Shown: positions 1 to 64,000 of the stretch, in pieces
Layout of the letters: the number at the start of each line of letters is the position of its first letter
Position numbering within the stretch: position 1 is the stretch's first letter
Origin: Hydrogenimonas sp. SS33
Lineage (GTDB): Bacteria; Campylobacterota; Campylobacteria; Campylobacterales; Hydrogenimonadaceae
Length of the DNA stretch: 64,000 nt
Assembly: GCF_040436365.1 (NCBI RefSeq)
Contig: NZ_AP026369.1
Location: 993,501 to 1,057,500 of the forward strand
Reading direction: 5' to 3'
Program-made: the position numbers and the translations under genes
Notes under the pieces: generated by a model
The model's database searches: none
What the model saw: only the letters and a program-made list of their open reading frames with translations
Told to the model about the DNA's origin: nothing

Positions 1-97
1 CGAACTCCTCGACGAGCTGCGGCGGCAGAAAGGCACCGCCATACTCGCCGAAGTAGCCCTTCTCGTCGGGCTGGGATTTGAGATATGTATGTTTCAT
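1..97 (-). CDS. trpB: Tryptophan synthase beta chain, N-terminus only (cut by window edge)
   Basis: Only the first 32 codons are present, read leftward from an ATG at 97 with an AAGGAG ribosome site seven bases upstream. The residues [14 protein letters not shown] match the conserved start of TrpB (YFGxFGGxFxPE), the PLP enzyme that joins indole and serine in the cytoplasm. The catalytic lysine and PLP site lie outside the window, so identity rests on this N-terminal signature alone. Confidence 0.75.
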
Positions 98-155
98 GGA
101 GAACTCCTTGTAATGGGTGTGCAAAGAGTGTAGTAAGTTTCCTCGTAAAGAGCGG

Positions 156-365
156 TTAAATCAGGCCCAGATCCGCCAAAATGGGTTCGAGGCCGGCGAA
201 TTTCTCCACCAGGGTCTCCATGAGGGTGCCGAAGGCCTTGTCCTCTTCGTACCACTCTTCGATATGTGCCAGCGCGTTGTTTTTCTCCTCTTCGCTCAGC
301 TTGTCGGAGTTGCGGATCGCCTCTTTAAGTTGTTCCAGTTTCTCGTGATGTTTGTGATGGGGCAT
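156..365 (-). CDS. Small conserved helical protein of unknown function
   Basis: This 69-residue protein starts at an ATG preceded by AGAGGTG. It is charged, predicted helical and has no signal peptide or Cys pair. The N-terminus is His/Lys rich ([16 protein letters not shown]), followed by [26 protein letters not shown]. It lies between trpB and a cytochrome c gene, all leftward, with about 60 bases to each neighbour, so it may be separately expressed. I do not recognise a function. Confidence 0.6.
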
Positions 366-427
366 CGTTCACCTCTTTTTTTTGTTTGAAGTCTACCTTT
401 TTTATAGTTAATGTATCATTTAGCCAC

Positions 428-763
428 CTACTTTTTCGTTACCATCCACTTCTTGAAGGGTTGCAGAGAGTCAATGAAGTCGGCGACATTTTCGATCTCT
501 TCGGGCGTCAGTATCAACGTCGGCATGGCATTGGCGCTGTAACCGAATTTTCTGTACTCCCGGCTCGGGTCCCGGACATAAGCCTTGATCTCTTTTTTGG
601 TACGGGTATAGGAGACGAGGTTGAAATCCCTTCCCAACCCGCCGGTCATATGAATACTGTGGCACTGGGCACAGTTGGCTTCGTAAACCGCTCTCCCCTT
701 TCCAACATCACCGAAAAGGAGGCTGACGATGGAGACAAGTGCAAAAACGATAATGGTTCTCAT
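428..763 (-). CDS. Periplasmic monohaem class I cytochrome c
   Basis: This 111-residue protein has an N-terminal signal peptide (hydrophobic residues 2-17), one CxxCH haem site (CAQCH, near residue 31) and a C-terminal Met in the SANAMPT segment that fits the axial-ligand position. The length is typical of small class I c-type cytochromes, which carry single electrons in the periplasm. The start ATG follows AAAGGA. A perfect FNR-type palindrome at 817-830 lies about 41 bases upstream of the start site predicted from a TAAAAT -10 element at 794-789, so expression is probably controlled by oxygen or NO through a Crp/Fnr regulator. A role as electron donor to the NO-reductase-like enzyme at 21.5-23.8 kb is my inference. 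Confidence 0.88.
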   Translation of the reverse strand: MRTIIVFALVSIVSLLFGDVGKGRAVYEANCAQCHSIHMTGGLGRDFNLVSYTRTKKEIKAYVRDPSREYRKFGYSANAMPTLILTPEEIENVADFIDSLQPFKKWMVTKK

Positions 764-788
764 TACAATCCTTTCAAATGGAGGCGCT

Positions 789-830
789 ATTTTATTTAAA
801 TAGGAGTAATTTTGTCTTGATTAAAATCAA
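789..830 (-). promoter_or_regulatory. FNR/NNR-type box and -10 element upstream of cytochrome c gene
   Basis: TTGATTAAAATCAA at 817-830 is a perfect Crp/Fnr-family palindrome (TTGAT-N4-ATCAA). A TAAAAT -10 hexamer on the minus strand at 794-789 places the start site near 782, which puts the box centre (823.5) at about -41, the class II activator position. A second related box drives the haem-copper genes at 21.4 kb. Confidence 0.7.
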
Positions 831-855
831 AGAAAGGAAGATAGTCGTGAATAAT

Positions 856-870
856 ATTGTTTACAACAAT
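856..870. promoter_or_regulatory. 15 bp inverted repeat, possible operator upstream of mscS-like gene
   Basis: ATTGTTTACAACAAT is a perfect 6-3-6 inverted repeat 50 bases before the mechanosensitive-channel start. A weaker CGAT/ATCG repeat follows at about 874-889. It could be an operator for either divergent gene. I do not recognise the family that would bind it. Confidence 0.35.
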
Positions 871-919
871 AAATCGATAAAATAATCGAAATTTGTTCGG
901 ATACCAAAGGAAAACGCCC

Positions 920-1972
920 ATGGAATTTTTCCACAAAACTTTCTACGGCAACACCGTTTTGGAGTGGAGCCTCGCCGCGGCGGGGATCATCCTCTCCTTC
1001 ATCGTGGCCAAAATGGTCTACTGGCTCATCAGCCGCTTCGTCAAGAAACTGACGAAACGCACCGCCAACCGTTTCGACGACATTCTCGTGGATATGATGG
1101 AGGAGCCGGTCGTCTTCGTACTCATCATCACCGGCATCTGGTACTCGCTTCATACCCTGACGTTGAGTGCCGCCATGGAAGCGGTCCTCTCCAAAGCCTA
1201 CTACGTCCTCATCATCGTCGCCGTGGCGTGGCTCATCACCCGGCTTTCGGACGCCATCATCGAAACCTACCTGGTCCCCTACGTCCGCAAGACCGAAGGG
1301 AAGCTGGACGACCAGCTGCTGCCCATCATCCGCAAGGGGATCAAACTCTCGGTCTGGGCCATTGCCATCATCGTCGCCCTGGACAATGCGGGCTACGACG
1401 TCAAAGCGGTTCTGGCCAGCCTGGGTATCGGCGGCCTGGCGCTGGCACTGGCCGCAAAGGATACGGTGGCCAACCTCTTCGGCAGTTTCACCATTTTCGT
1501 CGACAAACCCTTCGTCGTGGGAGACCGCATCAAAGTCAAAGGGTACGACGGTTTCGTGCGGGAAGTGGGCATTCGCAGCACGCGCCTGCAGACGCTGGAC
1601 GGGCGGACGGTCACCATCCCCAACCAGTTCGTCGCCAACGAAAGCATCGTCAACGTCAGCAGCGAGCCGAGCCGGAAAATCACGATGGATATCGGCCTGA
1701 CCTACGACACGGCACCCGAAAAGATGGAGGAAGCGATGGCGATCCTACGCGAGATCGCCGCCTCCCACCCCGACACGGAAGAGACCATCGTCACCGCTTT
1801 CACCGAATTCAAAGACTCCTCCCTCAACATCCGTTTCATCTACTACATCAGGAAGGGAGCGTCGGTTTTCGGCACCCAGAATGCCGTAAACATGGAGATT
1901 TTGAAGCGGTTCAACGAGAAAGGCCTCGAGTTCGCCTTCCCGACCCAGACCGTCTACCACAAACCCCTCTAA
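920..1972 (+). CDS. MscS-family small-conductance mechanosensitive channel
   Basis: This 350-residue inner-membrane protein should open under membrane tension to release solutes. Several N-terminal membrane spans lead to the pore-lining helix and beta domain signature (LASLGIGGLALALAAKDTVANL, then VGDRIKVKGYDGFVREVGIRST), the standard MscS core. I chose the ATG at 920 because AAAGG lies nine bases upstream; the in-frame TTG at 893 has no such site. The gene ends convergently on arsB, with stop codons overlapping by three bases at 1969-1972, so no separate terminator fits between them. Confidence 0.9.
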   Translation: MEFFHKTFYGNTVLEWSLAAAGIILSFIVAKMVYWLISRFVKKLTKRTANRFDDILVDMMEEPVVFVLIITGIWYSLHTLTLSAAMEAVLSKAYYVLIIVAVAWLITRLSDAIIETYLVPYVRKTEGKLDDQLLPIIRKGIKLSVWAIAIIVALDNAGYDVKAVLASLGIGGLALALAAKDTVANLFGSFTIFVDKPFVVGDRIKVKGYDGFVREVGIRSTRLQTLDGRTVTIPNQFVANESIVNVSSEPSRKITMDIGLTYDTAPEKMEEAMAILREIAASHPDTEETIVTAFTEFKDSSLNIRFIYYIRKGASVFGTQNAVNMEILKRFNEKGLEFAFPTQTVYHKPL

Positions 1973-3231
1973 AAAAGGCCCACCAGCGCCGCCAGCAGGA
2001 CCGGCGGCGTGACGAGCATCCCCACTTTCATATACTCCCCCCAGCCGATGTGCACCCCTTTTCTGTCTAGCACATGGAGCCAAAGCAGCGTGGCCAGCGA
2101 GCCGATGGGGGTCATCTTGGGCCCCAGGTTGGCGCCGAGAATATTCGCGTAGGCGAGCACTTCATGGCCATTAAAGCCCACATGGTCGATGGCGATGTCC
2201 ATGATCATGATGGTGGGCATGTTGTTCATCACCGCGCTCATGACGGCGGAGATGAAGCCGGTACCGATGACGGCCGTTTCATGTCCCCGGGCCAGCAGCG
2301 CCTCGATCCATGACGCCACTTCGTGGGTGAGCCCCGCGTTTTTGAGGCCGAAAACAACCACATAGAGGCCGATGGAAAACCAGACCACCTGCCAGGGCGC
2401 GGTCTTGACGGTCATAATGGGCTTGGCGGCCTTGTGCTTCGCGGCGATGGCCAGAAAGAGCAGCGCCCCACCCAGGGCGAAAAAGGAGACCGGCACGTGG
2501 TAGAGGTCGCCGATGAAGTAGCCGGCCAGCAGGAGCCCCAGAAACCACCAGCTTATCCTGAACATCTTCTCGTTTCGAATGACGCTTCTGGCTTCGGGGA
2601 GGACCGAAATATCGACGGTTCCAGGGATGGAGCGGCGGAAAACGAGCCAGAGGACGGCAATGGAGGCGGCGATGGAGAAGAGATTGGGCACAAACATGGT
2701 CTTCATGTACTCCCAGAAGCCGATGTGGAAATAGTCGGCGGTGACGATGTTGGTGAGGTTGGAGATGACCAGGGGGTTGGAGGCGCTGTCGCCGATGAAG
2801 CCGCCCGCCATTAGGAAGGCGAAGATCGCCTTTTTGTCCATCTTCAGATAGCGCATCTTCGCCAGCAATATCGGGGTGAGGATCAACGCCGCCCCGTCGT
2901 TGGCGAAGAAGGCGGCCACCAAAGCGCCCAGCAGCAGAATGTTGACGAACATCCGGGGGCCGCTGCCGCGGCTGAGTCTTGTCATCTTCACCGCCGCCCA
3001 CTCGAAGAAGCCGATCTCATCCAGCACCATCGAGAGCAGAATGATGCCGATGAACGCCAGCGTGGCGTCCCAGACGATTTCTGTCACCTCCACCACGTCA
3101 TGCCAGGAGACGACCCCCAGCAGCAGCGCGGCTACGGCACCGAGCACCGCCGTCGTACCGATTGGCAACCCTCTGGGCTGCCAAATCACCAGCACCAGTG
3201 TCACCAGAAAGATCGAAACGGCCAAAATCAT
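1969..3231 (-). CDS. arsB: ArsB-family arsenite efflux permease
   Basis: This 420-residue inner-membrane protein has about 11-12 predicted spans and the length usual for ArsB, which expels arsenite/antimonite using the proton motive force. ArsB/NhaD features include FFANDGAALILTPI near residue 100, the GDSASNPLVISNLTN segment and the C-terminal ANILGANLGPKMTPIGSLAT. The ATG at 3231 overlaps the stop of the upstream permease gene as ATGA, indicating translational coupling; the open frame extends further upstream only as an out-of-context extension inside that gene. It is the last gene of the arsenic operon. Confidence 0.92.
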   Translation of the reverse strand: MILAVSIFLVTLVLVIWQPRGLPIGTTAVLGAVAALLLGVVSWHDVVEVTEIVWDATLAFIGIILLSMVLDEIGFFEWAAVKMTRLSRGSGPRMFVNILLLGALVAAFFANDGAALILTPILLAKMRYLKMDKKAIFAFLMAGGFIGDSASNPLVISNLTNIVTADYFHIGFWEYMKTMFVPNLFSIAASIAVLWLVFRRSIPGTVDISVLPEARSVIRNEKMFRISWWFLGLLLAGYFIGDLYHVPVSFFALGGALLFLAIAAKHKAAKPIMTVKTAPWQVVWFSIGLYVVVFGLKNAGLTHEVASWIEALLARGHETAVIGTGFISAVMSAVMNNMPTIMIMDIAIDHVGFNGHEVLAYANILGANLGPKMTPIGSLATLLWLHVLDRKGVHIGWGEYMKVGMLVTPPVLLAALVGLF

Positions 3232-4187
3232 GCGAGAATCCCGTTGAAAAGATAGCCGATGGCCATAATGCCCGCCGCCACCGTGCCGAAGAAGATGGCG
3301 ATGAGCTTCATTGAGAGAATCTTTTTCAAAATCATCGCCTCGGGCAGGCTCAGCGCCGTAATGGCCATCATGAACGAAAGCGCCGTGCCCATCAGCATCC
3401 CCTTTTCGGTCAGCACTTCGATCAGCGGCATGACCCCCGCGGCGTTGGAGTACATGGGAACTCCCAGGATCGTCGCCAGGGGGACGGCGTACCAGGCGTC
3501 GCCGCCGGCGTATCTGACGATGAGATCGGCGGGGACGTAGCCGTGGATCCAGGCGCCGATGCCCACCCCGGCCAACACATAGAGGCCCACCTTTTTCAAA
3601 ATCTCCACCGTGTACTCCCACGCCTCTTTCAGCCGCTTTGAGACGGGGATCTTCACCTCTTCGATCTCATGGGGCTGCATGGGCGGCGGCTTGATGAGCA
3701 CCTCCTCCTCCAAATCGAGCCGGTCGATGACGATACCGGCGACGATGGCCACCAGCAGGCCGAAACCGATATAGAGCGCCGTCACTTTCCAGCCAAAGAG
3801 GGTGAATAGCATGGCGATGGCGATCTCGTTGTTCATCGGGGCGCTGACCAGGTAGCTGAAGGTCACTCCAAGTGGGATGCGCGCCTGCAGAAAGCCCAGA
3901 AAGAGCGGAATCGCCGAACAGGAGCAAAACGGTGTGATGATGCCAAAGAGCGCCGCCGCCACATAGCCCGTCATCGGATGCTTGTTCGCCAGCCAGTCGC
4001 GCACCTTCTCCACCGGAAAATAGCTGCGCACAAAGGTGACGAGAAAGATGATGACCGTCAGCAGCAGCAAAATCTTTACCGTGTCGAAGAGGAAGAAGTC
4101 GAGGGCGCTTCCCGCCGCGGCGTGGGGGTCGAGCCCCAGCGTGCCGTAGACGAAACGGTCTACGATGTGTTGCCACCAGCCGAACAC
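3228..4187 (-). CDS. ArsP/YraQ-type permease (COG0701) of the ars operon
   Basis: This 319-residue membrane protein belongs to the predicted permease family that includes ArsP, an exporter of organic or trivalent arsenicals. The diagnostic TPFCSCSAIPLFLGFLQA near residue 85 carries the paired cysteines, and SAPMNNEIAIAM follows. A cytoplasmic loop (residues about 160-200) separates two membrane bundles. The start codon sits directly after the [2Fe-2S] protein gene with no gap, and the stop overlaps arsB. The substrate is inferred from the operon; the family also contains members without known substrates. Confidence 0.82.
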   Translation of the reverse strand: MFGWWQHIVDRFVYGTLGLDPHAAAGSALDFFLFDTVKILLLLTVIIFLVTFVRSYFPVEKVRDWLANKHPMTGYVAAALFGIITPFCSCSAIPLFLGFLQARIPLGVTFSYLVSAPMNNEIAIAMLFTLFGWKVTALYIGFGLLVAIVAGIVIDRLDLEEEVLIKPPPMQPHEIEEVKIPVSKRLKEAWEYTVEILKKVGLYVLAGVGIGAWIHGYVPADLIVRYAGGDAWYAVPLATILGVPMYSNAAGVMPLIEVLTEKGMLMGTALSFMMAITALSLPEAMILKKILSMKLIAIFFGTVAAGIMAIGYLFNGILA

Positions 4188-4553
4188 TCAGGCTCCCTTT
4201 TCGACCAGGGCGATGAGCTGGCGAATCTCTTTGGAGCAGCAGCGCCCGTTGGGGTTCTTTTCGGCACATTCGCTGCCCGTGCAGGCGCCGGTTTGCTCTT
4301 TCACGGCTTTCAGGTCCGACGCCCCTTCACGGATGGCTTCGACGATCGTCTTTTTGTCCACCCCGATGCAGTAGCAGATGAGATCGTCGTCATCCAGGGT
4401 CGTGACATCAAATTTTTTTGTGATGCAACGCAGAGGCAAAGCCCCTGCGTTGGCGGGGACTGGCCGTCCCCTGCACCCCCCTAAAGCTTCGAAATCATAG
4501 ATTTCGAGAGAGCCTTCCGTCGTAGCGGAAGGCTCGTTCTTAAAGAAACGCAC
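4188..4553 (-). CDS. BFD-like [2Fe-2S] protein with repeat-derived N-terminus
   Basis: Residues about 55-115 form a Bfd-type [2Fe-2S] domain: LICYCIGVDKKTIVEAI supplies CxC and CTGSECAEKNPNGRCC supplies the later cysteines. Such domains pass electrons or sense redox state in the cytoplasm. As written it starts at GTG 4553, overlapping the thioredoxin gene stop by one base. The first ~40 codons are translated from the hairpin repeat at 4426-4535, so this N-terminus is probably not ancestral. An in-frame TTG at 4439, just after an AGGGG, would give an 83-residue protein that begins beyond most of the repeat. The domain call is firm; the start is not. Confidence 0.72.
   Translation of the reverse strand: MRFFKNEPSATTEGSLEIYDFEALGGCRGRPVPANAGALPLRCITKKFDVTTLDDDDLICYCIGVDKKTIVEAIREGASDLKAVKEQTGACTGSECAEKNPNGRCCSKEIRQLIALVEKGA
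4426..4535 (-). repeat. Multi-hairpin dispersed repeat, copy 1 (inside an open frame)
   Basis: Four successive inverted repeats are visible: 4510-4519/4526-4535 (GAGCCTTCCG stem), 4489-4496/4500-4507 (TCGAAATC stem), 4455-4460/4466-4471 (GGGGAC stem) and 4426-4433/4445-4452 (CAACGCAG stem). The two central hairpins and the linker between them match copy 2 at 4821-4930; the two outer stems have different bases but keep pairing. It lies in the 5' part of the [2Fe-2S] protein gene. Confidence 0.75.
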
Positions 4554-4792
4554 TACCCGGCCTTTTGGATCAGCTGGGCGATCTCATCGGGCGTGAGCAC
4601 CTTGCCCACACTGACCACCTTGCCGTCGATCACCAGGCCCGGCGTGCTCATGACGCCGTACTGCATGATTTCGGTGATATCCTCCACCTTCTTCACTTCC
4701 GCGAATTTTCCCGTTTTTCCCAGCGCCGCCATCACATTCTGCTCGAGAGTTTTGCATTTGGCGCATCCGGTGCCCAGAATTTCGATCTTCAT
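4553..4792 (-). CDS. Small redox-active thioredoxin-like protein of the ars operon
   Basis: This 79-residue protein starts at the ATG at 4792 behind a strong GGAGGAGAG site. It has a thioredoxin/glutaredoxin fold signature: MKIEILGTGCAKCKTLEQNV gives the CxxC pair (CAKC, residues 10-13), and STPGLVIDGKVVSVGKVLT is the cis-Pro region. The family (small thioredoxin-like, 'redox-active disulfide protein 2') is common beside the permease found here. In this operon it most likely regenerates ArsC or supports the permease; that role is inferred. Confidence 0.85.
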   Translation of the reverse strand: MKIEILGTGCAKCKTLEQNVMAALGKTGKFAEVKKVEDITEIMQYGVMSTPGLVIDGKVVSVGKVLTPDEIAQLIQKAG

Positions 4793-4820
4793 TTCTCTCC
4801 TCCTGTACAATTATTTACGC

Positions 4821-4930
4821 AAAGCTTGAGCGAAGCCCAAGCTTTGGCGGGGACTGACCGTCCCCTGCACCCCCCCTAAAGCTTCGAAATCAAAGATTTC
4901 GAGAGGACGTTACGCTTTTTGCGTAATGTC
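4821..4930 (-). repeat. Multi-hairpin dispersed repeat, copy 2 (between arsC and thioredoxin gene)
   Basis: It has the same order of four hairpins as copy 1: 4906-4915/4921-4930 (GACGTTACGC with GCGTAATGTC), 4884-4891/4895-4902 (TCGAAATC stem), 4849-4854/4860-4865 (GGGGAC stem) and 4821-4828/4838-4845 (AAAGCTTG stem). The first hairpin overlaps the arsC 3' end and provides its stop codon. It fills nearly all of the arsC-thioredoxin gap, so it must be part of the ars mRNA. Confidence 0.78.
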
Positions 4931-5338
4931 AGCCGTCAATTCTTTTTCGATGACCGGCAGAAGCTCTTTTTTAATCTTCTCTTTCGTCTCCACGAAAGCT
5001 TCGTAGGGCTTCCCGTCGGGGTCTTCGAAACCCACATGAATCGTTTTGACCCCGCCGGGGAACATGGGGCAGCTCTCCCTGGCATTGTCACAGACCGTCA
5101 CCACCAGGTCGAAGGGGCCCTCTTTCATCACTTCGTCGATGGTTTTGGAGTGGTAGCGCGCCTTCCACGCCCCCTCCTCTTCCAGAACCTTTTTGACATT
5201 GGGATTGACCCGCCCGCCGGGGTTGCTGCCGGCGCTATAGGCCTGTATGCCCTCTTTTGCGAGATATTGGTTCACCAACGCCTCCCCGATAATGGAGCGG
5301 CAGCTGTTGCCGGTACAGAGAATCAACACTTTTTTCAT
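4910..5338 (-). CDS. arsC: Arsenate reductase, thioredoxin-coupled (LMW-phosphatase fold)
   Basis: This 142-residue cytoplasmic enzyme reduces arsenate to arsenite for ArsB export. The P-loop CTGNSCRS starts at Cys8, and VTVCDNARESCPMFPG supplies the two further redox cysteines of the thioredoxin-dependent class. Asp in FEDPDG is the usual general acid. The ATG overlaps the arsR stop as ATGA. The last residues (ADITQKA) and the TAA stop are encoded by the first hairpin of repeat copy 2, so the C-terminal tail has probably been rewritten by the repeat without harming the core. Confidence 0.95.
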   Translation of the reverse strand: MKKVLILCTGNSCRSIIGEALVNQYLAKEGIQAYSAGSNPGGRVNPNVKKVLEEEGAWKARYHSKTIDEVMKEGPFDLVVTVCDNARESCPMFPGGVKTIHVGFEDPDGKPYEAFVETKEKIKKELLPVIEKELTADITQKA

Positions 5339-5673
5339 CGTTTACATACTCCTGATTGTCGTTTGAGCGGGGGCAGATCCAACGGAAGCGTCCCGATCTC
5401 CTCCAGCGCCGCGGCGCGGAAGCGGTCCATCGGGGAGCGGATGGCATAATAGACCCATCTGCCCTCCCGTCTGGCCGTCACGAAACCCGCCTCTTTGAGA
5501 ATTTTCATATGACGCGAAAGCCGCGACTGGATCATCCCCGTCGACGCTTCCAGGTCGCAGATGCAAAGCGGCCCGTGCAGCAGCAGCAGTTTGAGAATCT
5601 TTACCCGGGTTTCGTCGTAAAGGGCACCGGCGGTTTTGAGAAAATCCTCCAGCGCCGCCTCATTACCAGCCAT
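5335..5673 (-). CDS. arsR: ArsR-family arsenite-responsive repressor
   Basis: A winged-helix repressor with the metal-site motif LCICDL and recognition helix QSRLSRHMKILKEAGFV. ArsR dimers leave DNA when As(III) binds the cysteines. I chose the ATG at 5673 (112 residues, the family length) because TGGAG lies six bases upstream; an in-frame ATG at 5685 is also downstream of the predicted start site and cannot be excluded, while the TTG at 5727 lies upstream of it. It is the first gene of arsR-arsC-thioredoxin-[2Fe-2S]-permease-arsB, with its stop overlapping the arsC start. Confidence 0.92.
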   Translation of the reverse strand: MAGNEAALEDFLKTAGALYDETRVKILKLLLLHGPLCICDLEASTGMIQSRLSRHMKILKEAGFVTARREGRWVYYAIRSPMDRFRAAALEEIGTLPLDLPPLKRQSGVCKR

Positions 5674-5706
5674 CTTTCGCTCCATCACTTTCGTTTCTTC
5701 GGAAGG

Positions 5707-5735
5707 ATTGTAGCGGGAAAAGAACAATATATCAA
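5707..5735 (-). promoter_or_regulatory. Sigma-70 promoter of the ars operon
   Basis: On the minus strand, TTGATA (5735-5730) and TACAAT (5712-5707) are separated by exactly 17 bases. The predicted start site near 5700 lies just upstream of both candidate arsR start codons. Confidence 0.75.
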
Positions 5736-5748
5736 GTTTTATTGATAT
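5729..5748. promoter_or_regulatory. ArsR operator (7-6-7 inverted repeat)
   Basis: ATATCAA-N6-TTGATAT is a perfect inverted repeat that overlaps the -35 hexamer of the ars promoter. Its size and AT-rich arms match ArsR/SmtB-family operators. Binding here would block RNA polymerase, giving arsenite-inducible autoregulation. Confidence 0.75.
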
Positions 5749-5754
5749 GTTTCA

Positions 5755-5779
5755 CGGCAAAACGGGGAGAAAAACCCCG
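5755..5779 (-). terminator. Intrinsic terminator after ArsC-like gene
   Basis: On the minus strand a CGGGG/CCCCG stem with a seven-base T-rich loop is followed by TTTT. It starts right after the stop of the 5781-6194 gene and ends before the ars operator, separating the two transcription units. Confidence 0.6.
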
Positions 5780-5780
5780 G

Positions 5781-6194
5781 TCACGCTTCGCACAGCTCTT
5801 CCCGGATGCGGGGAATCAGAAGGTTTTTCATCTGGTGCAACTCCCGCACGTAGGCTTCAATGGGTTTGCCTTCGGGGTCTTCGAAGGCGATGTGCATCTC
5901 CTTTTTGGCGCCCGGTAGTGTCGGGTAGATGCCCTTGACATTGTCGCACACGGTGACGACCAGGTCATAGCCGCTCTTTGGCAGCGCATCGAGACCTTTG
6001 GATTCCAGGTGCTCCGTTTCGATACCCTCTTCCGCCAACACCATGACGGTTTCACGGTCAATCGTCCCTTTGGGCTCAACGCCCGCGCTGTCGGCATGGA
6101 GGTCGCAGACCCTGCCCAGATAGTGGTTGATGAGTGCTTCGGCCATAATGGAGCGCGCCGCATTGCCTGTATCGATGACGAGTACTCTTTTCAT
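5781..6194 (-). CDS. ArsC/LMW-phosphatase homologue lacking the catalytic cysteine
   Basis: This 137-residue protein is clearly homologous to the neighbouring ArsC along its length: same fold blocks, VVTVCDN, AFEDPEGKPIEAYV. The P-loop reads DTGNAARS instead of CTGNSCRS, so the nucleophilic Cys8 is Asp and the second P-loop Cys is Ala. The later ESCP cysteine is also gone (GIYP); only the Cys of VCDN remains. It cannot perform the known ArsC chemistry. It may bind oxyanions or act as a regulatory partner; that is speculation. It has its own terminator and lies divergent from the iron exporter. Confidence 0.85.
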   Translation of the reverse strand: MKRVLVIDTGNAARSIMAEALINHYLGRVCDLHADSAGVEPKGTIDRETVMVLAEEGIETEHLESKGLDALPKSGYDLVVTVCDNVKGIYPTLPGAKKEMHIAFEDPEGKPIEAYVRELHQMKNLLIPRIREELCEA

Positions 6195-6270
6195 GATGTT
6201 CCTTGAAGTGTGGTCACGCTTTTCTGTATCATAACCGCAAACGGGTGAAGTCCAAATAAAAGGATGGCGA

Positions 6271-7143
6271 ATGGACGGAAAGATAGAGATGCGGGAGGCT
6301 TTGCGCCAGCAGCAGAACGAGATCGACGATTATGCCGTCTACAAAGCGGTGGCGAAGATCGAGGAGGATCCCAAAAACAGGGAGGTCCTTCACAAAATCG
6401 CCCATCAGGAGAAGCGCCACTACGCCTTCTGGAAGAAGGTGACGGGCAAGTCACTGCACCCCAGGCGCCGGATCGTCTGGCTCTACGCCCTTTTTGCCCG
6501 TATTCTGGGCACCTCCTTCGCCGTCAAACTGCTTGAAAAACGGGAGGAGGGAGCGGAAGCATTCTACCGGCGGCTCTTCGACATCTACCCCGAAACGAGG
6601 GAGATCTACGAAGATGAAAAGAGCCACGAAAGCGAGCTGGTGCATATGCTCAACGACAGAAAGCTCCTCTATGCCGGCGCCATCGTCCTGGGAATGAACG
6701 ACGCCCTGGTGGAGCTGACGGGGACTCTCAGCGGCCTCGCCCTCGCCTTCGACAAAAGCACCGTCGTGGGTATCACCGGTATCATCATGGGAATCGCCGC
6801 CTCCCTCTCCATGGCCGGGTCTGCATACCTGGAGGCGCGGGAGAACCCCGCCGGCGAAATCTCACCCGCCACCTACGCTTTCTACACCGGCATCGCCTAT
6901 ATCATCACGACGATCCTGCTGGTCGTCCCCTTCTTTCTCGTCGAAACGACACTGCCTGCCCTGGTGCTCATGTTCACCGCCGCCGTCGCGGCAATCGTCA
7001 GCTACAACTTCTACATCTCCGTCGCACGGGACGAGCCATTCTGGAAAAGGGTGAAGGAGATGGCGCTCATCACCTTTGGCGTCGCTTTCATCTCCTTCGG
7101 CATCGGTTACGTGGTGCGCACCTGGTTCGGCATCGATATCTGA
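6271..7143 (+). CDS. Ferritin-like/VIT1 fusion iron exporter (MbfA type)
   Basis: This 290-residue protein joins two domains. Residues about 5-130 are a rubrerythrin-like four-helix domain with two ExxH motifs (EKRH and EKSH). Residues about 135-290 are a VIT1/CCC1 transporter domain starting at YAGAIVLGMNDALVELTGTLSG, with five predicted membrane spans. Members called MbfA export iron across the inner membrane and protect against iron and peroxide stress. The ATG follows AAAAGGA. It is divergent from the ArsC-like gene across a 76-base gap and converges on the LapD-like gene after 13 bases. Confidence 0.88.
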   Translation: MDGKIEMREALRQQQNEIDDYAVYKAVAKIEEDPKNREVLHKIAHQEKRHYAFWKKVTGKSLHPRRRIVWLYALFARILGTSFAVKLLEKREEGAEAFYRRLFDIYPETREIYEDEKSHESELVHMLNDRKLLYAGAIVLGMNDALVELTGTLSGLALAFDKSTVVGITGIIMGIAASLSMAGSAYLEARENPAGEISPATYAFYTGIAYIITTILLVVPFFLVETTLPALVLMFTAAVAAIVSYNFYISVARDEPFWKRVKEMALITFGVAFISFGIGYVVRTWFGIDI

Positions 7144-7156
7144 CCCTCTTCTGGAC

Positions 7157-9040
7157 TCAGATGACGTAATATTCGATCCCCAGATCCCCCAGAGCGTCGA
7201 GCTGCTCCGACGACTCGACCGAGCGGATCAACAGTTTGATGCCTACGCTGCGCAACAGCAGAAGCAGGGATTCCCGGAGGGAATCGCTCATATCCAGCAG
7301 CCGGCCCGCATGCATTTTGACATACATGGGCCTGACGACCTGCAGTTTCGCCAGGATTCTCTCGTCGGCGTCGAAACGGCTGATACCGAGGGCGATATTC
7401 TCTTTCGTCAGCGATTCGACGATCGACTCGATCGTCTCCCGGGTATTGAAAATCAGGTCCTGCTCGGGAATTTCGACCACAAATCCCCGTCCCCTGTTTT
7501 CCAGCTTCCTGACCATCGCGACAAAACGTTCGAATTCGTGGGTGGTGTCGAGATATCCGAGCGGCAGTTCCATAGCGATACGGTCCGCACCGACCTCGTT
7601 GCGTTCCACAAGATAGTTCAGGGCATAATGCACATACTCGGGGAAAAGCCCGAGCCGCATCATCATCGGCCCATAGACGGCGTAGGGGACCGGTTCTCCA
7701 TCCTCTTTTCGCAGTTCGAAGACAATACGTCCCGAAATGTCCCTTCCGTTTTCGGAGTAGATATCGGTGAGTACAGGCTTCAAATTTCCGTGTCGGATCG
7801 CTTCGGTTACCAGGTTCCGCCACTGAGGTTTTCGCGTCGGCAGGTCGTCTTTCTGCGTAGCCGTCTCCAGATGGTCGCATCCCGACGCGAGGGCCCGGTT
7901 GAGTGTCAGGTCGATGGAGGACAGGAGTTTTTCCCGCGATGTACTTCCGTTGTAAGAGACAACGGCAGCGGCCAGACAGAGAAGATCACCCATTGCATTC
8001 TCATCGAGAATTTTTCTGGCTTCGGCAATGAGGGTTCTCCCCTTTTCCGAAGCCTCGGCGATTTCGGTTCCCGGCATCAGCATCGCTATCTCCAGACCGG
8101 AAATTCTGGCAGCGACACATTCACCGCATGCACCTGCCAGCCTCTCGGCTCCATTCGCCAAAGCCTTGAGGACTTCGTTGACTCTGTCGTAACCGAACCG
8201 CCTGTTTGCCTCTTCCGTATTCGCGAGGTGGATCACCAGCACCGAACCTTCACTGCGGCCGTCGTCGGAATGGAGGATCTCATCGTAGTGGATCATGAAA
8301 TAGCGACGGTTGTTGAGGCCCGTCAGAGCATCCGTATATTCGAGGCGGCGGTTACGGTTGGTCAGTTCCAGCAGTCTGTCGTGCATATCCTTCACCCGCG
8401 TCACCAGGGAGTTCATCGCTTCGGCCATCCGTTTCAGTTCCACCGTCCTCGGCATTTTTTCATTGAGGATGAAACGGTTCTGCAAAACCCCTTCCGCCTG
8501 GGCTTCCACCTTTTCGAGCGGCCTGAGAATCATTTTCAGCATCACGGCTATGATCGCCAGGGCCACAAGCGTCGCTGCGGAGAAGATGAAAATGATTTTG
8601 TTGAAAAGAGAGTAGAGATAGCGCAACGATTCACTTTCATCCGCCGTCACTTCGAGAATCCCCAACGGATGCCATCCGCTCGAGACCTGGGCCCTGCCGA
8701 TCTGGGGCATCAGATGGACAAGCCGGGCGAACCACGCCGGTACCACATCTGCCGACGGCCGCTCCTCTTTGAAAATCTCTTTGCCGTCTATGGTCTTCAG
8801 CACTATTTTCCTGTAGTACCCCGTATCGAAAACCGCTTCCGCCATCACTGCCATCTTTGCCGAATCACCGCTCTCCTGAGACATCGACACCGCCAGAGTC
8901 GAAGCCGTATTCTGGGCTTTCATATAGAGTTCGTTTTCGATGTAGTCTCTCGAATCGTTGAAACTGATCGCCAATACCACGGCGAGCATGAGCAGGAAAA
9001 AGAGTGTAAATACGATGGTGATCTGTCTGAAAAGTGTCAT
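7157..9040 (-). CDS. lapD: LapD-like c-di-GMP receptor with degenerate GGDEF and EAL domains
   Basis: In order: N-terminal membrane span, periplasmic LapD/MoxY-type domain (about residues 30-150), second span with HAMP, degenerate GGDEF domain (LTGLNNRRYF is kept, but the active-site signature reads ISGLE) and degenerate EAL domain (the EAL position reads ELR). Loss of both signatures matches LapD, which binds c-di-GMP without making or breaking it and then sequesters the periplasmic protease LapG. The ATG at 9040 overlaps the protease stop as ATGA, so the 627-residue start is well placed. With the protease and adhesin genes it forms an effector-protease-substrate set. Confidence 0.88.
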   Translation of the reverse strand: MTLFRQITIVFTLFFLLMLAVVLAISFNDSRDYIENELYMKAQNTASTLAVSMSQESGDSAKMAVMAEAVFDTGYYRKIVLKTIDGKEIFKEERPSADVVPAWFARLVHLMPQIGRAQVSSGWHPLGILEVTADESESLRYLYSLFNKIIFIFSAATLVALAIIAVMLKMILRPLEKVEAQAEGVLQNRFILNEKMPRTVELKRMAEAMNSLVTRVKDMHDRLLELTNRNRRLEYTDALTGLNNRRYFMIHYDEILHSDDGRSEGSVLVIHLANTEEANRRFGYDRVNEVLKALANGAERLAGACGECVAARISGLEIAMLMPGTEIAEASEKGRTLIAEARKILDENAMGDLLCLAAAVVSYNGSTSREKLLSSIDLTLNRALASGCDHLETATQKDDLPTRKPQWRNLVTEAIRHGNLKPVLTDIYSENGRDISGRIVFELRKEDGEPVPYAVYGPMMMRLGLFPEYVHYALNYLVERNEVGADRIAMELPLGYLDTTHEFERFVAMVRKLENRGRGFVVEIPEQDLIFNTRETIESIVESLTKENIALGISRFDADERILAKLQVVRPMYVKMHAGRLLDMSDSLRESLLLLLRSVGIKLLIRSVESSEQLDALGDLGIEYYVI

Positions 9041-9702
9041 AGAGGTTGTCCTTTCATGCGGTGGATGAGGTCTTCCCATTTTCGGCGGACTGTCAGGTTT
9101 TTCTTCGCAAGCCCCCTGCTGGAATGGTCACGGAACCGTTCCAACAGTTCGCCGTTGAAGGTGTAGACGGGGATGATGTCTTTGCGTTTGGAGGCCGGGA
9201 AAACCCGCAGATTGAGATTGTCGAGAATCAGAGGTTCGCTTTTGGGAGTTTCATAGTAGGCGAGAACCATATGGGGACCGCGCCTGCCCCTGACCCTCGC
9301 ATAGACGAAATAGAGTTTGGAGGGCCCGATTCCGAGCGCTTTGAGGGTAAAATATTTGGCGATGACATAATCTTCGCAGTCGCCTCTGTCCCTGAGGAGG
9401 AATTCGAAAGGGGTCGCCCAGTAGTCCCGCTTGCCCCATACTTTCAAATCGGGAGCGTAGCGTACGCCGTTCCAGAAGTCGTTGACCTCGTTCAACTTCT
9501 TCCGGATGTCGGCATCGCGCAGGGAGTCGACCAGCTCGTCGAGATATCTGAAGCGGGCCGCCACAAAGGGGCCGTACGCTTTTTTTATTTCAGCCAGCCT
9601 GTTCTTATAGATGAAGGCATCGGCGGCAGCCGCCGCAAAAAGTATGGCCGATGCTGCAGCGACTGCCCAAAAAACGCTCTTTTTTGCCTTCACCTTTTTC
9701 AA
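9037..9702 (-). CDS. lapG: LapG-like periplasmic cysteine protease (transglutaminase-like, BTLCP)
   Basis: This 221-residue protein has an N-terminal signal/anchor segment (residues 9-29). The catalytic triad is visible: Cys in DRGDCEDYVIAKY, His in GPHMVLAYY and Asp in LILDNLN. LapG enzymes clip the N-terminal retention module of giant adhesins to release biofilm cells when c-di-GMP falls. The start is a TTG six bases after the adhesin stop with no clear ribosome site, suggesting coupled translation; a GTG three codons later is an alternative. The stop overlaps the lapD start. Confidence 0.9.
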   Translation of the reverse strand: MKKVKAKKSVFWAVAAASAILFAAAAADAFIYKNRLAEIKKAYGPFVAARFRYLDELVDSLRDADIRKKLNEVNDFWNGVRYAPDLKVWGKRDYWATPFEFLLRDRGDCEDYVIAKYFTLKALGIGPSKLYFVYARVRGRRGPHMVLAYYETPKSEPLILDNLNLRVFPASKRKDIIPVYTFNGELLERFRDHSSRGLAKKNLTVRRKWEDLIHRMKGQPL

Positions 9703-9707
9703 AACGG

Positions 9708-12700
9708 TCAGCTGTGATGGACATCCTGATCGATTTTCAGCGTAACCGTCGGATCGCCGCCGGAGGTAGAGGTGTAGGTGTAGATATCATAACCCCCTTC
9801 CGATGTATGGGTGACATCGTACCCTGCCGGTGCGTCCGGTATATTGACTTTATCACCTCTGTCACCGTCAATAACCAGCGTATTCCTCTCATCGGTCATC
9901 TCTATAACATCATTGAGTGTAAGATTTTTGATTTCATGATTATCGAAAGCGGTGAGATCTATTTTTTCCATGTTTTTGATATGTGTGCCGTCCGGCAGAT
10001 TCGAAAAGTCTATCGTCTCGTTCTCATGAAGAACCAGGGTATCTTCCCCATGCATGCCGTCAACCGTTTTGCCCGGTTCAAACAGATAGGTATCATCCGA
10101 GGAGGCAACCTCCACAGTCAACGTTTTTTCAACGGTTTTCGTATCGATAATCGCACCGTTTTCCATCTCCTGACTGGTCGCTTTGAATGTCAAATCATGG
10201 GACTCGTCGGTTGCGTATCGAAGTGTATCCAACTGCCAGTCGCTCACATTCACACTTGCACCGTCCGATGTCGCTGTATAGCTGTGGCCCGCATCATCAT
10301 ACAGAGTCGACCCTTTTTTGATCCCTTCGACCTCCACAACAAGATTTTCCGATCCGTCCGTGTCAGTCAGTTGCGCGTCCACAGAAATCTCTATATCGGT
10401 CCCCTCTTTGACATGGACTGTTCCGTCATCGTTCAACTCGGTAGCATCGAAAGTGATCTTGTTGATCAAAAAATCATCTCCTTCTCCCGGAGGATAAAGA
10501 CGGATTTCATCGAATGCTTCCCCGTTGGACGGCGCAAAGTGGATCAACGGATCCACCTCGTCACTGCCGTTGCCGATAACAATCTCTTCTACCCGCTCAC
10601 CGTTTCGATAAAACGCCATATCGGCAGTTTCGTCCGGAGCATTCCATGCCAACGCTACATTGACGGAATAGATCGGCTGGTCGAATTTGACGGAAACCTG
10701 TTCGGGGGCATCGGCGTTACTGTTATAGCCGGTCTCTACATCGTCACCGCTGGCCCGTCCTTTGACACCGAAACCGGGAGGATTCCCTCTATGTACACCG
10801 ATCGTTCCTGTCGAACCGTCGGGATTATAAGCAGTTACAGTATATCCGTTTCCGGTTTCATTGACATTATCGCTGTCGATTATGATGGTTTTTGTTTCAG
10901 ACAGAGCTTTGACATCCAATACCGGTGCGTCAGCCACACCATTGGAATCGACGGTCAGGCTCTGTTGTGCCGTTGCAACATTCCCGGCTTCATCGGTTGC
11001 CGTTACCTTGATTTGGTGATTTCCGTCTTCTATAACCGCAGAGGTATTGTCGAAAATCCATTTTCCGTCACTGTCGGCCGTCACTGTTCCGAGTGAAGTA
11101 TCATCAAGGCGAATCTCTACCGTGCTTCCCGGATCAGCTTTTCCCTCGAAAACCAATGTGTTGTCATTGGTAATGAAATCCCCTTCATCTCCGCTGTCTT
11201 CGCTGATCTTTTCAATCGACGCCGTTTCCGTCGTATCCTTCTCGATACTGTCCTCCGCCGTCGCGCTGTTGCCCGCCGCGTCTTCCGCCGCCAGCTTCAC
11301 CGTCACCGTCCCGTCTTTCAGGGAACCCGTATCCACCGTCGTGCTCCAGTTCCCCTCATCATCCACCGTCACCGTCGACGGATCGATCGTGATCGTGTTC
11401 GTACCGTCCGTCACGCTCAGGGCCGTGATGTGCCCTCCCGCCTCGATCCGGCCGCTCAGCTGCGTCCGGGCCAGGTCGTCGTGGCTATCGAGGTAGTCGT
11501 CGTGGCCGCTGTCATCTTTGATATCCACACTCGCGGCGGTCTGCGTATCCACCGTCACGCTGCCGCTGCCCACGCCTTTGTTGCCCGCGGCATCCACCGC
11601 TTCCACCGTGATCTCGTGTTTTCCGTCGGTCAGGCTCTTGACCGTATCGTCGGGAAGCGTCCATGTGCCGTCCCCGTTGTTGGTCGCCGTATAGCTCTCG
11701 CCGTCGATCGTCACGACCACCGTCGCATTCGGATCATCCACACTCCCGCTGATCTCCGGCGTCGCGTCGTTGGTCAGGTCGATACTCTTCACGCTCACGC
11801 TCGGGGCGGTCGTATCCACCCCGTACTGCTCCGTCGCGCTCGCCTCGGCACTGTTGCCCGCCGCATCCGTCACCGTGATCGACGCTTCGACCGTATGGTC
11901 GCTGTCGCCTGTCAGCTCACTGCCCGGCACTGCAACGGAGAACTTCCCGTCGGCGTCCACCTCGCCCTCGTACGCTTTCCCGTTGACCGTCAGCGTCACC
12001 CTGTCGCCCGCTTCGTACTCTCCGCTCACCGTCCCGGTGATACTGACATCGCCGCCCGCCTCGGCCGCGTTGACCACATTGTCATCCGTCACCGCATCCA
12101 GCGTGATCCCCACCGTCGGCGGCGTCGTATCCTTCTCGATACTGTCCTCCGCCGTCGCGCTGTTGCCCGCCGCGTCTTCCGCCGCCAGCTTCACCGTCAC
12201 CGTCCCGTCTTTCAGGGAACCCGTATCCACCGTCGTGCTCCAGTTCCCCTCATCATCCACCGTCACCGTCGACGGATCGATCGTGATCGTGTTCGTACCG
12301 TCCGTCACGCTCAGGGCCGTGATGTGCCCTCCCGCCTCGATCCGGCCGCTCAGCTGCGTCCGGGCCAGGTCGTCGTGGCTATCGAGGTAGTCGTCGTGGC
12401 CGCTGTCATCTTTGATATCCACACTCGCGGCGGTCTGCGTATCCACCGTCACGCTGCCGCTGCCCACGCCTTTGTTGCCCGCGGCATCCACCGCTTCCAC
12501 CGTGATCTCGTGTTTTCCGTCGGTCAGGCTCTTGACCGTATCGTCGGGAAGCGTCCATGTGCCGTCCCCGTTGTTGGTCGCCGTATAGCTCTCGCCGTCG
12601 ATCGTCACGACCACCGTCGCATTCGGATCATCCACACTCCCGCTGATCTCCGGCGTCGCGTCGTTGGTCAGGTCGATACTCTTCACGCTCACGCTCGGGG

Positions 12701-14858
12701 CGGTCGTATCCACCCCGTACTGCTCCGTCGCGCTCGCCTCGGCACTGTTGCCCGCCGCATCCGTCACCGTGATCGACGCTTCGACCGTATGGTCGCTGTC
12801 GCCTGTCAGCTCACTGCCCGGCACTGCAACGGAGAACTTCCCGTCGGCGTCCACCTCGCCCTCGTACGCTTTCCCGTTGACCGTCAGCGTCACCCTGTCG
12901 CCCGCTTCGTACTCTCCGCTCACCGTCCCGGTGATACTGACATCGCCGCCCGCCTCGGCCGCGTTGACCACATTGTCATCCGTCACCGCATCCAGCGTGA
13001 TCCCCACCGTCGGCGGCGTCGTATCCTTCTCGATACTGTCCTCCGCCGTCGCGCTGTTGCCCGCCGCGTCTTCCGCCGCCAGCTTCACCGTCACCGTCCC
13101 GTCTTTCAGGGAACCCGTATCCACCGTCGTGCTCCAGTTCCCCTCATCATCCACCGTCACCGTCGACGGATCGATCGTGATCGTGTTCGTACCGTCCGTC
13201 ACGCTCAGGGCCGTGATGTGCCCTCCCGCCTCGATCCGGCCGCTCAGCTGCGTCCGGGCCAGGTCGTCGTGGCTATCGAGGTAGTCGTCGTGGCCGCTGT
13301 CATCTTTGATATCCACACTCGCGGCGGTCTGCGTATCCACCGTCACGCTGCCGCTGCCCACGCCTTTGTTGCCCGCGGCATCCACCGCTTCCACCGTGAT
13401 CTCGTGTTTTCCGTCGGTCAGGCTCTTGACCGTATCGTCGGGAAGCGTCCATGTGCCGTCCCCGTTGTTGGTCGCCGTATAGCTCTCGCCGTCGATCGTC
13501 ACGACCACCGTCGCATTCGGATCATCCACACTCCCGCTGATCTCCGGCGTCGCGTCGTTGGTCAGGTCGATACTCTTCACGCTCACGCTCGGGGCGGTCG
13601 TATCCACCCCGTACTGCTCCGTCGCGCTCGCCTCGGCACTGTTGCCCGCCGCATCCGTCACCGTGATCGACGCTTCGACCGTATGGTCGCTGTCGCCTGT
13701 CAGCTCACTGCCCGGCACTGCAACGGAGAACTTCCCGTCGGCGTCCACCTCGCCCTCGTACGCTTTCCCGTTGACCGTCAGCGTCACCCTGTCGCCCGCT
13801 TCGTACTCTCCGCTCACCGTCCCGGTGATACTGACATCGCCGCCCGCCTCGGCCGCGTTGACCACATTGTCATCCGTCACCGCATCCAGCGTGATCCCCA
13901 CCGTCGGCGGCGTCGTATCCTTCTCGATACTGTCCTCCGCCGTCGCGCTGTTGCCCGCCGCGTCCGTGACTGTCACCGAAACGGAAATCTCTCCGTCTTT
14001 CAATGAACTTACATCAATACCCGTTACATTGAATTCACCGGTGGTAGGGTTGTAGCGGATCTGTGATGAGGGAATTTCAATCGTTGTGCTTCCGTCAGTG
14101 AGAAGAAGCGTACCGACGGAACTGCCGGGTTGGACTCTGCCCGTTACGGAGATATTGCCGGCTTCCGACAAATTGACAATACCGTCCCCGTTGCCGTCCA
14201 CGATCGAAACCGTATTTTGAATTTCCGGCGTCACGGGAGGATGGACCGGTGGGACAAACGGTGTATGCGCCTCCTCCGTCGGCGGTACATAGACCGGAAC
14301 CGATTCCGGTACAGTGAGCCCTGCTGTTCCTTCCACCGGGCTGAAAGGATCCAGCGGCTGTTCGAGCGTATAGTTGTGCGAGTCGACGGAACGCAGGCCC
14401 GCATTGACGTCGGCCATGGCGTTGGTCCCATTGGCAAACCTGTCTCCCTCCGAGTGGGATGCGGGCATTACATCCTCTTTGCCCAGTGCCGTTTCATCCA
14501 CATCGATATCACCGAACTCTTTCAGAAGCTGGTCGATGGCATCCTCTTTCGAATCCGCTCCGGCACCTGCCAGTGCCGCAGAGACATCGGCTTCCGCCAG
14601 TGTCGCTTCCGTATGCATCGGCTCCACGGATGTGACGGAAGCGTCGAAAAGAACTTCCGCTTCTCCATCGATGACGAAGTGCTCTTTCGTCTGGACCAGG
14701 TCGATGACGATTTTGTCCTGGGGATTGTGGGTAGGGTCGAACACCAGATCGTCCGCATAGATCGGGTCCCCCACTTTGAGCACCCTTTCGCTCCCATCTT
14801 TCGATCTGGCGACGAACTTTCCGACGATCTCTTTGACATAACCTACGATCTGTGCCAT
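9708..14858 (-). CDS. Giant LapA-type adhesin, retention module plus repeated Ig-like domains
   Basis: This 1,716-residue surface adhesin is exported by the neighbouring type I system. Residues 1-75 form the retention-module fold (VGYVKEIVGKFVARSKDG, then LKVGDPIYADDL) that holds such proteins in the outer-membrane pore. SAALAGAGA at 93-101 is a candidate LapG cleavage region, but the classical TAAG is absent. Residues about 220-1240 are Ig-like domains (DAAGNSA boundaries), including three 298-residue units identical at protein level. The C-terminal ~150 residues are Asp/Thr rich, like type I secretion targeting regions, without clear RTX nonapeptides. There is no signal peptide, as expected. 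The ATG follows AAAGGA. Because of the repeats, assembly copy number needs long reads. Confidence 0.92.
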   Translation of the reverse strand: MAQIVGYVKEIVGKFVARSKDGSERVLKVGDPIYADDLVFDPTHNPQDKIVIDLVQTKEHFVIDGEAEVLFDASVTSVEPMHTEATLAEADVSAALAGAGADSKEDAIDQLLKEFGDIDVDETALGKEDVMPASHSEGDRFANGTNAMADVNAGLRSVDSHNYTLEQPLDPFSPVEGTAGLTVPESVPVYVPPTEEAHTPFVPPVHPPVTPEIQNTVSIVDGNGDGIVNLSEAGNISVTGRVQPGSSVGTLLLTDGSTTIEIPSSQIRYNPTTGEFNVTGIDVSSLKDGEISVSVTVTDAAGNSATAEDSIEKDTTPPTVGITLDAVTDDNVVNAAEAGGDVSITGTVSGEYEAGDRVTLTVNGKAYEGEVDADGKFSVAVPGSELTGDSDHTVEASITVTDAAGNSAEASATEQYGVDTTAPSVSVKSIDLTNDATPEISGSVDDPNATVVVTIDGESYTATNNGDGTWTLPDDTVKSLTDGKHEITVEAVDAAGNKGVGSGSVTVDTQTAASVDIKDDSGHDDYLDSHDDLARTQLSGRIEAGGHITALSVTDGTNTITIDPSTVTVDDEGNWSTTVDTGSLKDGTVTVKLAAEDAAGNSATAEDSIEKDTTPPTVGITLDAVTDDNVVNAAEAGGDVSITGTVSGEYEAGDRVTLTVNGKAYEGEVDADGKFSVAVPGSELTGDSDHTVEASITVTDAAGNSAEASATEQYGVDTTAPSVSVKSIDLTNDATPEISGSVDDPNATVVVTIDGESYTATNNGDGTWTLPDDTVKSLTDGKHEITVEAVDAAGNKGVGSGSVTVDTQTAASVDIKDDSGHDDYLDSHDDLARTQLSGRIEAGGHITALSVTDGTNTITIDPSTVTVDDEGNWSTTVDTGSLKDGTVTVKLAAEDAAGNSATAEDSIEKDTTPPTVGITLDAVTDDNVVNAAEAGGDVSITGTVSGEYEAGDRVTLTVNGKAYEGEVDADGKFSVAVPGSELTGDSDHTVEASITVTDAAGNSAEASATEQYGVDTTAPSVSVKSIDLTNDATPEISGSVDDPNATVVVTIDGESYTATNNGDGTWTLPDDTVKSLTDGKHEITVEAVDAAGNKGVGSGSVTVDTQTAASVDIKDDSGHDDYLDSHDDLARTQLSGRIEAGGHITALSVTDGTNTITIDPSTVTVDDEGNWSTTVDTGSLKDGTVTVKLAAEDAAGNSATAEDSIEKDTTETASIEKISEDSGDEGDFITNDNTLVFEGKADPGSTVEIRLDDTSLGTVTADSDGKWIFDNTSAVIEDGNHQIKVTATDEAGNVATAQQSLTVDSNGVADAPVLDVKALSETKTIIIDSDNVNETGNGYTVTAYNPDGSTGTIGVHRGNPPGFGVKGRASGDDVETGYNSNADAPEQVSVKFDQPIYSVNVALAWNAPDETADMAFYRNGERVEEIVIGNGSDEVDPLIHFAPSNGEAFDEIRLYPPGEGDDFLINKITFDATELNDDGTVHVKEGTDIEISVDAQLTDTDGSENLVVEVEGIKKGSTLYDDAGHSYTATSDGASVNVSDWQLDTLRYATDESHDLTFKATSQEMENGAIIDTKTVEKTLTVEVASSDDTYLFEPGKTVDGMHGEDTLVLHENETIDFSNLPDGTHIKNMEKIDLTAFDNHEIKNLTLNDVIEMTDERNTLVIDGDRGDKVNIPDAPAGYDVTHTSEGGYDIYTYTSTSGGDPTVTLKIDQDVHHS
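11232..13963. repeat. 894 bp in-frame tandem repeat, about 3.05 copies
   Basis: The same block begins at 11241, 12135, 13029 and 13923, an exact 894-base (298-codon) period. I saw no difference between the three complete copies. Similarity stops near 13963, where the fourth copy diverges after about 40 bases. Each unit encodes roughly three Ig-like domains. Such identity implies recent duplication or gene conversion and predicts length variation between strains. Confidence 0.9.
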
Positions 14859-14910
14859 CTTTTGATCCTTTCATTCCCCGTTCAGAGAGGGTTCTGTTTC
14901 ATTTTCGACC

Positions 14911-14940
14911 ATTGTACGCAACTTCCGGCTTCACTGTCCA
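14911..14940 (-). promoter_or_regulatory. Candidate sigma-70 promoter of the adhesin gene
   Basis: On the minus strand TGGACA (14940-14935) and TACAAT (14916-14911) are 18 bases apart, leaving about a 45-base leader before the adhesin ATG. A TATAGT hexamer further upstream is an alternative -10 element. Confidence 0.45.
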
Positions 14941-15050
14941 TTGGACCAAAGTACTATACGGTAACAGGCAAAACGAAGCCCCCTGTTTTCCGGAAACCGG
15001 CTTCCTGCCCTTCGGAACCGAAGATTCCGGGGAAAGCCGTACTTATTCCT

Positions 15051-15635
15051 CTATTTGAGCATGGTCACCAGTTCCAGACGGTTGGAGACATGAAGTTTCT
15101 TGAAGATCTTTCCCAGATGGGCTTTTACCGTCCGTTCCGTAATACCAAGCTTTTCTCCGATCTCCCTGTTGCCGTACCCTTCCAACAGAAGAGCCGCCAA
15201 CTCCTTTTCCCTGCTCGTCAAAACATCCGGCAGGGGTTTGCTTTGCTTCTCTTTGCCGGCCATGTCGGCTACCAGGCGGCTCACGAATTCCGGATAGAGC
15301 CACACATTGCCCTCCATGACCGTCTCCACGCAGGCGCGCAGATGCACCGGTTGCATCAAACTGTTCCCGTACCCTTTGACCCCCAGTGCCAAAAGCCGTT
15401 TGGCATTTTCGTAGGTCGGATGGCTCTCCAGAACGATCATCCTCACATCCTCCCGGTTTTGTCCGGAGGAGAGAAACGCCGGAATCTCCGGTGCCGCACC
15501 GGAAAAGTCCGCCACGACGGTTTTGGGGCTGTTTTCGGTATTGAGCTGTTCCACGGCTGCGGGATTCAGGTCGGCCAGCGCCTTTTCCCATCGCCGCAGA
15601 AGAGCCAGGTCATGGGCAAAGAGTTCAAGATGCAT
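15051..15635 (-). CDS. LuxR/NarL-type regulator in the adhesin secretion operon
   Basis: This 194-residue protein has a receiver-like N-terminal half and a LuxR helix-turn-helix (LTSREKELAALLLEGYGNREIGEKLGITERTVKAHLGKIF in two adjoining helices). The receiver keeps an Asp in VVADFSG but lacks the usual acidic pair near the start, so phosphorylation is doubtful. The ATG at 15635 shares one base with the membrane-fusion gene stop (TGATG). CsgD-like biofilm regulators have similar architecture. It probably regulates adhesin or secretion genes; the target is inferred from position. Confidence 0.85.
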   Translation of the reverse strand: MHLELFAHDLALLRRWEKALADLNPAAVEQLNTENSPKTVVADFSGAAPEIPAFLSSGQNREDVRMIVLESHPTYENAKRLLALGVKGYGNSLMQPVHLRACVETVMEGNVWLYPEFVSRLVADMAGKEKQSKPLPDVLTSREKELAALLLEGYGNREIGEKLGITERTVKAHLGKIFKKLHVSNRLELVTMLK

Positions 15636-16969
15636 CAATGCTCCGTAAATATATAGTCTTTGCTGTGCAGCAGCGGTTTGACAAGATAATCGAGTATGGT
15701 CCGTTTTCCGGTAATAATATCGGCACTTACGACCATTCCCGGAATGATTTTCAGCTTTTTCCCTCCGGAGAGCAGGTAGTTGCGGTCCGTTTTGATACGG
15801 ACGATATAGAAGGTCCGGTCTTTTCTGTCCGTCACCGTATCGGGGCTGATGCCGACCACCCTGCCCGGCAGACCTCCGTAGATGGCGAAATCGTAGGCGG
15901 TGAATTTCACCAGCGCCTTCTGGCCCGGATAGATGAAAGCGATATCTTTGGGACTGACCTTCACTTCCGCGATCAGGTTTTTGTCCAAAGGTACGATCTC
16001 AACCAGATCCATACCCGGTTTGACCACCCCTCCGATGGTATGAACATAGAGCTTTTTGACGATACCGTCCACCGGCGAACGGACAACGGTACGGGCCACG
16101 GAGTCTTCGAAGGCTTTGATCTTGGCGGAGATGCGTTCCATCTCACCCAGTGCTTCGTTCATCTCCTTCTCCGACTTGCTCTCGAACTCCAGCTTCGCCT
16201 CTTTGATGCGGCTTCGTATCTCTCCGATGGCCGACTCGATGCGCGGAATGGAAGCCTGGACACTGTCGATTTCCGTTTTGACGGCATTCGCCTCTCTCTG
16301 CAGTTTCAGAAAATCGACCTTCGACTTCACCCCCTCTTTCACCATCGGTTCGCTCATCTTCACCTCTTCTTCGATAAGCGCGTAACTCTTTTTGAGGTTT
16401 TTGAGTTTCTCTCTGGCTTCGACAAGCTGTTCCTCTTTTTGACGCATCTGTTTTTTGAGCGTCTCTATCTGCGCCTTCAGCCGCTGCATGTTGGCTTCGT
16501 AGAGGCTCTTTTCCCGCCTAATCAGGTCCGGATGCTCCTCGGCCAGCGCCTTGTCGAATTTCAGGGGTTTGTGTTTCGCCTGGGCTTCAAGGCGGGCCGC
16601 ACGTGCTGCCAGTTCGTAGTATTTGCTCAACAAACCCGCCAATTCGGAGCGGGACCGCATATTTTTGATACGGAGCAGCACATCCCCTTTTTTGACGGTA
16701 TCCCCCTCTTTTACCGTGATCGCTTCGACGATGCCACCCTCCAGGTTCTGGAGCACCTTGTTCTCTCCCGACGGCACGATTTTCCCGGTAGAACGGACGA
16801 TTTCGTCCACTTTGGCAATGGAGGCCCACAGAAGAAAGAGCGCGACAACCAGCAGCCAGAAATAGAGAACGATGCGGCTTCTTCTCGGAGAGGAGTGGAG
16901 CACGGCGGCACTGAGGCTCTCCAGATAGGCCAGTTCCCGTTCGCTCAGCGACTCTTTACGCTTCACCAC
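15635..16969 (-). CDS. lapC: HlyD-family membrane fusion protein of the type I secretion system
   Basis: This 444-residue periplasmic adaptor has one N-terminal span (about residues 37-58), a lipoyl-like half motif (VKEGDTVKKGDVLLRI), a long coiled coil (residues about 125-295, Glu/Lys rich) and the returning beta-barrel segment (VRSPVDGIVKKLYV). It links the ABC transporter to the TolC-like duct. The start lies inside the last codons of the ABC transporter gene (14-base overlap) and the stop overlaps the regulator start, so the operon is tightly coupled. The symbol is by analogy with LapBCE. Confidence 0.9.
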   Translation of the reverse strand: MVKRKESLSERELAYLESLSAAVLHSSPRRSRIVLYFWLLVVALFLLWASIAKVDEIVRSTGKIVPSGENKVLQNLEGGIVEAITVKEGDTVKKGDVLLRIKNMRSRSELAGLLSKYYELAARAARLEAQAKHKPLKFDKALAEEHPDLIRREKSLYEANMQRLKAQIETLKKQMRQKEEQLVEAREKLKNLKKSYALIEEEVKMSEPMVKEGVKSKVDFLKLQREANAVKTEIDSVQASIPRIESAIGEIRSRIKEAKLEFESKSEKEMNEALGEMERISAKIKAFEDSVARTVVRSPVDGIVKKLYVHTIGGVVKPGMDLVEIVPLDKNLIAEVKVSPKDIAFIYPGQKALVKFTAYDFAIYGGLPGRVVGISPDTVTDRKDRTFYIVRIKTDRNYLLSGGKKLKIIPGMVVSADIITGKRTILDYLVKPLLHSKDYIFTEH

Positions 16970-19112
16970 GGTTCTCTCCTCTCAGTGCCGCCAGCACCTT
17001 CTCTTTGGGGCCGTCCATATGGACCCTTCCCTCATGCATGACGATGACCCTGTCCACAGCGTCCAGGACCGCCATTTTCTGTGTCGCGATCACCACCGTG
17101 CGGTCCGTAAAGAGTGTTTTGAACGTCTGGATGACACGGGCCTCGCTCACCTGGTCCATGGCATTGGTGGGTTCGTCCATCAGGACGATGGGTGCGTCTC
17201 TCAGCAGCGCCCGGGCGATGGCCACACTCTGGCGCTGCCCTCCCGAAAGGCCCATTCCCTGCTCTCCCACCGCCATTTCGTACCCTTTGGGGTGTTTGAG
17301 GACGAATTCATGCACGCCCGCGGCCTCGGAAGCCTTCAGAACCTTCTCGTCGTCGATATAGGGATTGGCGATTTTCAGGTTCTCCTTCATCGTCCCGCGG
17401 AAGAGCTTGACATGCTGGTCCACGTAGGCGATATTGGCCCGCAGGTCCGCCGGGTCGATCTGTTTGATGTCGATATCGTCGATCAGAATGGCCCCGTCGT
17501 CGGGGTCGTAGAGGTGAAGCATCAGTTTCAGTATCGTACTCTTGCCGGACCCGATGCGGCCGATGATCCCCACTTTTTCGCCCGGTTTGATGAGAAACGA
17601 GACCCTATCCAGGGCCGGCCGCTCCTCTTCCGGATAGCGGAAAGTAACCTCTTTAAACTCTATCTTGCCGCTGAAGTGCGGTTTTTGGACAAACTCCTTC
17701 CCCTCGGGACGCTCAACGGGCCGGTTGACGATATCGTCGAGCATGCGGTAGACCGTCTTGACATCTTCGTAATTGGCGATGAGCGAAGCGGCCTGCCCCA
17801 TGGGGGCCACGGTGCGGGAAACGAGAATGACGATGGCGATGAGATCCCCCATCGTCATCTGGTTCTCCTTGATCAGATAGACCCCCACTACGACGATAAA
17901 GACGGTATTGAACTGCACAAGAAAGGACGTGACCGCAGGCAGCGAAGCCGAAAGCAGGCGGGCCGAAAGCGACTTTTCGGCGATCTCCCCGGTCGCCTCC
18001 TCCCATTTCCACTGGACTTTTCCCGCCGCTCCCAGGGTTTTGATGGTCTCCAGGTTGTGCAGCGCTTCGATGAGAATGCCGTTTTTCTGGGCAGCGGCCT
18101 TGTGGGTCGCCTCGATGCGCCGATAGAGCGGACGCCGTATCAGCAGGGCGTAGCCGAGAATGAAAAGGATCGTAGTGATGGGCACCCAGACAATCACCCC
18201 GCCCAGATACCAGATGACCACCAGAAAAAGGAGGGCGAAGGGGATATCGATAATGGCCGTCAAAGTGGCGGAAGTAAGGAAGTTGCGGATACTGTCGAAA
18301 TCTTTGAGATTGCTGGCGAAAGAGCCGATGGAAGGCGGCAGTGCCTTCATCTGCATATCCAGCACCTTCTCGAAAATGACGGAGGACATGATGATGTCCG
18401 ACTTTTTCGCGGCGATTTCGAGAAAATAGGTGCGGATGAATTTCAGAAAGAGGTCAAGAATGTAAATGGTGACGACACCGCCGGCGAAATACCAAAGCGT
18501 CTCCACGGCATGGTTGGGAATGACCCTGTCGTAGACCGTCCGGGTAAACAGGGGGGTCGCCAACACAAAGAGATTGACCAGAATCGAGGCGAAAATCACA
18601 TCTTTGTAGATGGGATAGGAGTGCCTGATACTGTCCCAGAACCAGTGCTTCACCCCCAGGTCGAGCTTTTTGTGCTCCCTGTCGGAATAGTCGTAGACCC
18701 GTTTCAGCAGAAAGCCGTAACCGGTATACTCCTTTTCAAGCGTCTCCAGGTCGACCCATTCATGGGTTTCACCGGCATCGGGCAGAACGATTTTGGCCTG
18801 TGTGCCGTCGTCGGAAAAGCGTTCCAGAATGCAGGCCTGCCGGTTTTTCAGCAGCAGGATCATCGGGAGAAAGAGAGGTGAGATCTCATCCAGCCTTTTT
18901 CTCACCAGGGTCGATCGGAGCCCGGCACGCTGTGCCGCCCGGGACATAAGGCCTCTGGCCTTGTCGATGGAGAAAAGGACCGGTCTGCCATCCTCCTCTT
19001 CGAGGGGAAGGCCGTGAATCAGCGATTCGGCGCTGTAGGGTTTGTGGTAGAGCCTGGTAAACAGTACCAGCGCTTTGAGAAGCGGGTCGTATTCATTATG
19101 CATTTCACTCAT
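16956..19112 (-). CDS. lapB: Type I secretion ABC transporter, LapB type
   Basis: This 718-residue protein contains an N-terminal C39-like domain (about residues 1-140) without the catalytic Cys, a six-span membrane domain (about 160-440) and an ATPase domain with Walker A GRIGSGKST, signature LSGGQRQ and Walker B IVLMDEPT. The inactive C39-like domain is typical of transporters for large adhesins and RTX proteins whose substrates are not cleaved on export. It is preceded by the TolC-like gene (32 bases) and overlaps the HlyD-type gene. Confidence 0.92.
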   Translation of the reverse strand: MSEMHNEYDPLLKALVLFTRLYHKPYSAESLIHGLPLEEEDGRPVLFSIDKARGLMSRAAQRAGLRSTLVRKRLDEISPLFLPMILLLKNRQACILERFSDDGTQAKIVLPDAGETHEWVDLETLEKEYTGYGFLLKRVYDYSDREHKKLDLGVKHWFWDSIRHSYPIYKDVIFASILVNLFVLATPLFTRTVYDRVIPNHAVETLWYFAGGVVTIYILDLFLKFIRTYFLEIAAKKSDIIMSSVIFEKVLDMQMKALPPSIGSFASNLKDFDSIRNFLTSATLTAIIDIPFALLFLVVIWYLGGVIVWVPITTILFILGYALLIRRPLYRRIEATHKAAAQKNGILIEALHNLETIKTLGAAGKVQWKWEEATGEIAEKSLSARLLSASLPAVTSFLVQFNTVFIVVVGVYLIKENQMTMGDLIAIVILVSRTVAPMGQAASLIANYEDVKTVYRMLDDIVNRPVERPEGKEFVQKPHFSGKIEFKEVTFRYPEEERPALDRVSFLIKPGEKVGIIGRIGSGKSTILKLMLHLYDPDDGAILIDDIDIKQIDPADLRANIAYVDQHVKLFRGTMKENLKIANPYIDDEKVLKASEAAGVHEFVLKHPKGYEMAVGEQGMGLSGGQRQSVAIARALLRDAPIVLMDEPTNAMDQVSEARVIQTFKTLFTDRTVVIATQKMAVLDAVDRVIVMHEGRVHMDGPKEKVLAALRGENRGEA

Positions 19113-19144
19113 TCTTCCCGCCTCCCGCTTCGATGACTGCCGCT

Positions 19145-20566
19145 CTATTTCCTCTTTTCGATATCTTTTTCAATATTTTGCAGTACCCGATCGTTCTTTT
19201 CGAGTATATCGGCAGGAAGCGTATCGGGTTGAGCCTCTTTCTTTGCGGCGAGATCCACTTTGGCGTAATAGTCGTGGGACCGCCCCATGACAAACGGCAC
19301 CATGGTTCCCATGGCGTCGAGAATCCGGAACTTGGAAAAGAGATAGTTGTACCGTGCGGTAACGATCTGGGATTTCGCGTTGATCAGGTCGTTCTGGGCG
19401 GAAAGAAGGTCCAGCAGTGAGCGTCGGCCCATTTCGTACTCTTTCGAATAGAGGCGCAATGTATTGACCGCATGGCGTTTGTACTCCTGCAGATAGTCGA
19501 GCTTCGTTTTCAGATGGGTGTAAGCCGCCCAGGAGAGGTCGTAGCTCTCGACCGTTCTTCGTTTGAGGTCCAGGTCTGTCGAAACCTCCTTCTGTATCTT
19601 GCTGATGCCTTTTTGAATCGCGGCCCGGTCCGCGAATCCGTTGAAAAGGTTGTAGGTCAGCGCCGCGGTCACCCGGTAGCGGTCATCATGCCCGTCGCTC
19701 TCCCCGCCCATGTTGTAGTTCCAGGAACTTCTGGCACGCAGGTCGACTTTGGGATAATAGCGGCTCTTTTTCTCTTTGTAATCCTCCTGGGCCACCTTGA
19801 TGTTGTAACGCTGCACCAGCAGGGAAGGATTGTGCTCCAGCGCGAACTTTCGCCCCTCGTCGTAGGATTTGGGCACAGGCAGTGCGGTATCCGGTGCGAC
19901 AAGGGAGTCGACATCCACCTTTTTGCCGTAATAGTATTTGAACTGGTAAAGCGCATCCTGAAGGTTGTTTTCCTGGACCACATAGTTGGAGCGCGCCAGT
20001 GCGAGGGAAGCCGCTGCCTTCTCCATCTCCGATTTTGTCGTGAGCCCGCCTTTGTAGAGTTTGTCGACTTTGTTGAATATCTCTTCGTTGATATCGATAT
20101 TCTCTTTGGCAATTTTGAGCAGCTCCCGGTTTTTGATCACCTCAAGGTAGTAATCGACCAGCCTGAAACCGATATCATCCACCGTTTCTATATAATGAAA
20201 CGCCGCCGCCATCACTCTCGCTTTCTGGGTGCTGATCTGGTGTGTGGTACTCCAGCCGTTGAAAACGTTCTGGGTCAGCAGAAGAGAGTTTTCATAGATG
20301 GCGTAGTTGTGCCAGTCATAGTCGGTATAGAGATTGTTTCCCCATTCACGACCCACCCCGCCGATGTAGTCGAGCTTCGGAAGCCAACCGCTTTCGGCGA
20401 TGGTGACATCTTCGCGCGTGGCATTGTAGTTTCTGATCTGTTCCACCACCGCCGGATTGGTCCGGATGGTCTCTCCCATGGCCTGCCTGAGTGTCAGCGC
20501 CTGCGCCGTGACACTGCCAATGCAACATGCCGTAAAAACGACAAAAAAAGTTTTGACATTGAACAT
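19145..20566 (-). CDS. lapE: TolC-like outer-membrane channel of the type I secretion system
   Basis: This 473-residue protein has a signal peptide (FFVVFTACCIGSVTAQA) and two TolC repeats of long helices, e.g. KSEMEKAAASLALARSNYV and GRRSLLDLLSAQNDLINAKSQ. I chose the ATG at 20566, five bases after AAGGGG, over the GTG six bases upstream. The C-terminus has an extra charged tail (about 35 residues). It is the first gene of the secretion operon TolC-ABC-HlyD-regulator and completes the adhesin export path to the cell surface. Confidence 0.9.
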   Translation of the reverse strand: MFNVKTFFVVFTACCIGSVTAQALTLRQAMGETIRTNPAVVEQIRNYNATREDVTIAESGWLPKLDYIGGVGREWGNNLYTDYDWHNYAIYENSLLLTQNVFNGWSTTHQISTQKARVMAAAFHYIETVDDIGFRLVDYYLEVIKNRELLKIAKENIDINEEIFNKVDKLYKGGLTTKSEMEKAAASLALARSNYVVQENNLQDALYQFKYYYGKKVDVDSLVAPDTALPVPKSYDEGRKFALEHNPSLLVQRYNIKVAQEDYKEKKSRYYPKVDLRARSSWNYNMGGESDGHDDRYRVTAALTYNLFNGFADRAAIQKGISKIQKEVSTDLDLKRRTVESYDLSWAAYTHLKTKLDYLQEYKRHAVNTLRLYSKEYEMGRRSLLDLLSAQNDLINAKSQIVTARYNYLFSKFRILDAMGTMVPFVMGRSHDYYAKVDLAAKKEAQPDTLPADILEKNDRVLQNIEKDIEKRK

Positions 20567-20658
20567 ACCCACCCCTTTTGTTATATTGTCCGGAGAATAA
20601 ATGAGTTAATATTATCCAAAAAAAAACTATGGCTCTCTTATTTATATGAAATTCCGTG

Positions 20659-21240
20659 TCAGATGACCTCCAGCTCCAGCACCGGCCCACTGTCCGTCTC
20701 ATGAATGCGGCTGTGCAGCCGGGCCGGGGGTTTATGCCGTTCCAGCGCCGCTTCGAGGCTCTTGACCGCATGATGAAAGGTCCCTACCATCGGCAGTGCC
20801 ACGTAGCGGATATGGTGGTCCACCAGCGTGTCGGCGAGTACCTCCACCGCTTCGTGGTAGACCCTCTTGTTGATCGCCCGCTGCACGATATAGGGACGCA
20901 TCGACTGCAGGTTGCCGATCCAGACTTCCTTTTCCGTTTCACTCAGTATGGGGTTGGAGCGGATCGATGCCATCTCCTTCTCCAGCTCCTCTTCGGTCGA
21001 TTCGACACTCTGTCCGATTTTCCTCTCTAGGTCGGGAATGTAGCGGCGAAGTTTTTTCAGTGTCACTTCCGATGGGAAAGGTTTGCTCTTGATGCCGAAA
21101 TGGAGCGTCTCCCCCTCCACGGTCCGCCTGTCGAAAGCTTCGATCAGTTGCACCAGAATATCCAGGTAGGGGTAGCGGTCCTCTCTGCTGTGGTCAAAAA
21201 GGACGCCGTGCTGGGAACAGACCGGTTTGGGGGCCGGCAT
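20659..21240 (-). CDS. Unrecognised soluble protein, 193 residues
   Basis: I do not recognise this family. It is soluble with no signal peptide, begins MPAPKPVCSQHG and is strongly charged with a helical central part (KKLRRYIPDLERKIGQSVES, then EEELEKEMASIRSNPILSETEKE). No clear ribosome site precedes the ATG at 21240. Codon use looks like the neighbours and the frame is long for this GC content, so I think it is real. It sits between the secretion operon and the divergent haem-copper operon. Confidence 0.65.
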   Translation of the reverse strand: MPAPKPVCSQHGVLFDHSREDRYPYLDILVQLIEAFDRRTVEGETLHFGIKSKPFPSEVTLKKLRRYIPDLERKIGQSVESTEEELEKEMASIRSNPILSETEKEVWIGNLQSMRPYIVQRAINKRVYHEAVEVLADTLVDHHIRYVALPMVGTFHHAVKSLEAALERHKPPARLHSRIHETDSGPVLELEVI

Positions 21241-21409
21241 ATTCGATTTTGTAGGTCACTGTTTTACTTTATAGAGAATTTTGAATTCATGCACCTCTGA
21301 TTTTACCACGCTTTCAAAAAGTCTGCTCAAAAAATGGACAATTCATCCAAAAATTGATGAATTTTTCATCATTTTTTGACGAATAAATCTAATCATTTCT
21401 CCATTTTTC

Positions 21410-21451
21410 TTGATTTTGGTCAAAAATAACGGAATACGGCTCTTCTATACT
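21410..21451 (+). promoter_or_regulatory. FNR/NNR-type box and promoter of the haem-copper oxidase operon
   Basis: TTGATTTTGGTCAA (21410-21423) matches the Crp/Fnr palindrome with one mismatch. TATACT (21446-21451) is a strong -10 element that puts the start site near 21458, so the box is centred at -41.5, the class II position. No -35 hexamer is needed for this promoter type. Control by oxygen limitation or NO is implied. Confidence 0.75.
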
Positions 21452-21482
21452 TGCGCTGAAAATCTACTGCAAGGAGTTCAGG

Positions 21483-22076
21483 ATGTTTCAGACATCATTG
21501 GAGCTGCTCAGGTTTCACTGGGCGGCCTATACGATCTACGCGCTGCTGATCGTCTCGGTCGTGGCGTGGTTCGGCATCAACCTGGTCCGCAAGGAGAAGG
21601 TCAAGTCGATCGTACGGATCCCGTTTTACGGGTATATCGCCTTTCTCGTCGCCGGCGGCGTCGGGCACCACATCTTCACCTACAACGCCATCCCCTGGGT
21701 GGCGGAAGATATCATGCGCCACGACATCACCGCCGACCGCACCTACGACATCGAGATCGAACGCCACAAGTGGAAGCTTCCCGAAGAGCAGATGGTGGCC
21801 AACATGGGCGAAAAGGTACGTTTCAACGTCAAAAGCCACGACCTCACCTACGGCTTCGGCCTCTTTCGCAAGGACGGCACGATGGTCATGCAGATGCAGG
21901 TGGTCCCCAAACACGAAAACGACATTCTCTGGACCTTCCACGAGTGCGGCAAGTTCGACCTGACATCCACCGAATACGCCGGGCCGGGCCAGTATGACGA
22001 AGAGACGGGTGAAGACCGAATGCTCGTCAAAGACGCCCTCGTCGTCAACTGCAACGACAAATTCGCAAGCAAGTGA
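21483..22076 (+). CDS. Cytochrome c oxidase subunit II-like protein without CuA ligands
   Basis: This 197-residue protein has two N-terminal membrane spans (about residues 15-35 and 48-68) and a periplasmic cupredoxin domain (about 85-190), the layout of subunit II of haem-copper oxidases. The canonical CuA motif CxExCGxxHxxM reads TFHECGKFDLTS, leaving only one of the copper ligands in that loop, so a normal dinuclear CuA site cannot form. The ATG follows AAGGAG. The catalytic subunit starts 12 bases after this gene. The altered motif fits an NO reductase or a quinol-using enzyme rather than a cytochrome c oxidase. Confidence 0.82.
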   Translation: MFQTSLELLRFHWAAYTIYALLIVSVVAWFGINLVRKEKVKSIVRIPFYGYIAFLVAGGVGHHIFTYNAIPWVAEDIMRHDITADRTYDIEIERHKWKLPEEQMVANMGEKVRFNVKSHDLTYGFGLFRKDGTMVMQMQVVPKHENDILWTFHECGKFDLTSTEYAGPGQYDEETGEDRMLVKDALVVNCNDKFASK

Positions 22077-22087
22077 GGAGGACCGAC

Positions 22088-23785
22088 ATGGAAAACGTAC
22101 AGAAAAAACCCTTTATGGAACAGTTGCTCCACGGCACCAATTTCGACCCCGACAGTCTGAGCGCCCTGCAAAAGATCACCCTGCGGGCCGTGGTCATGAG
22201 TTTCCTCTTCTTCGGCCTCGTCGCCATCGAGGGGATGATCATGCGAATGGTACAGACCGGCCCCACAAGCCCTCTGCCGGAGATGTTTTCAAAACCGGAC
22301 CACTACTTCTCCATCATGACGGTGCACCCGATCGTCGGCATCTTCGGCTCGACCTACCAGCTCGTCTTTGCCGCCTTCATGTTCCTGGTGCCCTACCTGA
22401 CGAAAAAGCCGCTTTACAGCATCAAACTGGCCAACTTCGTCTGGCTCAGCATCACCATCGGCACGGCTTTGGCGTGGATCGCCGGCTTCATCTGGCACTA
22501 CGCGCCGCTCTACACCCTCTACTGGCCGCTGCCCGCCGACTTCCAGCAGTTCAGCGTCATCGGCGGCTTCGTCTTCATCATCGGTATTGCCCTTATCATG
22601 ATCGGCACCATCGGCTTCATCTACAACATCTACGCCACCATCTTCGCCCGAACCGGCGTGCATAAGAACAAGACGACCAAAGAGCTGCTCATCTCCGGTT
22701 TCGGCATCGACGGCCTGATGAACCTCATCTACAAGTTGATGGGCAAGCCCCCCTACTCCAAGGAGCCGGCACTCAGTCTTCCCGTCGTCGCCATCTTCCG
22801 CGGCACCGTCGATACCTTCCTGGACGCCATCGTCATTCTGGGCGCGGGCATCCTGGTACTGGTCTACCTCATCGCCGACGTGGGCGGCGCCTCCTGGGAC
22901 GTGCACGCCGTCGACTCGCTGCTTTATAAAAACTACTTCTGGTGGGGCCTCGACCTGGTCGCCGACGGTCTGGTCCTCATCTACGTCGCAGGTTCCTGGT
23001 ACCTGCTGGCCACCATCATCACCGGCCAGAAACTCTTCATGGAGAATGTCGCCCGTGCCGCGCTGCTGCTGGAACTCTTCGTCAGCTGGATGGTCTGGAG
23101 CCACCACCTCCTGGGCGACCAGCCCCAGCCCGAGATGATGAAACTGGTCTCCGGCGAAATGGTCACCGCCTTCGAACTGCTGACCCAGGGGCTGGCCCTC
23201 TTCATCACCCTGGTGACTCTCTGGAAAGCGCGGCCGCTGAAAATGAGCCCCGAACTTGCCTACCTGCTGGGCGGCCTCGTCGGCTTCGGCCTCGCCGTGC
23301 CCGCCGGTATCATCCAAGCCGACATGGGCCTCAACCGTGTCCTGCACAACACCCAGTGGATCAGCTTCGCCCATTTTCACATCGCGCTGATCGTCGGGCT
23401 CTACATGACGCTTTACAGCGCCCTTTATGTCCTGTGGCCGCTGGTGACCAACAATACGAAGCTCTTCAGCAAAAAGCTGACCTGGGCCCACTTCTGGCTC
23501 TACCTCATCGGCGGAATCGGCATGGGCGCCTTCGCCGGCATGGCGGGGCTGGACGGCATGCTTCGCCGCCACCTCTACGTTAACGGCGAATTCCACGGCT
23601 GGATGGTCCTGGCGGCGATCTTCGGCTCCATGGTCCTGATCGCCTGGTTCCTCTTTTTGTACAACATCGTCATGAGCGTCGGCATCAAGGGGCTCATCGG
23701 CATCTTCAAACCGGCCAACAACGACATCGCCACCTTCGGCATCGAAGAGGAGCCCGAACCGGCCCCCGCGGCGGTCAAGGCATGA
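22088..23785 (+). CDS. Haem-copper oxidase superfamily catalytic subunit, gNOR-like NO reductase
   Basis: This 565-residue membrane protein has about 12-14 spans. Haem-ligand positions are visible: His80 (TVHPIVG) for low-spin haem, His339-His340 (WSHH) for the non-haem metal, and His429/His431 (AHFHIA) for the two haems. At the helix VI position, where oxidases and cNOR have the third metal-binding His (GHPEVY or HLWVEG), it has Asp289 (GLDLVADG). From memory, the NO-reductase family called gNOR, found in Campylobacterota, replaces one active-site His with Asp; I assign it on that basis. The ATG at 22088 has GAGGAGGA upstream. Oxygen reduction cannot be excluded from sequence. Confidence 0.78.
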   Translation: MENVQKKPFMEQLLHGTNFDPDSLSALQKITLRAVVMSFLFFGLVAIEGMIMRMVQTGPTSPLPEMFSKPDHYFSIMTVHPIVGIFGSTYQLVFAAFMFLVPYLTKKPLYSIKLANFVWLSITIGTALAWIAGFIWHYAPLYTLYWPLPADFQQFSVIGGFVFIIGIALIMIGTIGFIYNIYATIFARTGVHKNKTTKELLISGFGIDGLMNLIYKLMGKPPYSKEPALSLPVVAIFRGTVDTFLDAIVILGAGILVLVYLIADVGGASWDVHAVDSLLYKNYFWWGLDLVADGLVLIYVAGSWYLLATIITGQKLFMENVARAALLLELFVSWMVWSHHLLGDQPQPEMMKLVSGEMVTAFELLTQGLALFITLVTLWKARPLKMSPELAYLLGGLVGFGLAVPAGIIQADMGLNRVLHNTQWISFAHFHIALIVGLYMTLYSALYVLWPLVTNNTKLFSKKLTWAHFWLYLIGGIGMGAFAGMAGLDGMLRRHLYVNGEFHGWMVLAAIFGSMVLIAWFLFLYNIVMSVGIKGLIGIFKPANNDIATFGIEEEPEPAPAAVKA

Positions 23786-23813
23786 GCCTGTGCGCCTGAT
23801 GGCGCACGGCTCG

Positions 23814-23908
23814 GTGAATAGTGAACAGTAAACAGTAAACAGTGAACAGTGAATGGAGAAGGCGATTATGCGCCTCCCCAATGACTAATGACCAATAACC
23901 AATGACCA
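23814..23908. repeat. Two blocks of heptamer tandem repeats
   Basis: 23814-23855 holds six copies of GTRAAYA (GTGAACA/GTAAACA variants). 23881-23908 holds four copies of ATRACYA (ATGACCA/ATAACCA variants). A short inverted repeat lies between them. The blocks occupy the gap between the NO-reductase-like gene and the next gene on the same strand. Similar heptamers occur at 43753-43780. Confidence 0.8.
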
Positions 23909-23917
23909 GGATGTAAC

Positions 23918-24523
23918 TTGACCAACCTTGAACGCGTCGCCCGTGAAATCAAAGATGTCGGGCTCTACGATCTGATTTTGCAGGATGTCCAGAAAATCGC
24001 GGGGACCTCCCGCCCTACGGTGGGGCAGATCGAGGAGATTCTGAAGAGCCATCCCGAGATTCTGAGAGACTACAAACAGACCAACGTGGAGTACAACCTC
24101 AGCAACATCCACCTCAAAGAGATCCCGACCGGCGCCCTTTCGGGATCCTGCCTGCAAAAGGCGCGGCGCTTCAACGGCAACCTGAAGACCCTGAAATCCA
24201 TCGAAAAGTACACCCTCGATTTCGAGCACTCCTCGACGCTGGTCATCATCTTTTCGGTGGAGTTTTTCGTCCTCTTTTCGGTGCAGTATTTTATCGTCCT
24301 TCTCAACCTCAAGGCGTACCAGTGGTACATCTACGGCCTCTTCGCCCTCTCCATCGCCGTGGCGTGGTGGTACGCCAAGAAAGAGAAGAAGAAGTACGCC
24401 GCCGAAAACGCCCGTTTCGAGAAGCTCTACGACGAAACGCTCGCCCTGCTGGAAGAGATGGAAGCTAAAGGGTGTGTGAAAAAGGAGGATCTCTGGGTCA
24501 TGGAGAGCGACGAGCATGTCTGA
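23918..24523 (+). CDS. Two-span membrane protein of unknown function
   Basis: This 201-residue protein starts at a TTG six bases after AGGAT, inside the end of the heptamer-repeat region. Residues 1-100 are soluble and helical; two membrane spans lie at about 105-130 (TLVIIFSVEFFVLFSVQYF) and 135-155; the tail is a charged helix. I do not recognise the family. It overlaps the next gene by eight bases, so they are coupled, and both follow the haem-copper genes. Confidence 0.68.
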   Translation: MTNLERVAREIKDVGLYDLILQDVQKIAGTSRPTVGQIEEILKSHPEILRDYKQTNVEYNLSNIHLKEIPTGALSGSCLQKARRFNGNLKTLKSIEKYTLDFEHSSTLVIIFSVEFFVLFSVQYFIVLLNLKAYQWYIYGLFALSIAVAWWYAKKEKKKYAAENARFEKLYDETLALLEEMEAKGCVKKEDLWVMESDEHV

Positions 24524-25031
24524 ACCCCAAACCGTCCGACTCTTTTTGCCGTGGGACGAAGCCACCTTTCTGGAGGGGGCAAAAATCGCCTACGACTACG
24601 ACATGCGCCACACATGGCGGCGTTATGCCGGGTGGTTTTTCATCGCCCTGACCCAGTTCGGCGTCGTGGATGCCCTCCGCCACAAGGCGATCGGCCTGCT
24701 ACTGGTCTCGACCCTGCTGGTCATCTACTGGTACGGCCTGCGCTGGCCAATGCGCCGGCGGATGCTGCGCCGTTTTTTCCGCGCCCACCCCGACGCCGGC
24801 AAAACGCTGGAGATCTCCCTCTTAAAAGAGGGGGTCTGCGTCAAGGAGGGGTGCATCCCCTGGGAGCGGTTCTCTCGGGCCCTTCTTTCACCCAAAGGGT
24901 ACTTGCTGCAGATGGAGGCGGACGCTTTTATCTACCTGCCCCGCCGCATCTTCCCCGACAGCGAAACCCGCAACGCCTTCGTCGCCGAAATACGGGAGAA
25001 AATCCCTTCCGTCGTCAAAATTGACGAATAA
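24516..25031 (+). CDS. YcxB-like membrane protein
   Basis: This 171-residue protein has two closely spaced membrane spans (about residues 38-55 and 58-76), then a short basic stretch and a C-terminal soluble beta-rich domain with KEGCIPWERFSRALLSPKGYLL and YLPRRIFPDSETRNAF, a pattern typical of YcxB-like proteins, whose function is unknown. It starts within the previous gene. Association with the NO-reductase-like enzyme is positional only. Confidence 0.7.
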   Translation: MSEPQTVRLFLPWDEATFLEGAKIAYDYDMRHTWRRYAGWFFIALTQFGVVDALRHKAIGLLLVSTLLVIYWYGLRWPMRRRMLRRFFRAHPDAGKTLEISLLKEGVCVKEGCIPWERFSRALLSPKGYLLQMEADAFIYLPRRIFPDSETRNAFVAEIREKIPSVVKIDE

Positions 25032-25055
25032 ATTCTATGCAAGGAGTAGTTCATT

Positions 25056-25562
25056 ATGAAAAAACATTTCGTCGTAGCCGTCTATAACCGTCCCGAAAAA
25101 GCCAAAGAGGTCGTCCACCGCCTGCTCGATGCCGGTGTCGACAAACAGACCGTCTCACTTGTCTCCCGGAGCAACGAAGATGATGCCGAAAAGGTCGAGG
25201 TGGAGAAGGTTGACAGCGATGTCAAAGTTTGGGGAACACAGGGAGCCCTCTGGGGCGGTCTCATCGGCGCGCTGATGGGCGGCGCCTTCTTCATCGTCCC
25301 CGGTTTCGGCCCCATCGTGGGTGTCGGGCCCATAGCCGCCGCACTGGCGGGGGCCTTCGGCGGTGCCATGACCGGTGCCGCCGTCCTCGGCCTCGGAGAC
25401 GCCCTCGTCGAGTGGGGGATGGGAGAGGTCGAAGCCAAACGATACGAAGAGCTGGTGGAAAAAGGAAAAGTCCTGGTTATCGTCCATGGTAAAGAGGAGG
25501 CGGTCGCAAAGGCCGAAGCCCTACTCAAAGAGACCGATGCCGAAAAGGTGGAACTGCACTGA
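25056..25562 (+). CDS. General-stress-type protein with central glycine-zipper membrane segment
   Basis: This 168-residue protein begins like general-stress 17M/DUF1269 proteins (FVVAVYNRPEKAKEVVHRLLDAGV), followed by a Gly/Ala-rich hydrophobic hairpin (about residues 65-115: GALWGGLIGALMGGAFF, then GPIAAALAGAFGGAMTGAA) and a C-terminal segment ending VLVIVHGKEEAVAKAEALL. AAGGAG precedes the ATG. Members are thought to insert into membranes under stress. It is the last gene of the rightward group and ends at a hairpin facing the globin gene. Confidence 0.72.
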   Translation: MKKHFVVAVYNRPEKAKEVVHRLLDAGVDKQTVSLVSRSNEDDAEKVEVEKVDSDVKVWGTQGALWGGLIGALMGGAFFIVPGFGPIVGVGPIAAALAGAFGGAMTGAAVLGLGDALVEWGMGEVEAKRYEELVEKGKVLVIVHGKEEAVAKAEALLKETDAEKVELH

Positions 25563-25570
25563 TACCAATT

Positions 25571-25591
25571 GCAGGCGAAAAGTTCGCCTGC
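25571..25591. terminator. Hairpin between convergent genes
   Basis: GCAGGCGAA (25571-25579) pairs perfectly with TTCGCCTGC (25583-25591) across a three-base loop. It lies between two convergent stop codons and lacks a T tract, so termination efficiency is uncertain. Confidence 0.5.
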
Positions 25592-25610
25592 CCCCAAGAC
25601 GCTTCTTCCG

Positions 25611-26735
25611 CTAACCGGCCTTCATACGCAAAAAGAGGGTCAGTTTCATCGTTTCGGCCAGCAGGTCGATACCCTCCTGTATATAGATCCGGTTGCTCAC
25701 ATCTTTCAGGATGATACAGAGGTAGACAATGGCCGATTCACGGTCGAAATAGAGGTGCTTGACGATGTCGCACGCCTCTTCGCCGGGCTCCTCGTCGAGA
25801 AACTCCAGCCGGTCGATGGCCCAGCCGTAGGTATCGGTGAGAATGGTTTCGATGTTGTTCTCTACATGGGCGCGGTCGATCTGGGCATTTTTCATAACAC
25901 TTCTGCGGTAGACGATGTCGGTCATGGCCCGCACCGCCGCCAGAGAGCTGGAGAGGCTCAGGTAGGCCGTGACGCCCAGGTCGTTGAGGGGCCGTATAAT
26001 GCTCCGTTCCAACGCCTCCGCCGCCCGCCCGCTCTCCTGGGGCGAATCGGCATGGAGCAGCTCGGTACAGTGGCGCCGGATGACGGCCAGGTCGAGCCCC
26101 GCCTCTTTCAGCACCCCACGGTAGGGTTTGAGGTCATCGAGACTTTCGAAGAAGCGGTCGGCATGTGCTTCGTCGGGCTTGCCCCCGCCCTCTTCCTGCA
26201 TGGAAGCCCGGCACACCATGTAGGCGCGGTGGAGGCGGTTGACGGCGAGAAAGAGGTCGTTGCCCCGGTAGGGGGAGTGTTCCAGACTCTTCTGGGCGAA
26301 ATACTCCTCCCCCATGATCGCTTCGGCGACTTTGAGATACTTGATGATGAGCTTCAGGTAGGGCAGCAGGCTCGGCTCTTTTTTCGAGAGGGCCAGAATC
26401 AGTTCGGAGAGCAGGTGGTAGCCGTAGGACATGTAGAGGGGGTCGAGGCGGATATGGTAGTGGGCGATCCCCACTTTCGCGATCTTGGCGTAGAGTCTGT
26501 CGTCGAAGGGTTCAGAGAGAAGGGAGGCCACGAAGTCGATCTGCTTGCGCTTGAGCTCGGGGATCCGCTCTTCTGGGATGAAGTCTTTGAACTCCTCTTT
26601 CTCCAGCAGCCGCTCGTAGAATCTGTCCATGATCTCCTGCGCATAGGGGGCAATCTTCTCCAGGGCCTCTTTGCGCATCGGCAGATCGTTCTCGTCCAGT
26701 TGGTAGATCTCTTTGATCAGGGCGATTTTGCTCAT
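25611..26735 (-). CDS. Globin-coupled sensor-type haem protein
   Basis: This 374-residue cytoplasmic protein has an N-terminal protoglobin-type globin domain (about residues 15-175). KVGIAHYHIRLDPLYMSYGY matches the GxxHxxI proximal region, making His92 the likely haem ligand. The C-terminal ~190 residues form no output domain I recognise (no GGDEF, kinase or MA domain); they are helical with NNIETILTDTYGWAIDRLEFL. It could sense oxygen or NO. It directly follows the cyclic-nucleotide-binding gene (one-base gap), which in turn is coupled to a K+ channel. Confidence 0.8.
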   Translation of the reverse strand: MSKIALIKEIYQLDENDLPMRKEALEKIAPYAQEIMDRFYERLLEKEEFKDFIPEERIPELKRKQIDFVASLLSEPFDDRLYAKIAKVGIAHYHIRLDPLYMSYGYHLLSELILALSKKEPSLLPYLKLIIKYLKVAEAIMGEEYFAQKSLEHSPYRGNDLFLAVNRLHRAYMVCRASMQEEGGGKPDEAHADRFFESLDDLKPYRGVLKEAGLDLAVIRRHCTELLHADSPQESGRAAEALERSIIRPLNDLGVTAYLSLSSSLAAVRAMTDIVYRRSVMKNAQIDRAHVENNIETILTDTYGWAIDRLEFLDEEPGEEACDIVKHLYFDRESAIVYLCIILKDVSNRIYIQEGIDLLAETMKLTLFLRMKAG

Positions 26736-26736
26736 G

Positions 26737-27192
26737 TTACAGTACCTCTTCCAATGTTTTGTACATTTCGGCGATCTTCCCGTCCGCCTGGCGCAGAAAG
26801 CCCGCCAGCGCCGAGAGTATGTTGCCTTTGAGAATCACGCCGGCATCGGCGTGGCTCTTGCAGAAATCTTCGAAGACATCCTTTTCCAGCACGGCGATGG
26901 CGCCCGCCTCGGTGACACTAAGCGTCGTCAGGCTCACCCCGCCGTCGATGAGAGAGGTGAGGGAGAAGCAGACATCCTCTCCTCCTCTGACCGTCGCCAC
27001 TTCGACATCCTCGTCCCCCGAGCGTTTCGTCACCGAAACGGCCCCCTCCAGCAGAAAAAAGGCGCTGTCGCAGGTTTGCCCCTCTTTTCTGAGCTTCTCT
27101 CCCCTGGCCACCTCTTTTCTCTCCATATGGGCAAAGAGCACCGAAAGCGCCTGGGCATCCACATTCTCGAACAGTCGGCTTTTGATCTCCAT
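26737..27192 (-). CDS. Stand-alone cyclic-nucleotide-binding (cupin-fold) protein
   Basis: This 151-residue protein consists of one CNBD: LSVLFAHMERKEVARGEKLRKEGQ, FFLLEGAVSVTKRSG and GGEDVCFSL follow the Crp N-domain pattern. There is no DNA-binding helix, so it is not a transcription factor. The arginine-containing phosphate-binding cassette is not obvious, so ligand binding is uncertain. I chose the ATG at 27192 (GAGAGG five bases upstream); a GTG at 27198 is possible. It overlaps or abuts both neighbours and may be a regulatory subunit for the channel. Confidence 0.8.
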   Translation of the reverse strand: MEIKSRLFENVDAQALSVLFAHMERKEVARGEKLRKEGQTCDSAFFLLEGAVSVTKRSGDEDVEVATVRGGEDVCFSLTSLIDGGVSLTTLSVTEAGAIAVLEKDVFEDFCKSHADAGVILKGNILSALAGFLRQADGKIAEMYKTLEEVL

Positions 27193-27194
27193 AG

Positions 27195-28265
27195 TCACCT
27201 CTCCATAATGATGATGGCGGAAAATTCCGGTATGACGTAATCGTCGGAGGGGTTGATCACCACATCCATCTCGATTTCGCCCCTTTTGGCTTTGGTCAGC
27301 AGTTTTTTGTACTTTTCGCTCTCCCCCCCGAAACGCATCTTGGTCAGTAGAATCTTCTTGAGCTGGGCGCCGGTGACGTAGTTGGTGACGACACCCAGCA
27401 GAATCTCGTTCTTCTCCATGCTCGTCTTGAAGGCTTCCCCGTAGGTTTTCCCCACGAAGGGGTGCCGGGTGACGATGTGGAAATTCTGGGTGCGCAGCAG
27501 GTTGCGGATGACCTTGCTCATGCCCGGTTCCGTGATCGATTTAGAGAGCAGGAAGCGGTTGTACTCTTCGCTCATGATGATCTCGTCGCATTTGCTCTTG
27601 ATGAGATAGTTTTCATATTTGGGGTCGTTTATTTCGGCGATGATGTAGACGTCGCGGTTGAGGGAGCGGATGACGATGACCGTTTCGAGCACCTTGGCGT
27701 CGGCGTACTCGTCGTGCATGTTCAAAATCATCACCTTCTCCGCCTTTTCGATGCGCGCCTCTTTGAGCACCGCTTCGTCGTTGTACTCCCCTTTGGCGAA
27801 CTTGAGCCCGTGTTCGTTGAGTACCCGCTCCAGTTCCGGCACCAGCTCTGGATAGACAATGACGATGTTGGTGCCGTAACGTTTCTTGAACCCCTCCAGC
27901 ACCTCGATGCGCGGCGTCTTGAAACCGCAGATCACCAGGTGGCGGTCCAACTCTTCGAGCATTTCGTATCCTTTTTTCGCCTGAATTTTCATGGCCACCA
28001 GGTAACTGGCCATCTGGGCCGTAAAGAGCGACACCGCCACGACCCCGCCGATGATGATCACCATGGCGATGATTTTGCCGGTTTCGGTGTGGGGCACCAT
28101 GTCCCCGTAACCGACCGTCGTCGCCGTGACGATCGCCCACCAGAAGCCGTCGAAGAAATCGTGGTAGTACCGGGGCTCCAGCCACACCATCGCCTCCGAT
28201 ATGGCAACTACCAGCAGAAAGTAGAAGAGCAGATAGGCGTTGGCGACGGTCAATCCCTTTTTCAT
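27195..28265 (-). CDS. Two-span K+ channel with RCK/TrkA-N domains
   Basis: This 356-residue protein has a first span (residues 8-28), a pore loop with the K+ filter TVGYGD (50-55) and a second span (62-88), then an RCK domain (LVICGFKTPRIEVLEGF, about 110 onward) and a C-terminal TrkA-C-like region. It resembles MthK/Kch-type ligand-gated potassium channels of the inner membrane. The classic GxGxxG of a nucleotide-binding RCK is reduced to GFKTPR. The stop overlaps the CNBD protein start region. Confidence 0.9.
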   Translation of the reverse strand: MKKGLTVANAYLLFYFLLVVAISEAMVWLEPRYYHDFFDGFWWAIVTATTVGYGDMVPHTETGKIIAMVIIIGGVVAVSLFTAQMASYLVAMKIQAKKGYEMLEELDRHLVICGFKTPRIEVLEGFKKRYGTNIVIVYPELVPELERVLNEHGLKFAKGEYNDEAVLKEARIEKAEKVMILNMHDEYADAKVLETVIVIRSLNRDVYIIAEINDPKYENYLIKSKCDEIIMSEEYNRFLLSKSITEPGMSKVIRNLLRTQNFHIVTRHPFVGKTYGEAFKTSMEKNEILLGVVTNYVTGAQLKKILLTKMRFGGESEKYKKLLTKAKRGEIEMDVVINPSDDYVIPEFSAIIIMER

Positions 28266-28274
28266 GGTCCTCTT

Positions 28275-28350
28275 TTTTTTGGCGTAACGTCAGTTGTTTT
28301 TACCCCTGACGCTTCGAAAATGAAAATTACATTTCGCTTCACGCCGGAAC
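28275..28350. repeat. Possible relic of the multi-hairpin repeat
   Basis: ACGTCAG pairs with CTGACG and CGAAAATG pairs with CATTTCG, in the same order as the first two hairpins of the copies at 4.8 and 36.2 kb, followed by another ACGTCAG. The GGGGAC hairpin and the linker are missing, so kinship is uncertain. Confidence 0.35.
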
Positions 28351-28351
28351 G

Positions 28352-28753
28352 TCAGCGGCGCTCTTTCATACCTCCATATTTTACCAGTATCTTCCCCACA
28401 TCGTCGTAGGAGAGTACCCCGACATGGCGGTAGACTTCCTTTCCTTGTCCGTCAAACAGGATCTGCGTCGGAATCATCTGGATATGCAGCGCCAACGCCG
28501 CCTGCCGCTCTTTCCCCACGTTGACGAAGTAGATGGGAGCGTTGGGATGTGCCCGCTTGAAACGGTAGAGCAGTTCTCCCATCTTACGGCAATAGAGGCA
28601 GTGGTCGGAGCCCACTTCCAACATCACGGGCTGCCCGTGGCCGATCTTCTCTTTCACCGTCGCGAAAGGAGTCGCCTGAAGCGTTGCCGCCTGCGCCCAG
28701 GAGAGCGTCGCCGCCGTCATGGCGAGCAAAAGTCCGAAAAAAATCTTTCTCAT
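28352..28753 (-). CDS. Periplasmic thioredoxin-fold protein
   Basis: This 133-residue protein has a cleavable signal peptide (FFGLLLAMTAATLSWAQA) and a thioredoxin fold with CLYC (SDHCLYCRKM, about residues 52-55) and cis-Pro in MIPTQILFDGQG. It is likely a periplasmic disulfide reductase. It lies ten bases after the CcdA-like gene, the usual pairing in which the membrane protein delivers electrons to the periplasmic partner. AAGGA precedes the ATG. Confidence 0.88.
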   Translation of the reverse strand: MRKIFFGLLLAMTAATLSWAQAATLQATPFATVKEKIGHGQPVMLEVGSDHCLYCRKMGELLYRFKRAHPNAPIYFVNVGKERQAALALHIQMIPTQILFDGQGKEVYRHVGVLSYDDVGKILVKYGGMKERR

Positions 28754-28763
28754 CGTTTATTCC

Positions 28764-29474
28764 TTAAAATTGTTGATACGCCTCATAGAAAAAATAGGTG
28801 CCGAAACCCAGCAGCACCCAGGCGAAAAAGCGGTTGACCCACGTCGACATTTTCGCCACGGTGCGGCTGGAGACGACGCTCTGGGCAAACCCCACCGACA
28901 CGCCCGCCGCCAGAAGCAACAGGGAGTGGCCCAGGGCGAAGGTGAGAATGAGCCCGTAGGCGTAGAGATACCCGCTGCTGCCCGCCAGGGAGATGATGGC
29001 AAAAAGCGGCGCCGAGGCGCACGGCGTGCTCACCAGCCCGAACACGAGGCCGATCAGAAAAGCGCCGAAAAGCCGGTAACGCACCAGGGCGCGGACGATC
29101 GCCCCCTTGTCCACCTCCCCGACCCATCCCAGCGCATAGAGGCCGATGAAAACGCTGACGGCACCCGCGACGAGATAGGCCCACATCGGCGCGACGGAGA
29201 AGAAGCCCCCGAACTTCGCCACGACCCATCCCAGAAAAGAGAAACTGACGGCGACCCCCAGGGCGAAAAGTGCCGTGAACGCGTAGGTGTAGAGCGCCTT
29301 TCTCTTTCCTTCCAGATCCCTGTTGAAAGCCACGGCGCTGCCGACCAGAAACGGCACCGCCACCAGAGAACAGGGAGCCGCCGCCGTCAGGGCGCCGGCG
29401 GCGAAGGCACCGAGAAAGACCCACACCGACCCCATCGCCAGCCATTGGTCGATAAAAGAGTGCATCTCACCCAT
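28764..29474 (-). CDS. CcdA/DsbD-like transmembrane electron carrier
   Basis: This 236-residue protein has six predicted spans with one Cys in each half (AAPCSLVAVPFLVG and STPCASAPLFAI), the CcdA signature for moving reducing equivalents from cytoplasmic thioredoxin to the periplasm. I chose the ATG at 29474, eight bases after GGGAGAG. It sits between chrA and the periplasmic thioredoxin gene and probably reduces the latter, either for cytochrome c maturation or for sulfur chemistry performed by this gene run. Confidence 0.86.
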   Translation of the reverse strand: MGEMHSFIDQWLAMGSVWVFLGAFAAGALTAAAPCSLVAVPFLVGSAVAFNRDLEGKRKALYTYAFTALFALGVAVSFSFLGWVVAKFGGFFSVAPMWAYLVAGAVSVFIGLYALGWVGEVDKGAIVRALVRYRLFGAFLIGLVFGLVSTPCASAPLFAIISLAGSSGYLYAYGLILTFALGHSLLLLAAGVSVGFAQSVVSSRTVAKMSTWVNRFFAWVLLGFGTYFFYEAYQQF

Positions 29475-29492
29475 CTGCAAGTCTCTCCCGCA

Positions 29493-30716
29493 CTACAGTC
29501 TCCATCCCGCAAAGTAGAGCAGCAGCTCCGCGGCGATGCCGGCCAGGAATATCCAGAAGATGTTGAGCTTCCAGTAGCGCACGGCAAGAAGGGCGCCGAC
29601 GGCCCAGACGTAGGCCGCCGGCGACACGAGGCTCACTTTCGCGAGGCTGAGCACGACGAAAAAGAGCATCCCCGTGAAGCCGGCGAGAATCCCTTTGAGG
29701 CCTTTGCGGATGAGGGCATTGTTCCTGATCTTCGCATAGAGTTCGGACATGACGATCGTATAGAAGAAGGAGGGGTAGAACATGCCGATCGTCGCCAAAG
29801 CGCTCCCGGCGAGGCCGCCCACTTTGTAGCCGATGAAGGTGGCCGTGATGAGGAAGGGGCCGGGCGTCACCTGTCCGAAGGCGATGCCGTCGGCGAACTC
29901 TTTCATCGTCAGCCAGTGATGGGAGATGACCGCTTCCTGCTGCAGCAGCGGCATGATGGTCATCCCGTTGCCGAAAGCCACGGCACCCACTTTGAACATC
30001 GACATCAGCAGGGCTCCCGATCCGCTGTGCCACATGAGGCCCGCCGCCAGGAGCGCGACAAAAAGAAGGCCGCCGAGAACGATCCCGGCCAGACGCCATT
30101 GCCACTTTCCGGGAATGGCACTCTCTTCTCCCTCCCCGCCAGCCGTCGCTTCCGGCTTTTCATGCCGGAAGAAGAGCACCCCCAGCGCCACGCTAAAAAG
30201 GACGATCCGGAAGGCGTCGACCCTGAAGAGCATCAGCACAAATGCGAGGCCCGCCAGCAGCGCCGTCTTCCCGCCGTCGACATAGCGCCCGGAAAAGTCG
30301 AGGGCGACATGGACGACGATACCCACGACCATCGCCTCCAGCGCGACAAAGAGCGGATGGACCCATGCGACGTTGCCGTAGCGGAAGTAGAGCCACGAGA
30401 GCAGCACCATCAACACATAGGAGGGAAGGACGAAAAGAGATGTGGCGACGACCGCCCCGGGAAACCCTTTGATCCGGTAGGCGGTATAGGTGGCCAGGTT
30501 GAACATGATGGGCCCCGGATAGAGCTGCACCATCGCCAGCCCCTCGTCCATCTCCTTCTGGCTCAGCCACTTCCGCCCGACGACCAGCGCCTTGAGCTGC
30601 TGAAGCATCGCCATGCTGTAGGCGGTAAGCCCGATGAGGAAAAAGGCCCACGCCAGCCCGGGCAGACCGGGAGGTGTCGCCGATGCGGGGTTTTGGGCCC
30701 CTTTTCGCTCTTTCAT
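29493..30716 (-). CDS. chrA: ChrA-type chromate transporter, two-domain form
   Basis: This 407-residue inner-membrane protein contains two CHR halves. The first has LAMVQLYPGPIMFNLATYTAYRIKG (split motif near residue 65); the second has AFGQVTPGPFLITATFIGY and GNGMTIMPLLQQE. ChrA proteins export chromate, and relatives are tied to sulfate. The ATG at 30716 shares one base with the polyferredoxin gene stop (TGATG); the frame continues upstream but only as an antisense-like extension. Substrate here is unproven: neighbours deal with sulfur rather than chromium. Confidence 0.88.
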   Translation of the reverse strand: MKERKGAQNPASATPPGLPGLAWAFFLIGLTAYSMAMLQQLKALVVGRKWLSQKEMDEGLAMVQLYPGPIMFNLATYTAYRIKGFPGAVVATSLFVLPSYVLMVLLSWLYFRYGNVAWVHPLFVALEAMVVGIVVHVALDFSGRYVDGGKTALLAGLAFVLMLFRVDAFRIVLFSVALGVLFFRHEKPEATAGGEGEESAIPGKWQWRLAGIVLGGLLFVALLAAGLMWHSGSGALLMSMFKVGAVAFGNGMTIMPLLQQEAVISHHWLTMKEFADGIAFGQVTPGPFLITATFIGYKVGGLAGSALATIGMFYPSFFYTIVMSELYAKIRNNALIRKGLKGILAGFTGMLFFVVLSLAKVSLVSPAAYVWAVGALLAVRYWKLNIFWIFLAGIAAELLLYFAGWRL

Positions 30717-32089
30717 CACAAAAAATCCTTCAAACAGAGCAGCATGTAACTCAGCGGCAGCAGGGAGAGCCATACGAACGCGACCCGGCGGGCATGGCGG
30801 GGCGATTCGGGTGCCGCCAGGGCGATACGGCGCCACAGAAGCAGCAGCGTCCACCCCACGGCAATATAGTCGAACACACCGAAAACACGAAGCCAGGGGG
30901 CATCGGGTGTTGCCAGCGGGGCGAGCGTATGGAAAGGCAGATGAAACGCCTGAATGAAACCGTTGACTACATTGTGGAAATAGCGGGTGAAGAAGCTCAC
31001 GCACGCCACCCCGACGGAGGAAACCAGCGCCAGCGGCGCATAGGCGTAGCCCGCTTCGACGAAGAGTCGGCTCATCACGATGCCCAGGGCGTCGGACGCC
31101 TTTTTGAACCCGACATAGACGAGCCAGAGGCTCCATGCCGTCGCCGTCAGCAGCGTCAGAAGCGCTTCGAAATCGAGCGGCGAACGGGGGAAGAGCTTCT
31201 CAAGCCCGTGGGTGACCCACATCCAGGGCAGATAGGCGCCGAGGGGGGCCGGATTGTAGTCGAGCTTGAGTTTGAGCGTCAGTGTCATGAAGGCAAAGAG
31301 CAGAATATAGGTCCAGACATCCACACTGCGGGCCTTGCGGATGGGACGGGAGAGGGAGAAGCCGAATCCTTTGGCTTTGTAGCCGATAGCGGCGCAGGCG
31401 TTGGCACAGTCCATACAGAGGGTGCAGTCTCCCATGCTGTTGTTTTTGTTGAAGTTGAAGGGGGACTGGCCGAACTCGCACGCTTTGGCACATTCGTAGG
31501 TATGGCACGTGGCGCAGGCCGATTCGTAGCTTCCCAGCCACATGAAGGCGATGCGGGAAAAGGCGTTGCGAATGGCGCTGATGGGGCAGATGGTGGCGCA
31601 GTAGCCCATCTCTTTGAAGAGAAAATAGTAGGTAAAGGCCAGCAGGGTGAAGAGGGTGTAGAACAGGGCGACGGCGACCGGTTCTGCAAAAACGGCGGGG
31701 AAGGCGTAGAAAAGCCCCCAGTAGACCCCCAGCACGACGCCGAGGCTGATGTAGGGATTTTTCAGAAACTTCGGAACGGGCAGGGCTTTGCCTGGGCGGT
31801 GAATGATCTTCTTTCCCACGAAAGCCAGGGGGCAGATGGAGCAGAAGTAGGCCCCCAGCGTCGGCAGCGAGAGAAACATGAAAAAGGGCCAGAAGAAGGA
31901 CCAGAAAACCGCTGTGGTGAAGTGGTTTTCGTCCGCTTCGGGGTGGATGAAACCGTAAACCAGGGCGTAGACGAAAAGGCCCAGCGCCAGGCTTCGGACG
32001 ACAAAAAGGGTTTTGGGGTTTTTGAAAAAGAGTTCCCCCCATCGGTAGGCAAAAAGGTCGTTTCCGTCTCTTTCGATCGTCGTTACCAT
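30716..32089 (-). CDS. NapH/NosR-like membrane polyferredoxin
   Basis: This 457-residue protein has about ten predicted spans. Two CxxxCP motifs face the membrane (FCSICPLAF near residue 85 and YCATICPISA near 165), as in NapH/NosR/RdxA. A [4Fe-4S] pair follows (CATCHTYECAKACEFG and CTLCMDCANAC). Such proteins pass electrons between the quinone pool and periplasmic partners. There is no NosR flavin domain. It shares one base with chrA, so the two are translated together. The redox partner is unknown. Confidence 0.82.
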   Translation of the reverse strand: MVTTIERDGNDLFAYRWGELFFKNPKTLFVVRSLALGLFVYALVYGFIHPEADENHFTTAVFWSFFWPFFMFLSLPTLGAYFCSICPLAFVGKKIIHRPGKALPVPKFLKNPYISLGVVLGVYWGLFYAFPAVFAEPVAVALFYTLFTLLAFTYYFLFKEMGYCATICPISAIRNAFSRIAFMWLGSYESACATCHTYECAKACEFGQSPFNFNKNNSMGDCTLCMDCANACAAIGYKAKGFGFSLSRPIRKARSVDVWTYILLFAFMTLTLKLKLDYNPAPLGAYLPWMWVTHGLEKLFPRSPLDFEALLTLLTATAWSLWLVYVGFKKASDALGIVMSRLFVEAGYAYAPLALVSSVGVACVSFFTRYFHNVVNGFIQAFHLPFHTLAPLATPDAPWLRVFGVFDYIAVGWTLLLLWRRIALAAPESPRHARRVAFVWLSLLPLSYMLLCLKDFL

Positions 32090-32100
32090 CTATCGTCCGA

Positions 32101-32352
32101 TCAACCCTCTTTTTTCCCTAGATGACACTTTCGGCGGCGAATCTCTTTGATCTCTTTGACCTTCTTTTCGAGGTCGCTGAGCATCTCGTACTGCTGCGTG
32201 TCGGTGCGGCCGTGCTCCTCCATCCGCTTTTTGCGCTCCTCGATGGTCTCCAGCCACTCGTCGACCACTTCGTCGGGCACCGTGCAATCCGCGGCGTCAT
32301 CCTTTTCGTGATCGACGATCCAGTCGGCGATCTTTTTCATAATGTGTACCAT
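32101..32352 (-). CDS. Small charged helical protein of unknown function
   Basis: This 83-residue soluble protein is rich in Glu/Lys/Asp (DEWLETIEERKKRMEEHGR) and likely forms a helical hairpin. GGAG lies five bases before the ATG. It sits between the TauE/SafE and polyferredoxin genes with gaps of 9-11 bases, so it is part of the operon. It contains two Cys far apart (DCTVPDE and RKCHLG). I do not recognise it. Confidence 0.7.
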   Translation of the reverse strand: MVHIMKKIADWIVDHEKDDAADCTVPDEVVDEWLETIEERKKRMEEHGRTDTQQYEMLSDLEKKVKEIKEIRRRKCHLGKKEG

Positions 32353-32361
32353 ATCGACTCC

Positions 32362-33123
32362 TTAGACATTGATATGCAGCAGCTTCATCACCATTTTGGC
32401 CGAAAGAAGCAGCAGCAAGACGGCAATCAGTTTCTTGACCTGTCCCGGCGTGAGGTTGTAGTGCATGATCCTGTCGCCGATATAGCCGCCCATGATCGCC
32501 GCGACGGTAACAACCCCAAGCATGATCCAGTCCATATGGACGAAGGAGAGGTAGGTGGCGAAACCGCCCAGGGAGGAGAAGGGGATGACGAAACTGATGG
32601 CGTAGGCTGCCTTCTTGGCATCAAACCCAAGCAAAATCAGCAGCGGCATGATCAGCGAGCCGCCGCCCACACCGATCATCCCCGACACCAGCCCGACGCT
32701 TCCGCCGATGAGATAGAGGATCCACGCCTTGTCGTAGACCACTTTCGTCTCCCTGTGGCTGAAGATGAGCAGAAGGGCGCTGACGAGCAGAAAGGCGACC
32801 AGAATCCACTCCACCACCTCTTTCTGCACATACTGGCTCAACCAGGCCCCCACCGGCGTGGCGAGGAGAATGGAGATGACTAGCGGCATGGCGAATCCGA
32901 CATCGAGAACCCCCCGGAAGAAGTTCATCACCGAGGCGGTGATCGTCGAGGCGGAGTTGATGAAGAGGCCGATCGCCTTGGCCAGGTTCAAAGGCATGCC
33001 CATCATCGTGAAGGTGGGCACCAGCACGATGGCCGCGCCGACCCCGCCCATGGAAAAGAGGGTCGACAGCGCCAGCGTCAGCAGGAAGTAGACACCGTAA
33101 TGGAGCAATTCCGACCCATTCAT
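32362..33123 (-). CDS. TauE/SafE-family sulfite/sulfur-anion exporter
   Basis: This 253-residue protein has about eight spans and the duplicated family motif (FSMGGVGAAIVLVPTFTMMG near residue 25 and SGMIGVGGGSLIMPLLILLG near 150). The family exports sulfite, sulfoacetate or other organosulfur anions. The ATG at 33123 overlaps the rhodanese stop by one base. Genes for two rhodaneses immediately upstream support a sulfur substrate. Confidence 0.88.
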   Translation of the reverse strand: MNGSELLHYGVYFLLTLALSTLFSMGGVGAAIVLVPTFTMMGMPLNLAKAIGLFINSASTITASVMNFFRGVLDVGFAMPLVISILLATPVGAWLSQYVQKEVVEWILVAFLLVSALLLIFSHRETKVVYDKAWILYLIGGSVGLVSGMIGVGGGSLIMPLLILLGFDAKKAAYAISFVIPFSSLGGFATYLSFVHMDWIMLGVVTVAAIMGGYIGDRIMHYNLTPGQVKKLIAVLLLLLSAKMVMKLLHINV

Positions 33124-33488
33124 CACGGCAGTTTCAGGTCTTTTGCTTTGCCGCCTTTTAGGCGGTCCATCAGCCCCAGCAGGCCGCCCGCCAGGTAGCG
33201 GACATCGAACCCTTTGGAAGCGAGGTAGGTGCGGGCCATGTTGGAGCGGTCGCTTTTGGGGCAGGCGACGACGAGCAGCTTGTCTTTGGGGAGTTCCTCC
33301 AGCCGCTCCGGCAGTTCGGGCGCCGGAATTTTGAGGCCGAAATTGACCTGCCACACTTTCGTCTCCATCGGGACGCGGATGTCGACCAGCTCCGCTTTTC
33401 CTTCGTTGTAGAGGTCGATGAACTCGTCGATCTCGATCCGCATATTTTTCATTTCACTGGGTACGATATTGAGGGGGAAGGTATCCAT
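33123..33488 (-). CDS. Single-domain rhodanese (sulfurtransferase) 2
   Basis: This 121-residue cytoplasmic protein has the rhodanese fold: VDIRVPMETKVWQ is the CH2A-like start and VVACPKSDRSNMARTYLASKGF holds the active-site Cys loop (CPKSDRS). No signal peptide is present. It transfers sulfane sulfur between carriers. It shares one base with each neighbour (TGATG). Its partner rhodanese lies directly upstream; they look like an old duplication. Confidence 0.88.
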   Translation of the reverse strand: MDTFPLNIVPSEMKNMRIEIDEFIDLYNEGKAELVDIRVPMETKVWQVNFGLKIPAPELPERLEELPKDKLLVVACPKSDRSNMARTYLASKGFDVRYLAGGLLGLMDRLKGGKAKDLKLP

Positions 33489-33889
33489 CAGGCATCTCCT
33501 TTGATTTTTTCCATATAGTCTCTGGCGCGGTCACCGCGCAGATAATCGACGATGCCCAGCATCCCGTCGGTGAGGTAGCGGGCGTCGTAGCCGTTGAGTT
33601 TGAGGTAGAGCCGGGCGATTTCGGCCCGGTCATAATGCGGACACATCGTGACAACGGTCTTGGTTTTGTCGATTTCGTCCAGCCTGTCGGGCAGTTCGTT
33701 GAGGGGAATGTGGTCGCCGAAACCGACATGCCACGCCTCGTACTCTTCGTCGAAACGGATGTCGATGACCTGAATCTCCCCTTTGGCGTATCGTTCGAAG
33801 AGTTCCGGTAGCTGGATCTTCATATCTTTGCGCTCCCGGTAGTCGAAGCGTCTGAGGTAACTGTCGAATTCGGGTACGAGACTTTGCAT
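33488..33889 (-). CDS. Single-domain rhodanese (sulfurtransferase) 1
   Basis: This 133-residue protein has VIDIRFDEEYEAWHVGFGDH and the Cys loop TMCPHYDRAEIARLYLKLNGY. The loop CPHYDRA has the same unusual CPxxDR pattern as the neighbour (CPKSDRS), rather than the common CxxGxR, supporting common origin and perhaps a specialised substrate. AAGGAG precedes the ATG. There is no signal peptide, so it acts in the cytoplasm. Confidence 0.88.
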   Translation of the reverse strand: MQSLVPEFDSYLRRFDYRERKDMKIQLPELFERYAKGEIQVIDIRFDEEYEAWHVGFGDHIPLNELPDRLDEIDKTKTVVTMCPHYDRAEIARLYLKLNGYDARYLTDGMLGIVDYLRGDRARDYMEKIKGDA

Positions 33890-33898
33890 GGCAACTCC

Positions 33899-35221
33899 TT
33901 AAAATTGGTATTTGGCCTGTAGAAAGAGGCGGTTGGCGTCATTGTCCGCCACATTGTGGCGGACGAAGGCACCGGCATGAAAATGGGCATAGATGCACGT
34001 AAAATGCAGCCTCTCTGAAGGGTCCCAGAAGAGCTGTACGTCACTCTCCTTGCCCAGATCCCTGTCGCTTCGGCCCCCGCGGTTACGGTAGCCGTAGTAG
34101 CGCCAGCTGTCCCGGGCCTCGGCCAGGGCGAAATCGTGGTAGGAGAGTTTCATCTTCATCCTCTGTGTCAGGTGCAGGTGAAGATTGATCTGGTTATCCC
34201 TCAGGTTGGCCCATTTCATGATGTCCATGCGGCCGTAGTGGCCGCCGTCGGTGGAGCCGAAAGGGGTGGAAAAGGTCTTCATGGTGCCGTCGTCGGAATT
34301 GTCGTCGCCGCTGGCGTAGACGCGGCCCGCCACCAGATTGGGCCGCAGCGGAAGTGTGTCGAAGCGGTATCCGCCCTTGAGGACGTATCCGTAGGCACGG
34401 ACACTCTTCCCGCCGCTGGCACCGAACTCCCGGGCATAGGTTGTGTCCCAATTGAAACCGTGCCAGTTTTTGGCATACCACCGCACCCCCGCGTATCCGA
34501 GGTAGCTGTATTTTTTCTCTCCTTTAAAGAGTTTGGGGCGGAGAGTATGTTTGTAGAGGGCGAAGGGCTCCAGCGCCCCCTGCCCGACGCTCCCGACATG
34601 CCCGTAGGCGACCACCCCTTCGAAGAGGTGTTTTTGCAGCAGGCTCCAGCGATCCGGGTCCTTGACACGGGTCTGGCCGTACCAGAGGTTGACCCACCCG
34701 CCCCTGAAGTCGTAGATGAAGCGGGCGGCGTCCCACAGATGGCCGATGCTGTTGCCCCAGGTTCCGGGGCCGACGATGCGGTGGTCCCCCATGGAGATAT
34801 CCTGCCGGCCGATCTTGAGCCGCAGGGACTTTCCGAAGAGGTGCCTGAAGGTGACCGACGCGTCGAAAAGCTCCAGGTACTCCCGGTAGGGGTCCATGAC
34901 GTAAGCCTCCCCCGTTCCGGGGTTTTTGACGAAGGCGTCGCGGGGGATGGAGGCGTTCCAGACCCGCGCGTCGTAGAGGATCAGGGCATAGTCGACGTCA
35001 CCGGTTTCGTAGCGGCCGCCGGCGAGAATCCGCTGCAGCAGCATCGTGTCGTCGCTTTTACCCACTTTTCTTCCTTTGGCGTCGATGCTTGCATCGCCGT
35101 AAGCCTTCTTGTTGAGGCCGTCGAACACTTCCAGCCGCTCCCTGATGTACCCTTCAGGGTGCCAGGAGCCCGCCTGCAGCAGTGTAGCGGCGAGCAGCGG
35201 AAGCCATCTAAGCCGTTTCAA
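33899..35221 (-). CDS. Outer-membrane beta-barrel porin (alginate-export family)
   Basis: This 440-residue protein starts at a TTG seven bases after AAGGAG, inside the last codons of the cation-efflux gene. A signal peptide follows (RLRWLPLLAATLLQAGS). The body has alternating aromatic strands, with the LKIGRQDISMGDHRIVGPGTWGN region typical of the alginate-export/AlgE-like porins, and ends with a C-terminal Phe (LFLQAKYQF). Despite the family name the substrate is unknown; it may admit or release an anion handled by the downstream genes. Confidence 0.85.
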   Translation of the reverse strand: MKRLRWLPLLAATLLQAGSWHPEGYIRERLEVFDGLNKKAYGDASIDAKGRKVGKSDDTMLLQRILAGGRYETGDVDYALILYDARVWNASIPRDAFVKNPGTGEAYVMDPYREYLELFDASVTFRHLFGKSLRLKIGRQDISMGDHRIVGPGTWGNSIGHLWDAARFIYDFRGGWVNLWYGQTRVKDPDRWSLLQKHLFEGVVAYGHVGSVGQGALEPFALYKHTLRPKLFKGEKKYSYLGYAGVRWYAKNWHGFNWDTTYAREFGASGGKSVRAYGYVLKGGYRFDTLPLRPNLVAGRVYASGDDNSDDGTMKTFSTPFGSTDGGHYGRMDIMKWANLRDNQINLHLHLTQRMKMKLSYHDFALAEARDSWRYYGYRNRGGRSDRDLGKESDVQLFWDPSERLHFTCIYAHFHAGAFVRHNVADNDANRLFLQAKYQF

Positions 35222-36104
35222 CGACCCGCTCCTTGCTGTCACCCCGCCGGTACTCCGGCTGCAGCGTGACATGAGAAATATGGAACCCCTCTTTGAGCAG
35301 TCTCTCCACCTTTTCGATGGTATGGGTCACCTCTTTGAGGTGGAGATTGCTCGTAAAATCGAGATGCGCTTCCAGAAAAACATCGTGGTCGTTGAGCCGC
35401 CAGATGTGGATGTGGTGGATGTTTTCGATGCCGGGAACCTTTTCGACCGCTTCGGCCAACGTCTCCAGGTCGAGCCCTTCGGGGGCGAACTGCATCAAAA
35501 TGGCGACCGACTCCCTGACGATGTCGTAGGAGGCGTAGATGAGATAAAGGGCAATAAGCAGCGACACCAGCGGGTCGACCCAGAAGAGCTGCCAATAATA
35601 CATCAGTACCCCACCGACGACGACCGCGACGGAGGTCATGACGTCGGTCATCAGGTGCAGATAGGCCGCCTTGATGTTCATGTTGCCGTGGGCGTCATCT
35701 TTGATGAGCAGCACGCTGGCGGCGTTGAGCACGATGCTTAGCAGCCCGAGCCCGATGACCCAGCCCGACTTGATCGCTTCGGGGTGGATGAATTTGTGGA
35801 ACGATTCGATGATGAGGAAAAAGGCGATCCCCATCAGCACCGACGCGTTGAAGAGCGCCGCGATGATTTCGGCACGCCGGAAACCGAAGGTGTGCCGTTC
35901 GCTGCCCGGCCTGGCGGCGATGCGGTGGGCGACCCACGCCACTACCAGGGCCAGCACGTCGCTGAAGTTATGCATGGCGTCACTGAGCAGCGAGAGGGAG
36001 CCGGAGTAGAGTCCGCCTACGATCTGTGACAGGGTAATAACCACATTGAGCAGAATGGTAATGAAAAGGTTGCGTCCGGAAACGTCGTGATGGTGATGCG
36101 ACAT
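35208..36104 (-). CDS. Cation diffusion facilitator (CzcD/ZitB-type metal exporter)
   Basis: This 298-residue protein has six spans and the HxxxD metal sites of the Zn-CDF family: SDAMHNFSDV (H45, D49) in span 2 and HLMTDVMTS in span 5. The His-rich start (MSHHHHD) and the cytoplasmic C-terminal ferredoxin-like domain with HHIHIWRLNDH are also typical. It exports Zn2+, Co2+ or similar by proton exchange. It is the first gene of the leftward run. AAGAGGA precedes the ATG and a TATAGT -10-like element lies about 40 bases upstream. Confidence 0.9.
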   Translation of the reverse strand: MSHHHHDVSGRNLFITILLNVVITLSQIVGGLYSGSLSLLSDAMHNFSDVLALVVAWVAHRIAARPGSERHTFGFRRAEIIAALFNASVLMGIAFFLIIESFHKFIHPEAIKSGWVIGLGLLSIVLNAASVLLIKDDAHGNMNIKAAYLHLMTDVMTSVAVVVGGVLMYYWQLFWVDPLVSLLIALYLIYASYDIVRESVAILMQFAPEGLDLETLAEAVEKVPGIENIHHIHIWRLNDHDVFLEAHLDFTSNLHLKEVTHTIEKVERLLKEGFHISHVTLQPEYRRGDSKERVVETA

Positions 36105-36199
36105 ATTGTCCTCTTGCTTTACTTATCGTTTAGTAATTCAACTATAACACCGAAATGTTTGATTTATTCTTAATTTTTTTATTTAATGGATGTTATAAC

Positions 36200-36280
36200 T
36201 GACGTTACGCAATAAGCGTGACGTCATCTCGAAATCGAGGATTTCGAAGCTTTAGGGGTGCAGGCTGATTTCCCGTCCCC
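36200..36280 (+). repeat. Multi-hairpin dispersed repeat, copy 3 (3' of feoB)
   Basis: GACGTTACGC (36201-36210) pairs with GCGTGACGTC (36216-36225). TCGAAATC (36229-36236) pairs with GATTTCGA (36240-36247). The linker AGCTTTAGGGGTGCAGG matches copies 1 and 2 nearly base for base. The third hairpin is replaced by a CTGAT/ATCAG pair running up to the feoB stop. Orientation is opposite to copies 1 and 2. Confidence 0.75.
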
Positions 36281-36284
36281 GGCA

Positions 36285-38417
36285 TCAGTGCGACAGGAAG
36301 AGCAGGCCCGCTTGGTAGACGGCGACGGCCGCTCCGTAAGCGAGCAGCGGAAGAGAGAGGACCTCGAAGAGCATCACCCGCCATCCCAGCTCCTCTTTCA
36401 GGGCGGCCATCGTGGAGGCGCAGGGGATGTAGAGAAGCACGAAAACGAGGTAGGCATACGCCGAAAGGGGCGAGGGAAACTGCTCCCGAAGGTGCCGGCG
36501 CAGGCCGCTCTTCTCCTCCGATGCCTGAAGGGTGCGGATGGGCAGGTTCAAAAGCGCCCTCCCCGCCTCCACGGCCGCATCTCCCAGTTTCGCCACCTGC
36601 ACTGCGAGGTCCGTGAGCCAGGGGGCTTTCGCGACCCTCTTTTCCGACGTCTCCACGCCGTAGATGGTCCCCAGCGAGCCGATGACCACCTCTTTGGCCA
36701 GGGTTCCCGGTATCAGTGCGGCCACCGGCTCCCAATGATCGCCGAATCCCGCCGGCCTGAAAAGCGGGGTGACGGTTTTGGCCGATCTGGCCAGCCACGA
36801 AGTCTGGGGCGTCGACCCCGGCGGGAGGTTGATCACTGCCCAGAGAATGACCGATGCCATGACGATGACGCTCCCCGCCTTGACGAGGAAATCCTTGAGT
36901 TTGGGCTGCATGGAGTTCCAGATGGCCCGCCCCGTGGGCAGGTGGTAAGTCGGCAGTTCGAGGAAAAAGGGTTTGGCGTCGCTCAAGGGAAGAATACGGT
37001 TGGCGGCAAATCCGATGAGAAGCGCCAGCGTCACCCCCAGCCCATAGAGGGAGAGGATGATCAACGCCCGGTGCTCGGTGAAAAAGAGGGCCGTGAAGAG
37101 GGCGTAGATGGGGAGCCTGGCGCTGCAGCTCATCAGGGGAATCATCAGGGCCGTGATGATGCGCTCCCGCCTCGACGTCAGGGTCCGGGTGGCGTAGACC
37201 GCCGGCACGTTGCAGCCGAACCCCACGATGAGGGCGATGAAAGCGTTCCCTTTGATTCCCAGCACCGCGGCGACTCTGTCGAGAAGAAAGCTGACCCGCG
37301 CCATGTAGCCGCTCTCTTCCAGCAGGGCCATGAAGAAGTAGAGAAAGAGCAGCAGCGGCAGAAAGGAGAGGACCAGGCCCACCCCCGCTACGATGCCGTC
37401 GGTTACCAGGGAGACGAGCCACGGGGGCATGCCCGCCATGCCGGCACGCAGATGGGGGGAGAGAAAGGTTTCGAAGAAGCCGTTCATCCAGTCGACGAAG
37501 GGGGAGCTGCCGTCGAAGGTGAATTTGAACATCAGGTACATCACCAGAACAAAAATCGGCACCCCGAACCAGGGGTGCAGCGCCAGCCGGTCGATCCGGT
37601 CGCTCAACTGGACCCTGTCCACCAGCGGGGGAACGAGCACCTCCTTCAAAAGCGTGTCGATAACATCGTACCGGCAGCGGGTCAGAATGGTGGCGATGGG
37701 CAAGCCCATATGGCGCTCCAGCCGTCCCCTCGCCTCGGCGGCGTCGGCGACGAGGCGTTTCAGCCCCCACTCTTTCGCTCTGCCCACGGCCAGGGCGTCC
37801 CCCTCGATCAGGCGGATCGCCAGGTAACGGGGAGAACGGATCTCTTCGTGCCCCGCCATTTTGTGCACCAGAAGGGCGATCTCCTTTTCCAGATGTTCCT
37901 GGTAGGGCTGGATGTGGGGAATGCGCCTCTCTTTCACCGCCGCCACCGCCTCGGCCACCAGCCGCTTGACCCCCGCTCCCCTGGAAGCGATGGTCGGCAC
38001 GCAGGCGATGCCCAATATCGCTTCCAGGCGGTCGAGCCGCAGGTCGTAACCCCGTTTCGTGAAGTCGTCGAACATGTTGAGGGCCAGCACCATCGGAAGC
38101 TGCATGTCGATCAGCTCCAGCGTCAGGTAGAGATTGCGGCGGAGATTGGTCGTGTCGACGACGTTGACGAGGCCGTCCACCTTTGCGGTGGCCAGAAAGC
38201 GGCGCGTCACCTTCTCCTCGATCGTATAGGGCGAAAGGGTGTAGGCGCCGGGCAGGTCGATGAAGTGGATGCTCTCCCCTTCGTAGTCGAAGGTTACCTC
38301 CTTCTTCTCCACCGTGACGCCGGGCCAGTTGCCCACCTGCAGGTCGCTGCCGGCGATGGCATTGATGAGGGCGGTTTTGCCGGTGTTGGGGTTGCCCACG
38401 AATGCGATGGTCATCAT
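36285..38417 (-). CDS. feoB: Ferrous iron transporter FeoB
   Basis: This 710-residue inner-membrane Fe2+ importer has an N-terminal G domain with G1 GNPNTGKT (residues 8-15), G3 DLPGAYTLSP and G4-like LNMFDD, followed by the helical GDI domain and the membrane part with the paired Gate motifs (GFGCNVPAVYATRTL and SCSARLPIYALF). Its length is normal. The ATG overlaps the feoA stop (ATGA). Repeat copy 3 lies immediately beyond its stop codon. No Fur-type box is visible next to feoA, so iron control may lie further upstream or be absent. Confidence 0.96.
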   Translation of the reverse strand: MMTIAFVGNPNTGKTALINAIAGSDLQVGNWPGVTVEKKEVTFDYEGESIHFIDLPGAYTLSPYTIEEKVTRRFLATAKVDGLVNVVDTTNLRRNLYLTLELIDMQLPMVLALNMFDDFTKRGYDLRLDRLEAILGIACVPTIASRGAGVKRLVAEAVAAVKERRIPHIQPYQEHLEKEIALLVHKMAGHEEIRSPRYLAIRLIEGDALAVGRAKEWGLKRLVADAAEARGRLERHMGLPIATILTRCRYDVIDTLLKEVLVPPLVDRVQLSDRIDRLALHPWFGVPIFVLVMYLMFKFTFDGSSPFVDWMNGFFETFLSPHLRAGMAGMPPWLVSLVTDGIVAGVGLVLSFLPLLLFLYFFMALLEESGYMARVSFLLDRVAAVLGIKGNAFIALIVGFGCNVPAVYATRTLTSRRERIITALMIPLMSCSARLPIYALFTALFFTEHRALIILSLYGLGVTLALLIGFAANRILPLSDAKPFFLELPTYHLPTGRAIWNSMQPKLKDFLVKAGSVIVMASVILWAVINLPPGSTPQTSWLARSAKTVTPLFRPAGFGDHWEPVAALIPGTLAKEVVIGSLGTIYGVETSEKRVAKAPWLTDLAVQVAKLGDAAVEAGRALLNLPIRTLQASEEKSGLRRHLREQFPSPLSAYAYLVFVLLYIPCASTMAALKEELGWRVMLFEVLSLPLLAYGAAVAVYQAGLLFLSH

Positions 38418-38677
38418 TTCACGACCTTTCCGGACGCTCTCGCGCTCAGAGATTCCACTTCGATGCGGGCGGCTTCGTCACGGCGAAGCGCCATGTCGGT
38501 CTGTCCCACCCGAATCTGAATGGGGCCGCCGAACGGGGCTTTCCGCACCACTTCCACCGGCTCGCCGCACAGCACCCCCATCTCCAGAAGCCGCTGTTTC
38601 AACTCCCCCAGCTCGCCGATATGGCGGATAATGGCCCGCTCGTTCGGCCGCATCTGGTCGAGCCGTTTTTTGCTCAT
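38414..38677 (-). CDS. feoA: FeoA, SH3-fold accessory protein of ferrous iron uptake
   Basis: This 87-residue cytoplasmic protein has the FeoA pattern: IIRHIGELGELKQRLLEMGV, then EPVEVVRKAPFGGPIQIRVGQTDMALRRDEA. It modulates FeoB. It is translationally coupled on both sides: it overlaps the upstream 106-residue gene by four bases and feoB by four bases. Confidence 0.93.
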   Translation of the reverse strand: MSKKRLDQMRPNERAIIRHIGELGELKQRLLEMGVLCGEPVEVVRKAPFGGPIQIRVGQTDMALRRDEAARIEVESLSARASGKVVK

Positions 38678-38994
38678 CGCTTCCCGTCGGCAAGCAGCGT
38701 CTCGAAAATCTCGGTCAGCCGTTCGGCCGCCACCAGTCCTTCGGCGAGAATGGTGTCACCCAGGGTCAGGGTCGGATCTTTCGCCACGCCCGCCTCCAGG
38801 GATCTCTCCACATCCTTCTCGTAGCGGATACGCAGCCGCAGCGGCAGATGCTTCACGGCACAGACCAGCCGTTTGGAGAGTTTGACCCGCTCCCGGTCAC
38901 TGCCGTGGATCGTGACGGCAAAAAGCGGCCACTCAGGGTGGTCTTCGTTAAGTGTCTCCCCCTCGGCGAGAGGGTAACAGTATTCAAGTGCCAT
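38674..38994 (-). CDS. Unrecognised protein linked to feoAB
   Basis: This 106-residue soluble protein begins MALEYCYPLAEGETLNEDHPEWP. Its C-terminal half (DPTLTLGDTILAEGLVAAERLTEIFETLL) resembles the last strands and helix of small thioredoxin/glutaredoxin folds, but there is no CxxC. The start ATG directly follows the stop of the carboxymuconolactone-decarboxylase-like gene and its stop overlaps feoA, so it is cotranslated with feoAB and may be an accessory factor. Confidence 0.7.
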   Translation of the reverse strand: MALEYCYPLAEGETLNEDHPEWPLFAVTIHGSDRERVKLSKRLVCAVKHLPLRLRIRYEKDVERSLEAGVAKDPTLTLGDTILAEGLVAAERLTEIFETLLADGKR

Positions 38995-39357
38995 CTATTC
39001 GGCAAGGGTTTCGAACACGCCGTTGGCACGGTCGACGGCGATGGATGCCGCCGCATGGCGGACGATACGCACCACCGAAAGAATCTCTTCGTTACGGGCG
39101 CCCATCTTTTTCAAAGCCGCCGTGTTGACGCGCACGCAGGCATCGTCGCCCATGGCGATGGCCGCCGCCAGGAAGACCAGGGTGCTGGTTTTGGGATCCA
39201 GCGCATTCTTTTCGCTCATCATGCTGAGCTTGGAGCTGACCGCCTGCTCCACCAGCAGCGCTTCATCCACCTTCGAAGCGTTTTCGATCGCTTCGGGCAC
39301 CTCTCCGAAGCGCTCTTTCATCATTCCTTTGACCTGTTCGGGTGTCGGCATCTGCAT
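38995..39357 (-). CDS. Carboxymuconolactone-decarboxylase/AhpD-family protein
   Basis: This 120-residue protein has the CMD fold: VDEALLVEQAVSSKLSMMSEKNAL, then AIAMGDDACVRVNTAALKKMGARNEEI. AhpD-type enzymes need CxxC with a nearby His; here only one Cys (DACVRV) remains and the His is Asn, so alkylhydroperoxidase activity is doubtful. AAAGGAG precedes the ATG. It lies 16 bases after the RND pump gene and is followed without gap by the feo-linked gene. Confidence 0.82.
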   Translation of the reverse strand: MQMPTPEQVKGMMKERFGEVPEAIENASKVDEALLVEQAVSSKLSMMSEKNALDPKTSTLVFLAAAIAMGDDACVRVNTAALKKMGARNEEILSVVRIVRHAAASIAVDRANGVFETLAE

Positions 39358-39373
39358 ATTTTTTCTCCTTTTT

Positions 39374-42300
39374 TTATGGTTTTTCGATCAGTTCTTCCAC
39401 TTTTTCGACCGGGTTGCTCTTTTTGTTACGCGGGTCGGTGACATAGGCGTACATCGGCACGTAAACCAGCGTGAGCAGGGTTCCCACCAGCAGGCCGCCT
39501 ACGGCCACGTCGGCCAGGGGGCTGAGGCGCTCCAGGCCGACCGCCTGCTCAAGGGCGATGGGGATCATCCCGGCGATGGTGCCGAATGCCGTCATCATGA
39601 CGGGGCGGAAGCGCACGCGCACACTCTCCAGCGCCGCTTCGAAGGGTGTTTCTCCCTGCGCTTCGTAGGCTTTGTAGAAGTCGATGAGCAAGACGGCGTT
39701 CTTGATGATGATACCGAAGAGCAGCAGCACCCCGACCATGCTGGGCATGCAGCTGGGCTTGTCAAACAGCAGCATGCCCCACGCCGCGCCGATCATCGAA
39801 AGCGGCAGCACCACGATCATGATGAGGGCCAAGCGGACCGACTGGTAGATGGCGATAAGGGTCATGATGAGGATGATGACCCCCAGGCCGATCGCTTTGA
39901 TCATCCGTTTGAAGCTGTCCTTGAGCTGGGCGATGTCCCCCTCCTGGCTGACGACGAACCCGGTGGTGTCGACCTTTTTCAAAGCGGCGTTCGCATCGTC
40001 GGTGATGTGGGTCACGGGCCGCTTGGCGCGGTAGCCGTTGACGTCGATGCTGTAGAGCATCTTGTCACGCTCGATCCGCGCCGGTGTCAGGTGGTAGTGC
40101 ACCGTGGCCAGCTGTTCGAGGGGAATTTCGCCGAATTTCGTCCGAATGGGCAGCAGGCGGATCGTCTGGATATTGTCGGAATATTTGTCCTTGAGGTACA
40201 TCCGCACCATCTGGGTGTTCATGGAGGCAAATCCGGCCCCCAGGGAGACCACCTGACCCTTGATGGGCATCTGCATCGCGATCTGCGCCGGCGTCACGCC
40301 GTAGGTGAGCGCCTTGCGGGTGTCGATGTCCACTTCGATTTCGGCAAAGTCCCTGTCCCAGCTCTGGGAGACGGAGGTAAGCCCCTTGATCGGGGCGATC
40401 GCCTTTTTGACCGCGTGGGCCACGTCGGGCAGCGGTTCCCAGTCGGCGCTTTTGAGCCGCACGTCCAGCGGCGCTTTGATCGTCGAAAGGGCCGTGGCGC
40501 CGAAGTCGAAGACATCGTTCTTCGTCACACCCGGAAGCTTCGCCAGCCGGTCGCGGATCTCGTCTTCGAGCTGCCAGATCGTCTTTTTGCGCTGGAAGCG
40601 GTTGACGGCATTGATGGTGATGGTCGCCTCGGCGGGCAGGTTGCCGCTGCCCAGGCTCAGCACGCCCGGCTCGGTCCCGAACGCCACGGAGCTCATCCGT
40701 ACCCAGGGCTGGGCATGGAGCCACTTAAGGAAGGATTGCAGCCGTTTTTCTGCGCTTTCGACCGTATCGTTGGTGCTGAAGGCGACCTGGGCCTTGATGA
40801 TCCCCGTATCCATCGGGGGCATGACATCCTTGCCGATGAGCGGCATGACGTTCTTGAGGCTGAGCACCAGGGTCAGGACCACCGCGGCGGTCAGCACCAT
40901 GCGCCGCAGCGCCCACCATTTGCCGTTGGAGAATTTGAGGATGCCGATGTAGGGGCCGACCAGCCGGCCGATGGTGTTTTGATAGAAGGCTTCGAACCAC
41001 TTCTCCACCCTCGTCTTGCCAGTCCCGTTTTTATAGAGCCAGGCCGAGAGTTTGGGGATGAAGGTGATGGAGAGGAAGTAGCTCACCAGCAGTGCGATGA
41101 TCAGCGTCGAAATGAGAGGCCGGAAGATGTGCTGCGGGAAGTCGCCGACGAACATCAGGGGGAACATGATGGCGATGGTGGCGATGGTTCCGGCGAAAAC
41201 CGGCATGATGACCTCTTTGGTCCCCGCTTTGATCGCCGTCTGCAGGTCCTCGTGCTCCTCGTTGAGGTGGCGCTCGATATTCTCCAGCACGACGACGGCG
41301 TCGTCGGTGAGCATACCCAGGGCGAGGATGATCGCGGTGTAGATGACGATGTTGAGCTCCCCGCCGGTCAGCCAGATGATCGCCATCGTGGCGAAAAAGA
41401 CCATCGGGATCGAAAGGCCCGCGGCGACGATGGCCCGGAAGTTGCCCAGGAAGATCATGATGACCAGCAGGGTGTAGATGACGGCGTCTCGCAGCGCTTC
41501 GAGCATGTTGGTATTGGCCGTTTCGATCAGGTCGCGCTGGGTGTCGGCGATGGAGAATTGGATGTTGGGGTAGCGCTTCTGCAGTTTCGCCATTTCGGCG
41601 CGGGCCGCTTTGGAGACGGCCAGCACCGACCCGCCGGGGGCCCGCTGGACACTGAGCGCGATGGCCGGTTTGCCGTTGCCCATGTAGCCGCTCATCCGCT
41701 TCTTGGTATCCCACGTCACCTTCGCGATATCACCCAGGGTCACGTTAGGAGCGACCGCGAGGGCTTTGAGTTTGGAAATCTCATCCTTTTCGCCGTAGTA
41801 GGTCAGGGTATAGAAGCCGCTGGGCCCTTTCATGAAGCCCATGGGCATATCTTTGTTGATCGCCCCGATCGCCTGGGCGAGGCGGTCGAAGGTGATGCCG
41901 TACTTTTTGGCCTTGAAGGGGTCCACATCGATGCGGATAGCACTCTCGTAGCCGCCGAAAACCTCCACGTTGCCGATGTCCGGGTTGCCCAGCAGGTAGG
42001 GTTTGATGAAACTGTCGGCGATCTTTCGGATATCCGCCAGGCTCACTTTGTCGTTTTTGGGTGTCAGGGCGATGACATCCACCGGCAGGGTGAAGTCACC
42101 CGCGGTGTAGATGGAGGGGTTGGCGGTGCGGGGCAGCTTGCCTTTGGCGATGGAGAGGGCGTTGGCCACATCGACCGCCGCCGCTTCGAGCCCCTTTTTG
42201 TACTCGAATTCCGCCTTGACAATGGAGAAGTTGGCGACATTGACGGAGCTGACGTCCCGCACCAGGCCGATACGGGAGATCTCCTCCTCGATCGGCTTGG

Positions 42301-42487
42301 AGACGGTGTTGGCCGCCACCTGGGCCGTCGCACCCGGCACCTGCGTAATGACGATGACCTGCGGCCGGTTGGCGTCGGGGAAGAGGTTTTTGGGCAGCGA
42401 AACCAACGCCACCACCCCCATGATGAAAAAGGCCGCGATGATGCTGTAGAGCAGATAGGGGCGTTTGTAGAAAAATTCAAACATCAT
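39374..42487 (-). CDS. RND-family efflux pump, inner-membrane component
   Basis: This 1,037-residue protein has 12 spans and two large periplasmic loops. N-terminal FEFFYKRPYLLYSIIAAFF, SLPKNLFPDANRPQV and PGATAQVAANTVSKPIEEEI are typical of RND exporters; Asp residues in ALGMLTDDAVVVLENIERH provide the proton path. I chose the ATG at 42487 because GGGAG lies upstream; the ATG at 42499 has none. It works with the adaptor and TolC-like proteins encoded upstream. The substrate cannot be read from sequence; it resembles hydrophobic-compound (HAE-type) rather than heavy-metal pumps. Confidence 0.9.
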   Translation of the reverse strand: MMFEFFYKRPYLLYSIIAAFFIMGVVALVSLPKNLFPDANRPQVIVITQVPGATAQVAANTVSKPIEEEISRIGLVRDVSSVNVANFSIVKAEFEYKKGLEAAAVDVANALSIAKGKLPRTANPSIYTAGDFTLPVDVIALTPKNDKVSLADIRKIADSFIKPYLLGNPDIGNVEVFGGYESAIRIDVDPFKAKKYGITFDRLAQAIGAINKDMPMGFMKGPSGFYTLTYYGEKDEISKLKALAVAPNVTLGDIAKVTWDTKKRMSGYMGNGKPAIALSVQRAPGGSVLAVSKAARAEMAKLQKRYPNIQFSIADTQRDLIETANTNMLEALRDAVIYTLLVIMIFLGNFRAIVAAGLSIPMVFFATMAIIWLTGGELNIVIYTAIILALGMLTDDAVVVLENIERHLNEEHEDLQTAIKAGTKEVIMPVFAGTIATIAIMFPLMFVGDFPQHIFRPLISTLIIALLVSYFLSITFIPKLSAWLYKNGTGKTRVEKWFEAFYQNTIGRLVGPYIGILKFSNGKWWALRRMVLTAAVVLTLVLSLKNVMPLIGKDVMPPMDTGIIKAQVAFSTNDTVESAEKRLQSFLKWLHAQPWVRMSSVAFGTEPGVLSLGSGNLPAEATITINAVNRFQRKKTIWQLEDEIRDRLAKLPGVTKNDVFDFGATALSTIKAPLDVRLKSADWEPLPDVAHAVKKAIAPIKGLTSVSQSWDRDFAEIEVDIDTRKALTYGVTPAQIAMQMPIKGQVVSLGAGFASMNTQMVRMYLKDKYSDNIQTIRLLPIRTKFGEIPLEQLATVHYHLTPARIERDKMLYSIDVNGYRAKRPVTHITDDANAALKKVDTTGFVVSQEGDIAQLKDSFKRMIKAIGLGVIILIMTLIAIYQSVRLALIMIVVLPLSMIGAAWGMLLFDKPSCMPSMVGVLLLFGIIIKNAVLLIDFYKAYEAQGETPFEAALESVRVRFRPVMMTAFGTIAGMIPIALEQAVGLERLSPLADVAVGGLLVGTLLTLVYVPMYAYVTDPRNKKSNPVEKVEELIEKP

Positions 42488-42539
42488 TCCATCTCCCATT
42501 CAAATGCTTGGGCATGAAGCTGGGGGCTTTTTTTTCAAC

Positions 42540-42628
42540 CGTTCCAACCTTCTTACCTTCCCACCGGCCGCGAAGCGGCGATCTCACCCTCTTACGTTCC
42601 AGCCTTCTCACTTTCCGGCCCTCTCACC
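42540..42628. repeat. Degenerate octamer tandem repeats between RND and adaptor genes
   Basis: Runs related to CCTTCTCA/CGTTCCAA (TTCCAACC, TTCTTACC, CCTTCTCA, CCCTCTCA) fill the gap at 42540-42563 and 42578-42628. The last copies extend into the adaptor gene, encoding its final residues. A matching block lies at 43805-43844 on the other side of the adaptor gene. Confidence 0.6.
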
Positions 42629-43717
42629 GACCGCTTTGACGGGCACACCCGTCAGAAGCCGCAGCATTACGTCGGGTTTGGCGACGATGACCTGTTTGCC
42701 CGCCAGGTCGTCCGCCGCGACGACCATGCCATGTTCGCCCCGCGCCTTCACCTCGACCGTATGGATCTGCGTATGCCCCTTTTCGGCCGTCAGGACTTTG
42801 TGGCTGTTTCCGTCGGCGAGCACCGCGTCCACGGGCAGTTTCAACCCCTCTCCCTCGAAGGTGACGATATCCACATCGACCCGCTCTCCCGTGGTCAGGG
42901 GCCTCTCCAGGGTGGCGGTGCGGTACTCCCGCAGGCCGTTGAAGGTGTGGTGGAGGTCATAAAGCGCCATCCGTTTGCCCTGGTAAATGAGTGCTTTGGG
43001 CTTCAGGTCGCCGGGCAGGCGCACCAGCAGGTAGGCCCCCTTGTCGGCGGTAATGCTCATGAGCGGTTTGCCGGGCATCGCCATGTCGCCTGCGTTGACG
43101 AAAGTTTTCCCCACGGTACCGCTCACAGGCGCCTTGATGAGGGCGTAGCTGAGCAGATTGGTCACCTCATCGACACTTGAGCGCAGTGAAGCGATTTTCG
43201 CTTTGGTCTCGGCGATCTGTGCCTCGGTCGCGGCGATTTTGGTGGTTTCGGTGTCATACTGCTCCCGGGATGCCCCGCGGACCGCCAGAAGTTTTTGGGT
43301 GCGGGCGTGGATGGCTTTCAGGTTTTCCAGGGCCTTGCGCTGGGCCGCCAACCCCGACTTCGCCGAAGCGATCTGGGCCTGCAGCGCATGGAGTTTCGCC
43401 TCCAGGTCCGTCGTATCGAGCTTGGCGACCGGTTCGCCCCGCTTCACCTTCGCGCCCGGTTTGTCGATCATCACGACGCGGGCGGCGAGCTTGGAGGCGA
43501 CGACGGTATCGTTGTCGTTATGCACCAGCGCGATGAAAGGAAGCGACAGCGTCACCTTCTGCACCTGAGGGGTGATCGTATGGACCACCACCGCATAGGG
43601 TTTGGCCGGCGGAATCGCCGCTTCCTCGGCCTTCTTGTGCTTGACGGCACGCACCGCAAGCAGCACCAGAATCGCGATGACCGCGAGGATGATCAGAACT
43701 CTCAAACCTTTTTTCAC
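42608..43717 (-). CDS. RND periplasmic adaptor (membrane fusion protein)
   Basis: This 369-residue protein has an N-terminal anchor/signal (LRVLIILAVIAILVLLAV), lipoyl halves (VVMIDKPGAKVKRGEPVAKLD and ALIKAPVSGTVGKTFVNAGD), a coiled-coil hairpin (about residues 110-190) and a beta-barrel/MP domain. It joins the RND pump to the outer-membrane channel. The last codons are formed by octamer-repeat sequence. Tandem-repeat gaps lie on both sides, so the operon is continuous but spaced. Confidence 0.9.
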   Translation of the reverse strand: MKKGLRVLIILAVIAILVLLAVRAVKHKKAEEAAIPPAKPYAVVVHTITPQVQKVTLSLPFIALVHNDNDTVVASKLAARVVMIDKPGAKVKRGEPVAKLDTTDLEAKLHALQAQIASAKSGLAAQRKALENLKAIHARTQKLLAVRGASREQYDTETTKIAATEAQIAETKAKIASLRSSVDEVTNLLSYALIKAPVSGTVGKTFVNAGDMAMPGKPLMSITADKGAYLLVRLPGDLKPKALIYQGKRMALYDLHHTFNGLREYRTATLERPLTTGERVDVDIVTFEGEGLKLPVDAVLADGNSHKVLTAEKGHTQIHTVEVKARGEHGMVVAADDLAGKQVIVAKPDVMLRLLTGVPVKAVGERAGK

Positions 43718-43752
43718 TTTGGCTCCTTTGTTTAATTCGGAAATGAGGAATG

Positions 43753-43844
43753 GTGAACAGTGAACGGTGAACAGTAAACAGATAGCAGGAGGATGTTCGA
43801 TGCCCCTCTCACCTTCTCACCTTCTCACCGTCCCACCGTCTCAC
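43753..43844. repeat. Heptamer and octamer tandem repeats between adaptor and TolC-like genes
   Basis: 43753-43780 has four heptamers GTGAACA, GTGAACG, GTGAACA, GTAAACA, the same unit as at 23814-23855. 43805-43844 has five octamers of the form CTTCTCAC/CGTCTCAC. The two blocks fill most of the 137-base gap inside the efflux operon. Confidence 0.8.
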
Positions 43845-43854
43845 TCTTTGCCTC

Positions 43855-45168
43855 TCACTCGACAATCTCTTCCAGGTCGTTGCCGTAGATGACCGCCAGC
43901 TGTGCCGTCGCCTGCCACTTTCTGGCTTTCGCTTCGTAGAGTTTGCTCTGGGCATCCAGCAGCCCCTCTTCGTAGCGCAGGTACTCCTCTTCGGTCATGC
44001 GGCCGGTATCGAAGGCGACTTTGGCATAGTTGAGCAGCGACTCCCGGTTCTTCACACTCTTTTTTGCCAGCTCAATGGAGCGGTTGTAGAGTTTCAGAGA
44101 GGTTTTGAGGGCGCGGCTTTTGGCCTCAAGCTCCTGCTTCGTCTTGGCCAGATGCAGCTGCTCCTTCTCAAGCGCCACCCTGGAGCGCTCGATGTCGGTA
44201 TAGGTCCCTTTCTCGAAAAGCGGCATCGTCACGCCGACCATATAGTTGCCGTAGCTGCGGTGGACGTCGTCGGAGACGTCGGTCGAAACGGAGGGCGGCA
44301 CGGTGTTGACCGCGCTTTGGCCGTAGTTTTCACTCCAGGTGGCGCTCAGGCCCACTTTGGGGTAGAGTCTGCCGTAGCTCGCGTCGATCCCTTTGGCTTT
44401 CGCCTTCACCGTGAGCTCCAGCGGTTTGAGGGCGAACATCTCGCCCTCCTGCACCCGACGCTTTTCGGCAATGGGGGCGGGTTTTTCCAGCTCCAGCCCC
44501 GTCAGAGAGGCGATCTGGCTGCGGATGGAGGCTTGCTTGATGTCGATGTCGTTGATGGCGATCTCCAGCCGGTTGATCGACTCCTCCATCTTGTCCATCG
44601 TCACACCGGGGGCCCGTCCGCTCTCCACTTTGACACGGGTATCTTCAAGCATCTTTTCGATGGAGCGTTTTCTGGCACCGAGCGCCTTTTTCAACGCGTC
44701 GAGATAGCGCCAGGACGCGTCGGAGCCAAGCAGCAGCGCTTCATGCTCCAGCAGGTTGAGGCGGGCTTTCGCTTTGGCGCTTTCGGCCATCGTCTTCGCC
44801 TGGTCGCTCAGGGCGAAAAGCTCTTTGACGAAAATCGGCATCGAGAGTTTGCCCCCCAGCCGCTCGATGGTCGTCGCGAAGGGCAGCGGTTCGCCTTCAC
44901 GCGAAATGCGGATCGATTCCGCCGGCGACATCGGGCGCAGGTTGGTCGGGGCACTGTAGTGCTCGTAGGTTGCGAAAATCGATGCGCTCGGGTAGAAGGC
45001 GTCTTTCACCTTCTGCGCCGAGAGGTCGGCATATTCGCTGTTTTTCAGGTCCATCTGCGTGACGGGATTGCGCTTTAGAGCCTGAAAGAGCTCGCTCATC
45101 GTCGCCGCCTGCGCCTGAACCGTCAGGCCGATCGCCGCCGCGGCACTCAGGAGGATCCATCGTTTCAT
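43855..45168 (-). CDS. TolC-like outer-membrane channel of the RND system
   Basis: This 437-residue protein has a signal peptide ending AQAAT and two OEP repeats rich in long helices (EALLLGSDASWRYLDALKKAL; EYLRYEEGLLDAQSKLYEAKA). Its ATG overlaps the tetR stop (ATGA). It is shorter than the lapE-like channel at 19.1 kb and only distantly similar, so the two serve different pumps. Confidence 0.9.
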   Translation of the reverse strand: MKRWILLSAAAAIGLTVQAQAATMSELFQALKRNPVTQMDLKNSEYADLSAQKVKDAFYPSASIFATYEHYSAPTNLRPMSPAESIRISREGEPLPFATTIERLGGKLSMPIFVKELFALSDQAKTMAESAKAKARLNLLEHEALLLGSDASWRYLDALKKALGARKRSIEKMLEDTRVKVESGRAPGVTMDKMEESINRLEIAINDIDIKQASIRSQIASLTGLELEKPAPIAEKRRVQEGEMFALKPLELTVKAKAKGIDASYGRLYPKVGLSATWSENYGQSAVNTVPPSVSTDVSDDVHRSYGNYMVGVTMPLFEKGTYTDIERSRVALEKEQLHLAKTKQELEAKSRALKTSLKLYNRSIELAKKSVKNRESLLNYAKVAFDTGRMTEEEYLRYEEGLLDAQSKLYEAKARKWQATAQLAVIYGNDLEEIVE

Positions 45169-45785
45169 TGCTTTTCCTTTCGGACCGATTTGAGAATTTT
45201 GTTGGCCAGTATCCTTGTCAAATCCGGCAGTGAAGGGTCGGGGCTGACAGGAAATTTCCCCTGCACGTTTTTCGCCACACGGGCACGGACGGTCTTGGTG
45301 GTCTGATGCATAATGAGGGTGGAGACGATCATCATCTGCACCACCATCGGATTCTCCATCGCGAAGACCCCCTCTTCCATCCCCTCGTTCAAAACGGCCG
45401 TCACCGTCCCCAGGGTTTCCGCAAGGGCCGCAGCCGCCCGGTCCGTCATCTGTTTGCCGTCGTCGGCGAACTCGTGGGCCAAAATGGCGGCGAAACAGGG
45501 GTATTCCTGCAAAAACGCGCCGAAGGCTTCGATATAGGTGCGAAGTTTCGCTTCGGCACCCTGCTGCCCCGCCACCGCCTCTTTGATCCGCTTCGCCAGA
45601 TTTTCGAGACGAAAGAGCAGCACCGCTTCATAGAGGTCCGCCTTGTCCCTGAAGTGGTAGTAGATAGCCGGCTTGGTCACCCCCACCTCCGACGCGATCT
45701 CCTCCAATGAAGCTCCTTCGAACCCTTTTTTGGAGAAGTACTGCGCAGCGACAAGAAGGATCTTCTCCTTTTTGCTTCCTTTCAT
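45165..45785 (-). CDS. TetR-family repressor of the efflux operon
   Basis: This 206-residue protein has a TetR helix-turn-helix at residues about 8-52 (KILLVAAQYFSKKGFEGASL, then VTKPAIYYHFRDKADLY) and an all-helical ligand domain. As first gene of the TolC-adaptor-RND operon with an operator-like repeat over its own promoter, it should repress the operon until a pump substrate binds. It is divergent from the Spy-like gene, which may share its control. Confidence 0.92.
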   Translation of the reverse strand: MKGSKKEKILLVAAQYFSKKGFEGASLEEIASEVGVTKPAIYYHFRDKADLYEAVLLFRLENLAKRIKEAVAGQQGAEAKLRTYIEAFGAFLQEYPCFAAILAHEFADDGKQMTDRAAAALAETLGTVTAVLNEGMEEGVFAMENPMVVQMMIVSTLIMHQTTKTVRARVAKNVQGKFPVSPDPSLPDLTRILANKILKSVRKEKQ

Positions 45786-45796
45786 GGCACTATCCT

Positions 45797-45863
45797 TACT
45801 AACTGATTGTTAAGTATAGCACGGAAATTAATCCATTGTCAATAAAGGTCATCTTCCTATACA
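45797..45863. promoter_or_regulatory. Overlapping divergent promoters with TetR-type operator
   Basis: For the minus strand (tetR), TTGACA (45842-45837) and TATACT (45818-45813) are 18 bases apart. For the plus strand (Spy-like gene), TTGTCA (45836-45841) and TATACA (45858-45863) are 16 apart, so the two -35 elements overlap. An imperfect inverted repeat at 45797-45816 (TTACTAAC with GTTAAGTA) covers the tetR -10 region and could be the repressor site. Confidence 0.6.
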
Positions 45864-45925
45864 CAAAGCGTTCACAAAAGTGTGCTACCATAGCGGCCGA
45901 ACGACAAACAACCAAGGAGTTCCCG

Positions 45926-46471
45926 ATGAAAAAACGACTGATCACCCTGATGGCGGCGACCGCCATCGCCGCCGGTAGCGCCTGGGCCCAGCCCGGCCAG
46001 AGCGGCATGCACGGCCCCCAGCATATGGCGATGCAGGAGAAACAGCAAAAACATCAGAAAAAGATGAAAAAACGGGGCATGCGTTCGGTCTTCCTCATCC
46101 GGCACGGCCTTCCCCACTACTCGATGATCCTGATGAAAATGTGGGACAACAAGAAGCTGGCACTCACCCCCGAGCAGAAGATGAAACTCGAAGCGATCCG
46201 CCGGGAGACGATGAAACAGGTCATGGAGATCGCACCCAAGGTCAAAGAGCTTCGCAAAAAGATCGTCCAGGCGGCCAAAAGCGGTGCCAAACCCGAAACC
46301 CTCTACGCGGACGTGGACAAACTGGCATCCCTCAAAGCCCAGGCGACGAAAGTGCAGCTGGCCTGCATGGCGAAAACCCGCGCCGTATTGACGCCCGAAC
46401 AGATGAAACTCATCGAAAAACACGTCAAACATATGCGCAAAAAACACCACAAAAAGAAACACGACAAATAG
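45926..46471 (+). CDS. Spy/CpxP-like periplasmic protein
   Basis: This 181-residue protein starts at the ATG with AAGGAG upstream and has a signal peptide (LITLMAATAIAAGSAWA). The mature part is Met/His/Lys rich with two LTPEQ motifs (LALTPEQKMKLEAI and LTPEQMKLIEK), the mark of the Spy/CpxP fold, and ends in a His/Lys tail (KHMRKKHHKKKHDK). Such proteins are ATP-independent chaperones or metal/envelope-stress sensors; the His/Met content suggests copper or zinc. It is divergent from tetR and followed by metal-related genes. Confidence 0.82.
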   Translation: MKKRLITLMAATAIAAGSAWAQPGQSGMHGPQHMAMQEKQQKHQKKMKKRGMRSVFLIRHGLPHYSMILMKMWDNKKLALTPEQKMKLEAIRRETMKQVMEIAPKVKELRKKIVQAAKSGAKPETLYADVDKLASLKAQATKVQLACMAKTRAVLTPEQMKLIEKHVKHMRKKHHKKKHDK

Positions 46472-46474
46472 TCT

Positions 46475-46494
46475 CTCCCCGCATATGCGGGGAG
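46475..46494. terminator. Perfect 20 bp palindrome after the Spy-like gene
   Basis: CTCCCCGCATATGCGGGGAG begins four bases after the stop codon and can form a strong hairpin. No T tract follows (GTTAACGCCCCC instead), so it may pause transcription or stabilise the mRNA 3' end rather than terminate fully; the next gene begins 40 bases later. Confidence 0.5.
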
Positions 46495-46533
46495 TTAACG
46501 CCCCCTTAACACCCCTTCGATACACTTTCATCC

Positions 46534-47049
46534 ATGAAAAAGCTGCTTATCGTCTTTGGACTCATCGCCGTCATCGTCCTTCTTTTCCTGACCCTCGCCC
46601 AAAAGCCCCATCCCAAAATCGTCATGCTGGGAAACCATACCAAACAGCCCGTCGACTTTTTTCCGAAAGCCTACCAATGCACGATGTGCAAAATGCCGCT
46701 GGAGGGCAAGAAGTTCGCCTGCGAAGCGGTCGCGCCCGACGGGAAAACCTGGTTTTTCGACGACCCGGGCTGCCTGGCGCTGTGGATCGCCGACCAGCCA
46801 TTCAGAAAGGAGGCCGTCCTGTGGGCCTACACCCTCGACACCCGCCGCTGGGTCGACGCGAGGCACGCATGGTACTCCCAGTTCGAAAGCACCCCCATGG
46901 GGTACGGTTTCGGCGCCTATGAGCGAAAAGGAAAAGGAATGGTCGATTTCGAAACGATGGTGAAGAAGATGGCGAAGGGCGAAAACCTCACCAACCGGGC
47001 CTATGCCCGCGCCCTGGCGAAAAAGCTGAACGGGGAGGCGTCCCGTTAA
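46534..47049 (+). CDS. NosL-like membrane-anchored metal-binding protein
   Basis: This 171-residue protein has one N-terminal anchor (KLLIVFGLIAVIVLLFLTLA). The periplasmic part has YQCTMCKMPLEGKKFACEA and FFDDPGCLALW, close to the CxMC and following Cys positions of NosL, the copper chaperone linked to nitrous-oxide reductase. No nos genes are nearby, so it may serve another copper enzyme, perhaps an oxidase. The next gene starts one base after its stop. Confidence 0.7.
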   Translation: MKKLLIVFGLIAVIVLLFLTLAQKPHPKIVMLGNHTKQPVDFFPKAYQCTMCKMPLEGKKFACEAVAPDGKTWFFDDPGCLALWIADQPFRKEAVLWAYTLDTRRWVDARHAWYSQFESTPMGYGFGAYERKGKGMVDFETMVKKMAKGENLTNRAYARALAKKLNGEASR

Positions 47050-47050
47050 G

Positions 47051-47761
47051 ATGGAAGCGATCAATTTCTGGTCCATCGTGACCATCGCGTTTTTGGGGAG
47101 TTTCGGCCACTGCATCGGCATGTGCGGAGGTATCGTTCTGGCCTATACCGGCACCAAGGTCGACCCAAAATGGCGCACCGCCCACCAGTCGGCGGCCCAC
47201 CTCCTCTACTCCCTGGGGCGGGTCACCACCTACACGGTGATGGGAGCGCTTTTCGGCTATCTTGGCAGCGTCGCCACCTTCAGCGGCTATACCGTCGCGG
47301 CCCTCTTCATCTTCGCCGGCATCGTCATGGTCCTCACCGGCCTTTCCATCATGGGAAAGGTGAAATTCCTCACCGTCATCGAGCACTCCCTGATGAAAAG
47401 CTCCTGGTACCAGAAGAGCTTCCGTGCCATCATGCAGGACCGTAGCCTCTTCAGCTTCTACCTGCTTGGCATGCTCAACGGCCTGCTGCCCTGCGGCTTC
47501 GTCTATTTCTTCGCCGTCACCGCCGCCAGCACCATGAGCCCCTTCTGGGGCGCGGTCGTCATGCTGGTTTTCGGCCTGAGCACCATCCCCGCCCTCTTCT
47601 CGCTGGGTTTCTTCACCGGATTGATGCAAAAAGGAAAACTGCGGCAAACCATGGTCACCCTCGCCTCCATCGCCGTCATCGTCTACGGCCTCGTGATGAT
47701 CGCCGACGCGACCAAATTCATCCGCCATCCGGAAAGAAGCCTGCTGCACTGCTGTGATTGA
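47051..47761 (+). CDS. SafE/UreH-like membrane protein (COG2836)
   Basis: This 236-residue protein has about six spans with FLGSFGHCIGMCGGIVLAYTG at the start and LGMLNGLLPCGFVYFF in the second half. This family, common in Campylobacterota next to cytochrome oxidase maturation genes, is proposed to move copper or other metals for oxidase assembly; that is family knowledge. It ends HCCD. It is coupled to the NosL-like gene and faces the foreign island. Confidence 0.85.
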   Translation: MEAINFWSIVTIAFLGSFGHCIGMCGGIVLAYTGTKVDPKWRTAHQSAAHLLYSLGRVTTYTVMGALFGYLGSVATFSGYTVAALFIFAGIVMVLTGLSIMGKVKFLTVIEHSLMKSSWYQKSFRAIMQDRSLFSFYLLGMLNGLLPCGFVYFFAVTAASTMSPFWGAVVMLVFGLSTIPALFSLGFFTGLMQKGKLRQTMVTLASIAVIVYGLVMIADATKFIRHPERSLLHCCD

Positions 47762-47806
47762 CATTTTTACAGAAACAATCTCAACCAAATTTCAATCATC
47801 AATTCA

Positions 47807-49510
47807 TTATTGAAAACTCTTTTCGACACTAACACACTTACCAAAACCATCGCAACATTCAATCTCGCCACTACTATAAATATATCCGTCAAAATCGTCG
47901 ATCCAGAGTTTATTTTCATCAATGCGATCAAACGTCATTTCCGTGATGGTTGCCGGCATATGATCCAGCCGTAAGCCAATAAGATTGGTACTTCCTTTCA
48001 AACTATCAGGCCAAAATTCGAATGCGAGACTGCAATCCTGTGCACCAGAAGATTGGGTTGTGATATCCACCATTCCTTCTACACTATCTACTGTGGCTTC
48101 GAACAATGTGACATTAAGATCCCACTGATCCGGTAAAATTGAATCGGGAAGTGCATCGAAAGGAACGGTATAATCCCATTCTCGTTCCTCTTCATCATAT
48201 TCCCGATTTATAGAGAGAGTCACAGGACTTTCGTCATTTTTTCCCCACACGATTTTCACACTACTATTTTGTTCATTTATTGTCAGAAGAGTTGTGAGAA
48301 GTCCATTGCCAATTTTAACACTATCAGCATCAATGCCAATTTCAACAATCTTCGTATCCGTTTCCAGTTGGAGAACAACGATGTCTCCATCTTCCAGATT
48401 TTGAAGCCATTGAATCAGTTGATCATGATTAGCCGTATACGTTACGTATCCGGCACGATGACCATTTTCATCATGTGTAGAAAAAACAAATTTTATATTT
48501 TCGAAAAGTTCACTGACAGGAACGTAATCATCCAGTTCATTCGCATCAACTGTGATATTCATATCATTTTTTTGCAATGTGAAAACAACCTCTTCCAGAG
48601 AGAGTGAATCATTCCCAGAAATTTTAAATTTTTTCAATGCGGGACAACCGGTGGCATCGATATTCGTTATGCCATCGTTCAATTCTATATCATCAAAGAG
48701 ACAATAATGGGAGGCAACATTGTTGGCAATCACCAACGTTCTAGGTCGAATCGATCTCTGCTCTGCGGAGTTTTGCGTCACTATTTTGAGTAAATAGAAA
48801 GCTTTGGTCCCGTTTTTATCTCTGTAGAGTCTGTCCGTACGATTTGTCACTGTCAAATTAATGTCTGCACCATTCACGGAATTGTCGTAATCTATGCCAT
48901 TGGATCCGAATACCCTCAAGGATTCCAAATTATCCTCAGAAATATGAATTCTGCTTTGCATTGTTGAATCCTTGGAACGAACCCATCTCTTTTCACCTGA
49001 ATCTCGAAAATATCGGAACACATAATGTCTTTCATCTCCAAGATCGGGATCCACATTGTATTCAATGTAGGTGTAACCTAGTACAGATGGTGGAGTAATG
49101 TCAACATCTCCGTTCTCATCCGTTTCAACACTTTTATCCAGCAAAAAAGGCTCGCTGGTCGACAACAGATACATCCTTTCGAAACGATAAGGATCAATCC
49201 CATCGTCATAATGAACTTTCAAACCGCCGCCGACATCGACAATTACGCTTTTTCCTATATCAATACCCTGATAATCAACCCTCACGGTAGGCCGATAGGT
49301 ACCAATATTGGTATAGGTATAGTCTACGTGCGGGATAGAGGTATTGACATCGATGATACCGTCTCCATCGAAATCCCATCGATAATCGTCAAATATATAT
49401 TCACTTTGCAAATCAAAATGAACGAGCAGAGGAGCAGGCCCATTATTCGGAACTGCATTGAGTTCAAGCGAAATAGGCGCTGCCACATAGATACCTTTTC
49501 CTTCTGTCAA
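47807..49510 (-). pseudogene. 3' third of a disrupted giant PKD-domain lipoprotein gene
   Basis: Read alone this is a 567-codon frame from a TTG. It starts with a PKD-like domain (LELNAVPNNGPAPLLVHFDL, then DYRWDFDGDGIIDVN and DYTYTNIGTYRPTVRV) and continues into unrecognised beta-rich sequence. Native sequence extends up to 49538, where the IS256 target duplication begins, and is in frame with the middle fragment except for an amber codon (TAG at 49525-49523). There is no signal peptide of its own, so it should not be functional by itself. The region is AT-rich compared with neighbours. Confidence 0.8.
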
Positions 49511-49546
49511 ATCAATTTTGATCTAATTTCCATCGTGAAAATAGAT

Positions 49547-50889
49547 GATAGTGTACACTAAAGTTCGCAATTTCACTTGAAGACCCCCGAAGGGGTTGGA
49601 TAGACTTTCCGGTGAGAAAAAGAACGATGGAGAAGTCTACCCATGAAAAATGATAGCGAAATTTTCAAAGAGATCCTAACCGGATTCGTCACAGAGGAAG
49701 ATCCGCTCTTGTCCATGATGAAGTGGATGATGGATCAGTTGATGCAGATCGAGGCACAGATGAAAGTGGGCGCATCAAAAGGAGAACACAGCCGTGAGCG
49801 AAAGAGCCATTTCAGCGGATACCGTCCAAGAAGGTTCGACACCAGACTGGGAACGGTCTACCTGATGGTTCCAAAGATCCGCAAAGGAGGCTACGTTCCC
49901 TTTTTCATCACCGAAAGAAGGCGAAGCGAGCAGGCGTTGATGGCTCTGGTGCAAGAGGCCTACGTCAATGGCGTATCAACCAGAAAGATCGAACGTCTTG
50001 CCAAAGAGCTCGGCATCGAGAATATCTCCGCTTCCCAGGTATCACAGATCAACAAGGGACTCGACGAACAGGTCGAGGCGTTTCGCAACCGTCCCTTGCG
50101 AAAGGAGTATCCCTTCGTCTGGGTCGACGCCTTGTATGAAAAGATCAGAAACCATGAAGGCAGAGTGATCTCCACGGCCCTGATGGTGGCCTACGGCGTG
50201 ACGATAGAGGGCAACAGGGAGGTGCTGGCCATCGAACCCTTCGTCGCCGAGAGTACCGAAACGTGGAAAAGCTTTTTCGATAAATTGAGGACAAGAGGCG
50301 TCGAAAAGATCGCGCTGCTGATCAGCGACGCCCATCAGGGGATCCAGAAAGCTTTCAAGCAGAGTTTTATCGGCGCTTCGTGGCAGCGGTGCAAGGTCCA
50401 CTTCATGCGCAACATCCTGGCCCATGTCCCCCACAGGGCCAAAGAGAGGTTCGCTGCCAGGCTCAAGAGCATCTGGCTGCAAGAGAGCAGAGAAGATGCA
50501 CTCAAAATCGCACAGATGGTCATCGATGAATATGATAAGAAATTTCCCGAAGCGATCGAAGTCCTGCAAAACGGTCTGGAGGATTCGTTGCAGTTTTACC
50601 ACTTTCCGCAGATCGACAAACGGCGGATCAGTTCGACCAACGTTTTAGAGAGGATCAACAAGGAGATCAGGAGGCGCTCGAAGGTGGTATCGGTTTTTCC
50701 TTCAAGAGAATCGTATCTGAGGCTGATCGCCACCTATCTGATGGAGTATACGGAGGATTGGGAATCTGAACGCAGTTACATCCAGCCTGCCAAACTGCAG
50801 GAGGTGATGGAAATCCACGAGGCGCAGCTTCAGGCTGCTTGACGATGAATCATTCGGAAAGAAAATTGCGAATGTTACTTGACACTATC
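49547..50889 (+). mobile_element. IS256-family insertion sequence, complete, 1,343 bp
   Basis: Terminal inverted repeats both begin GATAGTGT and share TTCGCAATTT about 18 bases in. The element is flanked by a perfect 8 bp target duplication AAATAGAT (49539-49546 and 50890-50897). It carries one intact transposase gene, so it may still be active. It is inserted in the giant lipoprotein gene. Confidence 0.95.
49643..50842 (+). CDS. IS256-family transposase
   Basis: This 399-residue Mutator/IS256-type DDE transposase has first Asp in VWVDALYEKIR, second Asp in LLISDAHQGIQKAF and Glu in STNVLERINKEIRRR, with the family CKVHFMRNILAHVP between them. It fills the element and shows no frameshift. 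Its GC content is like the host chromosome and higher than the gene it interrupts. Confidence 0.96.
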   Translation: MKNDSEIFKEILTGFVTEEDPLLSMMKWMMDQLMQIEAQMKVGASKGEHSRERKSHFSGYRPRRFDTRLGTVYLMVPKIRKGGYVPFFITERRRSEQALMALVQEAYVNGVSTRKIERLAKELGIENISASQVSQINKGLDEQVEAFRNRPLRKEYPFVWVDALYEKIRNHEGRVISTALMVAYGVTIEGNREVLAIEPFVAESTETWKSFFDKLRTRGVEKIALLISDAHQGIQKAFKQSFIGASWQRCKVHFMRNILAHVPHRAKERFAARLKSIWLQESREDALKIAQMVIDEYDKKFPEAIEVLQNGLEDSLQFYHFPQIDKRRISSTNVLERINKEIRRRSKVVSVFPSRESYLRLIATYLMEYTEDWESERSYIQPAKLQEVMEIHEAQLQAA

Positions 50890-52445
50890 AAATAGATATA
50901 AGCGGCAGGCATATAGAAACCTTCCTGTTGATAAGTGTATCGATAGGTGGCGTTGTGTTCCAATGTCAAAATATCCAAATCACTGTAACCCGAGGGATCC
51001 CATTTTATACCTTCAACCAATGGAAGGTTCAAATCTCCAAGCGAGAATGTGACCCCCATCGGGTACGTTCCGGATATTTCCGAAACGGAAACATTGATTT
51101 CTGGAACAACTTGTAGACGTCTCTCCATAAGTATTGCCGGTTTTTCATTGTTGGGATCAAGCCTTCGACATGCTACGACATATTCTCCATATGCCAGGAA
51201 ATCGTGTTCTACTTGAGATGTATTCGTTTCAGACCACTTCAGACCATCGAAAGACCATCGATAGATGTAATTGTCATTGTCATCTCCGATATTACAGATT
51301 AAACGATATACTGTAGAATCCTCTCCTTTCACCTTTTCTATTTTCATAATGCTTTTCGACGGGACAATGAAGTTTTTGCGAATGATCTCGGATCTCTCTC
51401 CATTCCCATTTTCGATGTCCATAGTTACAGTATGTTTGCCCGATGGCAACCCCGGCCATGCCACTTTCTGAATCGTTCTCGAACTCTTGGAATTCAATAC
51501 AATACTCTGACCATCAACCCCTATATACAACTTTTTATTTTGCGGAACGAGATTATGAATACAGTAAAGTTTATCGGACTGATTGTTCTCTATGACAAAT
51601 CGGGTAATGTTGTTGTCAGGATAAAAAGAGATCTCATCGATTTTTAGAGTGAACAGATCATTCCAGTCAAGTACCGCAGGGGGAAGGTTGATGTTTTTGC
51701 ATAGATGTTTATAAGCGGTCTCAGGTATGGAGAGGTCCACGCATGCACGATATAAGATATTTTGTTCCGTTGGCACATTCAATCCCGGAACGAAAGAGGC
51801 TTGTGAATTACGTGCTCCATTCGTTTCCATAACAAAGAAAGGTGGGTAGGACTCGAATTGCCATCTGAAATCGATGGCGTTCTCTACCTCAATCTGTACC
51901 TGAATAGGTTCACAATAGCGATAATTTGAAAGATTCGTCAATACTTGAATGCCATCGGTCTTAAGCAATTCAGGATGCAATATCTGAATAACAACTCTTT
52001 TTTCACTCTCTTTGTCTAATCTGTCAATTGTTTTGAAAACAAATGTATATATACCAGCTTTATCCGCAATCGTATACCGGTAATCAAGACGATCAGATTG
52101 ATGATTTATGTCGATAGCTTCTTTCAGCAATTTTTCACTTTTCCATTTTCCCGTTTCCAAATCATGATAACCATGAATGACTTGCATGAGCTCCAGTTTG
52201 AAATCTTCAGGTCCGTATTTTCCTTCCGCGTTCTTTAAATTTATTGTAAAGTCAATATCAATACCTTCTTTTTTGTTTATCAAACTATATGACAGCCTGT
52301 CCACATAGGCCAATGGCCTTTCCAAAATAACTTTTGCATTACCTTTCGAAATATTATCGGAACGCAATTCGGTACTCCCTACTTCCATACCGTCATCAGT
52401 ATAAAAGGAAATTTTCTGACCCGGGTAAAAATTACATGATCTCAT
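50850..52445 (-). pseudogene. Middle third of the disrupted giant lipoprotein gene
   Basis: Native sequence runs from 52441 to 50890. Read alone, an ATG created at the IS3 junction (52445) starts it, and its last ~13 codons (from 50889 to 50850) come from the IS256 end. The protein has no signal peptide and consists of repeated Ig/PKD-like beta domains (e.g. YIYRWSFDGLKWSETNTSQV; NATYRYTYQQEGFYMPAAYIY). Without the element the frame would continue YIYFHDGN, then an amber, into the 3' fragment. Confidence 0.8.
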
Positions 52446-52504
52446 TATAGTGACCCCCAGCCCGACTGCACAATGTATAATACAGGAAATACAGGAGCAG
52501 AAAA

Positions 52505-52816
52505 TTGGAAGAACAGCAACCACCAATCAAACGCTTTACCGCCAAAAAGAAGGCGGATATCGTGATGGATATATTCCAGGGCAAGACGACCGTGGCCGAA
52601 GTGTCGCGCAAGTACGATCTGACACCCGCTGCCATCGAAGAGTGGATGGAGGAGGCCCGAGCGGGGATGGAGAACCAGCTGCGGGCCAGACCCAAAGATG
52701 TCGCTGCCATGTATGAAGAGAAGATCAAATCGATGAAAGAGGTGATCGGGGAACTGACACTGGAGAACATCGCGCTAAAAAAGTACGACGCTCTGTTCGG
52801 GGAAGAGAAGAAGTGA
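52505..52816 (+). CDS. IS3-family OrfA (helix-turn-helix subunit)
   Basis: This 103-residue protein starts at TTG 52505 with AGGAG seven bases before. FTAKKKADIVMDIFQGKTTVAEVSRKYDLTP contains the transposase HTH, followed by a leucine-zipper-like helix (KEVIGELTLENIALKKYDAL). It ends in a run of GAAGAAGAAG that could permit frameshifting; its stop overlaps the orfB start (TGATG). Confidence 0.92.
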   Translation: MEEQQPPIKRFTAKKKADIVMDIFQGKTTVAEVSRKYDLTPAAIEEWMEEARAGMENQLRARPKDVAAMYEEKIKSMKEVIGELTLENIALKKYDALFGEEKK

Positions 52817-53631
52817 TGCAGGTTCAGAGCGAAATGAGAAACGAGGGCCATTCCATCAGCATCACGAAACTCTGTCGCCTGTTCGGCATTGCTCGCAGGA
52901 GTTTCTATTACAAGCCGACCCGAAGAACCCCCAAACTGGATGAAGAGCGCGTCCAAAAGGTCAAAGAGAAGATGGAAACGTTTCCGACCTACGGCTACCG
53001 GCGCCTCGCCCTGCTATTGGGTATGAACAAGAAAGCAGTGCAGCGGATCCTCCAGATCAAAGGTTGGCAGGTGAGAAAACGCTCCAAAGGGCACAGACCT
53101 AGAGCCAAGGCGATGCCTTCACGCTCACAACGTCCCGATCAAAGATGGGCCATCGATATGACCCGTGTCTACAGTGGCAAGGATGGCTGGAGCACCCTGG
53201 CCGCCGTCATCGATACCTGCACCAGAGAAATCGTGGGTTGGAGGCTCTCTTCTAGCGGCAAAGCCAAGACGGTGGAGGCGGCTTTGCAAGAGGGGCTGAT
53301 CTACCGTTTCGGCAGACTCAAACGACTGGAAAAGCCCATAATCCTTCGAAGCGATAACGGTCTGGTCTTTAGCAGTAAATCATTCGCCAAGACGATCAAG
53401 GATTACAATTTCACCCAGGAATTCATTACGCCCTACACCCCGGAACAGAACGGCATGATCGAGCGCTTCTTCCGCACCATCAAGGAAGAGTGTATTTGGC
53501 ACTACAACTTCACATCACTCAAGGAGGCTCATCGGATTATTGGAGAATGGATCGATTTCTATAACAGGGAACGAAAGCACTCGGCACTGCGATACAAAAC
53601 ACCAGCTGAAGTGTTTCGTTTAGCAGCTTAG
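52816..53631 (+). CDS. IS3-family OrfB (DDE transposase)
   Basis: This 271-residue integrase-core protein has Asp in QRWAIDMTRVYS, Asp in ILRSDNGLVFSS and Glu in EQNGMIERFFRTIKEE, the IS3 DDE triad, with an N-terminal HTH_21-type region (FPTYGYRRLALLLG). It starts by TGATG coupling to orfA; production of an OrfAB fusion by -1 frameshift is usual for the family but not shown here. Confidence 0.94.
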   Translation: MQVQSEMRNEGHSISITKLCRLFGIARRSFYYKPTRRTPKLDEERVQKVKEKMETFPTYGYRRLALLLGMNKKAVQRILQIKGWQVRKRSKGHRPRAKAMPSRSQRPDQRWAIDMTRVYSGKDGWSTLAAVIDTCTREIVGWRLSSSGKAKTVEAALQEGLIYRFGRLKRLEKPIILRSDNGLVFSSKSFAKTIKDYNFTQEFITPYTPEQNGMIERFFRTIKEECIWHYNFTSLKEAHRIIGEWIDFYNRERKHSALRYKTPAEVFRLAA

Positions 53632-53653
53632 GTGTGCAGAAATGGAGGGGTCA

Positions 53654-56443
53654 TTACATCATCATATAACTTCCATCATGTGAATCCGAAAGAGCGGGAA
53701 TCATTACGGTAGGATATTTCGAGATTTGTGCATTTAGATGCCCATTTTCCAAAATGACTTTCTCTCCCTTTTCATTGAGGAAATATATCTTCATTGCTCT
53801 CTCTACAACATGCGGTTCAAATGTGCCAATTTGCCGGTAATATTTATCATCGGCTTTGTCATTCTCGTAAAAACCATATCTTGGATAGCCTACATTATCA
53901 CCGTCAACTCCCGCATCGGAAACCCCCAAAGGAAAAATTTTGCCATCAACCATATAATAGAGTTTATGACGTGTGCCACCTCCCCTCTTCAATGGAGGAG
54001 CAGATGATTCATTTCCATTTCCATCGATCCATTTATTATAAGTGGTATCTGCGCCAGCCACTTCAGCCAACATTTTTCTTATATGAAGATATTGCAATGT
54101 CGTCAACTCGTCTTTTAATAACAATGAAATAATGTCATACAATGCAGGATTGGAAGACTTTACATCCTTCAAACGTTCTTCAATTTGTTCCATTTCATCA
54201 TCAAATGATTCCTGACGTATTGAAAGACTTCGGACGGTAAAATTCCTCGAAGTGTGAGACAATGAACCACTCATGATAGATCGATATTGCTCGGCACATT
54301 GCTGCGTTATTTTTCCCTCTTTTTCGTCCTGCTCGATTCTTTTTTGAATTGCAATACCTATGCGCGCCCAATTATATTTATCGTCATCCAACCTCTTCCA
54401 GTCAGAGATATTTTCCATTGTTGTATGCGCTTTTTTTTCTTCAATTGCCAAATCCAGTTCCGAGGCAAGTATTTGTGTCAGGAACAAAGTAGTTCCTGCC
54501 TTTTCTTCAAATTCTTCATTCATGGCTGTAATTTTCTTGATAAAGCTCGCAAATGTAGTCTTTCCCATCACTTTCATCTGTTCCGAAATGCATTGCATCA
54601 AATTTTCATTTCCAACCATATCGGATATATCAGATTTGACATTTTCTATATATTGCTCATAACTTTTTTTGTCATGTGGTGCCACCAGAACAGGATACCG
54701 CTTTTTAAGCATTTTAATAACTATTTTTTTTGCTTCTTCTACATGCCCCGTCGTTATTAAATTGTTAATTTGATTGATGGCTTCTCCATTCACATCGTTG
54801 ACAATTCCTTTAATTTTGCCTTCCACCAAATCCTTCACACCTTTGGCACATGTTTTTATAGCGTCGGGTTTCAATTTTGCCAATGCCTTACTATTCATAA
54901 TCACATCCGTCAACCCTTCACTCAATTTAGCTCCACCGATATTAACCACTTCATCCCAGGCTTTCCCCAAAACCTTTTCATTGTAATATGCTATAGAATT
55001 GCCGCCATATTTTTTCGCTACATCACTATTGGGAACCAGGTTCTGTATTAATCCGATATATTTTACTGCCCTTCTGTAATCCCCAGCTTTCGCCGCTTTC
55101 TTGTAGCGTTTATAAAGTTCCAATGCATTTTTTCTGGTAGCATCATTCTTGATAGTAAAAATGAAAGCTTCAACATCCGATCCTACCGTTTTGTCAATAC
55201 CTTGCAGTACTTTCCCATAGGCTTCCTGCAAAGGAGGGCATGAACCCGCACTTGCATTGGCTTTTTCCATCTTCTCATTTAGTTCATCCAATACTTTATT
55301 CATCTCCTTTACTGCGTCCAAAATGTCTTTGGTGCCTGTTTTTCCCTGGCGAGAGGTATGCCTGAAATTTCCATTTTTATCCACTGGAACGCAATTGCCT
55401 GCCTCGTCGCATACACTACCTTTTTTACCGTTTTTTATCTTTCCGGATACTCCGTTTGATGTTCCTTCAAAATCATTGTTCCAACTTGAAAGATGCGGGA
55501 CGGAACCAACAATCCACAAAGGGCCATTGATATTCTCCGGATGATTTACAATATCGTATACTTTCGAACTTGGAATGTAAGCACCTGTATTATCTGTTAT
55601 TAAAGCCGGTTGGTTTGACTGCTCCCAACGCCCTGTCTCATCATCGAACCACCAGAGTGGTACCTCTATGCGATCACTTGTAGCCAACAAGTCATCCGTT
55701 ACGTTTTTCCATAGATTTTTCGGGAATGGCATACGTATCGTAATGTTTCCTTCCGGATGGATGACATGTCCATTTTCATCGAAAACATTGATTCTCAATA
55801 CCCCCAATGATTTCAAAACCACACCATTTCCTACAGTGTCTGAGCCTACAAAATTGCCGGGAAACGCTTCCCTGTTGGTGTTTGGATTGACATAGGCAAC
55901 CTGGGCCGTTGTACCTTTGGGATACGCGAGGGGTAAAATTATTTCGATTTTTCTTGTTTCATTACCGTCTCCAATGGCCACTATAGTTTCTATATTCCTA
56001 CCATTAACATTTGCTTTTACACCTTTCTGTAACCGAACATCAATATTCATAGATTCTATATTTTTGATAAAATCGAATCTTCGAAGTGCCTTAAAGTAAC
56101 CGGCTCTCTCTACAGTAATTCGTACTGGTACGGTTTCATTGGATTCCGATTCATCAAGTAAATATCGGTATAGGCCTTTTGCATTGGTAGAAACGAATTT
56201 GATCTCTTCCGGCCTTTCGAAAAACCCGTCATGATCTCTATCTATCGCTATCTCTACAGTCTGCCCACTGACGGCACTATTGTTTTCATCATAAACAATT
56301 CCATAAATGGAAGGCTGAAGTGATCTTGTCGCTATATTAGACGATCCTGCTTCTTCACTTCTTTTGTTGCCACATCCACTCATCGTTCCAATCAAAATAG
56401 CAGTAGTGATTAAAACGAACCATTTTTTTGTCAGCCATTTCAT
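53654..56443 (-). pseudogene. 5' part of the disrupted giant lipoprotein gene
   Basis: This 929-codon frame begins at an ATG five bases after AAGGAGG. Residues 1-24 are a lipoprotein signal (hydrophobic core, lipobox GTMSGC, lipidated Cys24). Residues about 44-125 resemble a carboxypeptidase-regulatory Ig-like domain (IYGIVYDENNSAVSGQTVEI). Residues about 130-320 recall bacterial relatives of FAM171/astroprincin (VPLWWFDDETGRWEQ). The rest is largely helical. The frame now ends at a TAA inside the IS3 end; without the IS it continues directly into the middle fragment (SYMMRSCNFY). It could still make an exported truncated lipoprotein. Confidence 0.82.
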
Positions 56444-56857
56444 CACATCCTCCTTATTATTACAATCTGATGAAATTAGACATTCCATAACAGCCACATA
56501 AATCAATTATAAATCTTTAATTTTGAATATTTATTTAATTGTAAAGTTTCATAAAATTTAAAGTTTAATGAATAGTTTTTTAATATATACTATTGAATAA
56601 TTGGTAATTTTATTGAATTTTTTTGTGGATATGCGTTAAATAATAACATCTTGCAAAAATTTATTGGAAAGAGGAAAAGGTGTAAAATTGTTTCATTGAA
56701 GATAATATTTCGAAAAAACCAACGTTTTCTCGAAACCTTTGAGTTCATAATGAAATCAAAGGATATAGAAGAACATCAGTGTCTATAAATACAAGGGTTT
56801 CTATCTGTCCTTGTGTAAAATTTGTTTTTGATACAAAAGCCCCATACAGGGCTTTTG
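56444..56857. other. AT-rich non-coding gap upstream of the giant lipoprotein gene
   Basis: About 410 bases very rich in A and T without a credible reading frame. It should hold the promoter of the lipoprotein gene (leftward) and contains the 27 bp palindrome at 56736-56762 and the cytochrome c peroxidase terminator at its right end. I saw no tRNA or other RNA gene. It probably marks the right edge of the foreign segment. Confidence 0.6.
56736..56762. promoter_or_regulatory. 27 bp interrupted palindrome
   Basis: Nested inverted repeats CCTTTGA/TCAAAGG (outer) and TTCAT/ATGAA (inner, one-base centre) give a near-complete 27 bp dyad. No T tract follows, so it is more like an operator or a recombination/integration site than a terminator. 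Confidence 0.4.
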
Positions 56858-56858
56858 T
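56833..56858 (-). terminator. Terminator of the cytochrome c peroxidase gene
   Basis: ACAAAAGCCC pairs with GGGCTTTTGT across a seven-base loop. The minus-strand form ends GGGCTTTTGT, a compact intrinsic terminator that starts at the stop codon itself. The A/T arms make it potentially bidirectional. Confidence 0.75.
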
Positions 56859-57889
56859 CAATTGAGGTCGGGCTTGGGCGTTTTTTCCATACTTGCGGGA
56901 AGTGCGGGGTAGCGGACGTAGGGTTTTTTGCCTGTCAAGGCACCGAAGAAGGCTTTGATCTTCTTCACTTCGCCGTCGGTCAGCTTGATGCCGAGCTGGG
57001 TTTCACCCATGATTTTGATGGCCTCTTCGATGTTCCAGACCGCGCCGTTGTGGAAATAGGGGCGGGTTTCGAGGATGTTTCGCAGGGTCGGCACTTTGAC
57101 CAAGCCGTTTTTGTCACCTTTGAAATCTCCGACATTGGCATATTTGTATTTGCCGGCGACGGGGAACGGCTGCATGGTTCCGCCCAGCGCGACGCCGTTG
57201 TGGCAGGAGACGCACCCTTTGTCGATGAAGATTTTGAGACCTTCTTTCTCCTCTTTGCTCAGGGCTTTCGGGCACCCTTCAAGATATTTGTCGTAGCGTG
57301 ACGGCGTAACGAGTGTGCGCTCGAAAGCCCCGACGACATCCGCCACATCCTTGAAAGTCGGCTTCATTTTCGGGTTGTGGTAGGCCCGTTTGAAAGCCTT
57401 GACATATTCGGGAATCGAATTGACCACATCGGTGACATGCTGTTTGGTGGCGGCCATTTCCGGCTGAGCCTGCATCGGGCCCTGAGCCTGGTCTTCCAGG
57501 TCGGGGCTGCGGCCGTCCCAGAACTGGCGGCTGGCGAAGACGGCGTTGTAGACCGTCGGCGAATTGAGGTGGTGCGGGTTGTGGCGCCACATATGGCCTG
57601 TCGCCGCATCCACGCCATCCACGCCGCCGGTCGCCAGGTTGTGGCAGGTGTTACAGCTGATCAGCCCGCTTTTGCTCAACCGGGGGTCGAAATAGAGCTT
57701 TTTCCCCAGCTCCACCTTTTCATCGGTAATGGGGTTTTTCGGATTGTCGATCAGTTTGTAGAGCGCCGTTTTCTCTTCCGGAATCGGCTTGAGGCCCGCC
57801 TGCTTCGCTTTCGCGATCAGCGCGTCGGCGGCGGAGGCACCGATACCCAAAACCGCAACCGCGCTCACGGCCAATGTGATCTTCTTCAT
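56858..57889 (-). CDS. ccpA: Diheme cytochrome c peroxidase
   Basis: This 343-residue protein has a signal peptide (KITLAVSAVAVLGIGASAADA) and two haem sites: CNTCH (about residue 80) and CVSCH (about 226). It matches bacterial CcpA/MauG-type peroxidases, which reduce H2O2 to water in the periplasm with electrons from small cytochromes. A possible donor is the cytochrome at 428-763. An A+T-rich box resembling those near the PerR gene lies 50 bases upstream. It has its own terminator. Confidence 0.94.
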   Translation of the reverse strand: MKKITLAVSAVAVLGIGASAADALIAKAKQAGLKPIPEEKTALYKLIDNPKNPITDEKVELGKKLYFDPRLSKSGLISCNTCHNLATGGVDGVDAATGHMWRHNPHHLNSPTVYNAVFASRQFWDGRSPDLEDQAQGPMQAQPEMAATKQHVTDVVNSIPEYVKAFKRAYHNPKMKPTFKDVADVVGAFERTLVTPSRYDKYLEGCPKALSKEEKEGLKIFIDKGCVSCHNGVALGGTMQPFPVAGKYKYANVGDFKGDKNGLVKVPTLRNILETRPYFHNGAVWNIEEAIKIMGETQLGIKLTDGEVKKIKAFFGALTGKKPYVRYPALPASMEKTPKPDLN

Positions 57890-57938
57890 CTTCGTCTCTC
57901 CTTTTGTCTGGATTTAATGTTGGAATTATACTATTGCC

Positions 57939-57953
57939 GGATAAAATTTTTCC
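57939..57953. promoter_or_regulatory. PerR/Fur-like box upstream of cytochrome c peroxidase gene
   Basis: GGATAAAATTTTTCC is nearly palindromic and differs at two positions from the box at 60032-60046 (GGAAAAATTTTTTCC). It lies 50 bases before the peroxidase ATG. Shared sequence with the rubrerythrin/PerR intergenic region suggests a common peroxide-responsive regulator. Confidence 0.5.
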
Positions 57954-57966
57954 TTAAATTCAAATT

Positions 57967-58839
57967 CTATTCCCATACGAATTTTCGCATTGCGGTATCT
58001 GACCGGTTCGCCCACTGCTTCATCGACGCATCGTAGAGCCGGGCCTTGGAAAACCCGAGCATCCGATGGAGCACGAAGTAGTTCATCGACGTCTCCAACC
58101 CGCCGGTGCAGTAGGTCACCACCTCCCGGGTGGGGTCGAGCCCCAAGCCTTCCACCAGCATCGCCTTCATCGTCGAAACCGGCTTCATCGTGCCGTCGTC
58201 GTTGAAAGAGTATTTCCAGAAGTAGCTGGTAGCCCCGGCGATATGCCCGGCACGCTTGAGAACCGGCTGCTTCCTGGCGCCGAAATAGAAGACTGCGGGA
58301 CGGGCGTCGATCATCCTGACCTCGCCGATGCGAGCTTTCACACCATCCATGTCCACTCCAATCTCATGATGCTCCCGTGCCGTGAAGTTTCCGTTTTTCG
58401 CTTCCGGCTCTTTCGTTGAGAGCGTGCCCGCAGCCCTCTTCCACGCCGGCAGCCCGCCGTCGAGCAGCGCCGTGCGCTTGAAGCCGTACCGCTCCATCGC
58501 CCAGATCACGTAGGTGGGCTTGAGCATATCCTTGCTGTTGGAGTGGTGCGAATAGACCACAACCCGGCTCTCTTTCGATATCCCCAGACGCCGCATCTCT
58601 TTTTCTATCTCCGACGCACTCCGCACCAGTGCGTAACTGCCGTGCGCCTCGCGCCACTTTCCGATACCGCTTTGCACCGCCGTGGGAATATGCCCCTTCA
58701 CATAGAGTTTGCGGGAAGAGACGTCGACGACGACCAGGTCCTTCTCTCCCAGGTGCGCTTTGAGCCACGGAGCGCTCACCAGCGGTTCCATCGCGAATGC
58801 CGATGCGGCAAAAAGTGCCGCCATGACGATTTTTTTCAT
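57967..58839 (-). CDS. Periplasmic two-domain sulfurtransferase (rhodanese, SseA-like)
   Basis: This 290-residue protein has a signal peptide (KKIVMAALFAASAFA) and two rhodanese domains: an inactive N-terminal one (about residues 25-140, DLVVVDVSSRKLYVKGHIP) and an active C-terminal one with catalytic Cys in VVTYCTGGLETSMNYF. The family makes thiocyanate or transfers sulfur to thiols. A GAGAGGGGGGAG tract precedes two adjacent ATGs; I chose the second (58839) for spacing. The frame extends upstream only through rubrerythrin antisense-like sequence. It lies 13 bases after the rubrerythrin gene, so it is part of that operon. Confidence 0.88.
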   Translation of the reverse strand: MKKIVMAALFAASAFAMEPLVSAPWLKAHLGEKDLVVVDVSSRKLYVKGHIPTAVQSGIGKWREAHGSYALVRSASEIEKEMRRLGISKESRVVVYSHHSNSKDMLKPTYVIWAMERYGFKRTALLDGGLPAWKRAAGTLSTKEPEAKNGNFTAREHHEIGVDMDGVKARIGEVRMIDARPAVFYFGARKQPVLKRAGHIAGATSYFWKYSFNDDGTMKPVSTMKAMLVEGLGLDPTREVVTYCTGGLETSMNYFVLHRMLGFSKARLYDASMKQWANRSDTAMRKFVWE

Positions 58840-58852
58840 CATCTCCCCCCTC

Positions 58853-59500
58853 TCAGCACAGATGTTCGCGTTTGAAATACTCTCTGGGCGCTTTGCACAG
58901 AGGGCACGCCTTTGGCGCTTTTTTACCGCGGTGAACGTGGCCGCACACCTCGCATACCCAGAACTCCTCCTCGCCGCTTTCGAAGAAACCCTCTTCTTCG
59001 AGGCACTTCTTGAGTTCGGCATACTCGCGTTCGTGTTCCACTTCGACTTTTGCGATCGCCTTGAGCAGTCTGGCGATATCCTTATACCCCTCCTCTTCGG
59101 CGATTTTGGCGAAATTGGGGTACATTTCGGTATGTTCGTAGTGCTCTCCGGCCATGGCGATGTCGAGGTTTTTGAGCGTCTCGTATATCTCTATGCCATG
59201 CATCAACTGGTTGTAGGCCCTGAATTCGGCCTTGGCATGGTACTTTTCGTTCATCGCCGCCTCTTTGAAGTGTTCGGCAATGCGGTGCCATCCCTCTTCC
59301 TGCGCCATTTCGGCGAAAAATTCGTATTTGTTGCGCGCCATCGATTCGCCGGCGAAGGCTTTCATCAGGTTCACCGCCGTCAGGTTCTCGGTGGTACAGA
59401 CCATCTCCTGCCCGCAACAGACAAGCGTACCGCCGCCGACATGCTGCACCTCCACCTCGTTGCCGCAAACTTCACATTTGTAGGTTTCATACTGCCTCAT
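58853..59500 (-). CDS. Desulforubrerythrin (desulforedoxin-rubrerythrin-rubredoxin fusion)
   Basis: This 215-residue protein has three parts: an N-terminal desulforedoxin-like Cys4 site (YKCEVCGNEV, then LVCCGQEM), a central diiron four-helix domain (FAGESMARNKYEFFAEMAQEEG; HEHEREYAELKK region) and a C-terminal rubredoxin site (WVCEVCGHVHRG, then ACPLCKAPREYF). It reduces H2O2 in the cytoplasm, as characterised for Campylobacter jejuni DRbr. The ATG overlaps the ferritin-like stop (ATGA). Confidence 0.93.
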   Translation of the reverse strand: MRQYETYKCEVCGNEVEVQHVGGGTLVCCGQEMVCTTENLTAVNLMKAFAGESMARNKYEFFAEMAQEEGWHRIAEHFKEAAMNEKYHAKAEFRAYNQLMHGIEIYETLKNLDIAMAGEHYEHTEMYPNFAKIAEEEGYKDIARLLKAIAKVEVEHEREYAELKKCLEEEGFFESGEEEFWVCEVCGHVHRGKKAPKACPLCKAPREYFKREHLC

Positions 59501-60012
59501 TGCGCCGCCCCCTTGACCTGTTCGATAAATTCCGAAATATCTTCATGCAGGGAGACCAGATCCTCTTCATGCTCCACCTCGTCGGCGAGAATCTGGCTGA
59601 CGATATCGTAGGTGACGATATCCTTCTCCCGCGTTATCTCCGCCAGCTGGCTGTAGACGCCGATGGCGCACTGCTCTCCCTTGATGGCGTCTTCCAGAAT
59701 TTTGAGCACATCGAAATTCCGGGGCGCATCGTAACCGCAATTGCTCTGTTCGAACCACTCTTTGGGATGGAGAATCGGTGTGCCGCCCAGCTGGACGATG
59801 CGGTCGGCCACCATGCCCGCATGCCGCAGTTCGTCCGCCGCATGCTGATCGAGCTCGGCAATGGCCGCATCTTTCATGATCCCTTTGATCACCTTGCTTT
59901 CTATGTAATACTGGTAATAGGCCAGCCACTCGTCGGCATAGGCCCTGTTGAGCAGCCGGATCACCTCCTGGATGTCGATTCCTTTGATAATGGACGTTCC
60001 TCTCATTGCCAT
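59497..60012 (-). CDS. Ferritin-like/Dps-type protein
   Basis: This 171-residue four-helix protein has conserved iron ligands in each helix: NRAYADEWLAYYQYYIES, ELDQHAADELRHAGMVADRI, DAIKGEQCAIGVYSQ and ILADEVEHEEDLVSL. This is the bacterioferritin/DPSL arrangement for iron storage or peroxide detoxification. A strong AGGAG precedes the ATG at 60012. It is the first gene of the operon with rubrerythrin and sulfurtransferase, divergent from the PerR-type regulator. Confidence 0.9.
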   Translation of the reverse strand: MAMRGTSIIKGIDIQEVIRLLNRAYADEWLAYYQYYIESKVIKGIMKDAAIAELDQHAADELRHAGMVADRIVQLGGTPILHPKEWFEQSNCGYDAPRNFDVLKILEDAIKGEQCAIGVYSQLAEITREKDIVTYDIVSQILADEVEHEEDLVSLHEDISEFIEQVKGAAQ

Positions 60013-60031
60013 GTAGACTCCTTTTTCTTTT

Positions 60032-60090
60032 GGAAAAATTTTTTCCTGAGAAAATTATTCCTGAATATTTCTTAAAAGAAAATTATTTTC
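60032..60090. promoter_or_regulatory. Three PerR/Fur-like boxes in a divergent promoter region
   Basis: GGAAAAATTTTTTCC (60032-60046), GAAAATTATTCC (60050-60061) and GAAAATTATTTTC (60078-60090, perfect palindrome) lie between the ferritin-like gene and the regulator gene. They share the GAAAATTATTTTC-like core. Their number and position fit cooperative repression of both genes by the Fur-family protein encoded alongside. Confidence 0.65.
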
Positions 60091-60165
60091 CGATGAGAGG
60101 AGATTCCTTTATGAGGAGTCATTCAATATTTTTGGTACTATTACACAAATAAATAGGGGGATTCT

Positions 60166-60579
60166 ATGAAAGGAACTGCGGAACTGCTCAAAGAGCATCG
60201 GCTAAAAGTGACGCCGCAACGGTTGAAAATCGTCAAAATGATCGACGAGCACGGCCATATCAATATCGAAGACCTCTACAGCGAAATGCTGGAGGAGTTT
60301 CCCAACGTCTCACTGGCAACGATCTACAAAAACATCAACCAGATGATCGAAAACGGCCTGGTCCAGGAAGTGAAGCTTCCCCAGAGCAAATCGGTTTACG
60401 AAATCATCAAAGAGCCGCATCTTCACATGGTCTGTGACAAATGCCACAAAGTGGAAGATATCATCATAGGGACGGAGAAGATCATCGAAGAAGCTGAAAA
60501 ACTGAGCGGCTACAAAATCGACGAGAGCTTCATTACCCTGCGGGGGGTCTGTCCCGAATGCCAAAAAAAGGCGGAGTGA
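60166..60579 (+). CDS. perR: Fur-family regulator, probably PerR
   Basis: This 137-residue protein has a winged helix (LKEHRLKVTPQRLKIVKMID, then VSLATIYKNINQMIENGLV), metal-site His in EPHLHMVCDKCHKVEDI and structural zinc cysteines CDKC and CPEC. Its short size and its position divergent from ferritin-like and rubrerythrin genes favour PerR (peroxide sensing) over Fur. AGGGGG lies before the ATG. It probably represses itself and the divergent operon through boxes at 60032-60090. Confidence 0.85.
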   Translation: MKGTAELLKEHRLKVTPQRLKIVKMIDEHGHINIEDLYSEMLEEFPNVSLATIYKNINQMIENGLVQEVKLPQSKSVYEIIKEPHLHMVCDKCHKVEDIIIGTEKIIEEAEKLSGYKIDESFITLRGVCPECQKKAE

Positions 60580-60652
60580 GTTTCACGCCGTCTCTCATCT
60601 TTTTCTCTTTTTCCATTCAATCCCAAAAGATCGTTTTATAGCTTAAGGGCAT

Positions 60653-60686
60653 AAAAAAAGGGAGGCGGCCCGAAGGCCGTCTCCCT
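60653..60686 (-). terminator. Intrinsic terminator of groESL
   Basis: On the minus strand AGGGAGACGGCC pairs with GGCCGCCTCCCT around a TTCG loop and is followed by seven T residues, a textbook rho-independent terminator 27 bases after the groEL stop. Confidence 0.92.
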
Positions 60687-60712
60687 GATGCGGGCGGATG
60701 CGCTCGGAGCGC

Positions 60713-62353
<1,641 letters not shown>

Positions 62354-62364
62354 TCACCCTCCTC

Positions 62365-62634
62365 TTATTTCAAAATTCCAAGAATGTCGTCACTGTTAAG
62401 AATCAGCAACTCTTTTCCGTCAATGGTGATTTCCGTTCCGCTGTATTTTCCGAAAACGACCTTGTCACCCACTTTGATGTGGCCTTCCTCTTCGACCTCG
62501 GGGCCGATTGCGAGGACGGTCGCCTCCTGGGGTTTCTCTTTCGCGTTATCGGGAATGATGATCCCTGAAGCGGTTTTTTGGGGTTCGTCTACACGTTCTA
62601 CCAAAACTCGGTTGGCAAGTGGTTGGAAACTCAT
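62365..62634 (-). CDS. groES: Co-chaperonin GroES
   Basis: This 89-residue lid of the GroEL chamber has [33 protein letters not shown] containing the mobile loop, and [15 protein letters not shown] near the end. AAGGAG lies six bases before the ATG. It is first in the groES-groEL operon, transcribed from the promoter at 62687-62715 through a CIRCE-like element. Confidence 0.97.
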
Positions 62635-62658
62635 GGACGCTCCTTTCTTGGTTTTTGT

Positions 62659-62685
62659 TTGGCATTCACTTTTTTCAAGTGCCGA
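62659..62685. promoter_or_regulatory. Degenerate CIRCE-like element (HrcA site) in the groES leader
   Basis: Minus-strand TCGGCACTT, nine bases, GAATGCCAA matches the CIRCE layout TTAGCACTC-N9-GAGTGCTAA with several mismatches but the exact 9-9-9 spacing and retained GCACT/GAATGC cores. It lies between the -10 element and groES, the usual location for heat-shock repression by HrcA. Confidence 0.6.
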
Positions 62686-62686
62686 A

Positions 62687-62715
62687 ATTTTAACGCAAAA
62701 AAATTTTCATGTCAA
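62687..62715 (-). promoter_or_regulatory. Sigma-70 promoter of groESL
   Basis: TTGACA (62715-62710) and TAAAAT (62692-62687) on the minus strand are separated by exactly 17 bases; the start site would fall inside the CIRCE-like repeat. Confidence 0.8.
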
Positions 62716-62866
62716 GAACTTTTTCAGATTTTTTAGTCTACTACTATCAACTTTCCTATTTTTACAAGCTTAACGATTAACATGGCCGCATCTTTTACCT
62801 CTCTGTAAACATTGCATGATACAATTTGTGGTTAATAAACAGACCATTCCCTTTCAAAGGATCGCC

Positions 62867-64000
62867 ATGAAATATGTTGTCTCCATCGTTGTCATTCTGC
62901 TGCTCCTTCTGGGTGCGGCCTACGGCCTGCTCTTCACTTCGCCGGGCAACAACATCCTCAAACCGATCATCGAAAAGAAGATCGCCGCCCAGGTGCCGCT
63001 TCCGACGAAGCTCGAAACCTTCCTGCTGCGTCCCGACCGTTTTGACGTCGCCCTTCAAATCGGCAAAGATACCCGCATCAAAGCCAAAGGTACCATGAAC
63101 CTTCTCTCCCGCTCCGTCGATGCCGACTACCTCGTCGACATTCACGAACTGGCCAACCTGCAGAAGCTCATCGGCCGCAAGCTCAACGGGCCGTTCCATA
63201 CAAAAGGAACTATCAAAGGCGACCAGAAACTCCTGCATATCGACGGGGTGAGCGACGTGGCGGGCAGCGCGGCCGACTACCACCTCGCCCTGCGTGACTT
63301 CGAACCCGAAAACCTGAAGGCCAAAGTGGCACATCTTCACATCGACAAGCTGCTCCATATGGTCGACCAGCCTGTCTATGCCCAGGGGCTGGTCGATGTC
63401 ACCGCGGATATTCCGAGCCTCGATATGGACCACCTGAAAGGGGATGTGGTCACCGTCATCTCCAAAGGCCTCGTCCATCCCGCACCCGTGAAAAAGGATT
63501 TCAACCTCTCTATTCCCGCCCATTTCGATTTCCACGGCAATGTCAAAACGCGGCTCGCCGGCACGAAAGCGGTCTCCAACGTCGACTTTGTCACCGCCGT
63601 CGCCTCGCTTAAAAGCAAAAGCCTGGTCTACAATCTCAAAGACGGCTCATTGGGAACCGATTACCGACTTCATGTCCCCAATCTCGACAAGCTCTATTTC
63701 GTCACCAACCAGCATATGAAAGGGAAGATCACCGTCACCGGCGATGTAAAAGTCGCCAAAAACGGGGTGATGGCCACCGCCCACTCCGACACCCTCGGCG
63801 GTGCAGTCGACGCTCTTTTCAAAAACGGCAAGCTCAATGCGACCATCAAAAACATCCAGACCGTCGCCCTGACCGATATGCTGCTCTACCCCCACATTTT
63901 CGACTCGAAAGCCAACATGAAACTGGACTACGATACGGTCAAACAGCTGGGTGAGATGCATGCGGAGCTGCTCAACGGACAGATACTCCCCAACAAGATG
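62867..64000 (+). CDS. AsmA-like protein, N-terminal 378 residues (cut by window edge)
   Basis: An open frame with no stop runs from the ATG at 62867 (AAAGGA upstream) to the window end. It begins with one membrane anchor (VVSIVVILLLLLGAAYGLLF) followed by long beta-rich sequence with repeating amphipathic strands (GTMNLLSRSVDADYLVDI; GPFHTKGTIKGDQKLLHIDG; GKITVTGDVKVAKNGVMATA). This is the pattern of AsmA/TamB/YhdP-type proteins that bridge the periplasm and are linked to lipid transport. The family call is by pattern and its C-terminus is not visible. Confidence 0.75.
   Translation, partial: MKYVVSIVVILLLLLGAAYGLLFTSPGNNILKPIIEKKIAAQVPLPTKLETFLLRPDRFDVALQIGKDTRIKAKGTMNLLSRSVDADYLVDIHELANLQKLIGRKLNGPFHTKGTIKGDQKLLHIDGVSDVAGSAADYHLALRDFEPENLKAKVAHLHIDKLLHMVDQPVYAQGLVDVTADIPSLDMDHLKGDVVTVISKGLVHPAPVKKDFNLSIPAHFDFHGNVKTRLAGTKAVSNVDFVTAVASLKSKSLVYNLKDGSLGTDYRLHVPNLDKLYFVTNQHMKGKITVTGDVKVAKNGVMATAHSDTLGGAVDALFKNGKLNATIKNIQTVALTDMLLYPHIFDSKANMKLDYDTVKQLGEMHAELLNGQILPNKM

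Follow-up and report, generated by a model that had tools for sequence, protein, structure and literature searches.

The gNOR family was put forward in 2008 as a group of nitric oxide reductases in Sulfurimonas, Sulfurovum and Persephonella (Sievert 2008, as cited in Table A4 of PMC8756737). In that table, gNOR has an Asp at the diagnostic site of helix VI, which is Tyr in oxidases, Glu in cNOR and qNOR, Gln in eNOR and Asn in sNOR, and its proton channel is given as absent. The same source describes gNOR as an enzyme of two subunits, in which subunit II is a cupredoxin and not a haem c protein (PMC8756737), and a published annotation describes it as quinone-oxidizing and non-electrogenic (PMC8906906). 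Two better-studied systems provide reference positions. In cNOR, Glu211 and Glu280 are reported to be critical for activity and proton uptake (PMC3431322), and the quinol site of the bo3 oxidase includes Arg71, Asp75, His98 and residue 101 (Gln101) (PMC10256718).

The DNA that we analysed (the window) is a stretch of 64,000 nt from Hydrogenimonas sp. SS33 (NZ_AP026369.1, positions 993,501-1,057,500 of the forward strand; assembly GCF_040436365.1). It contains two open reading frames on one strand, with the coordinates that a first-pass annotation of this DNA had given, and we assign their products to gNOR, a named family predicted to convert NO to N2O (Table 1). The assignment is based on the residues and the host genera described below, and membership in the family appears well supported. 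In the reading frame of subunit I, a GTG at 22073 is open as a start in addition to the ATG at 22088. We favour the ATG because the sequence GAGGAGG is found immediately 5′ of it; this choice gives a protein of 565 aa and retains the residue numbering of the first-pass annotation.

Table 1. Positions, within the window, of the gNOR operon, its control box and the residues discussed in the text.
Feature	Position	Strand	Details
FNR/DNR-type box TTGATTTTGGTCAA	21410-21423	+	exact match; starts 73 bp 5′ of start codon
gNOR subunit II	21483-22076	+	197 aa; membrane-anchored cupredoxin without CuA
TFHECGKFD, residues 151-159 of subunit II	21933-21959	+	preceding strand, variable; alignments, AlphaFold2
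Former CuA loop STEYAGP, residues 162-168 of subunit II	21966-21986	+	both Cys replaced by S/A, loop His gone; alignments
gNOR subunit I, haem-copper catalytic subunit	22088-23785	+	565 aa; PF00115, 2e-51
Stretch E48-H72 of subunit I	22229-22303	+	invariant E48, R53, H72; alignment with bo3
His80	22325-22327	+	helix II low-spin haem ligand; alignment
Asp289	22952-22954	+	helix VI CuB/FeB His position; MAFFT and hhalign
Asp293	22964-22966	+	position of the oxidases' cross-linked Tyr / cNOR Glu211; MAFFT and hhalign
His339-His340	23102-23107	+	helix VII metal ligands; alignment, 80 relatives
Glu363	23174-23176	+	opposite cNOR Glu280 / qNOR Glu559; MAFFT and hhalign
His429 and His431	23372-23380	+	helix X ligands of high-spin and low-spin haem, respectively; alignment
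gNOR partner gene 1, membrane protein	23918-24523	+	201 aa; 54/55 loci
gNOR partner gene 2, YcxB-like (PF14317) membrane protein	24516-25031	+	171 aa; 48/55 loci

A further feature of gNOR is an Asp in place of one metal-ligand His. In the window protein, the helix VI motif is G287-L-D289-L-V-A-D293-G. The first-pass annotation had noted the haem ligands and the His-His pair, and had interpreted Asp289 in GLDLVADG as replacing the metal-ligand His of helix VI; our analysis confirmed these points. H80, H429 and H431, the H339/H340 pair, D289 and D293 are invariant in 16 of the 16 diverse relatives that we aligned, and the motif FWWG[LF]DLVADG and the WSHH pair occur in 80/80 relatives from named public genomes. 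Both MAFFT, with six families (A, B and C oxidases, cNOR, qNOR and gNOR), and profile-profile hhalign, against cNOR/qNOR, place D289 opposite the metal-ligand His, which is present in every other family compared. The annotation had also considered that the ligand might be found at a shifted position, but this was ruled out, as the helix VI stretch is without His and two alignment methods put D289 at the site.

Other features of the active site went unmentioned in that annotation. In the MAFFT alignment, D293 occupies the site of the cross-linked Tyr in A and B oxidases and of a catalytic Glu in cNOR and qNOR; Glu363 corresponds to the second catalytic Glu of these NO reductases, at a position that is Ile, Leu or Val in the oxidases aligned. 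In a comparison with cNOR/qNOR using hhalign, which was weak overall (probability 29%, E 6e-4), the pairs formed with the NorB of the host were D289-H207, D293-E211, H339-H340 with H258-H259, and E363-E280. The position of the K-channel Lys is Ala370 in the MAFFT alignment. Oxidases of the cbb3 type carry their own Tyr in helix VII, and in the subunit I sequence Tyr is absent from this site as well as from the helix VI site. With both the Tyr and the K-channel Lys missing, gNOR is expected not to pump protons and to be inefficient at reducing O2. The AlphaFold2 model of subunit I has a mean pLDDT of 69, with low confidence in the active-site region, and we took no active-site geometry from it; its match to haem-copper chains (Z about 30-33) supports the fold only.

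Subunit II has the cupredoxin fold that had been predicted for it: its AlphaFold2 model (pLDDT 87) matches E. coli bo3 subunit II (7n9z_G; Z 10.9, 178 aligned residues, rmsd 5.1), a match tied for the top, as other CuA-type subunits score level with it. The first-pass annotation was also right that CuA is missing, but not about where the site had been. It had pointed to TFHECGKFD, a variable segment (NHNG, HKNG and so on in relatives) that occupies a beta strand and the residues ahead of it. Three alignments (a PDB search, the family alignment and an alignment to CuA-bearing subunits) rule out this region as a degraded CuA loop, and place STEYAGP, approximately 11 residues later, opposite the C-x-E-Y-C-G-x-G-H of CuA subunits. 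This loop lacks both Cys and the loop His, and the first CuA His (in SxDVxHGF) is Tyr123 in gNOR. The loop, as STEY[SA]GP, is invariant in the 16-member alignment and was found by pattern search in 78/80 loci, with no pattern match in the remaining two. The annotation had further considered electron entry without CuA to be unusual. However, the loss is not odd, because the quinol oxidase bo3 has lost the same ligands (the loop of CyoA is S-G-N-Y-T-G), and gNOR is annotated as oxidizing quinone (PMC8906906).

Subunit I offers a candidate site for quinol. In the MAFFT alignment, Glu48 of gNOR occupies the position of bo3 Asp75, and His72 that of bo3 His98; both are invariant. Neither residue has an equivalent in the A-type cytochrome c oxidases compared, while a His at the bo3 His98 position also occurs in one B-type oxidase. 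Arg71 and Gln101, which complete the set of four quinol-site residues in bo3, are unmatched in gNOR.

We placed the catalytic subunit by maximum likelihood in a tree that covers 28 proteins; 11 are gNOR sequences, and cNOR and qNOR are the only other NO reductases represented. The gNOR proteins form a single clade (100/100) outside cNOR/qNOR, cbb3, A and B, and group with the A and B families (99/98), the order among the three being unsettled (64/46). The first-pass annotation had called for such a phylogeny, had argued against a cytochrome c oxidase and had suggested gNOR. The separate clade, the missing CuA and the residues D289 and D293 agree with its argument, and its suggestion fits the residues, the tree position outside oxidases and cNOR/qNOR, and the host genera. 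Relatives are found in Sulfurimonas and Sulfurovum (e.g. loci L065 and L051), Nitratifractor, Hydrogenimonas and other genera, and thus in two of those for which gNOR was proposed. The arrangement of two subunits with a cupredoxin as subunit II is likewise seen in the window pair, by alignment, AlphaFold2 and structure match. Within gNOR, a known family that is so far only proposed as an enzyme, the window protein is an unremarkable member.

Some of these data could also be read in other ways. The haem ligands, the His-His pair and the fold are all kept, A and B oxidases come closest to subunit I in profile similarity, and subunit II is similar to its counterpart in the bo3 quinol oxidase, as might be expected if the enzyme were an unusual oxygen reductase (a quinol oxidase) in which one CuB His has become Asp. 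We consider this very unlikely, given that Tyr is missing at helix VI (Asp293) and at the cbb3-type site in helix VII, that the K-channel Lys is Ala and Glu363 is NOR-like, that gNOR is associated with nirS, nor and nos genes (see below), and that the host has a cbb3 oxidase for O2. Known NO dismutases are derived from qNOR, which is far from gNOR in the tree, and both catalytic acids of NO reductases are matched (D293 and E363); a different N-oxide reaction, such as NO dismutation, is thus extremely improbable, even though the His-His-Asp site is unlike that of cNOR/qNOR and gNOR is described in the literature examined as proposed, not characterised.

The operon consists of four genes, two more than the first-pass annotation had mentioned, with partner gene 2 overlapping partner gene 1. 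Among the 55 loci with room for further genes, partner gene 1 is directly 3′ of subunit I in 54, and partner gene 2 is present in 48. We also searched a sample of 298 Campylobacterota genomes, of which 31 have gNOR; this count leaves out matches with 24-29% identity, which resemble ordinary oxidases and align mostly over the C-terminal half. Partner gene 1 is found in 27/31 gNOR genomes and 0/267 others (one weak match, E 3e-4, was discounted), and all 12 of the genome matches for partner gene 2 are in gNOR genomes, each adjoining partner gene 1. Partner gene 1 is missing from four gNOR genomes, among them the most divergent branch (L031, L033 and L034), and in L031 a short open reading frame for a membrane protein is located 3′ in its place. 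In the partner 1 protein, a hydrophobic segment from residue 104 is nearly invariant, as would be expected of a packed subunit, and the C-terminus has the pattern (D/E)(D/E)H(V/I). No description of either partner gene was found in the literature examined, outside whose scope the main gNOR papers lie. The two partner proteins are probably accessory or assembly subunits.

Other elements surround these genes. The gap that separates the subunit I gene from partner gene 1 holds short tandem GTGAACA repeats (23814-23853), which recur 20 kb away, at 43753-43781. A gene at 25056-25562 (+), which is near gNOR in only 5/55 loci, encodes a membrane protein that has a YflT domain and weakly resembles ActD of alternative complex III. 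At 25611-26735 (-), 0.6 kb past the operon, is a gene for a protoglobin-domain (PF11563) protein with a C-terminal extension, possibly a gas sensor. We set aside the idea that it is the NO sensor of the operon, as it is encoded on the opposite strand. On the other side of the operon, an open reading frame of 1716 aa at 9708-20572 (-) contains repeats spaced 894 bases, and is followed by apparent type I secretion genes for an outer membrane efflux protein (by Pfam) and an ABC exporter (by sequence only).

Upstream of subunit II, the centre of the FNR/DNR-type box TTGATTTTGGTCAA is about 41.5 bp 5′ of the transcription start that would correspond to a -10-like TATACT (21446-21451). By chance, 0.33 matches to such a box are expected per 64 kb. 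Across the family, a TTGAYN4RTCAA box is found 5′ of subunit II in 57/72 loci, mostly 66-80 bp before the start codon; the corresponding rates are 2.6% in control 200-bp tiles and 0.7% after shuffling of the upstream regions. In the host, boxes of the same type also occur 5′ of nosZ and near the norCB-nirS cluster, which contains a Crp/Fnr-type regulator gene of its own. The regulator acting at the gNOR box is predicted to be of the FNR/DNR type. The window contains a second exact box of this type at 817-830 (+), TTGATTAAAATCAA.

The gNOR genes are found together with genes for denitrification. The genome of the host encodes a cNOR beside a cd1 NirS approximately 37 kb from gNOR, as well as NosZ and cbb3. 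In counts that, like their p-values, ignore shared ancestry, NirS is present in 21/31 gNOR genomes versus 8/267 others, cNOR in 26/31 versus 17/267, and NosZ in 24/31 versus 64/267. NirS is below threshold in 10/31 gNOR genomes. In some genomes gNOR is clustered with nirS and norB, and in four it is 3.5-13 kb from norB. None of the 298 genomes has NirS without any NO reductase, and in one with NirS and NosZ (G130, a draft that is 99% complete, where a missing contig could hide another enzyme), gNOR is the sole NO reductase detected. Since the host already has cNOR, gNOR is not needed for its denitrification. It might instead detoxify NO, being induced by NO or low O2 alongside a respiratory cNOR, which would alter its role but not its chemistry. 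The frequent presence of cNOR in the same genomes, the ten gNOR genomes without NirS and the lack of an evident proton channel favour this idea, while the denitrification-type control box, the clustering with nirS and norB in some genomes and the genome with NirS, NosZ and gNOR alone oppose it; we regard it as quite possible, though short of probable.

The survey also revealed other relatives of these enzymes. Outside the window, the host genome encodes a haem-copper-like protein (L005, C1:113791-114849), below the Pfam cut-off, that keeps the haem His residues of helices II and X but appears to be without the helix VI His and the His-His pair, and is perhaps a non-catalytic relative. Divergent cNOR-like proteins with 37-41% identity to the host NorB are present in G128 (C1:393083), where one occurs beside an ordinary cNOR, and in G251, G284, G175 and G291.

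We consider it highly probable that the best explanation of the locus is a gNOR operon encoding a membrane-bound quinol NO reductase of the haem-copper superfamily, under FNR/DNR-type control. In the mechanism that we propose, menaquinol would dock near the low-spin haem, at a bo3-like site formed with E48 and H72 of subunit I. With this route of entry, CuA would not be needed, and subunit II would be structural. The low-spin haem (H80/H431) would hand electrons on to the high-spin haem (H429) and to a non-haem metal coordinated by H339, H340 and D289, and at this site two NO molecules would be coupled to N2O. D293 and E363 may supply protons or bind the metal, like Glu211 and Glu280 of cNOR. 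The partner proteins would serve as accessory or assembly subunits, and an FNR/DNR-type regulator would turn on the operon together with other denitrification genes. Tentatively, and with more doubt than confidence, we extend this proposal to a quinol NO reductase of three or four subunits, in which the family-specific partners would be needed for activity or for loading the unusual His2-Asp metal site, and in which NO reduction would have evolved anew within the oxidase side of the superfamily, using the pair of catalytic acids that cNOR also has.

Our analysis adds to the picture of gNOR the two partner genes, which may be known already, the control box, and the matches of E363, E48 and H72, and these make the family easier to test. 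In particular, the control site and the partner genes conserved along with gNOR offer concrete starting points for testing it biochemically or genetically for the first time. The family is widespread in Campylobacterota of vents and sediments, often alongside cNOR, and may affect N2O output, and its His2-Asp site would probe how far NO reduction needs a three-His metal site.

Among known systems, B-family (ba3-like) oxidases share the haem-copper core with gNOR and join it and the A family in the tree. However, A and B oxidases have three CuB His and the helix VI Tyr, where gNOR has D289 and D293, and the CuA in subunit II of B-family enzymes, which characterizes cytochrome c oxidases, is lacking. 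The cbb3 oxidases are separated from gNOR by the tree, in which it is outside the C clade. cNOR (NorBC) and qNOR (NorZ) resemble gNOR in the acidic residues at the Glu211 and Glu280 positions, but have a His3-Glu site, with His at the D289 position, no cupredoxin subunit II and a distant clade of their own. bo3 (CyoAB) shares with gNOR a cupredoxin subunit II without CuA ligands and, at quinol-site positions, a His and an acidic residue, but differs in its three CuB His, cross-linked Tyr, K-channel Lys, Arg71 and Gln101, and in belonging to a separate clade. From gNOR (NorGH) as described we found no differences, and the window pair has in common with it the helix VI Asp, the two subunits, the cupredoxin subunit II and the occurrence in Campylobacterota (PMC8756737, PMC8906906).
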